A stretch of 40,488 nucleotides of DNA, from positions 1-40,488 of IMG/VR virus record IMGVR_UViG_3300047564_000542; one strand, written 5' to 3'. Position 1 is the first letter of the stretch. Each line of letters begins with the position of its first letter. Source of the stretch: a virus. This document shows positions 1 through 40,488 of the stretch, in pieces. Position numbers and translations under genes: made by a program. The notes beneath the pieces were generated by a model. That model did no database searches. It was not told where the DNA came from and worked only from the letters and a program-made list of their open reading frames with translations.

Positions 1-1
1 A

Positions 2-988
2 GCCATGCAATACCAAAACGCAGCCGATGTGCTGGCTGCTGCTGGTCGTGTGGCCGATGCTGAAAAGTATCAGTCCATGGCTGAGAAGTTGAATCCCCGT
101 GCCGAGGTCGTGGGCCAACCCTTTGAGGTTACTGACGCGACAGGCAAGCCGATTCTGGTGCAGCAGTTCAAGGACGGTAAGTTGCAAACAGCCGCTGGCT
201 TTGGCCCCAAGCGTGAAGTCGTGTTGCAAAACCTCGGCGGTCAGACAGTGGCTGTTAACAAGTCAGCATTGCGTGGTGGTGAAACATTCCAGCAAACCAT
301 GACGCCTGGTGAGCAGGCTTCCAACCAAGTGGCCTTAGGCAACTTGGCTGTGAATCAAGCTGGTCTTGGCTTGCGCCAACGAGAATTTGACCGTGGTGCG
401 TTTGACCGTGTTGAGACTGCTGATGGCTTGATGTTTGTGCCAAAGACGCCAGGCGGTCAAGCAATGCCGATCATGGGGCCAGGCGGCCAGCCATTGAAGG
501 GTGCTGGCAGCGCACCAACCGAAGGCCAAGCAAACGCTGCTGGCTTTGCCCAGCGTATGGAGTTGGCCGAGAGCATTCTTAATCGTTTGCCACCTGGGTC
601 ACAGCCTGGAGTTGGGACGCGAGTTGCAGAGGCTGTGCCATTTGTTGGCGGCGCTTTGGCGCGGTCTGGACAAAGCCCGGCCACTCAGCAGTACGACCAA
701 GCGGCACAGGATTGGATTCGCGCCAAGCTGCGCAAGGAGTCCGGCGCAGCCATTGGTGCTGATGAGATGAAACAAGAATATGCGACCTACTTCCCCATGG
801 TCGGAGATACGCCAGAAAAAATTCAGCAGAAAGCTGAAGCACGGCGCGTGGTCACTTTGGGTATGGGCAAGTCGGCTGGCAAAGCCTACGAGCCATACCG
901 ACCTGCAACACCAGCCCCTGCTGCGGCTCGGCCAGCGAGACTAATGCGCGATCCACAAACGGGCATTTACCGTTACGTTCAGGAGTAA
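2..988 (+). CDS. Internal virion protein, 3' part (left allele)
   Basis: The reading frame is open at the window edge, so the gene is 5'-truncated; the ATG at position 5 is probably an internal codon, since the full-length homologue at 35891-37285 continues upstream here. About the first 75 residues are nearly identical to residues ~150-225 of that homologue. After that the two drift apart, with islands of identity (GAFDRV, MFVPKTPG). The C-terminal ~100 residues carry a pattern of the form ESGAAIG, DEM, YFP, GD that I associate with phage structural/ejection proteins; the other allele keeps only YFP and GD of it. It is Ala/Gln/Gly-rich and soluble. It is the first of three co-directional cargo genes (3-base gap to the next). 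Role inferred: a capsid-internal protein ejected with DNA. Confidence 0.7.
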   Translation, partial: AMQYQNAADVLAAAGRVADAEKYQSMAEKLNPRAEVVGQPFEVTDATGKPILVQQFKDGKLQTAAGFGPKREVVLQNLGGQTVAVNKSALRGGETFQQTMTPGEQASNQVALGNLAVNQAGLGLRQREFDRGAFDRVETADGLMFVPKTPGGQAMPIMGPGGQPLKGAGSAPTEGQANAAGFAQRMELAESILNRLPPGSQPGVGTRVAEAVPFVGGALARSGQSPATQQYDQAAQDWIRAKLRKESGAAIGADEMKQEYATYFPMVGDTPEKIQQKAEARRVVTLGMGKSAGKAYEPYRPATPAPAAARPARLMRDPQTGIYRYVQE

Positions 989-991
989 AGA

Positions 992-2842
992 ATGGCCGAC
1001 AAAATCGTTGAGATTCCCAACATCGGCCAAGTGGCATTTCCTGCCACCATGTCGGATGACGAGATCATCCGCGCCATTCAGTCACTGCAAGCGCCTGCGG
1101 CTGCACCAGCAATGCCACCCGACACCATGGCACGCCAAGCAGGCTTGGCCGTGCGTCCTATGGCACAGGCTGCGCTGACTGCTGGCGGGATGCTGCCGCT
1201 GGCTGTGGACCCCTTGGTGAACCTGTTTAACCTGGCTGCTGGCACAAACGTGCCAACCATGACGCAAGCTACACAGACAACGCTTAACCGCATGGGATTC
1301 CCACAGCCTCGCACAGCGCAAGAGCGCATCGTGCAAGATGTGTCGCAAGCTGGCTATGGTGTTGGCGGCTTGGCCAACTTGGCCGCACGGGCAGCGCCCA
1401 TGGTGACATCGACAGTCGGTCAGGGCGTGACCCAGATGCTGGCCACCAACCCACGGGCGCAGTCTTCAGCCGCATTGGCGGCAACTGCTGCTGGTGGCCT
1501 GCTGCGTGAGGGTGAGTTTTCCCCCGGCGTGCAGTTGGCTGGCGCATTGGGTGCAGGCATGATGGCCCCAGGTGGCCCAACCCTGTCCACCACACAGCGT
1601 GCACTGGCCGCGCCTGCTGGTCTGGTCAAGCCATTCACACGCGAAGGCCGCGAGGTCATTGCAGGCAATGTGCTGCGCAATGTCGCAACAGATCCAGAGC
1701 GTGCCATTCAAAACTTGCAGTCTGCACAGTCCACAGTGCCAGGGCTGCGCATCACCACAGCCGCTGCTGCGCGTGATCCCGGCTTGGCTGGTCTGGAAAC
1801 ACCTTTGCGGTCTGCAACCTTTGACCCATCCAACCAGTTTGGCGCCAGACTGTCTGCCAACCAGCAAGCCTTGTTGGATTCATACCGCAGGCTTTCTGGT
1901 CAACCTGGCTCGATTGTTCGAGCAGAAACCAAGCGCAATGAACTGACTGGTCCTATGCGTGAGGCAGCCTTTGCCAACGTGCAAGTCGATCCGGCTACAT
2001 TCCAAAGCGGCATCTCATTGGTGGTTAATCGCGCCATTGAAAATGTGATGGACAGTTCGGTGGGTGTGCGTAAAGATGTTGAAACAGCCATGAAGTTTGC
2101 GACTGACCGCATCGCTAGAGCCAAAAATCCCGAAGAGTTGTATGAAGTGCGCAAAGACTTGGCGGCGGCTGCGCAAGGCAAATACAACCAAGAAAACCCC
2201 AGCCTGCGTTTAGCCAAAGGGCAATTGAACGATGTGATCAGCACCATTGATGATGTCATTGAAGCGGCTGCGCCTGGCTATCAACAGTACATGAGCCAGT
2301 TTAGAAAATCATCCAGCGCCATCGACCAGATGCGCGTGCTGCAAGGCATTCAAGACCGTGTGACCACAGGCCAGCCCAACATCATGACGGGTGAGCCAGT
2401 GCTGGCGGCAGGGGCATTGCGCCGAGAACTCAAAACCAAGGCTGATGAACTTGACTTGAAGCTGTCAGATGCAGCGCAAAGACGTCTTGACAACATCATC
2501 AACGAGATCAATCGTGGCCAGGCTGCGACAGCGCCAGGTGTGAAGGCTCCAGGCTCCAACACCTTCCAGAACATGAGCATGGGCAACCTGATCGGTCGCG
2601 TGTTCAGTGAATCTATGGCCGACAACACCACACTGCGCACCATGACACGGCCACTTGATTGGCTGTACAAGCTGCCCGATCAGCAGGTGCAGCAGTTACT
2701 GGTGGAGGCCATGCTGGACCCGCAGTTGGCCGCGCAAATGATGAGCAAGGCCAGCATCATGAAGGTTGAGCCACTGGCAAAATCACTGCGTAAGAAGGCC
2801 GAGCAACTTGGCTATGGATCAATCATCGGCGCACAGGAGTAA
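992..2842 (+). CDS. Large internal virion/cargo protein (left allele)
   Basis: A 616-residue protein starting 3 bases after the previous stop, with a purine-rich AGGAG upstream. The N-terminus (residues ~4-33) contains a short module, VEIPNIGQVAFP followed by SDDEIIRAI, of a kind I recall at the start of many podoviral virion proteins. Residues ~45-200 are Ala/Gly-rich with hydrophobic stretches suited to membrane passage. The remainder is helical and charged, ending near residue 616 with a Lys-rich segment. No catalytic motif was recognised. It occupies the same slot as 37285-39372, but beyond general composition the two do not align convincingly by eye. Inference: an ejection or effector-carrier protein; tail-fibre or lytic transglycosylase roles are not supported. 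Confidence 0.65.
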   Translation: MADKIVEIPNIGQVAFPATMSDDEIIRAIQSLQAPAAAPAMPPDTMARQAGLAVRPMAQAALTAGGMLPLAVDPLVNLFNLAAGTNVPTMTQATQTTLNRMGFPQPRTAQERIVQDVSQAGYGVGGLANLAARAAPMVTSTVGQGVTQMLATNPRAQSSAALAATAAGGLLREGEFSPGVQLAGALGAGMMAPGGPTLSTTQRALAAPAGLVKPFTREGREVIAGNVLRNVATDPERAIQNLQSAQSTVPGLRITTAAAARDPGLAGLETPLRSATFDPSNQFGARLSANQQALLDSYRRLSGQPGSIVRAETKRNELTGPMREAAFANVQVDPATFQSGISLVVNRAIENVMDSSVGVRKDVETAMKFATDRIARAKNPEELYEVRKDLAAAAQGKYNQENPSLRLAKGQLNDVISTIDDVIEAAAPGYQQYMSQFRKSSSAIDQMRVLQGIQDRVTTGQPNIMTGEPVLAAGALRRELKTKADELDLKLSDAAQRRLDNIINEINRGQAATAPGVKAPGSNTFQNMSMGNLIGRVFSESMADNTTLRTMTRPLDWLYKLPDQQVQQLLVEAMLDPQLAAQMMSKASIMKVEPLAKSLRKKAEQLGYGSIIGAQE

Positions 2843-2846
2843 CGGC

Positions 2847-3644
2847 ATGGCTTTGCTTGATGACGAAGAACTGATGCCATTCTTTGGCAATCCCAACGTC
2901 CAGCGCCAAGGGGAAAAAGCCAGAGCATTGGCTGCGCAGCGTGGTGTCAACACGCTGCCAGATCCTCGAACTTATGCGGCCATCTCTGGCCTGCTGGGTC
3001 AGGCTCCAGACAAGATGGGCTTCAGCGTGCTCAATCCTGACTACGAAGACATCCAGCGTGTGGCCCGTCCAGCCTTTGCTGTTGGCACTGCCTTGGGTAT
3101 TGCGCCCGTGATGCGCGGCATGAATCTGGCGCCACGGCCAGCAGTGCGTGCGCCATCTGCTGCATCTCAGCGCGGGTCTGTTCGTTTGCCTATTGCTTCT
3201 GATCAGCCAATGGCCTCTGAGCCACTGGGGCTTTTGGACACCACTTATCGCAGCAGTCACAAAGCACCAAATCGAGAATTTGGAGCGCCTTTGCATGATT
3301 TAACTGGCGGTGGGCAAATGTACCCAGCAGATGTGTACTCGCCAAAAGCTGCGCAGTATTACGGCACTGGCTATCCCATGGCCGACAAGCAGGCATTTGA
3401 TTTGGCAAGGCGCGTGCGCGGCAACCCAGATGCAGAAGTCACCATGTATCGCGCAGTGCCAAAAGATCCAAACATTTCAAACATAAATCCTGGTGATTGG
3501 GTCACTTTGAGCAAGGACTATGCAAAAACACATGGTGAATCTGCTTTGCTTGGAAATTACAAAATCATTAGTCAAAAGGTCAAGGCAAAAGACCTTTGGA
3601 CCAATGCAGATTCAATTCACGAATTTGGATACAGCCCAGATTAA
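2847..3644 (+). CDS. Virion-associated ADP-ribosyltransferase-like effector
   Basis: A 265-residue protein; ATG 2847 is chosen for its AGGAG ribosome-binding site spanning the upstream stop. Residues ~30-90 (PDPRTYAAISGLLGQ, then MGFSVLNP) form an N-terminal segment I associate with phage polyvalent virion proteins. The C-terminal ~100 residues fit the ART-PolyVal type of ADP-ribosyltransferase: MYRAVP (Arg202), a GDWVTLS strand (Ser222) and HEFGY (Glu259) give an R-S-E order. Members of this group are thought to be injected with phage DNA and to modify host proteins using NAD. The target is unknown. The gene is absent at the equivalent place in the right-hand copy. It converges on the next gene with a 4-base overlap. 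The fold assignment comes from motif recognition only. Confidence 0.65.
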   Translation: MALLDDEELMPFFGNPNVQRQGEKARALAAQRGVNTLPDPRTYAAISGLLGQAPDKMGFSVLNPDYEDIQRVARPAFAVGTALGIAPVMRGMNLAPRPAVRAPSAASQRGSVRLPIASDQPMASEPLGLLDTTYRSSHKAPNREFGAPLHDLTGGGQMYPADVYSPKAAQYYGTGYPMADKQAFDLARRVRGNPDAEVTMYRAVPKDPNISNINPGDWVTLSKDYAKTHGESALLGNYKIISQKVKAKDLWTNADSIHEFGYSPD

Positions 3645-4036
3645 GCAGCCCCAAAAAACGCAGCCACCAGCGGGTCACGTTTCACGACCCGTCTTTTCTG
3701 TCTGCGCTTGGCGTCCTTGAAAGCCTTGTCCTCGATCGTCATCTTGGCCCTGTACTCCCGCACACGCTGCGTGCTGGTGCGGCCTGATGGCGGTGGACAT
3801 GGCACATCAACGCCAATCCCCAACGCATACTGAGGTCGCCAGCGGTAACTGTCACCAGCGATCACCCAGGCCGCAATATGCACCAGCCCCTGTTCATGCA
3901 ACTCACGCAGCCTGCGCTGGACCACACGGCGATTGCTGAACACGATCTCCATGAGTTCCCTGTCACACCTTGGCCTGCCATCGGCCATGGCTAACAGCAG
4001 GCTTGGCAGAACTCGCGGCTTTAGGCCGGCAGTCAT
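3641..4036 (-). CDS. Small winged-helix-like DNA-binding protein (left copy)
   Basis: A 131-residue basic protein. ATG at 4036 is chosen because it overlaps the upstream gene's stop as ATGA, the spacing used throughout this operon. Residues ~5-60 (ADGRPRCDRELMEI, NRRVVQRRLREL, GLVHIAAW, YRW) look like a winged-helix domain with recognition helix and beta-hairpin wing. The C-terminal third is Arg/Lys-rich (KRRQKRRVVKRDP), suggesting nucleic-acid contact. It is the last gene of the reverse-strand operon. A closely similar copy lies at 39349-39759. It may be a regulator or a replication accessory factor; which cannot be decided from sequence. Confidence 0.65.
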   Translation of the reverse strand: MTAGLKPRVLPSLLLAMADGRPRCDRELMEIVFSNRRVVQRRLRELHEQGLVHIAAWVIAGDSYRWRPQYALGIGVDVPCPPPSGRTSTQRVREYRAKMTIEDKAFKDAKRRQKRRVVKRDPLVAAFFGAA

Positions 4037-4338
4037 TTGCCGCACCCTTGCGCGTCTCTTTCCTGTTGCTCCAAGGCCAGCAAGAACAGAATGCAGCACC
4101 CGGCATGGGCCATGTGCGAAAGCCCCGTCTCTGGGTCATTTTGCTGGTGCTGGGCATAGGCCGCCATGTGCCTGAAGGCTGCGGCCAGATACCGGGTCTT
4201 GCCATTCTCAACAACGCGCCAGTTGTCGCGTGAATACTTCTTGGCCCCAAGGTCCAAGACCTTGACGATTTCCTCAACACTGCCCCACGGCAGCAGCGTG
4301 TAGTCAGGTTTTTCTTGGTCGAACTTCATGCCGGTCAT
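4033..4338 (-). CDS. MazZ-like dATP/dGTP pyrophosphohydrolase (DUF5664), left copy
   Basis: A 101-residue protein, ATG at 4338 overlapping the methyltransferase stop as ATGA. It matches the dATP/dGTP diphosphohydrolase N-terminal family (DUF5664) in its order of motifs: KFDQEKP near the start, LPWGSVEEIVKVLDLGAKKY, a W after Asp-Asn, RHMAAY, then a D-P-ETG-SHMAHAGC helix. The Glu/Asp/His positions fit an all-alpha NTP pyrophosphohydrolase that binds a metal. In phages with 2-aminoadenine genomes the MazZ relative converts dGTP to dGMP and dATP to dAMP. No PurZ or family-A polymerase partner is visible here, so a general nucleotide-pool or defence-related role is equally possible. Its right-hand counterpart is 39756-40061. 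Confidence 0.75.
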   Translation of the reverse strand: MTGMKFDQEKPDYTLLPWGSVEEIVKVLDLGAKKYSRDNWRVVENGKTRYLAAAFRHMAAYAQHQQNDPETGLSHMAHAGCCILFLLALEQQERDAQGCGK

Positions 4339-5717
4339 TTCAAATTCTCCTGAATACGTTGTCCAATCCACCTGACATTTGGTACAGCCCAAGAGTTACC
4401 CAGAGCCTTGTACCGTGGTCCATCTGGTGAATCATCTTTCTTGCGCCAAGGGATGTTGGTGTAATTATCGGGAAAGCCTTGGAGGCGCTCACACTCCACA
4501 GGGGTCAGGCGGCGAACGGCCATGCTGGGAGGCTGAATTGCCATTTGATGCTCTGGAATGCGTCCAGCCCGAAGCGTCCCCGCGCTGTCGTACTGCTGCA
4601 CCCCATACTCGCTGTCTTGAAAAATTCCAATTGGCTGCGCTACTGCTTGCGGCTGCCCACGGCTGTCCATGCAATACGCAGAGCCGTCCAGCAAATACTC
4701 TTTCCCCTGTGGCCCAGCCTCTGGGGCGCGGCCTATGCAATGCGGGTGGATGCTGATAGGCTCAACCACATAAGCCTTTGTATCTGGCGCATGGTGTGAG
4801 CCACTGCAAGTGTTTAAGGCTGGAGAAATCACAGGCACTAAATGCTCATCGTCTCCAGACATTCCACCCTCACCGGGTCGCCTAGTTCTCAAAGTCTGAA
4901 CTGTAGACGCAAGAACAAACAAAGGGCATCCAGCATTAACGTGCTGGTCTTCCAGCCCTTGCTTTGTTCCAAATGTGGTGTCCAGAGTGCTGCTTACTTC
5001 TGCTGGCCAGCTACGCTTTGAAGCGCCATCTCCAATGCCTCCGGCAGATTCTTCCCTCGCCTTTCTGCTCGGCGCAGTATCCCTGCGCACGCTGTCGAAC
5101 TCAAAAAGAACCGAGGCGGGATCGAAGTCGTCTCTAGAACTTGCGACAACGAACACACGGCGGCGGCGTTGGGCCACTCCGAAATATTGGGCATCCAAGA
5201 TACGCCACGCGACTGTTCTTTGGGGTCCAAGAACCACACCAGCGTTTGTCCATTTGCCCCTTGGCGGCTCCACTGGATCTTCTTCACCGGCAAGGCCCGA
5301 GATGAAGCAACCGAACGCATTGTCTTTGGTCGAGAGGACTCCAGGCACGTTTTCCCAGAAGACGATGGCTGGCTGCTCACCTCTGGCTGATCGAACATTG
5401 TCAATTGCATTTGCGATACCCACAAAAGTTAGTGAAAGATTCCCTCTGGCATCGTCCAAAGAGTTGCGAAGACCAGCCACTGAGAAGGCTTGGCAAGGTG
5501 TGCCACCGCAGAACACATCTGGCGCTTCAACTTCACCAGACAGAATGCGCTCGGGCAGCAGTGTCATGTCCCCAAGATTAGGAACATCAGGGTAATGGTG
5601 AGCCAGCACAGCAGACGGGAATGGCTCAATCTCTGACAACCACGCAGCCTTCCAGCCAAGTGGATGCCATGCAACGCTGGCAGCTTCAATGCCGCTACAC
5701 ACAGACCCGAATCTCAT
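4335..5717 (-). CDS. DNA (cytosine-5) methyltransferase
   Basis: A 460-residue C5 methyltransferase. Visible motifs: SAM-binding start (GSVCSGIEAAS, residues 4-14), GGTPCQAFS with catalytic Cys75, WENVPG with Glu122, QRRRRVF near 183-189 (motif VIII), and the C-terminal motifs IX/X (RRLTPVECERLQGFP, then RYKALGNSWAVPNV). The stretch from ~190 to ~410 is a long target-recognition region. It probably methylates phage DNA to evade restriction, or host DNA. It lies between the MazZ-like gene and a 58-residue protein, with ATGA overlaps on both sides, so it is translated with them. Compared with the right-hand allele it carries 36 extra residues just before motif IX. The recognition sequence cannot be inferred. 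Confidence 0.93.
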   Translation of the reverse strand: MRFGSVCSGIEAASVAWHPLGWKAAWLSEIEPFPSAVLAHHYPDVPNLGDMTLLPERILSGEVEAPDVFCGGTPCQAFSVAGLRNSLDDARGNLSLTFVGIANAIDNVRSARGEQPAIVFWENVPGVLSTKDNAFGCFISGLAGEEDPVEPPRGKWTNAGVVLGPQRTVAWRILDAQYFGVAQRRRRVFVVASSRDDFDPASVLFEFDSVRRDTAPSRKAREESAGGIGDGASKRSWPAEVSSTLDTTFGTKQGLEDQHVNAGCPLFVLASTVQTLRTRRPGEGGMSGDDEHLVPVISPALNTCSGSHHAPDTKAYVVEPISIHPHCIGRAPEAGPQGKEYLLDGSAYCMDSRGQPQAVAQPIGIFQDSEYGVQQYDSAGTLRAGRIPEHQMAIQPPSMAVRRLTPVECERLQGFPDNYTNIPWRKKDDSPDGPRYKALGNSWAVPNVRWIGQRIQENLK

Positions 5718-5890
5718 TTCAGATCCTCCACATCCTTGCGGTACACACGGCCAAAGTGCATGAGGCTTGGCAGCTTGAGGGCATCGAGCGCACCAGGTCG
5801 GCAGGCATATGGCAGCAATTCCTTGCCATCGTATTTGCCCTCCATCTTGTTGATCATGGTGGGTGGAGTCTTAATAAATTGGTCGGCCAT
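5714..5890 (-). CDS. Small hypothetical protein, 58 aa
   Basis: Start ATG at 5890 overlaps the end of the upstream gene by 20 bases; its stop overlaps the methyltransferase ATG as ATGA, which supports real translation. The protein (MADQFIKTPPTMINKM at the start) is mildly basic, with no membrane segment and no motif I recognise. Conservation in the other allele cannot be tested because the window ends first. Confidence 0.55.
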   Translation of the reverse strand: MADQFIKTPPTMINKMEGKYDGKELLPYACRPGALDALKLPSLMHFGRVYRKDVEDLK

Positions 5891-6080
5891 TTTTGATGCA
5901 ATCGATTTGGTATTGGAGATTCTGGACTTTGCGCCAGGCTTGGTCGCGGCCTTGCAGGTCGCTCGGGCAATTGCGCACGGCATGGGGCAGCAACTCCATG
6001 CCCCTTGCGGTGTCAAGCGCGTGCTGGAGTTGCGCCTCCAGATCCGGCAGGTCGGCAGTTGTCAGGTCTTTGACTTTCAT
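5871..6080 (-). CDS. Small helical hypothetical protein, 69 aa
   Basis: ATG at 6080 overlaps the upstream stop as ATGA. The protein (MKVKDLTTADLPDLEAQLQ) is predicted mostly helical, with heptad-like Leu spacing in the first half and two Cys residues. It could be a short coiled-coil adaptor; no function is assigned. Its position inside the tightly coupled reverse-strand operon is the main evidence that it is a gene. Confidence 0.55.
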   Translation of the reverse strand: MKVKDLTTADLPDLEAQLQHALDTARGMELLPHAVRNCPSDLQGRDQAWRKVQNLQYQIDCIKNGRPIY

Positions 6081-6220
6081 GCCGACCACCCGTAAAACAG
6101 GCAGGCGGCCAAGCCGATGCCGATGACAAGCGCGGTGATCAGGTCCAGTGCGGCCTCGGCACGGGCGTGCAGCTTGGCGGCACGGACTTGGTAATGCTGG
6201 TGGTATTTGTGGTGTTTCAT
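6077..6220 (-). CDS. Small single-pass membrane protein, 47 aa
   Basis: ATG at 6220 follows an AGAAAG ribosome-binding site. The N-terminal half is rich in His, Lys and Arg (MKHHKYHQHYQVRAAK), and the C-terminal half is one hydrophobic helix (LITALVIGIGLAACLFYGW). The positive-inside rule predicts an N-in inner-membrane protein. Role unknown. Confidence 0.55.
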   Translation of the reverse strand: MKHHKYHQHYQVRAAKLHARAEAALDLITALVIGIGLAACLFYGWSA

Positions 6221-6240
6221 GGCTTTTCTTTCTGAGGAAA

Positions 6241-6254
6241 GGGGCCGAAGCCCC
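6241..6254 (-). terminator. Short GC hairpin with UUCG loop
   Basis: On the reverse strand GGGGC-TTCG-GCCCC is followed by TTTCCTC. It lies 7-20 bases after the stop of the 6261-6482 gene and before the 6220 start. It may be a weak terminator or an mRNA-stabilising hairpin that tunes expression of the downstream operon. The U tract is short, so full termination is unlikely. Confidence 0.45.
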
Positions 6255-6260
6255 GTGGGT

Positions 6261-6482
6261 TTAGTTGATTTTGATCTCGCCAAAATACTTATCACCAGTG
6301 GGCCTGTAAGCGCCCTGCTGCTTCAACACTGATAACGCACCAGCAAATTGCAAAGGGCTGATGCCCTTGATGCTGGCATTAGGCAAATAAACCATGGCCC
6401 AGCGGCTGCCATCTTCATCGGTGGATTGGCATCCCTCATGATTGGATTTAAGGGACTCATAAACTGTGCGGTTGATCATCAT
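6261..6482 (-). CDS. Small hypothetical protein, first gene of the reverse operon, 73 aa
   Basis: ATG at 6482 (a second ATG is adjacent at 6479) follows a GGAGAAAAC ribosome-binding site. The protein is soluble, with a central segment (RWAMVYLPNA, GISPLQFAGALSVLKQQGAYRP) that could form a compact alpha/beta fold. No family is recognised. As the first gene after the divergent regulatory region it is likely expressed early. Confidence 0.55.
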   Translation of the reverse strand: MMINRTVYESLKSNHEGCQSTDEDGSRWAMVYLPNASIKGISPLQFAGALSVLKQQGAYRPTGDKYFGEIKIN

Positions 6483-6618
6483 TTCGTTTTCTCCGGTTTA
6501 GTCGTTACCCGAAACAATTATTTGCTCCGGTGAAACAATTATGCACTAAATTAAAACAGCACATAACGACCCTACAAAACAGTCAACTATTAACAAACAA
6601 TGCAAGTAAAATGCTGGC
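6483..6618. promoter_or_regulatory. Divergent intergenic region with spaced direct repeats
   Basis: An AT-rich gap between the reverse operon (ATG 6482) and the small HTH gene (ATG 6619). GAAACAATTAT occurs twice, at 6511-6521 and 6532-6542, offset by 21 bases (two helical turns); CTCCGGT also occurs twice (6491-6497 and 6525-6531). This is operator-like, and the adjacent HTH protein is the obvious candidate ligand. TTGACT on the reverse strand (6581-6586) could be a -35 box, but no convincing -10 sits at 17 bases. Confidence 0.45.
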
Positions 6619-6807
6619 ATGACATCTGTTCACGACATTCGCACATTGGCCAAGCAGCACGGCATCAGCATGAAGGCCGTGTGCTTGGAGGCACAAATAC
6701 AACAGCCCCAGGTCAGCAGGTGGCTGAGTGGGGCTGTCGATCCTCTGTGGGGGTCAGTCAATCAGCTTGAACAAGCATTGCTCAAACTGATCGCTGCCAA
6801 GGGCTGA
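6619..6807 (+). CDS. Small HTH (Cro/C1-like) DNA-binding protein, 62 aa
   Basis: A one-domain protein: helix 1 (DIRTLAKQHG), helix 2 (SMKAVCLEAQ), recognition helix (QQPQVSRWLSG), then a closing helix (NQLEQALLKLIAAK). The Q-x-x-V-S-RWL pattern is typical of lambda-repressor-like HTH proteins. It stands alone on the forward strand between two reverse-strand genes and next to repeated operator-like sites, so it is a likely autoregulator or early/late switch. There is no dimerisation or cleavage domain, so it resembles Cro more than a repressor. No strong ribosome-binding site is visible upstream. Confidence 0.7.
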   Translation: MTSVHDIRTLAKQHGISMKAVCLEAQIQQPQVSRWLSGAVDPLWGSVNQLEQALLKLIAAKG

Positions 6808-7380
6808 TTACCAGTCATCTCCAACATCAGCAGTGGCTGCTGCTGGCGCGGCTGCACCACGAGTGATGCCGAAGTCAGAAGCCGCTGTGGGCTTTGCACC
6901 ACCCAATGGCTCACCCTTGCGCACCAGCAAGATGTTGTTCAGGCCAAACGACACACCATTGTTTCCGGCCTGGCTGTACGCATAGGCATTCAGGCTGACC
7001 CGGATGTAGTCGCCAGAAACGATGTCATCGTTTCCGATCAGGTCGTTACCGTGCGTGTCAATCGCGCCCGGCTTGCTGGTGGACTTCACGTTGCAGAAGT
7101 AATGGCCAGCGTATTCACGGCCCAATGGCGAGCCATCGGTCTTGGTTTCGGTGTCGCCATCACGCAAAGGGTTGCGCACGTTCTTGGGGATCTTGTCGCC
7201 AAACTTAGCAGTCAATGCCTCTTTGGCCGCAGCCTTCAACGCTGTCAGCGTGGCTGTGTCGGTCTTGGGGATCAGGATTTGAGTGGAGAACTCATCCTTG
7301 CCATTCATCTCATTCTTGCGTGCTGAGAGGGCTGAGAAATACGAGGTGCGGACCTCGCCAGTGGTGACACGTGTAGTCAT
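6808..7380 (-). CDS. DUF2815-type single-stranded DNA-binding protein
   Basis: A 190-residue protein matching the DUF2815 / Enc34-type ssDNA-binding family, an OB-fold protein used in phage replication and recombination. Seen: a family-like start (TTGEVRTSYFSALSARK), FSTQILIPKTD, PLRDGD, YAGHYFCNVKS, GDYIRVSLNAYAY and LNNILLVRKGEPLGG in the usual order, then a flexible tail ending in DVGDDW. The acidic tip resembles those of SSBs that recruit partners. An AAGGAAACGATC ribosome-binding segment precedes ATG 7380. It is transcribed away from the helicase gene (7529), so the two share a promoter region. Confidence 0.8.
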   Translation of the reverse strand: MTTRVTTGEVRTSYFSALSARKNEMNGKDEFSTQILIPKTDTATLTALKAAAKEALTAKFGDKIPKNVRNPLRDGDTETKTDGSPLGREYAGHYFCNVKSTSKPGAIDTHGNDLIGNDDIVSGDYIRVSLNAYAYSQAGNNGVSFGLNNILLVRKGEPLGGAKPTAASDFGITRGAAAPAAATADVGDDW

Positions 7381-7528
7381 GATCGTTTCCTTCAGGTTGA
7401 TCGTTTCAAGGTTTTCAGCGCCATCACCTGATGACGCAATTGCACTTTAGCACAAATCTTTTTCTTGCGTCAAAAAAAATACAGGCGCACAATGGCGGCT
7501 CATTTCAACCGCTAAACCGAGGAAAACG
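7381..7528. promoter_or_regulatory. Divergent promoter region between SSB and helicase genes
   Basis: 148 bases without a gene. It contains TGATCGTTTC twice (7380-7389 and 7398-7407), overlapping the SSB translation start, and an AT-rich stretch at 7445-7490. Both flanking genes start here, so promoters must lie inside, but no box pair is close enough to consensus to name. The helicase gene has a GAGGAAAAC ribosome-binding site just before 7529. Confidence 0.4.
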
Positions 7529-8752
7529 ATGCAGCTATACCCGCACCAAGAGATCAGCAGAGACTTTCTGCTGGCGCAAAAGAGGGCCATCTTGGCTGAC
7601 CAGCCACGAGTTGGTAAGACACTGCCCACCACGGCAGCAGCACTTGAAAACCTACCTGCCCTAATCGTCTGCCCAGCCATCGCCAAGACGGTCTGGGAGG
7701 CCGCATTTAACAAGCTGGCCCCAGATGTATCTGTGCGCGTCATCAGTGGCCGCAATGACGCCATGAAGACCACCAGCGACAAGGTGGTGGTGGTTAACTA
7801 CGACCTGCTGCAATACTTCAACAACGCTGGTTTTCAGACGCTGGTGCTGGATGAATGCCATCGCATCAAGAACCCCAAGGCCGCACGCACCAAGGCCGCC
7901 ATGCTGCTGATGAAACAGATCCCGCAGGTGTATGCCCTCAGTGGCACACCAATGAGCAATAGACCCGCGGAGATGTGGCCAGTGCTGCATGGCTTGGGCA
8001 TTTACCGCGGCGGCTGGTTTGACTTTGTGCATCGGTATGCAAAAGCATGGAACCCGCCATGGGGTGGTCTTGATGTTTCTGGTGCGTCCAACATCCCAGA
8101 GTTGAAGGCATTGATGAAGCCCTATGTCTTGCGAAGAAAAAAAGAAGACATCTTTATGAACTACCAAGAGCCACAGGTGTCATTGATCACGTTTGATCTG
8201 GCTGTGGACAAACGTGAGCAAGAGTTTGATGCCGATGCCTTGATGGCCAACCCAAATGCTTTGCTGGCCTTTGAGGGTCTGTCAGAAGTGATGAAAGAGG
8301 CAGGCATTCGCAAAGCCCCCTTAGCCGCGGACTTCATTGATGATTTGCTTCACGCTGGTGAGCCTGTCGTGGTCTTTGCCCACCACAAGGAAGTGGTCAA
8401 CATCCTTGAAGACGAGTTGCGCACCCATAAGCCTGTCAAGGTGGTTGGCGATACGCCCAAGGCCCAGCGCCAGAAAAACATCGAAGCATTTCAGTCGGGC
8501 AAGACAAAGTGTTTCATTGGAAACATCGCCTCATGCAGTGAGGGCATTGATCTGTCAGTTGCTGACACGATTGTTTTTGTCGAGCCAACTTGGCAGACCA
8601 GCGCCTTGGAGCAGGCCAGCAGCCGTGTGGAAAACATTACCAAGAGCGGCACAAAGCCGCTGATCTATCTGCTGACAGTCAGGGCATCACTTGACCACAA
8701 CATTTTGAAGCGCGTGATCGAAAAGCAAAACATCATCAACCAGATCATTTAA
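7529..8752 (+). CDS. SNF2/DEAD-like superfamily 2 helicase
   Basis: A 407-residue two-domain SF2 helicase/translocase. Motif I is QPRVGKT (residues 25-31, Arg where many have Gly), motif II DECH (108-111), motif III SGTP (138-141). The second RecA-like domain has VVVFAHHKE, a CSEGIDL motif V and EQASSRVENI as motif VI. The compact SNF2-like form is common in phage replication modules and probably remodels DNA or removes bound proteins at forks. It lies 11 bases upstream of the DUF2800 nuclease gene, forming a helicase-nuclease pair. No frameshift or missing motif is seen. Confidence 0.88.
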   Translation: MQLYPHQEISRDFLLAQKRAILADQPRVGKTLPTTAAALENLPALIVCPAIAKTVWEAAFNKLAPDVSVRVISGRNDAMKTTSDKVVVVNYDLLQYFNNAGFQTLVLDECHRIKNPKAARTKAAMLLMKQIPQVYALSGTPMSNRPAEMWPVLHGLGIYRGGWFDFVHRYAKAWNPPWGGLDVSGASNIPELKALMKPYVLRRKKEDIFMNYQEPQVSLITFDLAVDKREQEFDADALMANPNALLAFEGLSEVMKEAGIRKAPLAADFIDDLLHAGEPVVVFAHHKEVVNILEDELRTHKPVKVVGDTPKAQRQKNIEAFQSGKTKCFIGNIASCSEGIDLSVADTIVFVEPTWQTSALEQASSRVENITKSGTKPLIYLLTVRASLDHNILKRVIEKQNIINQII

Positions 8753-8763
8753 AGGAGCCAACC

Positions 8764-9789
8764 ATGCAACACGTTGAACGCCAACACGCCCGTCTGTCAG
8801 CATCACGCACAGAACGATTCATGTCATGCCCAGGCTCTGTCCGGCTTGAAGCACTCATGCCCTATGAGCCAGCAGGCGAGGCAGCGGCCATCGGCACAGC
8901 CATCCATGAACTGTCCGAGCGCATCCTGAACGGCCAAGAGATTGATGACCCAGACATCAACCCCGACCACATCGCCATGGCGCAAGAATATGCAGACTTC
9001 ATCAACAACCTTGTCCCAAACCCGCGCAAGAGGCTGATTGAGGTCAACTTAGATGCAGGCTTGAAGTCCCTGCACCCAGCCCTTGGCGGCACGGCTGACG
9101 CTATTCTTGTCGATGGCAACCACCTAACCATCGTGGATTTAAAGACTGGCCGAGTCCCCGTCGAAGCCGAGAACAACAAGCAACTCATGACCTATGCGCT
9201 GGGCGCCATGCGTCAACTCAACGCGCCTGCCGACATCATCTGCACCATGCACATCTTCCAGCCCCGCGCTGGCCACTCCAAGTGGACCGTCAACGGTGTG
9301 GACCTCATCAACCACGGCCACGACCTCATCAATTCAGCGCGTCTTGCTCTGTCCCCAGACGCCCCCACCAACCCCAGCCCTGACGCCTGCAAATACTGCA
9401 AGGCCAAACCGATTTGCCCATCCATGCGCCAGAAGGTCCAAGACAATGCACGCAAGGACTTTGCCCCAGACACCACCATCACGCCCGAGATGATTGATTT
9501 GGCCAAGCTGGCAGAAACATGGGCCGATGCCGTGCTGACCGCCGCCAAGCAGCAACTCACCAACGGTGCAACCATTACTGGATGGAATCTCAAGCCAGGC
9601 CGCAAGACCCGTTTTTGGAAGTCAGAGGAGTTGGCTGCTGCCGCCTTGAAGGACCACCCACAAGCCTTCACCCTGAAGTCACCAGCCGCCATTGCCGACC
9701 TGAAGATTGAGGTGTCTGAAGACCTGATCGGCATCACCCATGCCGCGCCAAGCCTGGCGAAAGAGAAAGCCAAAAAACCCCAGGACTAG
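8764..9789 (+). CDS. DUF2800 RecB/Cas4-like PD-(D/E)XK nuclease
   Basis: A 341-residue protein with the DUF2800 organisation: RLSASRTERFMSCPGS near the start, GTAIHELSERIL, then GGTADAILVDG with the metal-binding Asp and IVDLKTGR with Asp-x-Lys, followed by NKQLMTYALGA. A Cys cluster (CKYCKAKPICPSM, ~residues 203-215) plus the N-terminal Cys19 suggests an iron-sulfur cluster as in Cas4/AddB. Family knowledge: an exonuclease for recombination or genome processing, usually beside a DUF2815 SSB, as here. An AAAGGAGCC ribosome-binding site precedes ATG 8764. The tail is Lys-rich. Confidence 0.85.
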   Translation: MQHVERQHARLSASRTERFMSCPGSVRLEALMPYEPAGEAAAIGTAIHELSERILNGQEIDDPDINPDHIAMAQEYADFINNLVPNPRKRLIEVNLDAGLKSLHPALGGTADAILVDGNHLTIVDLKTGRVPVEAENNKQLMTYALGAMRQLNAPADIICTMHIFQPRAGHSKWTVNGVDLINHGHDLINSARLALSPDAPTNPSPDACKYCKAKPICPSMRQKVQDNARKDFAPDTTITPEMIDLAKLAETWADAVLTAAKQQLTNGATITGWNLKPGRKTRFWKSEELAAAALKDHPQAFTLKSPAAIADLKIEVSEDLIGITHAAPSLAKEKAKKPQD

Positions 9790-9815
9790 AATCCAACCCC
9801 ATCCCCCAAAAAGAA

Positions 9816-9846
9816 AGCCCCTGTGTGACGCGAATCACCAGGGGCT
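9816..9846 (+). terminator. Intergenic hairpin after nuclease gene
   Basis: AGCCCCTG (9816-9823) and CAGGGGCT (9839-9846) form an 8-bp stem with a 15-base loop, 27 bases after the DUF2800 stop. There is no U tract downstream, so it may be an RNA-processing or mRNA 3'-end signal rather than an intrinsic terminator. Confidence 0.4.
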
Positions 9847-9877
9847 AAGTTCTCAACCTAAGGAAAAGAGAGAAAGC

Positions 9878-9922
9878 ATGAGCAGTTTACCAGCGAGATT
9901 TGGACAAAACAAGATCTGTTGA
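9878..9922 (+). CDS. Possible 14-residue leader peptide
   Basis: ATG 9878 follows an unusually good ribosome-binding stretch (AAGGAAAAGAGAG) and encodes 14 residues, MSSLPARFGQNKIC. It precedes the primase gene by about 100 bases, and a promoter-like sequence overlaps its end. It might be an upstream leader ORF or a decayed gene start. No other evidence of function. Confidence 0.25.
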   Translation: MSSLPARFGQNKIC

Positions 9923-9928
9923 TATAGT
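9900..9928 (+). promoter_or_regulatory. Sigma70-like promoter for primase gene
   Basis: TTGGAC (9900-9905) and TATAGT (9923-9928) are separated by exactly 17 bases, close to the TTGACA/TATAAT consensus. The start would fall near 9935, giving a leader of about 90 bases before ATG 10025. That leader contains an imperfect GAAAAGC / GCTTTTTC inverted repeat (9958-9964, 9990-9997) that could act as an attenuator. Confidence 0.5.
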
Positions 9929-10024
9929 GGATACAGGCCACGGCTAGGGTAGCTCCCGAAAAGCAGCTTGAATCACTGCCTGCCGATGCGCTTTTTCATG
10001 ATTCCTTAATCGAAAGATTCCTCG

Positions 10025-12187
10025 ATGTCTCAAGAGTTTTTGGCCTCATCGGCCAACCCATCCCACGCAGTCGCCTTGGCCATTGCCGACATTTGCCCTG
10101 AAGCCCTCTTTTGCGGCTTCAGGCTAAAACCAAAAGCCGATGGCACATTTGCCAAGCTGCCAGTGTCTAAGGCTGGCGCTGGTGTCGGTGCTGACATTGA
10201 CCACGCCCAGCTAGTCAATGGCAATGAGTTGCGCACCATGACAGCGCCGCCAAACAATTCAGCCCTCTGGGGCATCTTCATGCAAAACCGCATGACTTAT
10301 GACCCGTTTGACGACTTGGTGCTGACCATCCTCGATCTCGACACCAAGCGATCCACAGCACCGCGCGACATCCGCATGGTCAAGCTGATGGACCTGGCCA
10401 AAGAGCGCGGCCTATTGACCGAGCGCAGCCACAGCAAGAAGGGCGGCCACATCATCTTTTTGGCCAAGCCTGACCCAACCTTGCCGCCGCAAATCAAGCT
10501 GGGCAACCACCAAGAGATTGAAATCTTTGGCCAACCCAAGAGTGCAGGCAAGAATGTCATGTTTACTGGCGATGCACTTAAAGGAGATTTGACCGAGTTG
10601 GGCTGCACGGTGACTGAATTTTTGGCGCAGGCAGGCATTCAGGTGTCGCAGCCAGAGGTCAAGAAACCATCTGAGGCGTTTGACTTCAGCCCCATCCTGA
10701 GCAAAAGCAAAGGCACGCCCAGCGATTACGACAAGGCTATGGAGGCGCTGGAGTTCATCAACCCCGGCGCGGATTACGACACATGGTTGGCCATGGGCTT
10801 TGCTTTGCACAAAGAGTTTGGCGACAGAGCCAAGCAAGATTGGATGTCTTGGTCCATGGCTAGACCAAAGCCAACCAGCGAATCTGACCTAGAAGATCAC
10901 TGGAAATCATTTGGCAAAAAGGACGGTGTTGGTATCGGCACGCTATTTCACACGGCCAAGCAAGCTGGCTGGGAGCCACCGACAAAGGCATCTGAGCGCA
11001 AATCAGCAGTGGAAGATTTTCAAAACATATTAAGTCCAGTATCTGTTGCAACAGGCTCACAGGATGAGCCTGAACCAGAAACACCGCAGGGTTGGCCAGA
11101 ACTCAGCCTCGACATCACCAGCCTCAAGCCCATTGACTACATGATCCAAGGCTTTTGGGCGCACAGCTTCTTTGTCTTGGCTGGCCAGCCTGGTGTCGGC
11201 AAAACCACGGCCATGATTTCAGCTTGCATGGTCATGGCAGGGTTTCAGATCGCTGACACAACCATCACGGCCAAGAATCACCGCAAGACCATCTTTGTGA
11301 CCGAAGACAGTGACCAGATCACCCGCACCCTGTTTGCCTATGCCAAGCACTTTCACATCAAACCAACTGACCTGCTCAACTGGTTTGTGGTCATTGATGC
11401 CAAACGCTCAGATGTCAAAGACCTCCTGACCTTGGCCCACAACGTCATCAGACACACGGTCAACGGCATCCGCCCACACCTTGTCTTGGACACGGCCAAC
11501 AGCACCATGGCCATCGACAACGAGAATGACAACTCAGAGGTCGGAAGCTATCTGGCGGCCCTCAAGCAGACCATCTACGTACAACTGCACACGCCCATAT
11601 CCATCCTGACCCATACCAACAAGACCATATCCAGACAAGACAGTGATGCCATGGCCCGGGGAGCATCAGCCTTCACAGGCGATGCAACCCTGACAGGCAT
11701 CCTGTTTATGGACCCGGATGGCACCCGCTACATGAAGCTCACAAAAACCCGGTACGAGCCAGATTTCAGGGAAATCAGGTTTGAGACGCAGTTATTTCCG
11801 GAAATCGTCATCGACCAGCATGGAGAGCCACAGACCATGCTGTGCCGCATCTCCATCCCTTACCCGTCAGCCGAAGAAGAACGCAAGCAAGCTCAAGCCG
11901 AAAAGCAAGAGGACAAGCGCCAGCAGCAAATCGTTGATGCCGCTGATGCCGCCTGCAACTTTGTCCAAAGCCTTTTGAACACTCATGGCAAGGTGATCAT
12001 GCGCAAAGGACCAGGCCGCCCCAATGTGCCAAAAGAATTTCAGGACGCTTACAAACTTGAGTGGCCAGAGGTCTACCAGGCAGTGCCACAGGCCGATCAG
12101 TCATACGCAAGAAAGGCTGTTGGCACGGCCATCTTCCATCGGTTTGGGGTCAGTCCAGACCAGTCTGGATGGGTGCAGTTGGTCTAA
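10025..12187 (+). CDS. Primase-polymerase / replicative helicase fusion
   Basis: A 720-residue replication protein. The N-terminal archaeo-eukaryotic-type primase domain (~20-200) has the metal-binding DLD (104-106) and SKKGGHIIF (137-145). A PriCT-like linker domain follows (~233-318; DYDTWLAMGFALH, WMSWS). Then comes a RecA-fold ATPase with Walker A GQPGVGKT (387-394), Walker B HLVLDT (485-490) and an SILTHTNK segment, resembling RepA/AAA_25 helicases. The C-terminal ~100 residues are charged and may bind the origin. It probably primes and unwinds the phage origin and loads host polymerase, as no phage polymerase is present. Iteron-like repeats begin at its stop codon. Confidence 0.85.
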   Translation: MSQEFLASSANPSHAVALAIADICPEALFCGFRLKPKADGTFAKLPVSKAGAGVGADIDHAQLVNGNELRTMTAPPNNSALWGIFMQNRMTYDPFDDLVLTILDLDTKRSTAPRDIRMVKLMDLAKERGLLTERSHSKKGGHIIFLAKPDPTLPPQIKLGNHQEIEIFGQPKSAGKNVMFTGDALKGDLTELGCTVTEFLAQAGIQVSQPEVKKPSEAFDFSPILSKSKGTPSDYDKAMEALEFINPGADYDTWLAMGFALHKEFGDRAKQDWMSWSMARPKPTSESDLEDHWKSFGKKDGVGIGTLFHTAKQAGWEPPTKASERKSAVEDFQNILSPVSVATGSQDEPEPETPQGWPELSLDITSLKPIDYMIQGFWAHSFFVLAGQPGVGKTTAMISACMVMAGFQIADTTITAKNHRKTIFVTEDSDQITRTLFAYAKHFHIKPTDLLNWFVVIDAKRSDVKDLLTLAHNVIRHTVNGIRPHLVLDTANSTMAIDNENDNSEVGSYLAALKQTIYVQLHTPISILTHTNKTISRQDSDAMARGASAFTGDATLTGILFMDPDGTRYMKLTKTRYEPDFREIRFETQLFPEIVIDQHGEPQTMLCRISIPYPSAEEERKQAQAEKQEDKRQQQIVDAADAACNFVQSLLNTHGKVIMRKGPGRPNVPKEFQDAYKLEWPEVYQAVPQADQSYARKAVGTAIFHRFGVSPDQSGWVQLV

Positions 12188-12365
12188 TCCGGTAATCCGG
12201 TAGTAATCCGGTAGTAATCCGGTATACCGGATTAGACAATGGCTGGCTTTGGGGATTAAGTGGGGGGTCTTTTGCCCCACTTATCCACAGGCCAGTCTGC
12301 GAAGAATCAGGGTTGTTTGTCTAATCCGGTAAGGCGGTAGATTCCCTTAAGGGTTTACCGGATTA
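12185..12365. repeat. Iteron-like TAATCCGGTA repeats (candidate origin)
   Basis: Seven perfect 10-mers: forward at 12185, 12193, 12204, 12215 and 12322, inverted at 12225 and 12356. Copies at 12204 and 12215 are 11 bases apart (one turn). 12215-12234 is a perfect 20-base palindrome. A further palindrome, CCCTTAAGGG, lies at 12344-12353 between the last inverted pair. Position immediately downstream of the primase-helicase gene suggests initiator binding sites or autoregulatory operators. Confidence 0.7.
12281..12289 (+). other. Perfect DnaA box
   Basis: TTATCCACA, identical to the strong DnaA-box consensus, lies between the iteron clusters. It is the first of six exact copies in 1.4 kb. Confidence 0.6.
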
Positions 12366-12406
12366 GGAATACTTCAAAGGTTTACAGTTTTAGGTGGGAC
12401 AAAAAG

Positions 12407-12754
12407 ATGCTGAATTCAGAGTTATCCACAGGTTATCCACAGGCTGCAAATTGGGTCGAAGATGACCGTGTTTTATGCCAAAACTGCGTTAATGCGGTAA
12501 ACGTGGATTGCAAGCAGTCCATGCCAGCCGAGCAGATGGAAAAGCACCGCAAGGTCAACGCCATACCGCTGCAATGGATGTTCGATGTAACCAAGGTCAG
12601 GAACGGCTGGGCAACAGTCACATGGAAGGCTTGGCAGTGCCAGGCCACTGGAATGTCCACCATGCCGTTTGATTTGAAGCACCGATGCCATTTGTATTCC
12701 AAGGCAACTGAACAGCCATCGTCTGTAAAATCAGACGCATGGTGGCTCGACTGA
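12407..12754 (+). CDS. Hypothetical Cys-containing protein, 115 aa
   Basis: ATG 12407 follows a GGTGG-type ribosome-binding site. Two DnaA boxes fall in codons 6-12. The protein has a CQNC pair near residue 24, a third Cys ten residues later, and two more Cys in the second half (WQCQATG, HRCHLY), which could bind zinc. A VTKVRNGWATVTWKAWQC segment looks like beta-strands. It overlaps the VRR-NUC gene by 16 bases. No family recognised; the first codons may be non-coding if translation starts later. Confidence 0.5.
   Translation: MLNSELSTGYPQAANWVEDDRVLCQNCVNAVNVDCKQSMPAEQMEKHRKVNAIPLQWMFDVTKVRNGWATVTWKAWQCQATGMSTMPFDLKHRCHLYSKATEQPSSVKSDAWWLD
12422..12441 (+). other. Tandem pair of DnaA boxes
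   Basis: TTATCCACA occurs at 12422-12430 and 12433-12441, 11 bases apart on the same strand and helical face. The spacing suits cooperative DnaA binding. The pair lies inside the first codons of the 115-residue ORF. Confidence 0.6.
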
Positions 12755-13122
12755 GAAAAAGCATTGAACACACTGAGCAGGTAAAACTGGTGCAGCGTGT
12801 TCGTGCGTTTTATCCAGACGTCATCATTGCCTCCATACCGAATGGGGGTGATAGAACGGCCTCAGAACGCGTTAGGCTGCACAGTGAGGGTGTACTGGCA
12901 GGGATGCCTGATCTGTGCGTCCTGGAGGCTTGTGGTGGGTTTTACGGGCTGTTTGTGGAGATGAAGACAGCCACAGGGCAGCAAAGCAAAGAGCAGAAGG
13001 CTTTGCAGTTGCAATTAAACAACAGAGGGTATCTGTGCACAGTTGCCAGATCAGCCTCTGAAGGCTTTGAAATCATTAAGGGGTACTTGAATGGCGAGAA
13101 ACTCATTGGCCGAGATTGCTGA
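12739..13122 (+). CDS. VRR-NUC domain nuclease
   Basis: A 127-residue stand-alone VRR-NUC protein (PD-(D/E)XK superfamily). Signature elements: EQ near residue 13, IPNGG (33-37), GVLAGMPDL with metal-binding Asp58, and FVEMKTATGQQS with Glu74-x-Lys76. Family members cut branched DNA, including Holliday junctions, and in phages are thought to resolve replication or packaging intermediates. Its place just before the small terminase gene suits a role in clearing branched DNA before packaging. It overlaps its neighbours on both sides (16 and 32 bases), implying translational coupling. Confidence 0.85.
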   Translation: MVARLRKSIEHTEQVKLVQRVRAFYPDVIIASIPNGGDRTASERVRLHSEGVLAGMPDLCVLEACGGFYGLFVEMKTATGQQSKEQKALQLQLNNRGYLCTVARSASEGFEIIKGYLNGEKLIGRDC

Positions 13123-13573
13123 CCAAGGCGCAGCCAACATCGCAGCCGCACAAAAGAAAAAGGCCGAGGTCAGCTTGGCTAACAAAGCGATTCACGCATT
13201 CGGGGGCGAGGATGCCGTCATCGAATTCATTGCATCCGGCGGCACCATCTCCGCGCTGTGCAAGGTATTGGGGATCGGGAATACGACGTTTGACCGATGG
13301 GTCGAGAGAGGCGGCGAGGAGCGCATGGCTGCTTACGCGCGTGCGCGGGTGCGTGCAGGGCAGAGTTTAGCCGAGCAGACGATTGACATCGCTGATGCCG
13401 CAACGATCCAAGAGGTGCAGCTTGCCAAGCTACGCTGCGACAGACGCGCTTGGCTGGCTTCTAAGCTGTCTGAGGAGTTCTCTGACAAGCAGCAGCCGCT
13501 GGTCAACATTGACCTGGGCAGCATGGCGCTCGATGCACTGCGCAAACGCAGCATAGTGAATACCAACGATTGA
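13091..13573 (+). CDS. Terminase small subunit
   Basis: A 160-residue protein with ATG 13091 preceded by AAGGGG. An N-terminal HTH-like region (EDAVIEFIASGGTISALCK, GIGNTTFDRWVE) is followed by a helical oligomerisation segment, the pattern of Sf6-type small terminases, which bind pac DNA as a ring and hand it to the large subunit. The C-terminal residues (LVNIDLGSMALDALRK) probably contact the large subunit. Unusually, it lies 2.8 kb upstream of the large-subunit gene, separated by the candidate origin and a block of small genes. Confidence 0.75.
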   Translation: MARNSLAEIADQGAANIAAAQKKKAEVSLANKAIHAFGGEDAVIEFIASGGTISALCKVLGIGNTTFDRWVERGGEERMAAYARARVRAGQSLAEQTIDIADAATIQEVQLAKLRCDRRAWLASKLSEEFSDKQQPLVNIDLGSMALDALRKRSIVNTND

Positions 13574-13615
13574 CGCTGCTTCATACAACGTCCATTATGT
13601 AAAGTCGTGTTGCAG

Positions 13616-13682
13616 TTATCCACAGATTTAGTAATACGTTATGCGTAGCTTTTAGGTTATCCACAGGAATCTGTGGATAACC
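13616..13682. other. DnaA-box cluster with inverted pair
   Basis: TTATCCACA at 13616-13624 and 13657-13665 on the forward strand, and its complement at 13672-13680. The last two make a 12-base inverted repeat with a 4-base loop (13655-13666 and 13671-13682). Imperfect relatives (CCGTGGACA, CTGTGGACA) follow to 13712. Located in the 335-base gap after the small terminase gene. Confidence 0.6.
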
Positions 13683-13736
13683 GTGGACAAAACCCTGTGG
13701 ACAGATGGACTCGGCCAGCCGACCTGGCCGCGCTGA

Positions 13737-13821
13737 CCCCCCCCTGGGCCGCCGCGGCGGGGGGCGGCTGCTGCGGTACTTGACACCCATCTGCATCCCC
13801 TCATCCAAAAAAAATTTTTTT
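13737..13821. other. GC palindrome and A/T tract in intergenic gap
   Basis: Eight C (13737-13744), the perfect palindrome CCGCCGCGGCGG (13749-13760) and six G (13759-13764) form a potential strong stem. About 45 bases on, A8T7 (13807-13821) is an easily melted or bent tract. Together with the adjacent DnaA boxes this resembles an origin or a packaging-site layout. No gene is present in 13574-13908. Confidence 0.45.
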
Positions 13822-13908
13822 AACTTCATCAAAAAATGACTCTTAAGCACTTGCACCCCATCACCAACTTGACTTAAACTGCAATTCCTATCAACCAGGA
13901 GTTAAACG

Positions 13909-14073
13909 ATGAACACGACATACCTGATCAAGGTCAGAGCCTTGTACCCGCATAGCCGCCACTTGCAGAGGCAGTGGATCAAGAGCATTCGGCATTTGGG
14001 GGCACGCTGGTTGTTGGGCCAGCCGCAGCCGCATGAGAAGTTGCGTGAGCAGGCAGCGGGGAGGTGTGTATGA
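13909..14073 (+). CDS. Small basic hypothetical protein, 54 aa
   Basis: ATG 13909 follows a CAGGAGTTAAACG ribosome-binding site. It encodes a 54-residue Arg/His-rich protein (starts MNTTYLIKVRALYPHSR) without a membrane segment, possibly nucleic-acid binding. Its stop overlaps the next ATG as ATGA, the first link of a chain of overlapping small genes extending to 16328. Confidence 0.55.
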   Translation: MNTTYLIKVRALYPHSRHLQRQWIKSIRHLGARWLLGQPQPHEKLREQAAGRCV

Positions 14074-14300
14074 GCGCCAACACAGGTGGGCCAGCGTTTC
14101 CGCGACCTGCTGTATTCACCCAACCGCATAGACTGGCATCGGTTGAGCAAGACGGAATGACCCTGCGCGACTACTTTGCGGCCAAGGCGATGCAGGGATT
14201 TATGGCAAACAAATCCAACCCGATGCACTTTCAACCTACCGAGGACGCGCAATGGGCTTACTCAATTGCCGATGCCATGCTGAAAGCGAGGCAAGCATGA
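14070..14300 (+). CDS. Conserved-type phage hypothetical protein, 76 aa
   Basis: ATG 14070 is preceded by GGGGAGG and overlaps the previous stop. The sequence pattern (GGPAFPRP near the start, GMTLRDYFAAKAMQG, and YSIADAMLKAR at the end) is one I know from many small phage proteins of unknown function encoded in accessory regions. Soluble, with helical second half. Function unknown. Confidence 0.65.
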   Translation: MSANTGGPAFPRPAVFTQPHRLASVEQDGMTLRDYFAAKAMQGFMANKSNPMHFQPTEDAQWAYSIADAMLKARQA

Positions 14301-14461
14301 ACTGCTGCGATGACTATGGCAACTGCCGACAGGGCCGGGATTGTCCGATCCGCAAGGAGATGGAGGCCGAGCCAACCCCTGCTGACAATCAGTTGATCTG
14401 GATACTGTGGGCCTTCATCGTGCTGATGCTTGGCCTGTTGACATTGAGGAGTTGTTTATGA
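14297..14461 (+). CDS. Cys-rich single-pass membrane protein, 54 aa
   Basis: ATG 14297 overlaps the previous stop (ATGA). The N-terminus has Cys at positions 3, 4, 10 and 16 (MNCCDDYGNCRQGRDCPIR), compatible with metal binding or disulfides. The C-terminal half is one transmembrane helix (LIWILWAFIVLMLGLLTL). A membrane-anchored micro-protein, role unknown. Confidence 0.55.
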   Translation: MNCCDDYGNCRQGRDCPIRKEMEAEPTPADNQLIWILWAFIVLMLGLLTLRSCL

Positions 14462-14961
14462 GCTTGATTGAACGCTTGAAAAACCCAGAGGATCACTACG
14501 AGCTCACCGACCCGAAGAAGGCCAATGCCGTGCTGATGAGTCTGTGCCAAGAAGCTGCTGAGGCACTGGCAGCACCTGTGCAGGAGCCTGTGAAGGAGAA
14601 CACAATGATCTACAAAACCTTTGAACAGTGGAAGAGCGGCAACGTGCTGGAGCATGGCGTTCCACGCACCGAGTATTACAGCGAAGACCAACTTGATCTG
14701 GTTGAGATGGGCTGGAACTATGGCTACGATGCTGGCCGGGCAGTGGAGCAGGCTCTCGACAAGAAGGCAGAGAACGCCCGTGAGATTGGGTTGGACTATG
14801 AGCCTGTGCAGGAGCCTGTCAAGTGGTCTGACCACGAGCCTGACGGGCGGCGCTATCCAGCAGTGCCCGATGCCTTTGGAACCCGTGAGGGTGAGCATCC
14901 TCAATACGTCCAAGGCTGGAACGATTGCAGGGCAGAGATGTTGAAAGGGATGAAGCCATGA
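14458..14961 (+). CDS. Hypothetical protein with repeated PVQEPVK motif, 167 aa
   Basis: ATG 14458 overlaps the upstream stop. The N-terminal ~40 residues (MSLIERLKNPEDHYELTDP) are acidic. The motif PVQEPVK occurs twice (~residues 40 and 119), flanking a central domain beginning MIYKTFEQWKSGN with an EMGWNYGYDAGRAVE helix; the C-terminal part ends with YVQGWNDCRAEML. The repeated linkers suggest a modular protein assembled from short domains, as in lambdoid Ea22-type accessory proteins. No enzyme motif was seen. Confidence 0.55.
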   Translation: MSLIERLKNPEDHYELTDPKKANAVLMSLCQEAAEALAAPVQEPVKENTMIYKTFEQWKSGNVLEHGVPRTEYYSEDQLDLVEMGWNYGYDAGRAVEQALDKKAENAREIGLDYEPVQEPVKWSDHEPDGRRYPAVPDAFGTREGEHPQYVQGWNDCRAEMLKGMKP

Positions 14962-15122
14962 ACGATTGGATTATTGGGGCGGCACACGTTGCGACTGCTG
15001 TGTTTGTTTTTTATATGGGATGGGTAATGGCTCACACCACCGTAAAGCATGAGTGCATAAAACTCGGTGCGTTTTATGTTGGGGAAAAAGTTTACGAGTG
15101 CAAGGAGAAGAACAATGGATGA
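14958..15122 (+). CDS. Small membrane protein, 54 aa
   Basis: ATG 14958 overlaps the previous stop (ATGA). One hydrophobic helix spans residues ~4-22 (WIIGAAHVATAVFVFYMGW), followed by a charged C-terminus with two Cys. Likely an inner-membrane protein; a superinfection-exclusion role is conceivable but unsupported. Confidence 0.5.
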   Translation: MNDWIIGAAHVATAVFVFYMGWVMAHTTVKHECIKLGAFYVGEKVYECKEKNNG

Positions 15123-15303
15123 AAACAAATACGAATTCTTCAAGATGCCAGAGCCATCCCGATGGACATGCTACATGTTTGGCAACAGGCCGGGAGGTAT
15201 GGGTATTGTCTACACGCCAAGACTTGGTAATGAACCAAACTGGTTTGCACGTTGGATGATGCGGGTATGTTTCGACTGCCTGTGGGTAAAGGGGAAGCCA
15301 TGA
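15115..15303 (+). CDS. Small hypothetical protein, 62 aa
   Basis: ATG 15115 overlaps the preceding gene by 8 bases and follows AAGGAGAAG. The protein is aromatic-rich (YEFFKMPEPSRWTCYMFG; NWFARWMMRVCFDCLWV) with a C-terminal FDCLW segment that could be amphipathic. No family recognised. Confidence 0.5.
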   Translation: MDENKYEFFKMPEPSRWTCYMFGNRPGGMGIVYTPRLGNEPNWFARWMMRVCFDCLWVKGKP

Positions 15304-15554
15304 CCCCTGAACAACAAGCATATTACGACAACGAGTTGCGAGAAATTCGTAGCGGAGGTTATGGGCATGAAGCCTATGTTGTGAAAGCAATTCATGGGCT
15401 TGGCGGCTACATAGGCCCTGTTGATCCCCCTGTTGTTGGTTTTGGACAAGACGGCGATCCGTTTTATCAGCAGTATCTACGCAATTGGGATGAGGTTGAA
15501 AAGCTGATTTCTCAACTGCGTGAAGAAGCAACTAAGGCATGGGGGAACACATGA
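15300..15554 (+). CDS. Small hypothetical protein, 84 aa
   Basis: ATG 15300 overlaps the previous stop as ATGA. Soluble, acidic; a helix at the start (TPEQQAYYDNELREI), a Gly/Pro-rich centre and a C-terminal helix (EVEKLISQLREEATKAW). Role unknown; the overlap chain is the main support. Confidence 0.5.
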   Translation: MTPEQQAYYDNELREIRSGGYGHEAYVVKAIHGLGGYIGPVDPPVVGFGQDGDPFYQQYLRNWDEVEKLISQLREEATKAWGNT

Positions 15555-15847
15555 CCCCTGTGCGCCAACAGAGGGTGCGCAAGCTGCTGCGCACAAGGCC
15601 AGAGGGGATGACGCCGATGGAGATTGCAGGGATTACGGGGATGCACGTTGCCAACGTCAGAACGTCACTACGGGCGATGCCTGATGTGTATGTGGACAGG
15701 TGGCGCATGGGCAAGCGTGGGCAGTACGAGAAGGTGTGGGTGGCGGTGCCTGTGCCGGAGGATTGCCCACATCCGAAAGACAGAATTAAGTGGGGCGCGA
15801 GTTACAAGAAGCCAAGGACCAATTGGGTGGGTGGGGTGTATGCGTAA
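15551..15847 (+). CDS. HTH-type small protein, 98 aa
   Basis: ATG 15551 overlaps the previous stop (ATGA). Residues ~3-50 read as a winged-helix domain: VRKLLRTRPEGMTPMEIAGITG, then HVANVRTSLRAM as recognition helix, then DVYVDRWRMG as wing. The tail is basic and Trp-rich. Likely a DNA-binding regulator acting late in the early-gene block, just upstream of the terminase large subunit. Confidence 0.6.
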   Translation: MTPVRQQRVRKLLRTRPEGMTPMEIAGITGMHVANVRTSLRAMPDVYVDRWRMGKRGQYEKVWVAVPVPEDCPHPKDRIKWGASYKKPRTNWVGGVYA

Positions 15848-16328
15848 GAAGAGCAATTACAAGCCCAAGGGCGTGCGGCTGGACAACATGGCCTGGGTGC
15901 AGTCCAGTTTGAAGAAGGTGGGGACACTGCCGACTGCGGGGATTGCGCTGAAGTTAAAGATGCATGAGGCACTGGCTGCGATGCTGAACGGCAGTGCGAC
16001 CAGGCTTGATGTGGATGCGTTGATTTCGGCGGTAAATGTGGCCGAGGCGCTGATCAAGGTAAGGGCTGACCTGGGGCGAGATTGGGCGGTGGAGATCAAG
16101 GCCGCGCAAGACGCCATCCATGAAATGGGGGTCAGGGGTTACAAAAGAGACAGGTTTTTGTTCACGGGGCCAGAGATGTCGATGGTGAAGGTGGTGGTTG
16201 AGTTGCACGACCAGCAGCTTGATAACTGCACCGTCAAGGAGATGGAGCAGGCGCTGTTCATTGTGGATGAGGTGATCAGGATGAAGATGGCTAGGGCCAT
16301 CATCCCTGCCGACAAACTGGCCGCATAA
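15840..16328 (+). CDS. Hypothetical protein upstream of large terminase, 162 aa
   Basis: ATG 15840 overlaps the preceding gene by 8 bases and has a GGTGGG upstream. The first ~25 residues are basic (MRKKSNYKPKGVRL); the rest is strongly helical (ALKLKMHEALAAMLNG, DALISAVNVAEALIKVRADLG, VKEMEQALFIVDEVIRMKMAR). Its immediate position before the large terminase could indicate a packaging accessory protein, but no family is recognised. Confidence 0.55.
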   Translation: MRKKSNYKPKGVRLDNMAWVQSSLKKVGTLPTAGIALKLKMHEALAAMLNGSATRLDVDALISAVNVAEALIKVRADLGRDWAVEIKAAQDAIHEMGVRGYKRDRFLFTGPEMSMVKVVVELHDQQLDNCTVKEMEQALFIVDEVIRMKMARAIIPADKLAA

Positions 16329-16337
16329 TTGACGCCT

Positions 16338-17750
16338 ATGGCAAAAACAGAAAATGTGTTTCAGCAGTGGGTGGACAGGTATCACCCTGACCCGGTGCTG
16401 TTTGTGCGGGAGGTGCTGGGGGTGGACCCTGACCCCTGGCAGGTAAAGTTCTTGGGGGCGATTGCCCGTGGGGACAGGAAGATCTCAGTCCGCAGTGGCC
16501 ACGGCGTGGGCAAGTCCACAGCATCAAGCTGGGCCATGCTGTGGTACTTCATGACCCGCAGCCCGGTCAAGGTGGTGGTGACCGCGCCGACCAGCAGCCA
16601 ACTGTATGACGCCATGTTTGCTGAACTCAAGCGGTGGATCAACGCCATGCCTGCCCCACTCCAAGGCTTGCTGACTGTAAAGCAAGAGAGGATCGAGTTC
16701 AACGCTGCGCCGACTGAAATGTTTATTTCGGCACGAACCAGCAGGGCCGAGCAGCCTGAAGCATTGCAGGGCATTCACTCTGAGTATGTGATGCTGGTGG
16801 CCGATGAGGCGTCAGGCGTGCCGGAGCAGGTGTTTGAGGCGGCGGCAGGCTCAATGTCTGGACACAATGCTGTGACGCTACTGCTGGGCAACCCGGTGCG
16901 GTCCAGCGGTTTCTTCTACGACACCCACACCCGCCTGTCTGGTGAGTGGACCACCTTCCAGGTGGCGTGTACGGATTCGCCACGGGTGAGTGATGAGTAT
17001 GTGAAGGAGATGGCGCAGCGGTATGGCGAGGACAGTAACGTGTATCGGATTCGCGTGATCGGGGAGTTCCCGAAGGGCGATGACGATACGGTGATTGCGA
17101 TGGACCTGCTCGAAAGTGCGCTGCACCGGGATGTGGCGGCCAGCATGTCGGCGCCCATGGTGTGGGGGCTGGACGTTGCGCGGTTTGGCAGTGACAGGTC
17201 AGCCCTGTGCAAACGGCAGGGCAACGTGGTGACCGAGAGCATCCGCACTTGGAAGAATCTGGACTTGATGCAACTGACGGGGGCGGTGGTGGCCGAGTAC
17301 AACGTGCTGCCGCCAAGCCAGCAGCCCAAAGAAATCTTGGTGGACAGCATTGGCCTGGGTGCTGGCGTGGTGGATCGCCTGCGCGAGTTGGGCCTGCCAG
17401 CCAGGGGGATTAACGTCAGCGAATCGCCAGCCATGGGCGGGACGTACAGGAACCTGAAGGCTGAGCTTTGGTACAGGGCAAAGGCGTGGCTGGAGGCCAG
17501 GGATTGCAAGCTGGCCAAGGATGAGGTGCTGATCAGCGAGTTGGCCACGGTGCGCTACAGCTTCACCAGCAACGGCAAGATCCAGATCGAGGGCAAGGAC
17601 GAGATCAGAAAGCGCGGCCTGCCAAGCCCTGACAAGGCCGATGCGTTTGTCTTGACGTTTGCAAGCGATGCAATTGCCGGGATGTACGGGTCAGCGGCCA
17701 GCAACAAGTGGAGCCAGCCGCTGCGCCGAAACCTGTCGAGAGTCGCATAA
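16338..17750 (+). CDS. Terminase large subunit
   Basis: A 470-residue packaging motor. The ATPase domain has Walker A GHGVGKST (54-61), the coupling-like VVVTAPTSSQ strand, and Walker B VMLVADEASG. The nuclease domain (RNase H fold) starts with GLDVARFGSDRSA, continues ILVDSIGLGAGVVDRL and ends with PSPDKADAFVLTFA, giving the expected acidic triad. ATG 16338 is preferred to the TTG at 16329, though neither has a good ribosome-binding site; coupling to the upstream gene is probable. It cuts and translocates DNA into the prohead through the portal. Confidence 0.93.
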   Translation: MAKTENVFQQWVDRYHPDPVLFVREVLGVDPDPWQVKFLGAIARGDRKISVRSGHGVGKSTASSWAMLWYFMTRSPVKVVVTAPTSSQLYDAMFAELKRWINAMPAPLQGLLTVKQERIEFNAAPTEMFISARTSRAEQPEALQGIHSEYVMLVADEASGVPEQVFEAAAGSMSGHNAVTLLLGNPVRSSGFFYDTHTRLSGEWTTFQVACTDSPRVSDEYVKEMAQRYGEDSNVYRIRVIGEFPKGDDDTVIAMDLLESALHRDVAASMSAPMVWGLDVARFGSDRSALCKRQGNVVTESIRTWKNLDLMQLTGAVVAEYNVLPPSQQPKEILVDSIGLGAGVVDRLRELGLPARGINVSESPAMGGTYRNLKAELWYRAKAWLEARDCKLAKDEVLISELATVRYSFTSNGKIQIEGKDEIRKRGLPSPDKADAFVLTFASDAIAGMYGSAASNKWSQPLRRNLSRVA

Positions 17751-17775
17751 TCTGGGCAATCAACTGGAGAATTTA

Positions 17776-18246
17776 ATGGCCACAATGCAGCGCACCATGG
17801 AACAAGCCATGGACCGTGAGGGTGATGACATGGAAGGCCAAGACTGCCCCATGCCAACGCAAGACATCACGCTGAACTTGAAGAACCGCGCCAAGGCGAT
17901 CACCAGCGCGGCCTATGGCCCTGAAAACCCGAAGCTGCCCAACAGCGCGTTTTGGGCGAAGAAGGCTGACCAGTGGGATGTGTCAGTCGATGACGCCAAG
18001 CAAAGCCTGTGCGGCAACTGCGCGGCATTTAATGTGTCGGACGGGATCAAGCAGTGCATTGCCGAGGGCATTGGCATGGAGGCTGACCCATGGGGCACGA
18101 TTGAGTTGGCCGACCTTGGCTATTGCGAGATCTTTGATTTCAAGTGCGCAGCCAGCCGCACCTGCGATGCATGGGTGGTGGGTGGCCCCAATACGGGTGA
18201 GCAAGATGGTGAGGACATGGAATACGTTGAAGGAGACGAATCATGA
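17776..18246 (+). CDS. Cys-rich, possible iron-sulfur protein, 156 aa
   Basis: ATG 17776. The first ~45 residues are acidic and Met-rich (residues MEQAMDREGDDMEGQD), the centre reads AAYGPENPKLPNSAFWAKKADQW, then comes a Cys-rich domain: LCGNCAAF, QCIAEG, GYCEIFDFKCAAS, TCDAWV. The CxxC / C / C / C spacing with a following W resembles high-potential iron-sulfur proteins. I have seen this protein type beside terminase and portal genes of uncultured podoviruses, without an assigned function. It might be a virion metalloprotein. Its stop overlaps the next ATG. Confidence 0.6.
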   Translation: MATMQRTMEQAMDREGDDMEGQDCPMPTQDITLNLKNRAKAITSAAYGPENPKLPNSAFWAKKADQWDVSVDDAKQSLCGNCAAFNVSDGIKQCIAEGIGMEADPWGTIELADLGYCEIFDFKCAASRTCDAWVVGGPNTGEQDGEDMEYVEGDES

Positions 18247-18398
18247 AAGGCTTGTATGAGAACATTCATCGAAAACGTGCTCGAATTGAGGCTGGCTCTA
18301 AAGAGAAAATGCGACAGCCTGGAAGCAAGGGTGCGCCAACGGCTGCTGCTTTTAAGGCAGCGGCTAAAACGGCCAAGCCAGTGAAGTCCAAGAAATGA
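18243..18398 (+). CDS. Conserved small basic phage protein, 51 aa
   Basis: A 51-residue, very basic protein starting MKGLYENIHRKRARIEAGS and continuing EKMRQPGSKGAPTA. This compact pattern is widespread in podovirus structural modules, without known function. ATGA overlaps at both ends tie it to the Cys-rich gene upstream and the glycosyltransferase downstream. Its charge suggests DNA or capsid-interior binding. Confidence 0.7.
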   Translation: MKGLYENIHRKRARIEAGSKEKMRQPGSKGAPTAAAFKAAAKTAKPVKSKK

Positions 18399-19084
18399 TC
18401 CCTATCTGCATTGCGACTGTGCACGGCAAGGGTCTGGGCGTGCTGCTGGAGAGCATCCGGCAGTACGCACCAGAGCATCCTGTGTACCTGCGCGGTCCTG
18501 AGTCGGTCATTGAAAAGTATGACGCGCACCTGAAAATCTACGGTCAGCCCAGCAACTTTGGAGACGATTACAACCAGGTCATCCATGCTGCGCTCAAGGA
18601 TTACGACCAGGTGATCGTGGCCAACGATGACATCGTGCTGACGCCTGACAGCATCAAGGTGTTGTTGGAGGATGTGGGCATCATCAACACCATGCACAGC
18701 GTGCGTGCTGGCTGGGTGGCGTCACGGTCTGACGCAGCGCGGCCATGCCAGAATGTGCGGATCACTGACCAGCCAGAGCGGCTGCACTTTTACAAATTCC
18801 CGTCCGAGGCCCACATCAAGATGGTTGAGGAGGTCAGTCCCATCTTGGGCTGGATCAACAAGGAAGCGTTTGGCGAGGGATTCCCGCCTCTGAACTGGTA
18901 CAGCGATGACGTGCATTGCCTGGACTTGCGCCAGCGCGGGTACAGCCACTTTGTGAGCGCCAGCTACGTGCACCACATCGGCAGCCACACCATCGGCTAT
19001 GACGCCAAGAAGCTGCACGACCAGGCACTGCCTTGGCTTTTAACCCACCGACCTGAATATGCAAAAGCCTGGTTTGACGCTTAA
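18395..19084 (+). CDS. Glycosyltransferase-like protein (GT-A fold)
   Basis: A 229-residue protein beginning with a Rossmann-like strand (IPICIATVHGKGLGVLLESI) and carrying NDDI (77-80) after a hydrophobic strand (QVIVANDDIVL), the DxD-like position that binds nucleotide-sugar and metal. Later, NWYSDDVHCLDLRQRGY is like the catalytic acceptor loop of GT2-type enzymes. It probably transfers a sugar to a virion protein, host surface or DNA; the acceptor is unknown. It overlaps the SAM methyltransferase gene by 26 bases, so both act together in translation. Confidence 0.65.
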   Translation: MIPICIATVHGKGLGVLLESIRQYAPEHPVYLRGPESVIEKYDAHLKIYGQPSNFGDDYNQVIHAALKDYDQVIVANDDIVLTPDSIKVLLEDVGIINTMHSVRAGWVASRSDAARPCQNVRITDQPERLHFYKFPSEAHIKMVEEVSPILGWINKEAFGEGFPPLNWYSDDVHCLDLRQRGYSHFVSASYVHHIGSHTIGYDAKKLHDQALPWLLTHRPEYAKAWFDA

Positions 19085-19592
19085 TCTTGGCTCCGGCAAG
19101 GATTGGCGCGAGGACTGTCTGAACGCAGACATTCAGGCTATCAAAGACCCGGATTGGCTGCTGGACATCACGAAAGTGCCGTGGGGATCGACCATCCGCA
19201 CCAGGCTTGGCGAGTTGGACATCAAGCCGGGGATGTTTGAAACCATCCTGGCCAACGATGTGCTGGAGCACATCCCTGATCTGGTCACGGCCATGGCCAA
19301 CTGCAAGGAACTGCTGCAAGTGGGTGGTCAGATGCACATCCATGTGCCGTATGACCTGAGTTATGGGGCATGGCAGGATCCCACCCATGTGCGTGCCTTC
19401 AACGAGAAGTCTTGGCTCTATTACACCGATTGGCACTGGTATTTAGGCTGGCCGGACAGATTTGAGATGACCCACATGGAGATGAGGCTTTCTGAGGTCG
19501 GTCAAGCACTAAAATTGCCGCAAGAGGAAATCCTGCGCACACCACGGGCGGTGGATTCCATGTATGTCATTTTGACAAAGGCACAGCCATGA
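19059..19592 (+). CDS. SAM-dependent methyltransferase (class I)
   Basis: A 177-residue protein. Motif I is LNLGSGKDW near residue 8, followed by LNADI (motif II acidic) and ETILANDVLEHIPD, the motif common in Methyltransf_11-type small-molecule/sugar methylases; then GGQMHIHVPYD. It lacks the NPPY or PC motifs of DNA methylases. Together with the glycosyltransferase it may make or cap a modified sugar. ATG 19059 lies inside the upstream gene; its stop overlaps the portal ATG (ATGA). Confidence 0.7.
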   Translation: MQKPGLTLNLGSGKDWREDCLNADIQAIKDPDWLLDITKVPWGSTIRTRLGELDIKPGMFETILANDVLEHIPDLVTAMANCKELLQVGGQMHIHVPYDLSYGAWQDPTHVRAFNEKSWLYYTDWHWYLGWPDRFEMTHMEMRLSEVGQALKLPQEEILRTPRAVDSMYVILTKAQP

Positions 19593-21802
19593 ACGAGCAA
19601 GACATCACTAACGCCATCACCACCGACATTGCGGCCACAAAGCCCATGGACGATGCGGAACTGGAAAGCATCATCGGGCAAGACCTGACAGATGCGGTCA
19701 GCTATGTTGACAGCGACCTGTCGCCAACACGCGCCAAGGGGACTGAGTATTACCGTGGCGACCTGTTTGGCAACGAGGTCGAGGGCAACTCCAAAGTGGT
19801 GGCTATGGAGGTGCGCGATACGGTCAGCGCCATGCTGCCCAGCCTGATGCGGGTTTTCTTCAATTCCGAGAATGTGGTGGAGTTCACACCGCGCGGCCCT
19901 GAAGATGTTGGGTCTGCGCAGCAGGCCACGGACTATGCCAACTACATTTTCCAAAACGACAACACTGGTTTTTTGACCACTTACGCAATTTTCAAAGATG
20001 CGCTGGTGCGTAAATGCGGCATTGCCAAGTTTTGGTGGGAAGATGAAGAGCGCGTGCGCATCGAGGAGTACACCGGGTTGGACGAGCCAACCCTCCAGAT
20101 TCTGATGCAAGAGCCTGGCGCTGAAGTCCAGATTGTGATGTCATACCCTGACCCCAACGTGGACGAGATGCAGATGACCACGGTGGACCCGATGACGGGC
20201 CAGCCGGTGGTGATGCCTGCGCCGATGGTGCACGATGTGCAGATCAAGCGCATCACCAAGGATGGCCGCATCCGCATCATGGCCGTGCCTCCAGAGGAGT
20301 TGCTGCTGGACAGACGCGCCCGGTCATTTGACGATGCCACCATCATTGCGCATCGGCAGATGGCCACCGTGGCCGACCTGATCGCCATGGGCTATGACCA
20401 AGACGAGATCGAAGAAAACTTGATGTCCAATGACTTGGATAGCAACGATGAGTATCTGGCGCGCCAGCCGCTGTCCACCACGTTTGGCACGAATGACGCA
20501 GCCAACCCGATGATGCGCCGAGTGCTGTACATCGAGGCGTATGCGCGTGTGGACTATGACGGGGATGGCATTGCTGAGTTGCGCAAAGTCTGCTGCATGG
20601 GCGCAGGGTACAAGGTGGTGCGCAACTTGCCAGCAAGCTACATCCCCTTTGCTGATTTCCCATGTGACCCAGAGCCGCACACCAGCCCACTTGAGGCGAT
20701 GTCCATTTTTGACATCACCCGCGACTTGCAAGAGATCAAGTCCGAGATCCTGCGCAACACGCTGGACAGCCTGGCTCAAAGCATTCACCCGCGCACAGCG
20801 GTGGTGGAGGGCCAAGTCAATATTGACGATGTGCTGAACAACGAGACGGGCGCGATCATTCGTATGCGTGCGCCAGGCATGGTCCAGCCACTGACAACGC
20901 CATTTGTCGGCCAGGCGGCATTCCCGATGATGGAATACATGGACCAGATCAAGGAAGACCGCACGGGCATGAGCAAAGCGGCCATGGGCCTGAATGCTGA
21001 TGCCTTGCAGTCCAGCACCAAGGCGGCGGTGAATGCCACCATCAGTGCCAGCCAAGGCCGTATTGAGTTGACAGCACGCATCTTGGCCGAGGGCATGAAG
21101 AAGCTGTTCAAGGGCATTTTGTTCTTGGTGACAACCCACCAGGACAAGGCACGCATGGTGCGTATGCGCAATGAGTGGGTGCAGATTGACCCTCGCGGCT
21201 GGGACGCTGGCATGGACGCCAACATCAACATTGCCTTGGGCAATGGCGACACCAACGAGCGCCTGCAAGCCTTGATGATGATCTTGGCCAAGCAAGAGCA
21301 GATCTTGCAGCAGCTTGGCCCAACCAACCCATTGGTGACGCCACAGCAGTTTTCCAACACCTTGCGCAAGATTGTGGAGTTGTCCGGGTTCAAGGACTCG
21401 ACCAGCTACTTTCAGGCCATCCCTGCTGACTATGTGCCGCCAGCGCCACCACAGCCCAAGCCAAGCCCAGAGGAGATTTTGGCGCAAGTGCAGGCTGAGA
21501 GCATCAAGGCCGATATCCAGAAAAAGGCTGCTGATTTGGAACTCCAGCGCCAGCAAATGATCATGGATGACGATTTGAAGCGTGATCAAATGGCGCAAGA
21601 CCTGTATCTCAAGAAGTATGAAATTGAGTTAAAGTACAACTCACAGATCAGTACAGCCGAAATTGATGCGGCCCAGAATATTGATCGTGAAGCGATTCGC
21701 CAGCAGGCGCTTTTGGCCCAGCAACAAGCAGCACAGTTTGTGCAGCAGCAGCCACCAGCCCCGATGGCGACACCATCAACCTTTAACGGAATGGCACAGT
21801 GA
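19589..21802 (+). CDS. Portal protein (P22 gp1-like)
   Basis: A 737-residue portal, length typical of P22-type portals. Recognisable parts: N-terminal SDLSPTRAKGTEYYRGDLFGNE, AMEVRDTVSAMLPSLMRVFF, NDNTGFLTTYAIFKDALVRKCGIAKFWW, a middle domain with SMSIFDITRDLQEIKSEILRNTLDSLAQS-type helix, KAAMGLNADALQ, and a long Gln-rich coiled-coil C-terminus (from ~620), matching the barrel of P22 portal. It forms the dodecameric DNA gate at one capsid vertex. It is followed directly by a small protein, scaffold and capsid protein, the standard head order. Confidence 0.92.
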   Translation: MNEQDITNAITTDIAATKPMDDAELESIIGQDLTDAVSYVDSDLSPTRAKGTEYYRGDLFGNEVEGNSKVVAMEVRDTVSAMLPSLMRVFFNSENVVEFTPRGPEDVGSAQQATDYANYIFQNDNTGFLTTYAIFKDALVRKCGIAKFWWEDEERVRIEEYTGLDEPTLQILMQEPGAEVQIVMSYPDPNVDEMQMTTVDPMTGQPVVMPAPMVHDVQIKRITKDGRIRIMAVPPEELLLDRRARSFDDATIIAHRQMATVADLIAMGYDQDEIEENLMSNDLDSNDEYLARQPLSTTFGTNDAANPMMRRVLYIEAYARVDYDGDGIAELRKVCCMGAGYKVVRNLPASYIPFADFPCDPEPHTSPLEAMSIFDITRDLQEIKSEILRNTLDSLAQSIHPRTAVVEGQVNIDDVLNNETGAIIRMRAPGMVQPLTTPFVGQAAFPMMEYMDQIKEDRTGMSKAAMGLNADALQSSTKAAVNATISASQGRIELTARILAEGMKKLFKGILFLVTTHQDKARMVRMRNEWVQIDPRGWDAGMDANINIALGNGDTNERLQALMMILAKQEQILQQLGPTNPLVTPQQFSNTLRKIVELSGFKDSTSYFQAIPADYVPPAPPQPKPSPEEILAQVQAESIKADIQKKAADLELQRQQMIMDDDLKRDQMAQDLYLKKYEIELKYNSQISTAEIDAAQNIDREAIRQQALLAQQQAAQFVQQQPPAPMATPSTFNGMAQ

Positions 21803-22062
21803 GTACAAACGAAGACCAAGTACGCAAGGGACGCAAGGCCCAGCAGATTCTTGAGGACGAAACCCTCAACACTGCAATTGCAAAATTAGAAAACGATCAA
21901 CTTTGGTTGTTTCGATCCTCGAAACCCGAAGAGTCGGCAAAGCGTGAAACGGCGTGGTGCATGTTGCAGGCCATTGATGGATTGCGGCAGGAACTTATCA
22001 AGATCATGGACAACGGCAAGATTGCGCAGAAGTCCATTGACCGTTTACCTAAACTGATTTAA
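21799..22062 (+). CDS. Small head-module protein, 87 aa
   Basis: A GTG start at 21799 overlaps the portal stop (GTGA). The 87-residue helical protein (QQILEDETLNTAIAKLEN; WCMLQAIDGLRQELIKIMDNGK) is a type commonly found between portal and scaffold genes in podoviruses, without established role; a head-assembly factor is likely. An in-frame ATG appears only near residue 51, so the GTG is probably the true start. Confidence 0.6.
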   Translation: MSTNEDQVRKGRKAQQILEDETLNTAIAKLENDQLWLFRSSKPEESAKRETAWCMLQAIDGLRQELIKIMDNGKIAQKSIDRLPKLI

Positions 22063-22066
22063 GACT

Positions 22067-23047
22067 ATGGCAGAAATACAAGCAATGAATATGGCCGATG
22101 CGGCCAGTGCTATCTCGGCAATGTTGGCCCCCGAAGAGGGACAAGCGCAAGTTGACGAGACGCAGCCAGCCGAAGTGTCTGATGAGGACACCGAGGCAGC
22201 GGCCTCTGAGGAGGATGAGTCTGGTGTGGAAGACGCGCCAGATGAAGAAACCTTAGAGGAACAGTCCGAGGAAAGTGATGAATCCGAGGAGCAAGACCAG
22301 CCACAGACTTTCACCGTCAAGGTAGATGGCAAGGAAGTCGCTGTGACGCTGGACGAACTCCAAAAGGGTTACTCACGCACCCAGGACTACACCCGAAAGA
22401 CGCAGCAGATTGCCGAAGTGCGCAAGCAAGTCGAGCAAGAAACGCAGGCGATTCGGGCCGAGCGTGAGCAGTACGCTCAGTTGTTGGGAGCATTGCAAGC
22501 CCAGCTTCAAACGTCAGAGCCGCAAGTCGATTTGGAACGTCTTTACCATGAAGACCCAATCGAGTGGGTGCGGCAGAAAGAGGTCTTGCGGGATCGACAG
22601 GAAAAGGCATACGCTATTCAGGCCGAGCAGCAGCGCCTTTCTCAGTTGAGCCAGCAAGAGCAGCAGCGTGCCATGGAGGCGCATCTTGAAAGCCAAAAAG
22701 ATGCGCTGTTGGCGGCATTGCCTGAGTGGAGAGATCCAAAGAAGGCAAAGGCCGAAAAGGCGCTGGTGCTGGAGTCTGCCAAATCGGTGGGCTTCTCCGA
22801 CGATGATTTGAAGAGCGTTTACGACCACAGGTTGGTGCTGTTGCTGCGTAAAGCGGCGATGTACGACCAGATGGTGAGTAAGCGTCAGGACATCAAGCCT
22901 GTGGTGAACAATGGCCCACGAACCGCCAAGCCTGGTGCAGCGGGTCGGGTTTCGACAACAACAGAGGCCACTCGCGCAAAGCAGCGTCTTGCAAAAACTG
23001 GCCGTGTCGATGATGCGGCTTCTGCAATTGAACTTTTATTGAGGTAA
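22067..23047 (+). CDS. Scaffolding protein
   Basis: A 326-residue protein between portal and capsid genes. Residues ~20-80 are extremely acidic (EDTEAAASEEDES and neighbours), then a short beta-rich module (TFTVKVDGKEVAVTLDELQKGYSRTQDYTRK), then a long Gln/Glu/Arg coiled coil (~120-220) and a basic C-terminus. The composition and the KVDGKEVxVTLDEL motif are typical of phage scaffolds, which direct capsid assembly and are removed before DNA filling. The C-terminal Lys/Arg-rich end probably binds the capsid protein. Confidence 0.82.
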   Translation: MAEIQAMNMADAASAISAMLAPEEGQAQVDETQPAEVSDEDTEAAASEEDESGVEDAPDEETLEEQSEESDESEEQDQPQTFTVKVDGKEVAVTLDELQKGYSRTQDYTRKTQQIAEVRKQVEQETQAIRAEREQYAQLLGALQAQLQTSEPQVDLERLYHEDPIEWVRQKEVLRDRQEKAYAIQAEQQRLSQLSQQEQQRAMEAHLESQKDALLAALPEWRDPKKAKAEKALVLESAKSVGFSDDDLKSVYDHRLVLLLRKAAMYDQMVSKRQDIKPVVNNGPRTAKPGAAGRVSTTTEATRAKQRLAKTGRVDDAASAIELLLR

Positions 23048-23052
23048 TCAAA

Positions 23053-24015
23053 ATGGCAATCGTCGCTAATACGTTCACCACATACTCCGCAAAGGGTATC
23101 CGTGAAGACCTGTCCAATGTGATCACAAACATTGCACCCGAAGAAACCCCTTACATGAGCAACATTGGCCGTGAAAACGTGTCCAACAGCTTGTACGAGT
23201 GGCAAACCGACACCCTGGCCTCCGCTGCTGCTAACGCACAGTTGGAAGGCGATGATGTCAGCAGCTTTGATGCTGTCGTGCCTACTGTGCGTCTGCAAAA
23301 CTACGCACAGATCAGCCGCAAGACAATAATTTTGTCGGCCACTGAAGAAGTAGTAAATAAGGCAGGCAGACGCTCTGAAATTGCATACCAAATAGCCAAG
23401 CGCGGTGCAGAGCTAAAGCGTGACCAAGAGTTCTCCATGCTGAACGGCGCCGTGGCCGCTGCTGGTGACACCACCACTGCCCGTGCAACTGCCTCGCTCG
23501 GCGCGTTTGTGAAAACAAACACCGACAAGCAGACCAACGGTGTTGACCCATCGTACACCACGCTGCCAACCAGCGCCCGTACCGATGGCAACGTGCGTAC
23601 CTTCACCGAGACGATCTTGAAGAACGTCATCCAGAAGGTGTGGTCGCAGGGTGGCACACCAAAGATTTTGATGTGCGGTCCTGTCAACAAGCAGCGCGTG
23701 TCCAGCTTCTCTGGTATTGCTTCCAGCCGCTTCAACATTGACGGTGGTGCAAAGCCTGCAACTCTGGTCGGTGCTGTCGATATCTACGTTTCCGATTTCG
23801 GCAACGTGCAGGTGATCGCCAACCGCTTCCAGCGTGAGCGTGACGCTTGGGTGATTGATCCTGACTACGCCAAGATGACCGTGCTGCGTCCTTACCAGCA
23901 AGTCGAATTGGCCAAGACAGGCGACGCCGAAAAGCGTATGCTGATCGTGGAATGGGGCCACAAGGTCTTGGCTGAAAACGCCCACGGCCTGGCCGCTGAC
24001 CTGGTTACTTCTTGA
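23053..24015 (+). CDS. Major capsid protein (SU10/DUF5309 type)
   Basis: A 320-residue capsid protein with the DUF5309 layout: TFTTYSAKGIREDLSNVITNIAPEETPYMSNIG at the start (given in pieces in the family profile), YEWQTDTLA, NYAQISRKTIILSATEE, LKRDQEFSMLNG, a Thr/Ala-rich loop and the C-terminal AKTGDAEKRMLIVEWG and NAHG segments. This is an HK97-fold protein. It follows the scaffold by 5 bases with a GAGG ribosome-binding site and is closed by a strong terminator, consistent with very high expression. Confidence 0.92.
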   Translation: MAIVANTFTTYSAKGIREDLSNVITNIAPEETPYMSNIGRENVSNSLYEWQTDTLASAAANAQLEGDDVSSFDAVVPTVRLQNYAQISRKTIILSATEEVVNKAGRRSEIAYQIAKRGAELKRDQEFSMLNGAVAAAGDTTTARATASLGAFVKTNTDKQTNGVDPSYTTLPTSARTDGNVRTFTETILKNVIQKVWSQGGTPKILMCGPVNKQRVSSFSGIASSRFNIDGGAKPATLVGAVDIYVSDFGNVQVIANRFQRERDAWVIDPDYAKMTVLRPYQQVELAKTGDAEKRMLIVEWGHKVLAENAHGLAADLVTS

Positions 24016-24030
24016 TTTGAAGCCAACGGA

Positions 24031-24059
24031 AAAGGCCAGGGAAACCTGGCCTTTTTTTT
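24031..24059 (+). terminator. Rho-independent terminator after capsid gene
   Basis: AAAGGCCAGG (24031-24040), loop GAAA, CCTGGCCTTT (24045-24054), then a run of T to 24059. A perfect 10-bp stem with GNRA loop, 15 bases after the capsid stop. Probably partial, so that downstream tail genes are made at lower level. Confidence 0.93.
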
Positions 24060-24062
24060 AAG

Positions 24063-24380
24063 ATGATCCACAGACGAATTTTTGACCAGAACAAAGAGCA
24101 GGGCATCACACGGTATTGGCATGAGAATGCCGAGACAGGTGATGTGACTATTGAGACACAGCAAGACGTCACGGCTGTGATTGAGGCCAACAAAGCCATT
24201 TACAATGCAGTTGACGAGAAAGCCAATTGGACAGGGGAATGGCACTTGGTCGCAAGCATTCCAGAAGCCTTGTATTACAAGATGAAGGCCGAGGGAAAGA
24301 TTGACGATCAGGCGTACATGAAGAAATGGCTCAACGATTCTGACAACCAATTTTTTAGGACTCGACCAGGAAAAGTATGA
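24063..24380 (+). CDS. Hypothetical protein downstream of capsid, 105 aa
   Basis: ATG 24063 lies right after the terminator. The protein reads MIHRRIFDQNKEQGITRYWHE at the start, with TIETQQDVTAVIEANKAIYN and GEWHLVASIPEALYYKM in the middle and ends NDSDNQFFRTRPGKV. This pattern is common just behind the capsid gene of podoviruses; I do not know its biochemical role. A head-decoration or completion factor is plausible. Overlaps the next ATG by 4 bases. Confidence 0.65.
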   Translation: MIHRRIFDQNKEQGITRYWHENAETGDVTIETQQDVTAVIEANKAIYNAVDEKANWTGEWHLVASIPEALYYKMKAEGKIDDQAYMKKWLNDSDNQFFRTRPGKV

Positions 24381-25039
24381 GCAACTACATTGCTGTCTGC
24401 ACCCCAGCCCGTGACCAGGTTCACACCAACTATTGCTACTGCATGGTAAATTTGGTCGCGTACCACACACTCAACACAGAAGACGCTATCAGTCTGAAAT
24501 TGATGCAGGGCACGATCATTCAAAACCAGAGAGCAGATCTGTGCTTGGATGCCATGCGCGAGGGATGCACACACATTTTGTTCATCGACAGCGACATGAC
24601 CTTCCCACAGGACATGGTGCAGCGCCTGCTCAAGCACGACAAGCCCATCGTGGCCGCCAACTGTGCACGGCGCAGAATGCCAACTGGCCCAACGGCGCAG
24701 AACTATGATGCCGATGGCAAGCGTGTCCCTGTTTTCACCATGCCAGAGTCCACTGGATTGGAAGAGGTCGGAAGCATTGGCACTGGCATAATGCTCATCA
24801 AGCGCGAGGTGTTTGAGGGTATGTCCGAGCCATGGTTCGATATGCCTTGGCAGACCACACGGGGTTACATGGGCGAGGATGTGTTTTTCTGCAAGAAGGC
24901 ACAGGAACTTGGATACAAGGTCTACATCGACCATGACGTATCCCATGAGATTGGACACATCGGCACTTTTGAATTTGGGCATCCTCACACCTGGGTGGTG
25001 AAAGAGGAAATGGAAAAAGAGGCTGGAAATGGCACTTAG
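24377..25039 (+). CDS. Second glycosyltransferase-like protein (GT-A)
   Basis: A 220-residue protein with ATG 24377 overlapping the previous stop. It has the GT-A features: IAVCTPARDQVH at the N-terminus, RADLCLDAMREGCTHILFIDSDM with DSD at 71-73 for nucleotide-sugar/metal binding, PIVAANCARR, and GEDVFFCKKAQELGYKVYID, a typical GT2 acceptor/catalytic segment. Its embedding in the head-tail cluster suggests modification of virion proteins or packaging-associated sugar transfer. The acceptor is unknown. It is not a close copy of the 18395 gene. Confidence 0.7.
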   Translation: MSNYIAVCTPARDQVHTNYCYCMVNLVAYHTLNTEDAISLKLMQGTIIQNQRADLCLDAMREGCTHILFIDSDMTFPQDMVQRLLKHDKPIVAANCARRRMPTGPTAQNYDADGKRVPVFTMPESTGLEEVGSIGTGIMLIKREVFEGMSEPWFDMPWQTTRGYMGEDVFFCKKAQELGYKVYIDHDVSHEIGHIGTFEFGHPHTWVVKEEMEKEAGNGT

Positions 25040-25652
25040 CACATATGCGGAGTTGAGGACATCGATTGGCGACTGGCTGAACAGGTCAGACCTGGCGGCC
25101 ACCATCCCTGACTTCATCTCGCTGGCCGAGGCGCAGATCGAGCGCACACTGCGCACACGCCAAATGATTGTGCGTGCCAATGCGTCTTTCGACTCTGAGT
25201 ATGGCGCTGTGCCTGCTGACTTCTTGGAGGTTAAGTCCCTCAAGCTGACCAGCACCAACCCCTTAACGCCTTTGGAGTTCCTGTCGATTGATGACATGGA
25301 CCAAGCCCGATCCCAATACACTGCCAGCAATAAGCCCAGGTTCTTCACGGTGGTGGGAAATCAGTTTCGGATTGCACCAACGCCTGATGCAACTTACACA
25401 GCCGAGCTGATCTACTTTGCGAAGTTGACGAAGTTGTCAAACAGCGTGGCCAGCAATTGGCTTTTGGCATCAAGTCCTGACATCTATTTGTACGGTGCGC
25501 TGTTGCAGGCTGCTCCATACCTGCAAGACGATGCGAGAATTCAGACATGGGCAACGCTGTATGAGCGAGCCTTGAATGATTTGAGAACAGCAGACAGCAG
25601 GGCATCTACCTCTGGTGGCTCACTGTTGACCCGTGCAAAGACTTTTGGATAA
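25029..25652 (+). CDS. Head-tail connector/adaptor (P22 gp4-like)
   Basis: A 207-residue protein with the pattern of podoviral adaptor proteins: LSTYAELRTSIGDWLNR at the start, IPDFISLAEAQIERTLR helix, ADFLEVKSLKL, NQFRIAPTPDATYTAELIYFAK, and a terminal helical part with IYLYGALLQAAPYL and WATLYERALNDLR. Such proteins form a dodecameric ring beneath the portal and close the filled head. ATG 25029 overlaps the upstream gene by 11 bases. Confidence 0.8.
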   Translation: MALSTYAELRTSIGDWLNRSDLAATIPDFISLAEAQIERTLRTRQMIVRANASFDSEYGAVPADFLEVKSLKLTSTNPLTPLEFLSIDDMDQARSQYTASNKPRFFTVVGNQFRIAPTPDATYTAELIYFAKLTKLSNSVASNWLLASSPDIYLYGALLQAAPYLQDDARIQTWATLYERALNDLRTADSRASTSGGSLLTRAKTFG

Positions 25653-25661
25653 GGGCTGGAT

Positions 25662-26060
25662 ATGTCATCTTTTACCGACCACACAGAAAATCTGGTGCTG
25701 ACCTGGCTCTTGACCAGCGGCACGGCTACACGCCCGACAGCTTGGTATGTGGGCCTGTTTACGGCTGCCCCATCTGACACTGGTGGCGGCACTGAGGTGA
25801 CAGGCAACGGGTACGCCCGTGTGGCCACTGGCACGATCACGGTTTCTGGCACAAGCCCCACCAACGCCACCAACGCAGCGGCCATTGAGTTTGCAGCGGC
25901 TTCTGGTGGCAATTGGGGTGAAATCGGCTGGGCTGCCATCTTTGACGCCGAAACAAGCGGCAATATGTTGGCTTGGGCTGCACTGAGTACAGCACGCACC
26001 ATTAACGATGGCGATGTGTTGCGCATCCCTGCTGGTGACCTTGACGTTACCTTGACATGA
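25662..26060 (+). CDS. Structural beta-rich protein, 132 aa
   Basis: A 132-residue protein starting SFTDHTENLVLTWLL, then PTAWYVGLFTAAPSD, GYARV, a Thr/Ser/Gly-rich middle and NWGEIGWAAIFDAETSGNML. This is a compact domain found often in phage tail/fibre clusters, probably a tail or fibre-associated subunit. Located between the connector and the repeat-rich 26062 gene, 1 base before the latter's start. Confidence 0.65.
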   Translation: MSSFTDHTENLVLTWLLTSGTATRPTAWYVGLFTAAPSDTGGGTEVTGNGYARVATGTITVSGTSPTNATNAAAIEFAAASGGNWGEIGWAAIFDAETSGNMLAWAALSTARTINDGDVLRIPAGDLDVTLT

Positions 26061-26061
26061 C

Positions 26062-26823
26062 ATGGCTGCGTATGGCCGTGGTCCATATGGCGAGGGAAAT
26101 TACAGCTACGGCATAAGCCTCGCCTCAGTCACACTTGCAGCCACCAGCGCGGTGGCTGTGGACGCAAAACGCATCTGCATAGGTGCGTTTTCTGTTTCTG
26201 CTGTCAGTGATGTGGCTGTGGCCACCAACGTCATCAAAGACGCATCATTTGCGGTGGCCGCATCCAGCAGCGCATCAGTTGCTGCGCAGCGTGTGGCTGT
26301 GGCGGCTGCTACGGCCTCCAGCGCCAGCAACATGGCCGTTTCTGGCGTGCGGTATGCCATAGGTGCGGCCACTGCTGAATCGACCTCCAGCGCGGCTGTA
26401 TCGGCTTTGCGGGTGGCGATTGCCAGAGCGACTGCTGTGGACGAGAGCGCCATGACGGTCAGCGCCATCAGAGTCCCGCTGATTGAAATCCTGATTGAAG
26501 ACTTTGGCGTCATGACGGTCAGCACCAGCGTGATCGTCAACCAGGCTGTGCTGATTCAGGCGCAGTCGGCCATGACCGTGAACGGCACGCGCAGGCAGAG
26601 CATTGGACTGACGTTTGCTGGCGTGTCCGGCATGACGGTGGCGGGTAATTTGAAGTGGGTTCCAGAGGGTGACACACCTGAAACTTGGTCGGCAATTTCT
26701 GATAACTCAGAAACCTGGACGCCAGTGTCGGACACTTCAGAAACATGGGATGCGATTGCTGACACCAGTGAAACATGGACACCAATCGCCGATAATTCAG
26801 AGAACTGGCAAATAGCCGCATAG
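26062..26823 (+). CDS. Repeat-rich tail/fibre protein, 253 aa
   Basis: Starts MAAYGRGPYGEGNYSYG, followed by ~160 residues of Ala/Val/Ser-rich repeats of roughly 24 residues (AVSALRVAIARATA-like units), probably stacked beta-structure. The last 50 residues are five 10-residue repeats built on SETW. The regularity and position before the fibre gene suggest a tail-fibre or appendage part. No enzymatic motif. The Trp-rich tail could bind carbohydrate or act as a docking arm. Confidence 0.6.
   Translation: MAAYGRGPYGEGNYSYGISLASVTLAATSAVAVDAKRICIGAFSVSAVSDVAVATNVIKDASFAVAASSSASVAAQRVAVAAATASSASNMAVSGVRYAIGAATAESTSSAAVSALRVAIARATAVDESAMTVSAIRVPLIEILIEDFGVMTVSTSVIVNQAVLIQAQSAMTVNGTRRQSIGLTFAGVSGMTVAGNLKWVPEGDTPETWSAISDNSETWTPVSDTSETWDAIADTSETWTPIADNSENWQIAA
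26671..26820 (+). repeat. Five tandem 30-base (10-residue) SETW repeats
   Basis: Five in-frame units encode DTPETWSAIS, DNSETWTPVS, DTSETWDAIA, DTSETWTPIA and DNSENWQIAA, ending at the stop codon. Codons differ among units, so the repeat is old and kept at protein level rather than freshly expanded. Confidence 0.85.
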
Positions 26824-26832
26824 GGGTAAAAC

Positions 26833-28260
26833 ATGGCAGATTCAACTACGACAAATTTGTTACTGACCAAACCAGAGGTCGGTGCATCGACTGATACTTG
26901 GGGGACCAAGATCAACACCGACTTGGACACCATTGATGCGCTGTTTGATGCGGGCCCAGTGCTCAAGGTGACAAGGGGCGGCACAGGTGTCGGCACATCC
27001 ACTGGATCGGGCAACAACGTGTTGTCCACTAGTCCGACATTGGTGACCCCAGTATTGGGAACACCAACAAGCGCAACTCTGACAAACGCCACAGGCTTGC
27101 CCTTGACCACAGGCGTCACAGGCACTTTGCCTGTGGCAAATGGCGGCACAGGCATTACAAGCCTTGGCTCTGGTGTTGCGACATTCTTGGGAACACCAAG
27201 CAGCGCCAACCTTGCTGCTGCGGTAACAGACGAAACAGGCACTGGCGCTTTGGTGTTTGCCAACAGCCCCACCTTGGTGACTCCAGCCTTGGGCACTCCA
27301 GCATCGGGTGTGGTGACAAACCTGACCGGCACAGCCTCCATCAACATCAACGGCACTGTGGGCGCTACAACGGCCTCAACTGGTGCTTTCACTACGCTAT
27401 CTGCCACAGGGGTGACAACGGTTCAAGCTGGCACTGCTGCGGCTCCTGCAATCACCACTTCCGGCGACACCAACACAGGCATCTTTTTCCCTGCGGCTGA
27501 CACCATTGCTTTCTCTGAAGGTGGTGCAGAGGCTATGCGCCTCGACTCCTCCGGCAACCTCGGCTTGGGGGTTACTCCGAGTGCTTGGAGTGCGTACAAA
27601 GCATTTGAGGTAAATGCAGGTTCCATTGCAGCTAGTGCCGGAGCAGGTACAGTAATTGTTTCCAACAATGCTTTTTTTGACGGTACAAACTGGATTTATA
27701 AAGCCACAGGCGTTGCATCTGATCATGTTCAAACTGCTGGTCAACACTGGTTTCGTACAGCAGCCTCCGGCACAGCAGGTAACGCTATTACCTTTACTCA
27801 GGCGATGACGCTGGATGCGAGTGGGAATTTGGCTCTTGGTACAACAAGCGCAGGGACAAGATTAGTTCTTGCTACTGATGATTCAGCAGCAACTGGTCAG
27901 CTAAGGTACGCCCGTTCTGCTGATACAAGTTTTTATTGGGAAACTGGTAGAGACAATAATCTTACTGGCGATTTTGTTTTTAGTAACGCTGCTGGTGGCG
28001 CTAAAACCGAACGCGCCCGTATCACTTCCGGCGGGGAAGTGCTGGTGGGCCTGAATTCTGCCACTGGTGTTGCACTGCTTCAAGTATCCGGGCCTATCCG
28101 GACTACAGGCTACACGGTTGCAACATTACCCGCTGGAACTGTCGGCATGAGAACGTATGTGACAGACGCACTAGCTCCGGTTTTTGGCGTTGCTGTCGCT
28201 GGCAGCGGTGCTGTCACTATCCCTGTTTTTTACAACGGCGCAAACTGGATCGTTGCTTAA
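26833..28260 (+). CDS. Tail fibre protein, 475 aa
   Basis: N-terminus [19 protein letters not shown] and [11 protein letters not shown] is a common phage fibre attachment segment. It is followed by Thr/Gly repeats ([42 protein letters not shown]) and shaft-like segments with [19 protein letters not shown] and SGGEVLVG, typical of trimeric fibres. The C-terminal tip ([24 protein letters not shown]-like end) resembles receptor-binding fibre ends. It probably contacts the host surface. ATG 26833 follows AGGGGTAAAAC. Confidence 0.82.
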
Positions 28261-28285
28261 CATTTACCCCTCGAAAGGAAAAACC

Positions 28286-28354
28286 ATGACTACCACTTGG
28301 ACAATCACCCAAACCGACTACGAAGTCTCCAACGGTTTCATTACCACAGCCTAA
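28286..28354 (+). pseudogene. Truncated N-terminus of fibre-accessory gene
   Basis: With its own GAAAGGA ribosome-binding site, this encodes 22 residues (MTTTWTITQTDYEVSNGFI then TTA) and stops. It matches the start of the intact gene at 29065 (WTVSETNYETSNGFIFTA), ending exactly where that protein continues with HWQCTA. The HNH gene begins 4 bases after the stop. I infer a remnant left by insertion of the endonuclease or by recombination between two alleles. Confidence 0.75.
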
Positions 28355-28358
28355 ACTT

Positions 28359-29081
28359 ATGGTCGCCAGATTAACAACAGAGGAATTTGTCGCCAAGGCC
28401 ACTCAGGTTCATGGCGGCAGATACACCTATGACAAAGTGGTTTATGAAACCAAGTTGTCAAAAATTGTTGTTACTTGCCCGAAGCACGGTGACTATGAGG
28501 TGTCTGCAACTATCCACATTCAAGGGCACATTGGAAGATGCTGTGCAAACGAAGCCAAAAAAGGCATTCGTACTCGAAAAGACACACCAGAATATCTTGA
28601 GCGCAAAGCTGCTTTAGCCAAAGAGTCTATGTTTTTTGAAGGTGTGTCGTGCCAGATTTGCGGAAACAAAACACGTTATTCATGCAATAACTCATGTGCA
28701 AATTGCGCCGTTGAGTCAAGACGCAAATCAAACGCCAAAAACAACGGTGTGCGTCATCGCAGAATTAACCAAGCAAACATCTACCGATCTGACGCTGGTG
28801 TGCAAAAACGGATACAAGACATATACGCTTGCGTCCGAGACATGAGCAAGACGTTTTCCACCGAACTTCATGTTGACCATATTGTTCCGCTTAGGGCTAA
28901 AAATGCTTGTGGTTTGCATGTGCCTTGGAACCTGATGGTAACAACGGCAAAATACAATCTTAGCAAGCAAAACAAAATTGACGATGTGCCCCTTGTCAAC
29001 ACCAGCACCTCAGTGGTGATTCATCAATCCGCTTTACCTTGGAACTTGAAAAAGGAAACTCAAAATGACTATCGCTTATAA
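28359..29081 (+). CDS. HNH homing-type endonuclease
   Basis: A 240-residue protein. The N-terminal module (EEFVAKATQVHGGRYTYDKVVYE, VVTCPKHGDYEVSATIHIQG, CC) is the DNA-binding repeat seen in phage homing endonucleases. A Cys cluster (CQICGNKTRYSCNNSCANC) likely binds zinc. The HNH core is ELHVDHIVPLRAK, then VPWNLMVTTAKYNLSKQNK, giving the His-Asp-His, Asn and final Asn/Lys positions. It is free-standing, lying between a truncated and an intact copy of one gene, and its 3' end overlaps the intact copy's start by 17 bases. Confidence 0.88.
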   Translation: MVARLTTEEFVAKATQVHGGRYTYDKVVYETKLSKIVVTCPKHGDYEVSATIHIQGHIGRCCANEAKKGIRTRKDTPEYLERKAALAKESMFFEGVSCQICGNKTRYSCNNSCANCAVESRRKSNAKNNGVRHRRINQANIYRSDAGVQKRIQDIYACVRDMSKTFSTELHVDHIVPLRAKNACGLHVPWNLMVTTAKYNLSKQNKIDDVPLVNTSTSVVIHQSALPWNLKKETQNDYRL

Positions 29082-29370
29082 CTGGACAGTTTCGGAAACA
29101 AACTACGAAACCTCAAATGGATTTATTTTTACGGCACATTGGCAATGCACAGCAGTGGATGGTGACTACACAGCCTCCATCTATTCCACTTGCAGCTTTG
29201 CCGCTGCTGAGCCATCTATCCCTTACGCTGATGTAACCATGCAAGAAGTGCTTGGCTGGTGCTGGAACAACGGTGTGGACAAAGATGCCACCGAAGCTGC
29301 TTTGGCTGCCAACATTGCCCTGCAAAAGAATCCTGTGACAGCTACTGGCACACCTTGGGGTCAAGCATGA
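29065..29370 (+). CDS. Tail-fibre-associated small protein, 101 aa
   Basis: A 101-residue protein (WTVSETNYETSNGFIFTA, HWQCTAVDGDYTASIYSTCSF, TMQEVLGWCWNNGVDKDATEAAL). I know this pattern from small genes located after tail fibres in many phages and cyanophages; its role is not established, possibly fibre assembly or tip decoration. The first 17 bases overlap the HNH gene and carry AAAGGAAAC as ribosome-binding site. Confidence 0.7.
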   Translation: MTIAYNWTVSETNYETSNGFIFTAHWQCTAVDGDYTASIYSTCSFAAAEPSIPYADVTMQEVLGWCWNNGVDKDATEAALAANIALQKNPVTATGTPWGQA

Positions 29371-29522
29371 ACTTGAATCTCGAAACCAATGAAGTGCAAT
29401 TCATCCTGAACGTGCTGGGCGAGATGCCAGCCAAGTCAGGTGTGTGGCCTTTGATTGTGAAAATCAAGGAGCAAGCTGAAGCTCAAGTTGCTGATGGAGT
29501 GAAGGCAGATGACAACAGTTGA
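29367..29522 (+). CDS. Small hypothetical protein, 51 aa
   Basis: ATG 29367 overlaps the previous stop (ATGA). The product (MNLNLETNEVQFILNVLGEMP) resembles small conserved phage proteins with the ETNEVQxILxxLGxxP pattern that sit between fibre and lysis genes. Soluble, one helix in the second half. Unknown role. Confidence 0.6.
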   Translation: MNLNLETNEVQFILNVLGEMPAKSGVWPLIVKIKEQAEAQVADGVKADDNS

Positions 29523-29688
29523 CGCAACAGATGCACGCTTGCAGACACATGAAGAAATCTGCGCCATACGCTATGAGCAGATCAATGCACGGTTAAAGCG
29601 CATAGAGGGCATCATGCTCAAGACCGCTGGTGTGATGATCCTGTCGATGGCTGGCACGATCTTTTCTGCTGTGTGGATACTCAAATGA
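29509..29688 (+). CDS. Small XhlA-like membrane protein, possible holin component, 59 aa
   Basis: ATG 29509 lies within the end of the previous gene. Residues 1-35 form an amphipathic helix with heptad-like pattern (THEEICAIRYEQINARLKRI); residues ~37-56 are a single transmembrane helix (AGVMILSMAGTIFSAVWIL). This coiled-coil-plus-TM arrangement resembles hemolysin XhlA-type lysis accessories. It is the first of four membrane-protein genes preceding the lysozyme. Holin function is inferred from context. Confidence 0.55.
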   Translation: MTTVDATDARLQTHEEICAIRYEQINARLKRIEGIMLKTAGVMILSMAGTIFSAVWILK

Positions 29689-29783
29689 GAGAGTGGGCAG
29701 TCAGCTTCATCGCGGCTGCCCTTCTTGTTGGGCTGGTCATTTGGTGCGTCAAAGTTTTAATCTGGGCTTTTTATGTTGGTTGA
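29685..29783 (+). CDS. Tiny hydrophobic membrane peptide, 32 aa
   Basis: ATG 29685 overlaps the previous stop (ATGA) and the stop overlaps the next gene. Nearly the whole peptide is hydrophobic (SFIAAALLVGLVIWCVKVLIWAFYVG). It may be a lysis regulator or membrane anchor; short length limits certainty. Confidence 0.45.
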   Translation: MREWAVSFIAAALLVGLVIWCVKVLIWAFYVG

Positions 29784-30204
29784 ACTCGCGGCAGCAAATG
29801 CCGCTTTTGCTGTCATCAAAGAAACGGTGCAAAACGGCGGCGACATTATGGCCGCTGGTCAAAAGCTGTTTGACTTCTTTGACAACAAGAACGCCATCCA
29901 AAAGAAGGCCAACAGCGGCAACGACATGGAGGCGTTTGCTGCCCTTGAGCAGATCAAGAACAACGAGGCTGAACTCAAACGCATGATGGTCTACCACGGC
30001 AGGGCTGGTCTGTGGGATGACTGGCTCAAGTTCCAGAAAGAAGCAAAGCAAAAGCGCGAGGCTGCTGAGAAAGAAGCCGCACGCAAGAAAGCTGCACGGA
30101 TTGAAAAGGCTTGGCAGATCGTCATGTGGTCGGCCATTTTTGTTCTTGTGTGCGCTCTGACAATCATCGGCCTGTGGGTCGTGTCGCAATTGAAAGGTAA
30201 ATAA
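29773..30204 (+). CDS. Membrane-anchored helical protein in lysis cluster, 143 aa
   Basis: Residues ~1-35 are helical (AAANAAFAVIKETVQNGGDI), ~85-110 form a highly charged coiled coil (KFQKEAKQKREAAEKEAARKK region), and ~112-137 one transmembrane helix (IVMWSAIFVLVCALTIIGLWV). The pattern occurs in phages beside 3TM holins; function is unclear. An i-spanin normally has the TM at the N-terminus, so the topology here argues against a classical Rz. Confidence 0.6.
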   Translation: MLVELAAANAAFAVIKETVQNGGDIMAAGQKLFDFFDNKNAIQKKANSGNDMEAFAALEQIKNNEAELKRMMVYHGRAGLWDDWLKFQKEAKQKREAAEKEAARKKAARIEKAWQIVMWSAIFVLVCALTIIGLWVVSQLKGK

Positions 30205-30728
30205 TGCTGTCACTGTTCTCAACCCTTGGAGGTCTGCTGATTTCCGGCCTTCCCAAGCTGCTGGAGTTCTTCCAAAACAAGCAAGACCAAGCGCACGAGT
30301 TGCGGCTGGCATCTTTGCAAAACGAGCGCGAACTGGCTCTGGCTGCTGCTGGCTTTGCCGCGCAGGCCCGTGTCGAGGAGATTCGCACCGAGCAGGTCGC
30401 CATGCAGACCCAAGCGCAGATGGCTGAAGCTGAAGCTGAGATGGTCAAAGGTGCTCAGGATCACGACAAGGCCATCATCAAGAACGGCAGCACATGGATC
30501 GTGAACTACATCGGCACTGTGCGTCCGACAGTGACCTACATCTTTGTACTTGAACTGGTCTGTATCAACATCTTCCTGTGCTACTACCTGTGGAGCAATC
30601 CCGGCATGATCTCCAGCATGGATGACGTGCTGCGCTACGCCGACATCATCTTCAGCGCAGACGAAATGGCTATGCTTGGCGGCATCATTGGTTTCTGGTT
30701 TGGATCGCGCAACTGGAGCAAGAAGTGA
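30204..30728 (+). CDS. Holin (GTA 3TM type)
   Basis: A 174-residue protein. An amphipathic N-terminus (LSLFSTLGGLLISGLPKLLEFF) and a long charged coiled coil (~25-95) are followed by IVNYIGTVRPTVTYIFVLEL, a second hydrophobic stretch and AMLGGIIGFWFGSRNWSKK, the signature ending of the 3TM holin family described for gene transfer agents. Its stop overlaps the lysozyme ATG. Role: membrane permeabilisation that releases the lysozyme. Confidence 0.8.
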   Translation: MLSLFSTLGGLLISGLPKLLEFFQNKQDQAHELRLASLQNERELALAAAGFAAQARVEEIRTEQVAMQTQAQMAEAEAEMVKGAQDHDKAIIKNGSTWIVNYIGTVRPTVTYIFVLELVCINIFLCYYLWSNPGMISSMDDVLRYADIIFSADEMAMLGGIIGFWFGSRNWSKK

Positions 30729-31240
30729 AGCTGTCAAAGGCTGGTGAAGACCTGATGCATCGTTTTGAAGGGTGCAGAAGTCGCCCATATTTATGTCCGG
30801 CGCATATTCACACGATTGGCTACGGCCACGTCCTGTACCAAGAGCAGATCAGGCTTCCTATGGTGCGGCCACCGGGCAAGACCAAAGAGGACATTCCGAT
30901 GATCCGCAAAGAGTACCCACTGAAACCGGAGGACAACCGTGTTTGGACGAAAGAAGAGATCAACCACCTATTCCGAGATGACGTCGCGTCTTTTGAACGT
31001 GGTGTTCTACGACTTGTTCCCGGCGTTGTTGGCCGTCAAGGCGCTTTTGACGCTCTGGTCTCTATATCCTTCAATTTTGGACTAGGCAACCTCCAACGCT
31101 CTACCATCCGTATGAAGGCCAACCGAGGCGACTGGGAGGGTGCTGCACAGGCTTTCAGGATGTGGACCAAGGGAGGTGGGAAAGTGCTGCCGGGTCTTGT
31201 GCGGCGCAGGGAGGCAGAGATTGCTTTGTTCCTGTCTTAA
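30725..31240 (+). CDS. GH24 (T4-type) lysozyme / endolysin
   Basis: A 171-residue muramidase. Glu15 in RFEG and THR30 in HTIGYGH align with T4 Glu11 and Thr26. The position of T4 Asp20 is Cys24 (PYLCP), a natural variant known in related proteobacterial phage lysozymes. ALVSISFNFGLGNLQRST, a GWW-like helix and GLVRRREAEIALFL are family hallmarks. An insertion of ~25 residues (45-70) is present between the catalytic part and the rest. No signal or SAR sequence, so release needs the holin upstream. Confidence 0.9.
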   Translation: MKLSKAGEDLMHRFEGCRSRPYLCPAHIHTIGYGHVLYQEQIRLPMVRPPGKTKEDIPMIRKEYPLKPEDNRVWTKEEINHLFRDDVASFERGVLRLVPGVVGRQGAFDALVSISFNFGLGNLQRSTIRMKANRGDWEGAAQAFRMWTKGGGKVLPGLVRRREAEIALFLS

Positions 31241-31258
31241 AGGTGGAATAATTGCGCC

Positions 31259-31915
31259 ATGGCAAACATCAAGCAGCAACTGGAAGTCCCCTCAATACCG
31301 AGCCTTGGCTTTGCGCCGGAGGGGTATGAGCGCAGGCATTTCAGCGAAAACTATGGGTCTTTGAACCTGTACTTTCGCAAGATGACCAGTGTGCTGGGTG
31401 CATTGTTTGGCCCAATGGGTGGCAAGAATCTGAACACCCCGCATGGCGCGTTTCACAGCAGCATTGATCAGGTCGCAGCAAATACCACCACGGCGTATCC
31501 AGTATTTTTTGGAACGACTGACATCTCCAATGGCGTCAGCATTGCAAGCGACTCTCGCATCACTGTGGCGGTGGATGGCATTTGGAACTTGCAATTTTCT
31601 TTGCAGATCAAAAACGTCAGCAATGATGGCCAAGATTTTGATGTGTGGATTCGAAAAAACGGCACAAACATTGATGACTCCAACAGCAGGTTTCACGCTC
31701 CGGCCAGGAAATCATCTGGCGACCCGAGCCACCTAGTCGCTGCCTTGAATTTTTTTGTCAGCTTGTCGGCTGGTGATTACGTTGAGGTTGTGGGCTGCGT
31801 GACCAGCACAGATGTGAGCCTTGAGGCATTCGCTGCTGGCACAAGCCCCACACGCCCTGCAATTCCATCGGCAATTGCGACCATGACGTTTGTCTCCAAT
31901 TTACCAACGGTGTGA
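31259..31915 (+). CDS. Beta-sandwich structural protein, 218 aa
   Basis: The N-terminal part (residues 1-50: VPSIPSLGFAPEGYERRHF, NLYFRKMTSVLGALFG) looks like a conserved adaptor helix. Residues ~65-215 form a jelly-roll pattern (YPVFFGTTDISNG, GIWNLQFSLQIKN, DVWIRKNG, LSAGDYVEVVG) like C1q/TNF-type head domains of phage decoration and fibre proteins. Probably a tail or capsid appendage. The stop overlaps an in-frame GTG of the next gene. Confidence 0.6.
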   Translation: MANIKQQLEVPSIPSLGFAPEGYERRHFSENYGSLNLYFRKMTSVLGALFGPMGGKNLNTPHGAFHSSIDQVAANTTTAYPVFFGTTDISNGVSIASDSRITVAVDGIWNLQFSLQIKNVSNDGQDFDVWIRKNGTNIDDSNSRFHAPARKSSGDPSHLVAALNFFVSLSAGDYVEVVGCVTSTDVSLEAFAAGTSPTRPAIPSAIATMTFVSNLPTV

Positions 31916-31917
31916 CC

Positions 31918-33396
31918 ATGTACATCCCCATTAAACTTCCACCAGGCATCTACCGCAATGGCACTGAGTACCAAGCTGCTGGCCGCTGGTATGACGCCAA
32001 CCTAGTGCGCTGGTACGAGAACACCCTACGGCCTATTGGCGGCTGGCGCAAACGCTCCAGCCAGCAAGTCACTGGCCTGTGCCGAGGATTTATCAACTGG
32101 CGCGACAACAGCGCCACACGGTGGACAGGCATTGGCACGCATTCCAAGCTGTATGCCATGAGCGAGTCCGGCACGATCAAGGACATCACGCCAACTGGAT
32201 TTACGGCTGGCATTGCGGATGCACTTGTGAAAACTGGCTACGGGTACAGCGATTACGGCAAGTTCAGCTATGGTGTGGCACGCCCTGATCTTGGCTCCAT
32301 CACGCCAGCCACCACATGGAGCATGGACACATGGGGTGAGTATCTGGTGGCCTGTTCCAACGCTGATGGCAAACTGTACGAGTGGCAGCTTGGTTTCACC
32401 ACGCCCACCATTGCCGCAGTCATTGCCAACGCGCCAGAAGACAACAGCGCCTTGCTGGTGACTGCCGAGCGCATTCTTTTTGCCCTTGGCGCTGATGGCA
32501 ACCCACGCAAGGTGCAGTGGTGTGACCAAGAGGACAACACGCTTTGGACGCCATCCACCGACAACCTGGCTGGTGACTACGAACTGGCCACGCCTGGCAC
32601 GCTCTTGGCTGGCAAGCGCGTCAAGGGCATCAACTTGCTGTTCACCGATGTGGATGTCCACACGGCTCAGTATGTGGGCGCTCCATTCGTTTACGGCTTT
32701 GAGAAGGCTGGATCGGGCTGCGGCCTGATTTCGGCGCAGGCAGTGGCTGCCATTGACACTGCGGCCATCTGGATGAGCAAGTCGGGATTTTGGATTTATG
32801 ACGGTTACGTCAAGCCACTGCCAAGTGATGTGGGTGATTACATCTTTGGCAACATCAACTACAGCCAAGCCAGCAAGGTCTATGCTGTCCACAACAGCCA
32901 GTATGGCGAGATCTGGTGGTACTACCCCAGCAACAGCAGCAACGAGAATGACAGCTACGTCACCTTCAACTACCGGGAGAACCACTGGAGCGTGGGCACA
33001 CTGGCGCGTACCGCAGGCACAGACTCTGGGGTGTTCTCACGCCCCATGATGGTGTCGGTGGATGGCTATGTGTATGAGCATGAGGTGGGTTTTGACTATG
33101 ACGGTGCGTCTGTCTTTGCCGAGTCTGGACCTGTGCAGATCGGCAACGGTGACAACATCATGAGCGTGCTGCAAGTAATTCCCGATGAGCAGGCTTTGGG
33201 CGAGGCCGTGGTGTCATTTACCACCAGAAACTACCCCACAGGCGCTGAGTTCTCATATGGGCCTTATTCGGCGGCCAACCCGACCAGTGTGCGTTTTTCT
33301 GGCCGCCAGATCAATATGAAGGTGACGGGCGCTGTGTTGGCTGATTGGCGCGTGGGTGTCATGCGCCTTGATGCGGTGGCTGCTGGCAAGCGATGA
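31918..33396 (+). CDS. Tail protein, P22 gp10-like (tail accessory)
   Basis: A 492-residue protein from ATG 31918 (a GTG at 31912 is an alternative). N-terminal IKLPPGIYRNGTEYQAAGRWYDANLVRWYE matches P22 gp10-type stabilisation proteins, followed by a series of beta-blades (FINWRDNSATRWTGIGTHSKLY, AERILFALGADGNPRKVQWCDQ, IWMSKSGFWIYDG, YGEIWWYYPS), likely a beta-propeller, and a C-terminal sandwich. In P22 the homologue forms the hexameric part of the tail below gp4. Overlaps the following gene by 4 bases. Confidence 0.8.
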   Translation: MYIPIKLPPGIYRNGTEYQAAGRWYDANLVRWYENTLRPIGGWRKRSSQQVTGLCRGFINWRDNSATRWTGIGTHSKLYAMSESGTIKDITPTGFTAGIADALVKTGYGYSDYGKFSYGVARPDLGSITPATTWSMDTWGEYLVACSNADGKLYEWQLGFTTPTIAAVIANAPEDNSALLVTAERILFALGADGNPRKVQWCDQEDNTLWTPSTDNLAGDYELATPGTLLAGKRVKGINLLFTDVDVHTAQYVGAPFVYGFEKAGSGCGLISAQAVAAIDTAAIWMSKSGFWIYDGYVKPLPSDVGDYIFGNINYSQASKVYAVHNSQYGEIWWYYPSNSSNENDSYVTFNYRENHWSVGTLARTAGTDSGVFSRPMMVSVDGYVYEHEVGFDYDGASVFAESGPVQIGNGDNIMSVLQVIPDEQALGEAVVSFTTRNYPTGAEFSYGPYSAANPTSVRFSGRQINMKVTGAVLADWRVGVMRLDAVAAGKR

Positions 33397-33761
33397 ATGA
33401 CTTAGAGCAACTGGAGAGACTGCGCCACCATGTGGAGGCGGCATTAGAATACTCTGGAGGCACACACCATTTCGATGATGTCGTTGAGATGGTTAAGCAG
33501 AACAAATTGCAGCTATGGCCTGCTGTCAATTCTGTGGTGCTGACTGAGATCATTGTCTATCCCAGGCTCAAGAATTTGCATTACTTCTTGGCTGGTGGCG
33601 ACCTCGATGAACTCTCACGGATGCGACCGATGATCGAATCCTGGGGCAAATCGATTGGATGCACCAGGGTGTCATTGGCAGGCCGAAGAGGCTGGGCCAA
33701 GACATTTTTGAAGGATGAGGGGTACAGCCCACAGTGGACTGTACTGGCCAAGGAACTTTAG
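33393..33761 (+). CDS. GNAT-like internal virion/assembly protein, 122 aa
   Basis: A 122-residue protein: a long N-terminal helix (LEQLERLRHHVEAALEYSGG), DDVVEMVKQNKLQLWPAVNSVVLTEIIVYP-type beta-alpha core, HYFLAGGDLDELSRM, and GCTRVSLAGRRGWAKTF. This resembles GNAT-fold proteins in the tail/ejection modules of T7-like and related podoviruses (T7 gp13-like). A canonical acetyl-CoA Q/RxxGxG/A loop is not clear, so enzymatic activity is doubtful. The ATG overlaps the previous stop. Confidence 0.65.
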   Translation: MNDLEQLERLRHHVEAALEYSGGTHHFDDVVEMVKQNKLQLWPAVNSVVLTEIIVYPRLKNLHYFLAGGDLDELSRMRPMIESWGKSIGCTRVSLAGRRGWAKTFLKDEGYSPQWTVLAKEL

Positions 33762-33771
33762 GAGATAGATG

Positions 33772-34932
33772 ATGGCGACAGAACAGCAAATTTTGGCATT
33801 CTTGCAAACACCCGGTTTGAGCGATCAGCAGATTGCCACCGAGTTGCAGCGCATTGGCGCAACAGCGCAGCAGGTGTCGAACGTCACTGGCGTGCCTGTG
33901 GACCAAGTGCAAAGCCGAATTGCTGCTGTCGCTCCGGCAGCAGTTGTCTCGGCTCCAGCATTCTCAACTGCTGGCGAGACACAGCTTTACAACTACTTGC
34001 AGACGCCTGGCCTGACCGATGCCCAGATTCGCGCTGAAGTCAATCGTCTTGGCGTGAATGCGCAACAAGTGTCATCCATGACGGGCGTGCCTGTTGATCA
34101 GGTGCAGTCAAGGCTTGGAACTCCAGTGCCAACAGCCGCGCCAACGGCAGCACCCACGGCAGCACCCACGGCAGCACCAACCAACTTGGCTCAGTTTGAA
34201 AATATGCTGCGCACAACGCCAGGTCTTACTGATGCGCAGATCTTGGCTGAGATGAATCGCTTGGGTGTCAACAGCAACCAGGTGGCAAACATCACTGGTA
34301 TGCCGATCAACCAAATTCAAAACAGGGTCAGCAACCTGCTGCCATTTGAGAATGCCACGCAAGGATTCCAGCAGCAGTTTGACAATTACACATCCATCCC
34401 AATTGGTGCGCAGTACAACCCTGCTGCTGTCGGTGGAACTGGATCGCCTTACAGCCAGATCATGAGCCAGATGCAGCCAGTGGGTAATCCTTACGCCACA
34501 GTCCGAAGCGGCTTGGCCATGGGTGGCTATGACCCAACCATCTACGACCCCAACCTGCTGTCAAATTTTGTGCGGCAACGTGCTGCTGAATTGGCAGCCG
34601 CTGGGATGCCTGCCCCTTTGGGCTTTGATGGCGGTGGTGGTGATGCTGGGATTTCTGATGGCGGCAATGGGATTGGCGGAAACAGTACAGCAGGCGGAAT
34701 GAGCAACCAAGGCGAGGGCGGCCCCGATGGTGTTGGTGGGTGGGCTAAAGGCGGCTTGATTGATCGTGTTGCTGGTAAAAACCCAGCAGGACCAGACGAT
34801 GGCCAGATCAACGCCCAAGTTGGCGAGTATGTTGTCAAAAAATCTTCTGTCAACAAGTACGGCAAAAGTCTGCTGGACAAGGTCAATGAAGGCAAGATTC
34901 CAGCCAAAAAAATGAAATCACTTTTGGGTTAA
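33772..34932 (+). CDS. Internal virion protein with three helical repeats
   Basis: A 386-residue protein; ATG 33772 is preferred to 33769 for spacing from AGGAG. Three ~45-residue repeats occur near residues 5-50, 68-113 and 139-187, each TPGL(S/T)D-x-QI then V/N-x-LG-VN-x-QV then TG(V/M)P(V/I)-x-Q(V/I)Q. Repeats 2 and 3 are joined by a PTAA/APT linker. The C-terminal half is Gly-rich (~285-325), then GGLIDRVAGKNPAGPDDGQINAQVG and a Lys-rich end. Position in the ejection-protein cluster suggests a virion role. Confidence 0.65.
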   Translation: MATEQQILAFLQTPGLSDQQIATELQRIGATAQQVSNVTGVPVDQVQSRIAAVAPAAVVSAPAFSTAGETQLYNYLQTPGLTDAQIRAEVNRLGVNAQQVSSMTGVPVDQVQSRLGTPVPTAAPTAAPTAAPTAAPTNLAQFENMLRTTPGLTDAQILAEMNRLGVNSNQVANITGMPINQIQNRVSNLLPFENATQGFQQQFDNYTSIPIGAQYNPAAVGGTGSPYSQIMSQMQPVGNPYATVRSGLAMGGYDPTIYDPNLLSNFVRQRAAELAAAGMPAPLGFDGGGGDAGISDGGNGIGGNSTAGGMSNQGEGGPDGVGGWAKGGLIDRVAGKNPAGPDDGQINAQVGEYVVKKSSVNKYGKSLLDKVNEGKIPAKKMKSLLG

Positions 34933-34941
34933 GGAGCAGAT

Positions 34942-35880
34942 ATGTCAAAAGGCGGCGCACCAGATGTCACGACCAATGCGGTCGATCCAGACATCAAACA
35001 GGCATTTCTTGCCAACTTCCAAAACGCTCAAGGGGTAGCAAGTGCGCTGCCCACGCAGCAGTTTGCTGGCCTCAACCCGATGTATCAGGCTGGCGAGGAG
35101 GCATTGGTCAACACGGCCTTGGCTGGCCCAGGCATCAGCGGCACTGACCTTGCAGCCCAGATGGCTGCGTATGGCGGTGTGTACCAGCCAGCCATGCAGA
35201 CTGCTGGCCAAGCCAACCTTGGCATGACAGGGACAGGCAACATTGCCACCTACATGAACCCATACACCAGCCAAGTGCGTACCAACGCCTTGGGTGACTT
35301 GGAGTCGGCACGCCGAGCAGCCATCCAGCAAACTGGCGAACGCGCAACGCAGGCCCGTGCCTTTGGCGGCTCACGCCAAGGTGTGGCCGAGGCTTTGACT
35401 AACCAAGGGTTTGCCAAGCAAGCGGCCAACTTGGGCACGACACTGAACGAGCAAGCATTCAACCAGGCTGTGCAAATGCAGTCGGCTGATTTGGCACGCC
35501 AGCAGGCGGCGCAAGCAGCTAACCAGCAAGCAGGTTTACAAGGCGCTCAATTGCGCCTTAGTGGCGCAAGCCAACTCGGCAGCTTGGCAGCACAGCAGCA
35601 GGCATTGCGCCTTGGCGGTGCGCAGGCTGTCATGGGTGCTGGCGGTGCGCGTCAGGCTTTGGACCAGCAGCAGATGGATGCGATTCGCAACATTGGCTTG
35701 CAGCGCCTTGGCATCGTGCAGTCCTCATTGGGCGCAAGCCCTGCCAACCTTGGCGGCACAGTGTCCACACCAACTTACAGCAACCCAGCCTCTGGCGCAC
35801 TTGGCGGTGCATTGGCTGGTGGCCAAATGTTTGGCCCGTACGGCGCAGTTGCTGGCGGCATTCTTGGCTTGCTGGGTTAA
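34942..35880 (+). CDS. Internal virion (DNA ejection) protein, 312 aa
   Basis: Ala/Gln/Gly-rich. Residues ~1-60 include DVTTNAVDPDIKQAFLANF; a middle with YMNPYTSQVRTNALGDLESARRAA-type helix (conserved in many podoviral virion proteins), RATQARAFGGSRQGVAEAL, and a long helical Gln-rich part; the last ~25 residues are Gly/hydrophobic (GGALAGGQMFGPYGAVAGG), suited to membrane insertion. Similar in composition to P22 gp7/gp20-like ejection proteins. Spacing of 10 bases from its neighbours fits one operon. Confidence 0.65.
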   Translation: MSKGGAPDVTTNAVDPDIKQAFLANFQNAQGVASALPTQQFAGLNPMYQAGEEALVNTALAGPGISGTDLAAQMAAYGGVYQPAMQTAGQANLGMTGTGNIATYMNPYTSQVRTNALGDLESARRAAIQQTGERATQARAFGGSRQGVAEALTNQGFAKQAANLGTTLNEQAFNQAVQMQSADLARQQAAQAANQQAGLQGAQLRLSGASQLGSLAAQQQALRLGGAQAVMGAGGARQALDQQQMDAIRNIGLQRLGIVQSSLGASPANLGGTVSTPTYSNPASGALGGALAGGQMFGPYGAVAGGILGLLG

Positions 35881-35890
35881 GGAGTAGGAC

Positions 35891-37285
35891 ATGGCATTTG
35901 ACTTCATGAATATGTTTGCCCCTCGCGGCACACCATCAGGGCTTGATGCTCTTTTGAGTGCAGATCAGCGCAAACTGATGGGCCGCAATGCGAACCTGTC
36001 GGCAGCGGCTGCGCTGCTTGCAGCCAGTGGCCCCAGCCGCCAACGTGTTGGCCTTGGCCAAGCCCTTGGCTCGGCTTTGCAGGCTGGACAGCAAGGCTAC
36101 CAACAAGCCCGTGCCGGATCTTTGCAAGACCTGCTGCTGGGTGAGAAGCTGAAGGAGGCGCAGGCAGCGCGTCAAGTGCAGCAGCAAGTGGCTGGCGCAT
36201 TGACTGCGCAGCCATCAGTGCTGACGCCAGAGCAGCAAGCATTGGCGGCTCCTGGTGGCCAAGTCGGCCCCACGATGCAGCGTGCCGAGATGGCCGCAGC
36301 CATGCCGCAAATGACGCCCAACCAGATCAAGGCAACCCAATACCAAAACGCTGCCGACATCTTGGCGGCTGCCGGCCGGGTTACCGATGCTGAAAAATAT
36401 CAGTCCATGGCCGAGAAGTTGAATCCCCGTGCCGAGGTTGTGGGCCAACCTTTTGAGGTGACTGACGCCACCGGCAAGCCGATTCTGGTGCAGCAGTTCA
36501 AAGACGGTAAGTTGCAAACAGCCGCTGGCTTTGGTCCCAAGCGTGAAGTCGTGTTGCAAAACTTGAACAATCAAGTGGTGGCAATTGACAAATCAAAGCT
36601 AAGAGGCAATGAGACTTTTGCAGTTGGTATGTCGCCAAGTGAGGCGGCCAATTTGCGCATTGCTCAAGGTAACTTGGCTGTGGCTCAAGGCGGTTTGGCT
36701 TTGCGTGGCCAAGAGTTTGCGCGTGGTGCGTTTGATCGGGTTGATACTGCTGAAGGCATGATGTTTGTGCCGAAGACGCCAGGCGCTGCGGCCATGCCAG
36801 TCTTGGGGCCAGATGGCAAGCCAGTAAAGGGCGCATCTGGCGGCCAGCCAACTGGAGAAGAGCGCAAAGCAGCAACACTGCTGTCAAGGATGCAGCTTGC
36901 GCAAACCCAAATGGATCAAGGCGCAAAGGGTATGCCTGGATTCTTGACTTCTGTCACGCCTCGATTGGCTTTGCCAGAAGAGCGTAAGAAAGTTGAAGAT
37001 GCGCAGATGGATTTCTTGGACGCAGCACTGACACTTGCAACTGGCGCGGCATATACAGAGTTCCAACTCAAGGGTGCAATGCAATCGTATTTCCCCAAGT
37101 TTGGCGATTCTCCAGATGTCCTTGCCGACAAAGAATTGCGGCGTCAAAATCTGTTGGAAGCTGCAAGGCTTTCAGCAGGCCGCATGGGTGGATCAGTTCC
37201 AGCATTGCCAGCAGCAAATGCCCCACAACGTGGCGGCGCTGGCAATAATCGTCCTTCCTTGAACAACATCTTTGGAGTTCAGTAA
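35891..37285 (+). CDS. Internal virion protein (right allele, full length)
   Basis: A 464-residue protein with ATG 35891 preceded by AAGGAGTAG. N-terminus MAFDFMNMFAPRGTPSGLDALLSADQRKLM; residues ~30-90 helical, Ala/Leu-rich (NANLSAAAALLAASGPSRQ); central PNQIKATQYQNAADILAAAGR onward is nearly identical to the partial gene at 2-988 for ~75 residues, then divergent. C-terminus keeps the YFP-x-x-GD motif. It is the full-length version from which the truncated left gene can be interpreted. Its stop overlaps the next ATG (TAATG). Confidence 0.7.
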   Translation: MAFDFMNMFAPRGTPSGLDALLSADQRKLMGRNANLSAAAALLAASGPSRQRVGLGQALGSALQAGQQGYQQARAGSLQDLLLGEKLKEAQAARQVQQQVAGALTAQPSVLTPEQQALAAPGGQVGPTMQRAEMAAAMPQMTPNQIKATQYQNAADILAAAGRVTDAEKYQSMAEKLNPRAEVVGQPFEVTDATGKPILVQQFKDGKLQTAAGFGPKREVVLQNLNNQVVAIDKSKLRGNETFAVGMSPSEAANLRIAQGNLAVAQGGLALRGQEFARGAFDRVDTAEGMMFVPKTPGAAAMPVLGPDGKPVKGASGGQPTGEERKAATLLSRMQLAQTQMDQGAKGMPGFLTSVTPRLALPEERKKVEDAQMDFLDAALTLATGAAYTEFQLKGAMQSYFPKFGDSPDVLADKELRRQNLLEAARLSAGRMGGSVPALPAANAPQRGGAGNNRPSLNNIFGVQ

Positions 37286-39372
37286 TGTCAGAAATTCAGG
37301 ACAAGATCAAGCAAGCAAAAAAGGCTGGCTACAAGGATGACGAGATTGTCCAATTTCTGGCGCAGATGCCAGATGTTGGAGCGCAAGTCACAACTGCGCT
37401 GGATAACAACTACAAGCCCAGCGAGATTCTGAAGTTCTTGGGGCAGTCCCTTGCTTATCGTGAAGGCACGCAAAAATCCACCACGCAGCGCGGTGTTGTT
37501 GCGGCTTTACAAGGCCCGACATTTGGGTTTTTTGACGAGTTGGCTGGCGCTGTCAGCGCACCATTTCTTGCAGCACAGCAAAACATCCCACTTGGTCAAG
37601 CGTATCGCCAAGGCCGAGATGTTGTTCGTGGTCAAACAGAATCGTTTGAAGCAGAGCGCCCATTCACTGCGGCTGGCTTGCAGATTGCAGCCAGCGGCCC
37701 CATGGCGCTGCTCAAAGCCCCAACCGCTGTTGGCCGTGCCATCATGCCAACCATCACCAGCGCAGCCCCAAGCATTGCGCCAACGGTGCAGGCAGCAGGC
37801 CGGTATTTGACAGGCGCACCAGCCACTGGTCAGGTCATGGGCCTTGGTCAACGCGCAGCCCAGGCTGGCGCATCCGGCGCTGGCTACGGTTTTGTCGGTG
37901 GTGTTGGGTCATCTACAGCAGACAACCCATTAGATGTGCTGTCTGATGCGGCCACAAGTGCTGTGTTTGGCAGCGCCTTGGGTGCTGCCACCCAACCCGT
38001 GCAAAGCGTTTTAGGCGCTGGTGGGCGGCAAGTCATGGCTCGGGTATCACCCACAGCCGCTGGCACTTATGCCCAGCAAAAAGTTGCAGAGTCGCTGATT
38101 CGTGATGTGCCACAGGATCTGTCTTCCAGTGCATTGACCATGGCGCAGCGCAGATTGACACGCCTTGGCCCAGAGGCACGCATTGCCGATGTGGGTGGCA
38201 AGTCCACACGCAACCTGCTGGATGTGCAGGCAACACTGCCAGGAACAACCGCAGAGGCTGCTGAACGCGCCATTCGTGAACGACAGTCTGGGCGTGCTGG
38301 TCGATTGATGACATCTGCCGATGAGGCTCTAGGCACTCAAGGCGCACAATATTTGGCCAAGCTGGAGGATTTCAGCACGCAACGTTTCAATGAGTCGCGT
38401 CCATATTACGCAGCAGTTGACAAAGCCACTGCCAAAGTCGATGACGCTGTTTCCGATGTCTTGAACAAATCACAGGCTGTGCAACGAGATGCCGAATTGC
38501 TGTTCAAAACTAAAACAGGCCAAACCATTGATCTGTCTCAATTGCAGCCTGGTCAGACCGTGCCCATGAATGTGCTGGATTCATTGAAGCAATCCTTGTA
38601 TGACGCATCTCAATCATTGCGGCGCAGTGGCAGCAATGAGCAGGCCAACGCATATGACCAAGTGCGCCTGAAGCTGATTGGTGAATTGGAAAAACAGTCA
38701 CCAAAAATCGGCGGTCAGTCTGCATACACCATGGCGCTCAAGACTTGGGCTGGCCCATCGCAAATGATGGATGCTGCGGAGGTTGGCCGCAGCGTGATGC
38801 GTGGAGATATTCTGGACGTACAGCAAGCCACCAAAGGCTTGTCGCCATCCGAGATTGATGCCTTCCGGATTGGTGCGCTGCAAGCCTTGCGCCAAAGCAC
38901 AGGCACAGAGGCTGGCCAAACATCGCTGCTCAAAATGTGGAAAGAGCCAGCAACGCAAGAGCGTTTGAAGGCCGCATTTGGCAATGACTATCGCACCTTT
39001 GCTGCATCTGTTGCAAAGGAAGCACGCCTGAAGGGTTTAGAGTCCACTGGCCGTGGAAGTCAAACCGCTGCACGCCTGGCTGGCGCTGCTGATCTGGATG
39101 TTGCTCCAATCACCCAAACAGCAGGCGCTGTCGCATCTGGAAATCTTCCAGCCATCGTGACAGCCGCAGCCAACTTGGCTCGACAAACACAAACCCCAGA
39201 GGCTGTGCGAAACGAGATTGGCCGCATCTTGCTGTCGCGTGATCCAAGAGAACTCCAGAAGTTGTCCGAGATCGTCCGACAAGTCAATGCGTCACGCTCT
39301 AGGGCAGCAGGTGTTGCAGGCTTTGGTGCTGGTCAAATCGGCGCTCAGTCAACTGGATTGCTTGGCGACTGA
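37285..39372 (+). CDS. Large internal virion/cargo protein (right allele)
   Basis: A 695-residue protein. The first ~55 residues hold two short helical motifs, AGYKDDEIVQFLAQ and NYKPSEILKFLGQ, then GPTFGFFDELAGAVSAPF. Residues ~100-270 are Ala/Gly-rich with hydrophobic stretches; ~280-560 is charged helical, with QRDAELLFKTKTGQTIDL and MNVLDSLKQSLYDASQSLRR. The last part is RGSQTAARLAGAADLDV then Ala-rich. It is in the same slot as 992-2842 but not clearly homologous over its length. Likely an ejection protein. It ends 24 bases inside the convergent winged-helix gene. Confidence 0.65.
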   Translation: MSEIQDKIKQAKKAGYKDDEIVQFLAQMPDVGAQVTTALDNNYKPSEILKFLGQSLAYREGTQKSTTQRGVVAALQGPTFGFFDELAGAVSAPFLAAQQNIPLGQAYRQGRDVVRGQTESFEAERPFTAAGLQIAASGPMALLKAPTAVGRAIMPTITSAAPSIAPTVQAAGRYLTGAPATGQVMGLGQRAAQAGASGAGYGFVGGVGSSTADNPLDVLSDAATSAVFGSALGAATQPVQSVLGAGGRQVMARVSPTAAGTYAQQKVAESLIRDVPQDLSSSALTMAQRRLTRLGPEARIADVGGKSTRNLLDVQATLPGTTAEAAERAIRERQSGRAGRLMTSADEALGTQGAQYLAKLEDFSTQRFNESRPYYAAVDKATAKVDDAVSDVLNKSQAVQRDAELLFKTKTGQTIDLSQLQPGQTVPMNVLDSLKQSLYDASQSLRRSGSNEQANAYDQVRLKLIGELEKQSPKIGGQSAYTMALKTWAGPSQMMDAAEVGRSVMRGDILDVQQATKGLSPSEIDAFRIGALQALRQSTGTEAGQTSLLKMWKEPATQERLKAAFGNDYRTFAASVAKEARLKGLESTGRGSQTAARLAGAADLDVAPITQTAGAVASGNLPAIVTAAANLARQTQTPEAVRNEIGRILLSRDPRELQKLSEIVRQVNASRSRAAGVAGFGAGQIGAQSTGLLGD

Positions 39373-39759
39373 CCCAAAAAACGCAGCAACAAGCGGATCA
39401 CGTTTCACGACCCGTCTTTGTTGTCTGCGCCTGGCGTCCTTGAAAGCCTTGTCCTCCACCGTCAGCTTCTCACGGTACTCCTGCACCCGCTGAGTGCTGG
39501 TGCGGCCTGTTGGCGCTGGCTTTGGCGCATCAGTGCCAGCGCCCATTCGGTACTGAGGCCGCCAGCGGTAGCTGTCACCGGCAGGCACCCAGCCAGCAAT
39601 GTGCACCAGCCCCTGCGCGTGCAAGTCTTGCAGCCTGCGCTGCACCACCCGGCGATTGCTGAACACAATGTCCATCAGTTCCCTGTCGCACCGTGGCCGC
39701 CCATCGGCCAGGGCGATCAGCAGGCTGGGCAGCACCCGAGGCTTGAGGCCAGCCTTCAT
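39349..39759 (-). CDS. Small winged-helix-like protein (right copy)
   Basis: A 136-residue homologue of the 3641-4036 gene, with the same DRELMDIVFSNRRVVQRRL core and basic C-terminus (KRDPLVAAFFG), but five residues longer at the end (SVAKQSS instead of AA). ATG 39759 overlaps the upstream stop as ATGA. Its end overlaps the convergent cargo gene by 24 bases, so opposing transcripts collide here. The close conservation in both copies contrasts with the neighbouring cargo genes. Confidence 0.65.
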   Translation of the reverse strand: MKAGLKPRVLPSLLIALADGRPRCDRELMDIVFSNRRVVQRRLQDLHAQGLVHIAGWVPAGDSYRWRPQYRMGAGTDAPKPAPTGRTSTQRVQEYREKLTVEDKAFKDARRRQQRRVVKRDPLVAAFFGSVAKQSS

Positions 39760-40061
39760 TTGCCACACTCCTCGGCAGCCTTGGCCCGCTGCTCCAGCGC
39801 CAGCAAGAACAGCACGCAGCACCCAGCGTGCGCCATGTGCGACAGCCCTGTCTCTGGGTCGTGCTGCTGCCCCTGCGCATATGCAGCCATGTGCCTAAAC
39901 GCTGCGGCCATGTAACGGGTCTTTCCATTGGCCACCAGCTTCCAGTTGTCGCGTGCGTATTTCTTTGCGCCAAGGTCCAAGACCTTGACGATCTCCTCAA
40001 CACTGCCCCACGGCAGCAGCGTGTAATCTGGCTTTTCTTGGTCGAACTTCATGCCGGTCAT
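39756..40061 (-). CDS. MazZ-like dATP/dGTP pyrophosphohydrolase (DUF5664), right copy
   Basis: A 101-residue protein nearly identical to 4033-4338 in the N-terminal 50 residues (KFDQEKPDYTLLPWGSVEE), with substitutions towards the C-terminus. The same metal- and nucleotide-contact positions are kept, so both alleles should be active. ATG 40061 overlaps the methyltransferase stop. Confidence 0.75.
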   Translation of the reverse strand: MTGMKFDQEKPDYTLLPWGSVEEIVKVLDLGAKKYARDNWKLVANGKTRYMAAAFRHMAAYAQGQQHDPETGLSHMAHAGCCVLFLLALEQRAKAAEECGK

Positions 40062-40488
40062 TTCAAATTCTCCTGAATACGTTGTCCAATCCACCGAACA
40101 TTTGGCACAGCCCATGAGTTGCCCAATGCCTTGTACCGAGGCCCATCTGGTGACTCATCTTTTTTGCGCCAAGGGATGTTGGTGTAGTTATCGGGAAAGC
40201 CTTGAAGGCGCTCACACTCAACAGGTGTCAGGCGGCGCACAGCCATTGGTTGAGCAATTGCTTGCGGCTGCCCACGGCTGTCCATGCAGTATGCAGACCC
40301 GTCCAGCAAATACTCTTTGCCCTGCGGCCCAGCCTCTGGGGCGCGGCCTATGCAGTGAGGATGGATGCTGATAGGCTCAACCACATAAGCCTTTGTATCT
40401 GGCGCATGGTGTGAGCCACTGCAAGTGTTTAAGGCTGGAGAAATCACAGGCACTAAATGCTCATCGTCTCCAGACATTCCACCCTCAC
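40058..40488 (-). CDS. DNA (cytosine-5) methyltransferase, C-terminal part (right copy)
   Basis: The window ends inside this gene; about 143 C-terminal residues are present, including part of the target-recognition region (SGDDEHLVPVISPALNTCSGS), then RRLTPVECERLQGFP and RYKALGNSWAVPNV (motifs IX and X). It lacks the 36 residues between AQP and MAVRRL that the left allele has. The catalytic half lies beyond the window edge. Confidence 0.85.
   Translation of the reverse strand, partial: EGGMSGDDEHLVPVISPALNTCSGSHHAPDTKAYVVEPISIHPHCIGRAPEAGPQGKEYLLDGSAYCMDSRGQPQAIAQPMAVRRLTPVECERLQGFPDNYTNIPWRKKDESPDGPRYKALGNSWAVPNVRWIGQRIQENLK

Follow-up and report, generated by a model that had tools for sequence, protein, structure and literature searches.

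What function do DnaA boxes have in the genome of a phage? The window analysed here (i.e. the whole stretch of DNA, 40,488 bases in length) is the complete IMG/VR entry IMGVR_UViG_3300047564_000542. Its portal, capsid and adaptor genes are of SU10 type, and judged on these genes the phage is podovirus-like. The window contains six exact copies of the DnaA box TTATCCACA, at 12281, 12422, 12433, 13616 and 13657 on the forward strand and 13672 on the reverse strand, and no others. An earlier note had placed the boxes at these positions, and took them as a single cluster by which a phage without a polymerase might recruit host DnaA and the host replisome, or titrate DnaA away from the host origin. 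The rarity that it expected by chance is borne out, with 0.14 copies expected per window (sd 0.40) and a maximum of 2 in 100 dinucleotide shuffles; allowing up to one mismatch there are 16 in the window, compared with 5.7 expected. To the question of whether the boxes might be equally dense elsewhere, whole records are almost devoid of exact boxes outside the clusters. The positions are kept in independent relatives, which rules out an artefact, and in relatives found through the RepA protein they are shifted by no more than a few bases. The tandem pair at 12422 and 12433, 11 bp apart, is as had been described, and the inverted pair at 13657 and 13672 forms the palindrome GGTTATCCACAG-GAAT-CTGTGGATAACC. 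No DNA polymerase was found among the window ORFs scanned, some small ORFs lying outside the scan, in agreement with the note.

The six boxes do not form a single cluster, however. They fall into two groups with ~1.2 kb of genes between them, and these differ in their partners and their histories, so that we appear to be dealing with two separate devices. In our reading, to which we would give a probability of about 0.6, the first group (cluster I) together with a set of iterons is an origin, while the second (cluster II) serves to resolve multimers as an Xer site of the plasmid type, with DnaA as an accessory or regulatory protein. The reading is drawn from sequence analysis, i.e. from an Xer-like site of fixed geometry that is conserved, lies apart from the origin and is exchanged with a resolvase.

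Cluster I lies immediately downstream of the gene for a RepA-like helicase-primase of 720 aa (10025-12187, forward strand), with a PriCT_2 domain (PF08707, 9e-17) and an AAA_25 RecA-type helicase domain (PF13481, 2e-14). Its PHROG is annotated as DNA primase, it has 20 relatives in IMG/VR, and it is the probable replication protein of the phage. Further genes of replication type encode an SNF2 helicase, a DUF2800/PD-(D/E)XK nuclease, a gp2.5-like single-stranded DNA-binding protein and a VRR-NUC protein. Elsewhere in the window there is a gene for a cytosine-5 DNA methyltransferase (4335-5717, reverse strand), and an ORF at 2766-3644 that matches a PHROG named ParB C-terminal domain. The three exact boxes of cluster I are all on the forward strand. 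The first (12281-12289) lies at +96 to +99 from the RepA stop codon in relatives of the window's clade, and the conserved tandem pair (12422-12430 and 12433-12441) at +237 and +248, falling within the first codons of an ORF that begins at 12407. Cluster I occurs in the clade of the window, with related forms in G431, G433, G434 and MW202879, and is missing from another clade (L002, L003, L008, L017 and L018).

A repeat search revealed an array of iterons between 12184 and 12366, comprising direct copies of TAATCCGGTA at 12184, 12192, 12203, 12214 and 12321 and inverted copies TACCGGATTA at 12225 and 12356. Iterons and DnaA boxes thus share a largely non-coding block, as expected of a DnaA-dependent iteron origin. 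The array forms a hairpin (12182-12237), and the single-stranded fold of 12180-12290 has z = -6.9 relative to shuffled sequences. A second hairpin (12257-12283) is replaced in relatives by unrelated hairpins, so that the structure is retained while the sequence is not. In several relatives the corresponding place is occupied by an inverted iteron array whose units differ in sequence (e.g. GTCGACCGGAC); the same repeat search found no array in G431 or G433. We note that the unit sequence of the inverted array is fully different between clades (window 12184-12366, L003, L015, L019, L020 and L021). This turnover suggests that the units have co-evolved with an initiator, either the helicase-primase or some other protein.

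The minimum of the detrended cumulative GC skew lies within 400 bp of the 3′ end of RepA in 14 of the 15 records that have this gene, the fifteenth being an incomplete contig with just 156 bp beyond the gene. The change in skew is not explained by gene orientation alone, because third-position skew changes there between genes on the same strand, from -0.33 in the DUF2800 gene and -0.21 in RepA to +0.10 and +0.22 in the next genes. The position of the minimum indicates that cluster I plus the iterons is probably the replication origin of the phage, and we infer that initiation would occur there. We found no Rep_3 or winged-helix initiator gene beside cluster I. Cluster I may function in the manner of an origin of the P1 oriR, pSC101 or R6K kind, yet it stands outside that family because the adjacent gene encodes a PriCT_2 plus AAA_25 helicase-primase. 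The suggestion that host DnaA is recruited at a phage origin therefore fits cluster I, with its iterons, boxes, helicase-primase and skew minimum, but not cluster II.

Cluster II is located between the genes for the small (TerS, 13091-13573, forward strand; PF20901, 6e-15; PHROG 1482) and large (TerL, 16329-17750, forward strand; PHROG 2) subunits of terminase. On its TerS side is a 28-bp site, GCTTCATACAA-CGTCCA-TTATGTAAAGT (13578-13605), with the 11-6-11 layout of Xer sites such as dif, psi and pdif. An XerC-like arm (13578-13588) and an XerD-like arm (13595-13605), each of 11 bp, flank a 6-bp central region (13589-13594), all on the forward strand; the XerD-like arm is identical to that of several betaproteobacterial dif candidates. 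The first DnaA box (13616-13624, forward strand) is 10 bp from the XerD arm and its position is conserved. The second (13657-13665, forward) is at +41 from the first, and its inverted partner (13672-13680, reverse) at +56. A fourth, weaker box that was absent from the earlier note, TGTGGACAG at 13696-13704 on the reverse strand, matches the box sequence perfectly in certain relatives (L093 and L170). Beyond these lies a GC-rich stretch with an A8T7 tract (13727-13830), which alignment shows to be common to relatives with the Xer site and relatives with a resolvase, and which is therefore outside the Xer/DnaA cassette. The GC-rich part (13727-13771) was considered as a DNA hairpin and rejected, as it folds no better than shuffled sequences (z = +0.3).

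We scored Xer sites with a matrix of the arms only, derived from 30 betaproteobacterial dif candidates that were collected with a pattern blind to phages. Among the 80,922 positions of the window the site at 13578-13605 came top, scoring 18.2 (maximum 11.7 in 20 shuffles). The phage site took first rank in 11 of 16 records, and in 14 of the 16 its position was top; the two exceptions to top rank, G430 and G445, have divergent XerC arms that are weaker than that of the window. The XerC arm of the window itself departs from the ATAA end that is usual at dif, and this counts against the assignment. The site occurs once per replicon, with a single standout match in each record (in the window 41.5, the next being -1.1). 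Two copies are present only in G437 and G018, ~36 kb apart. The ends of the 39,996-base contig G018 (IMGVR_UViG_3300011335_000175) hold differing versions of one region ~36.3 kb apart, so it probably joins two strains of a circular or permuted genome of ~36 kb. A dif-like match at 31090 in the resolvase-bearing record G434 looks on reading like coincidence.

The arms are shared with chromosomal dif, above all the XerD arm TTATGTTAAGT or TTATGTAAAGT, as found in Rhodoferax and other betaproteobacteria. The dif site of Rhodoferax ferrireducens is ACTTGATACGATGTATATTATGTTAAGT (PMC2731167), and its arms are identical to those of the window at 18 of 22 positions and to the commonest phage core at 20 of 22. 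We considered a Rhodoferax-like betaproteobacterium as host on this resemblance, and treat it as a lead only, since just one published dif is involved; the pattern for the Rhodoferax dif matches one of 399 genomes. The phage site differs from chromosomal dif in its centre, which is of plasmid type (nnnCCA) whereas the host dif candidates have the TGTATA kind, in lying away from a chromosome terminus, and in having DnaA boxes alongside. A search by blastn with cluster II against plasmids and phages gave no match; a phage element compared with plasmids gave none but non-significant matches, two of which fall on Xer-like cores in Acinetobacter plasmids, ACTTCGTATAA-CGCCCA-TTATGTTAAAT and ATTTCGTATAA-CCGCCA-TTATGTTAAGT. 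The core of the Acinetobacter xrs (pdif) sites agrees with one form of the phage site at 25 of 28 positions, with the centre nnnCCA. This is the centre of two tested plasmid xrs that are independent of FtsK (compare T/CCGCCA), and xrs38/66 recombine without FtsK (PMC11705084). There are usually several xrs per plasmid, flanking gene modules, while the phage has one site per genome; and the surroundings of xrs38/66 revealed no accessory sequences, while the phage site has its DnaA boxes. On balance the best reading of cluster II is as a predicted multimer-resolution site of plasmid (xrs) type for host XerCD.

At psi the centre is GATCCA, and the known accessory sequences of cer and psi lie on the XerC side. 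The phage site is like ColE1 cer and pSC101 psi in having a single-copy Xer core with a plasmid-type centre, and adjoining sites for host DNA-binding proteins as accessory elements (PMC5357621). It differs in that DnaA boxes, on the XerD side, are found instead of sites for ArgR, PepA or ArcA, in being carried by a tailed phage and in being interchangeable with a serine resolvase gene. The placement of the boxes on the XerD side counts against our reading of cluster II.

The boxes are held in register with the Xer core. Almost every relative with an Xer-type site has the cluster II arrangement (+0, +41 and, on the reverse strand, +56). Scanning IMG/VR for an XerD arm, 12 positions and a box returned at least 120 stretches, while a control scan with one extra base in the spacer gave 26 matches, the only Xer-like one among them being L325; the rest were an unrelated repeat family and scattered matches. 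At least 120 stretches were likewise returned when the query was the Xer core without regard to boxes. About 63 of the matches listed overlap with those of the other scans, chiefly the scan with an exact box, and among 52 further distinct elements from that list 36 have a box with no more than one mismatch at +10. When 112 Xer elements are pooled (a set chosen in part by their boxes), the boxes concentrate at offsets of +10, +51, -66 and -89/-90. Four of the 112 cores have no box within reach, and this counts against the association. Xer cores without DnaA boxes are seen in L358, L395, L363 and L375; L358 and L395 have repeats of the AGGTCAAATTGTC type in place of the boxes, perhaps sites for another accessory protein.

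Across 30 elements that are less than 85% identical the Xer arms and boxes retain fixed spacing, while the spacer sequence varies. The information content is 1.36 bits in the XerC arm, 1.66 in the XerD arm and 1.58-1.66 in the boxes, the box values being somewhat favoured by the loose arm plus box match through which elements were admitted. Box 4 has 1.13 bits compared with 0.56 in the neighbouring spacer. The spacers have 0.56-0.69 bits and the outer flanks 0.28-0.39, conservation on the TerS/XerC side of the element being low at 0.39 bits. Xer accessory proteins include ArgR, PepA and ArcA (PMC5357621); our searches of an open-access library found no report of DnaA boxes at an Xer site or as its accessory sequence, nor of a tailed phage with a single resolution-type Xer site. 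Other arrangements of DnaA boxes were also encountered. Unrelated phage contigs (L085, L120 and L125; e.g. G030 27117-27210) have seven exact boxes in less than 100 bp, with spacings of 11, 11, 23, 11, 18 and 11, and a separate trio 6.7 kb away. A repeat of GCAAATATCCAAGCTTTTTATGTTAAAT, 11 positions and TTATCCACA is present in several copies within single viral contigs of more than 130 kb (L318, L322, L327, L328, L335 and L341 among others).

Could the two clusters nevertheless be parts of one DnaA-dependent origin, with cluster II as its distal part or a second origin at which DnaA loads the host replisome? The density of the boxes and their tandem and inverted arrangement would suit this, as would the nearby A8T7 tract and the distance of just 1.4 kb between cluster II and the skew minimum in the window. 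In seven other records (G016, G017, G430, G435, G441, G443 and G444), however, cluster II is 3-18 kb from the skew minimum, and the A8T7 tract is also present in lineages without cluster II boxes. Cluster II moreover persists where a primase-helicase of VapE type stands in for RepA (L098, L105 and G021-G023), and where TerL is just ~30% identical (L078, L083, L159-L164 and L171-L174). The VapE plus PriCT_2 gene has its own GGTTGCACC repeats (L098 8619-10787, L105 4088-6256, G021, G022 and G023), and in these records the GC-skew minimum is inside that gene. In a clade with ~77% identical TerL the element is inverted, ~265 bp upstream of TerL. In L170 (~4051-4350) the Xer and DnaA element is followed by CATACACTTATGTACGGAGACAC repeats, with another gene order and RepA on the opposite strand. 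On the strength of the inversion and of the gene order in L170, the element appears to be an autonomous cassette rather than the promoter of one gene. Conversely, in G433, G434 and W01 cluster II has been lost where a resolvase is present, while RepA and cluster I remain. The boxes of cluster II, fixed to an Xer site and exchanged together with it where a serine resolvase is present, thus give no support to the origin role suggested for them earlier, and we regard a single origin as improbable, though it fares best of the alternatives. The idea that cluster II is a piece of a host oriC was set aside as unneeded, given the Xer site.

The exchange with a resolvase bears on function. Using TerL as a protein bait, which is blind to the DNA element, we fetched 80 loci, of which 56 hold both TerS and TerL. 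An Xer-like core with boxes is found in 48 of the 56, and a serine resolvase in the other eight; none has both and none has neither. Thirty-eight of the 48 were recognized by score and ten are variants recognized by eye (e.g. AATCGYTACAT-TGTCCA-TTATGTTAAGT, with boxes at +22, +41 and -67). Such exclusivity would have a chance of 7e-10 if the loci were independent, but they are related and the evidence is correspondingly weaker; all eight resolvase loci could belong to one clade. The resolvase of these sister phages is a serine enzyme of Tn3 type (PF00239 in L021 and L022), and alignment reveals a clean swap running from the end of TerS to the shared GC-rich/A-tract block. Ten resolvase loci have a complete upstream region, and nine of these have lost the boxes as well as the Xer site. 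The remaining one, L021, combines its resolvase with six DnaA-like boxes but no Xer site; this counts against a tight link and indicates that boxes can outlive the Xer core. The mutual exclusion in all 56 loci is what would be expected if the element and the resolvase system were functionally equivalent, an argument that is comparative and not based on an assay.

The site might alternatively serve for attachment, with the phage integrating at the host dif by means of XerCD in the manner of the IMEX phages, and DnaA regulating integration or excision. CTXphi, VGJphi and the Xer-integrating microviruses likewise use host XerCD and a dif-like site, and XerCD-dependent integration is documented for filamentous and microviral phages (PMC2731167, PMC7062461). 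The dif-like arms would be consistent with this, as would the lack of an integrase gene in 19 records. Yet the nnnCCA centre is not shared with host sites of TGTATA type, and in the Acinetobacter sites tested Xer recombination required closely related centres and was not seen between unlike ones (PMC11705084). The XerD-arm plus box element was found in none of 399 genomes from the order of a betaproteobacterial MAG, and a search of GTDB genomes for prophages or hosts found no relative of RepA. The exact replacement by a Tn3-type resolvase also argues for resolution. We therefore consider integration at dif less likely, and improbable overall. Equally, a phage with no sign of lysogeny (i.e. no integrase and no RepA relative in GTDB) is a point against the need for multimer resolution.

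Another possibility that we doubt to a similar degree is that the boxes of cluster II are a sink for DnaA like datA, or a DnaA-controlled promoter, to which the Xer site is a separate passenger. DnaA is a known transcription factor and a small ORF begins at 13909; DnaA would also be bound by a replicating genome with several boxes of high affinity. But a sink has no need of the fixed 10/41/15/24-bp spacing to the Xer arm, and the titration proposed in the earlier note predicts neither an invariant spacing to the Xer core nor replacement by a resolvase. The element is turned round relative to its neighbouring genes in some clades and in L170, and boxes and Xer site are gained or lost jointly, except in L021. 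Finally, a pac or cos element of the neighbouring terminase is very improbable: it would account for the position that the element has in almost every lineage examined, with TerS on one side and TerL on the other, and phage phiM5 has terminal repeats just 5′ of TerL. But the arms agree with Xer sites, the element does not coincide with contig ends (an attempt to locate cos or pac from them revealed no shared break point), and resolvase lineages lack the element yet have the same terminases.

Returning to multimer resolution at cluster II, we propose the following mechanism. The phage helicase-primase would recognize the iterons while host DnaA helps to open the DNA of cluster I. At 13578-13605 host XerC and XerD would bind the two 11-bp arms, and on the XerD side host DnaA, occupying three or four boxes, would form an accessory or regulatory complex, taking the role that ArgR, PepA and ArcA have at cer and psi. 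This complex would permit recombination only if the two sites are direct repeats within a single circle, such that phage dimers or larger circles would be cut back to monomers, and DnaA could couple recombination to replication. The binding of XerCD and DnaA, the dependence on DnaA, and the direction and purpose of the reaction are what we infer here. There is a parallel in phage P1, which has oriR with DnaA boxes and iterons, and in which loxP and Cre resolve dimers. Like P1, for which the role of Cre in dimer resolution has been described (PMC2409434), our phage would combine a DnaA-box/iteron origin with site-specific recombination, as a system apart from it, to maintain its genome as a monomer. 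P1 has its own recombinase and an initiator of Rep_3 type, whereas the phage studied here has a helicase-primase and, we propose, uses the recombinase of its host.

Chromosomes and plasmids are known to have Xer resolution sites, and phages to use XerCD for integration. Cluster II would be a new variant of the plasmid-type Xer site that is widespread in environmental phages, and the Xer plus DnaA element is common in environmental viruses, with at least 120 stretches in each of the two scans. If our interpretation is true it explains clusters of DnaA boxes in phages that would otherwise be taken for origins. The reciprocal replacement by a resolvase suggests that a monomeric circular genome matters to phages that have no signs of lysogeny. 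Control of recombination by DnaA becomes directly testable on a short fragment of DNA. We suggest tentatively, at a little under even odds, that DnaA, placed at a set distance from XerCD at the Xer site of a virus, could be an architectural switch that couples monomerization of the genome to its replication, and so a new class of Xer accessory protein, in a large and diverse group of environmental podovirus-like phages.
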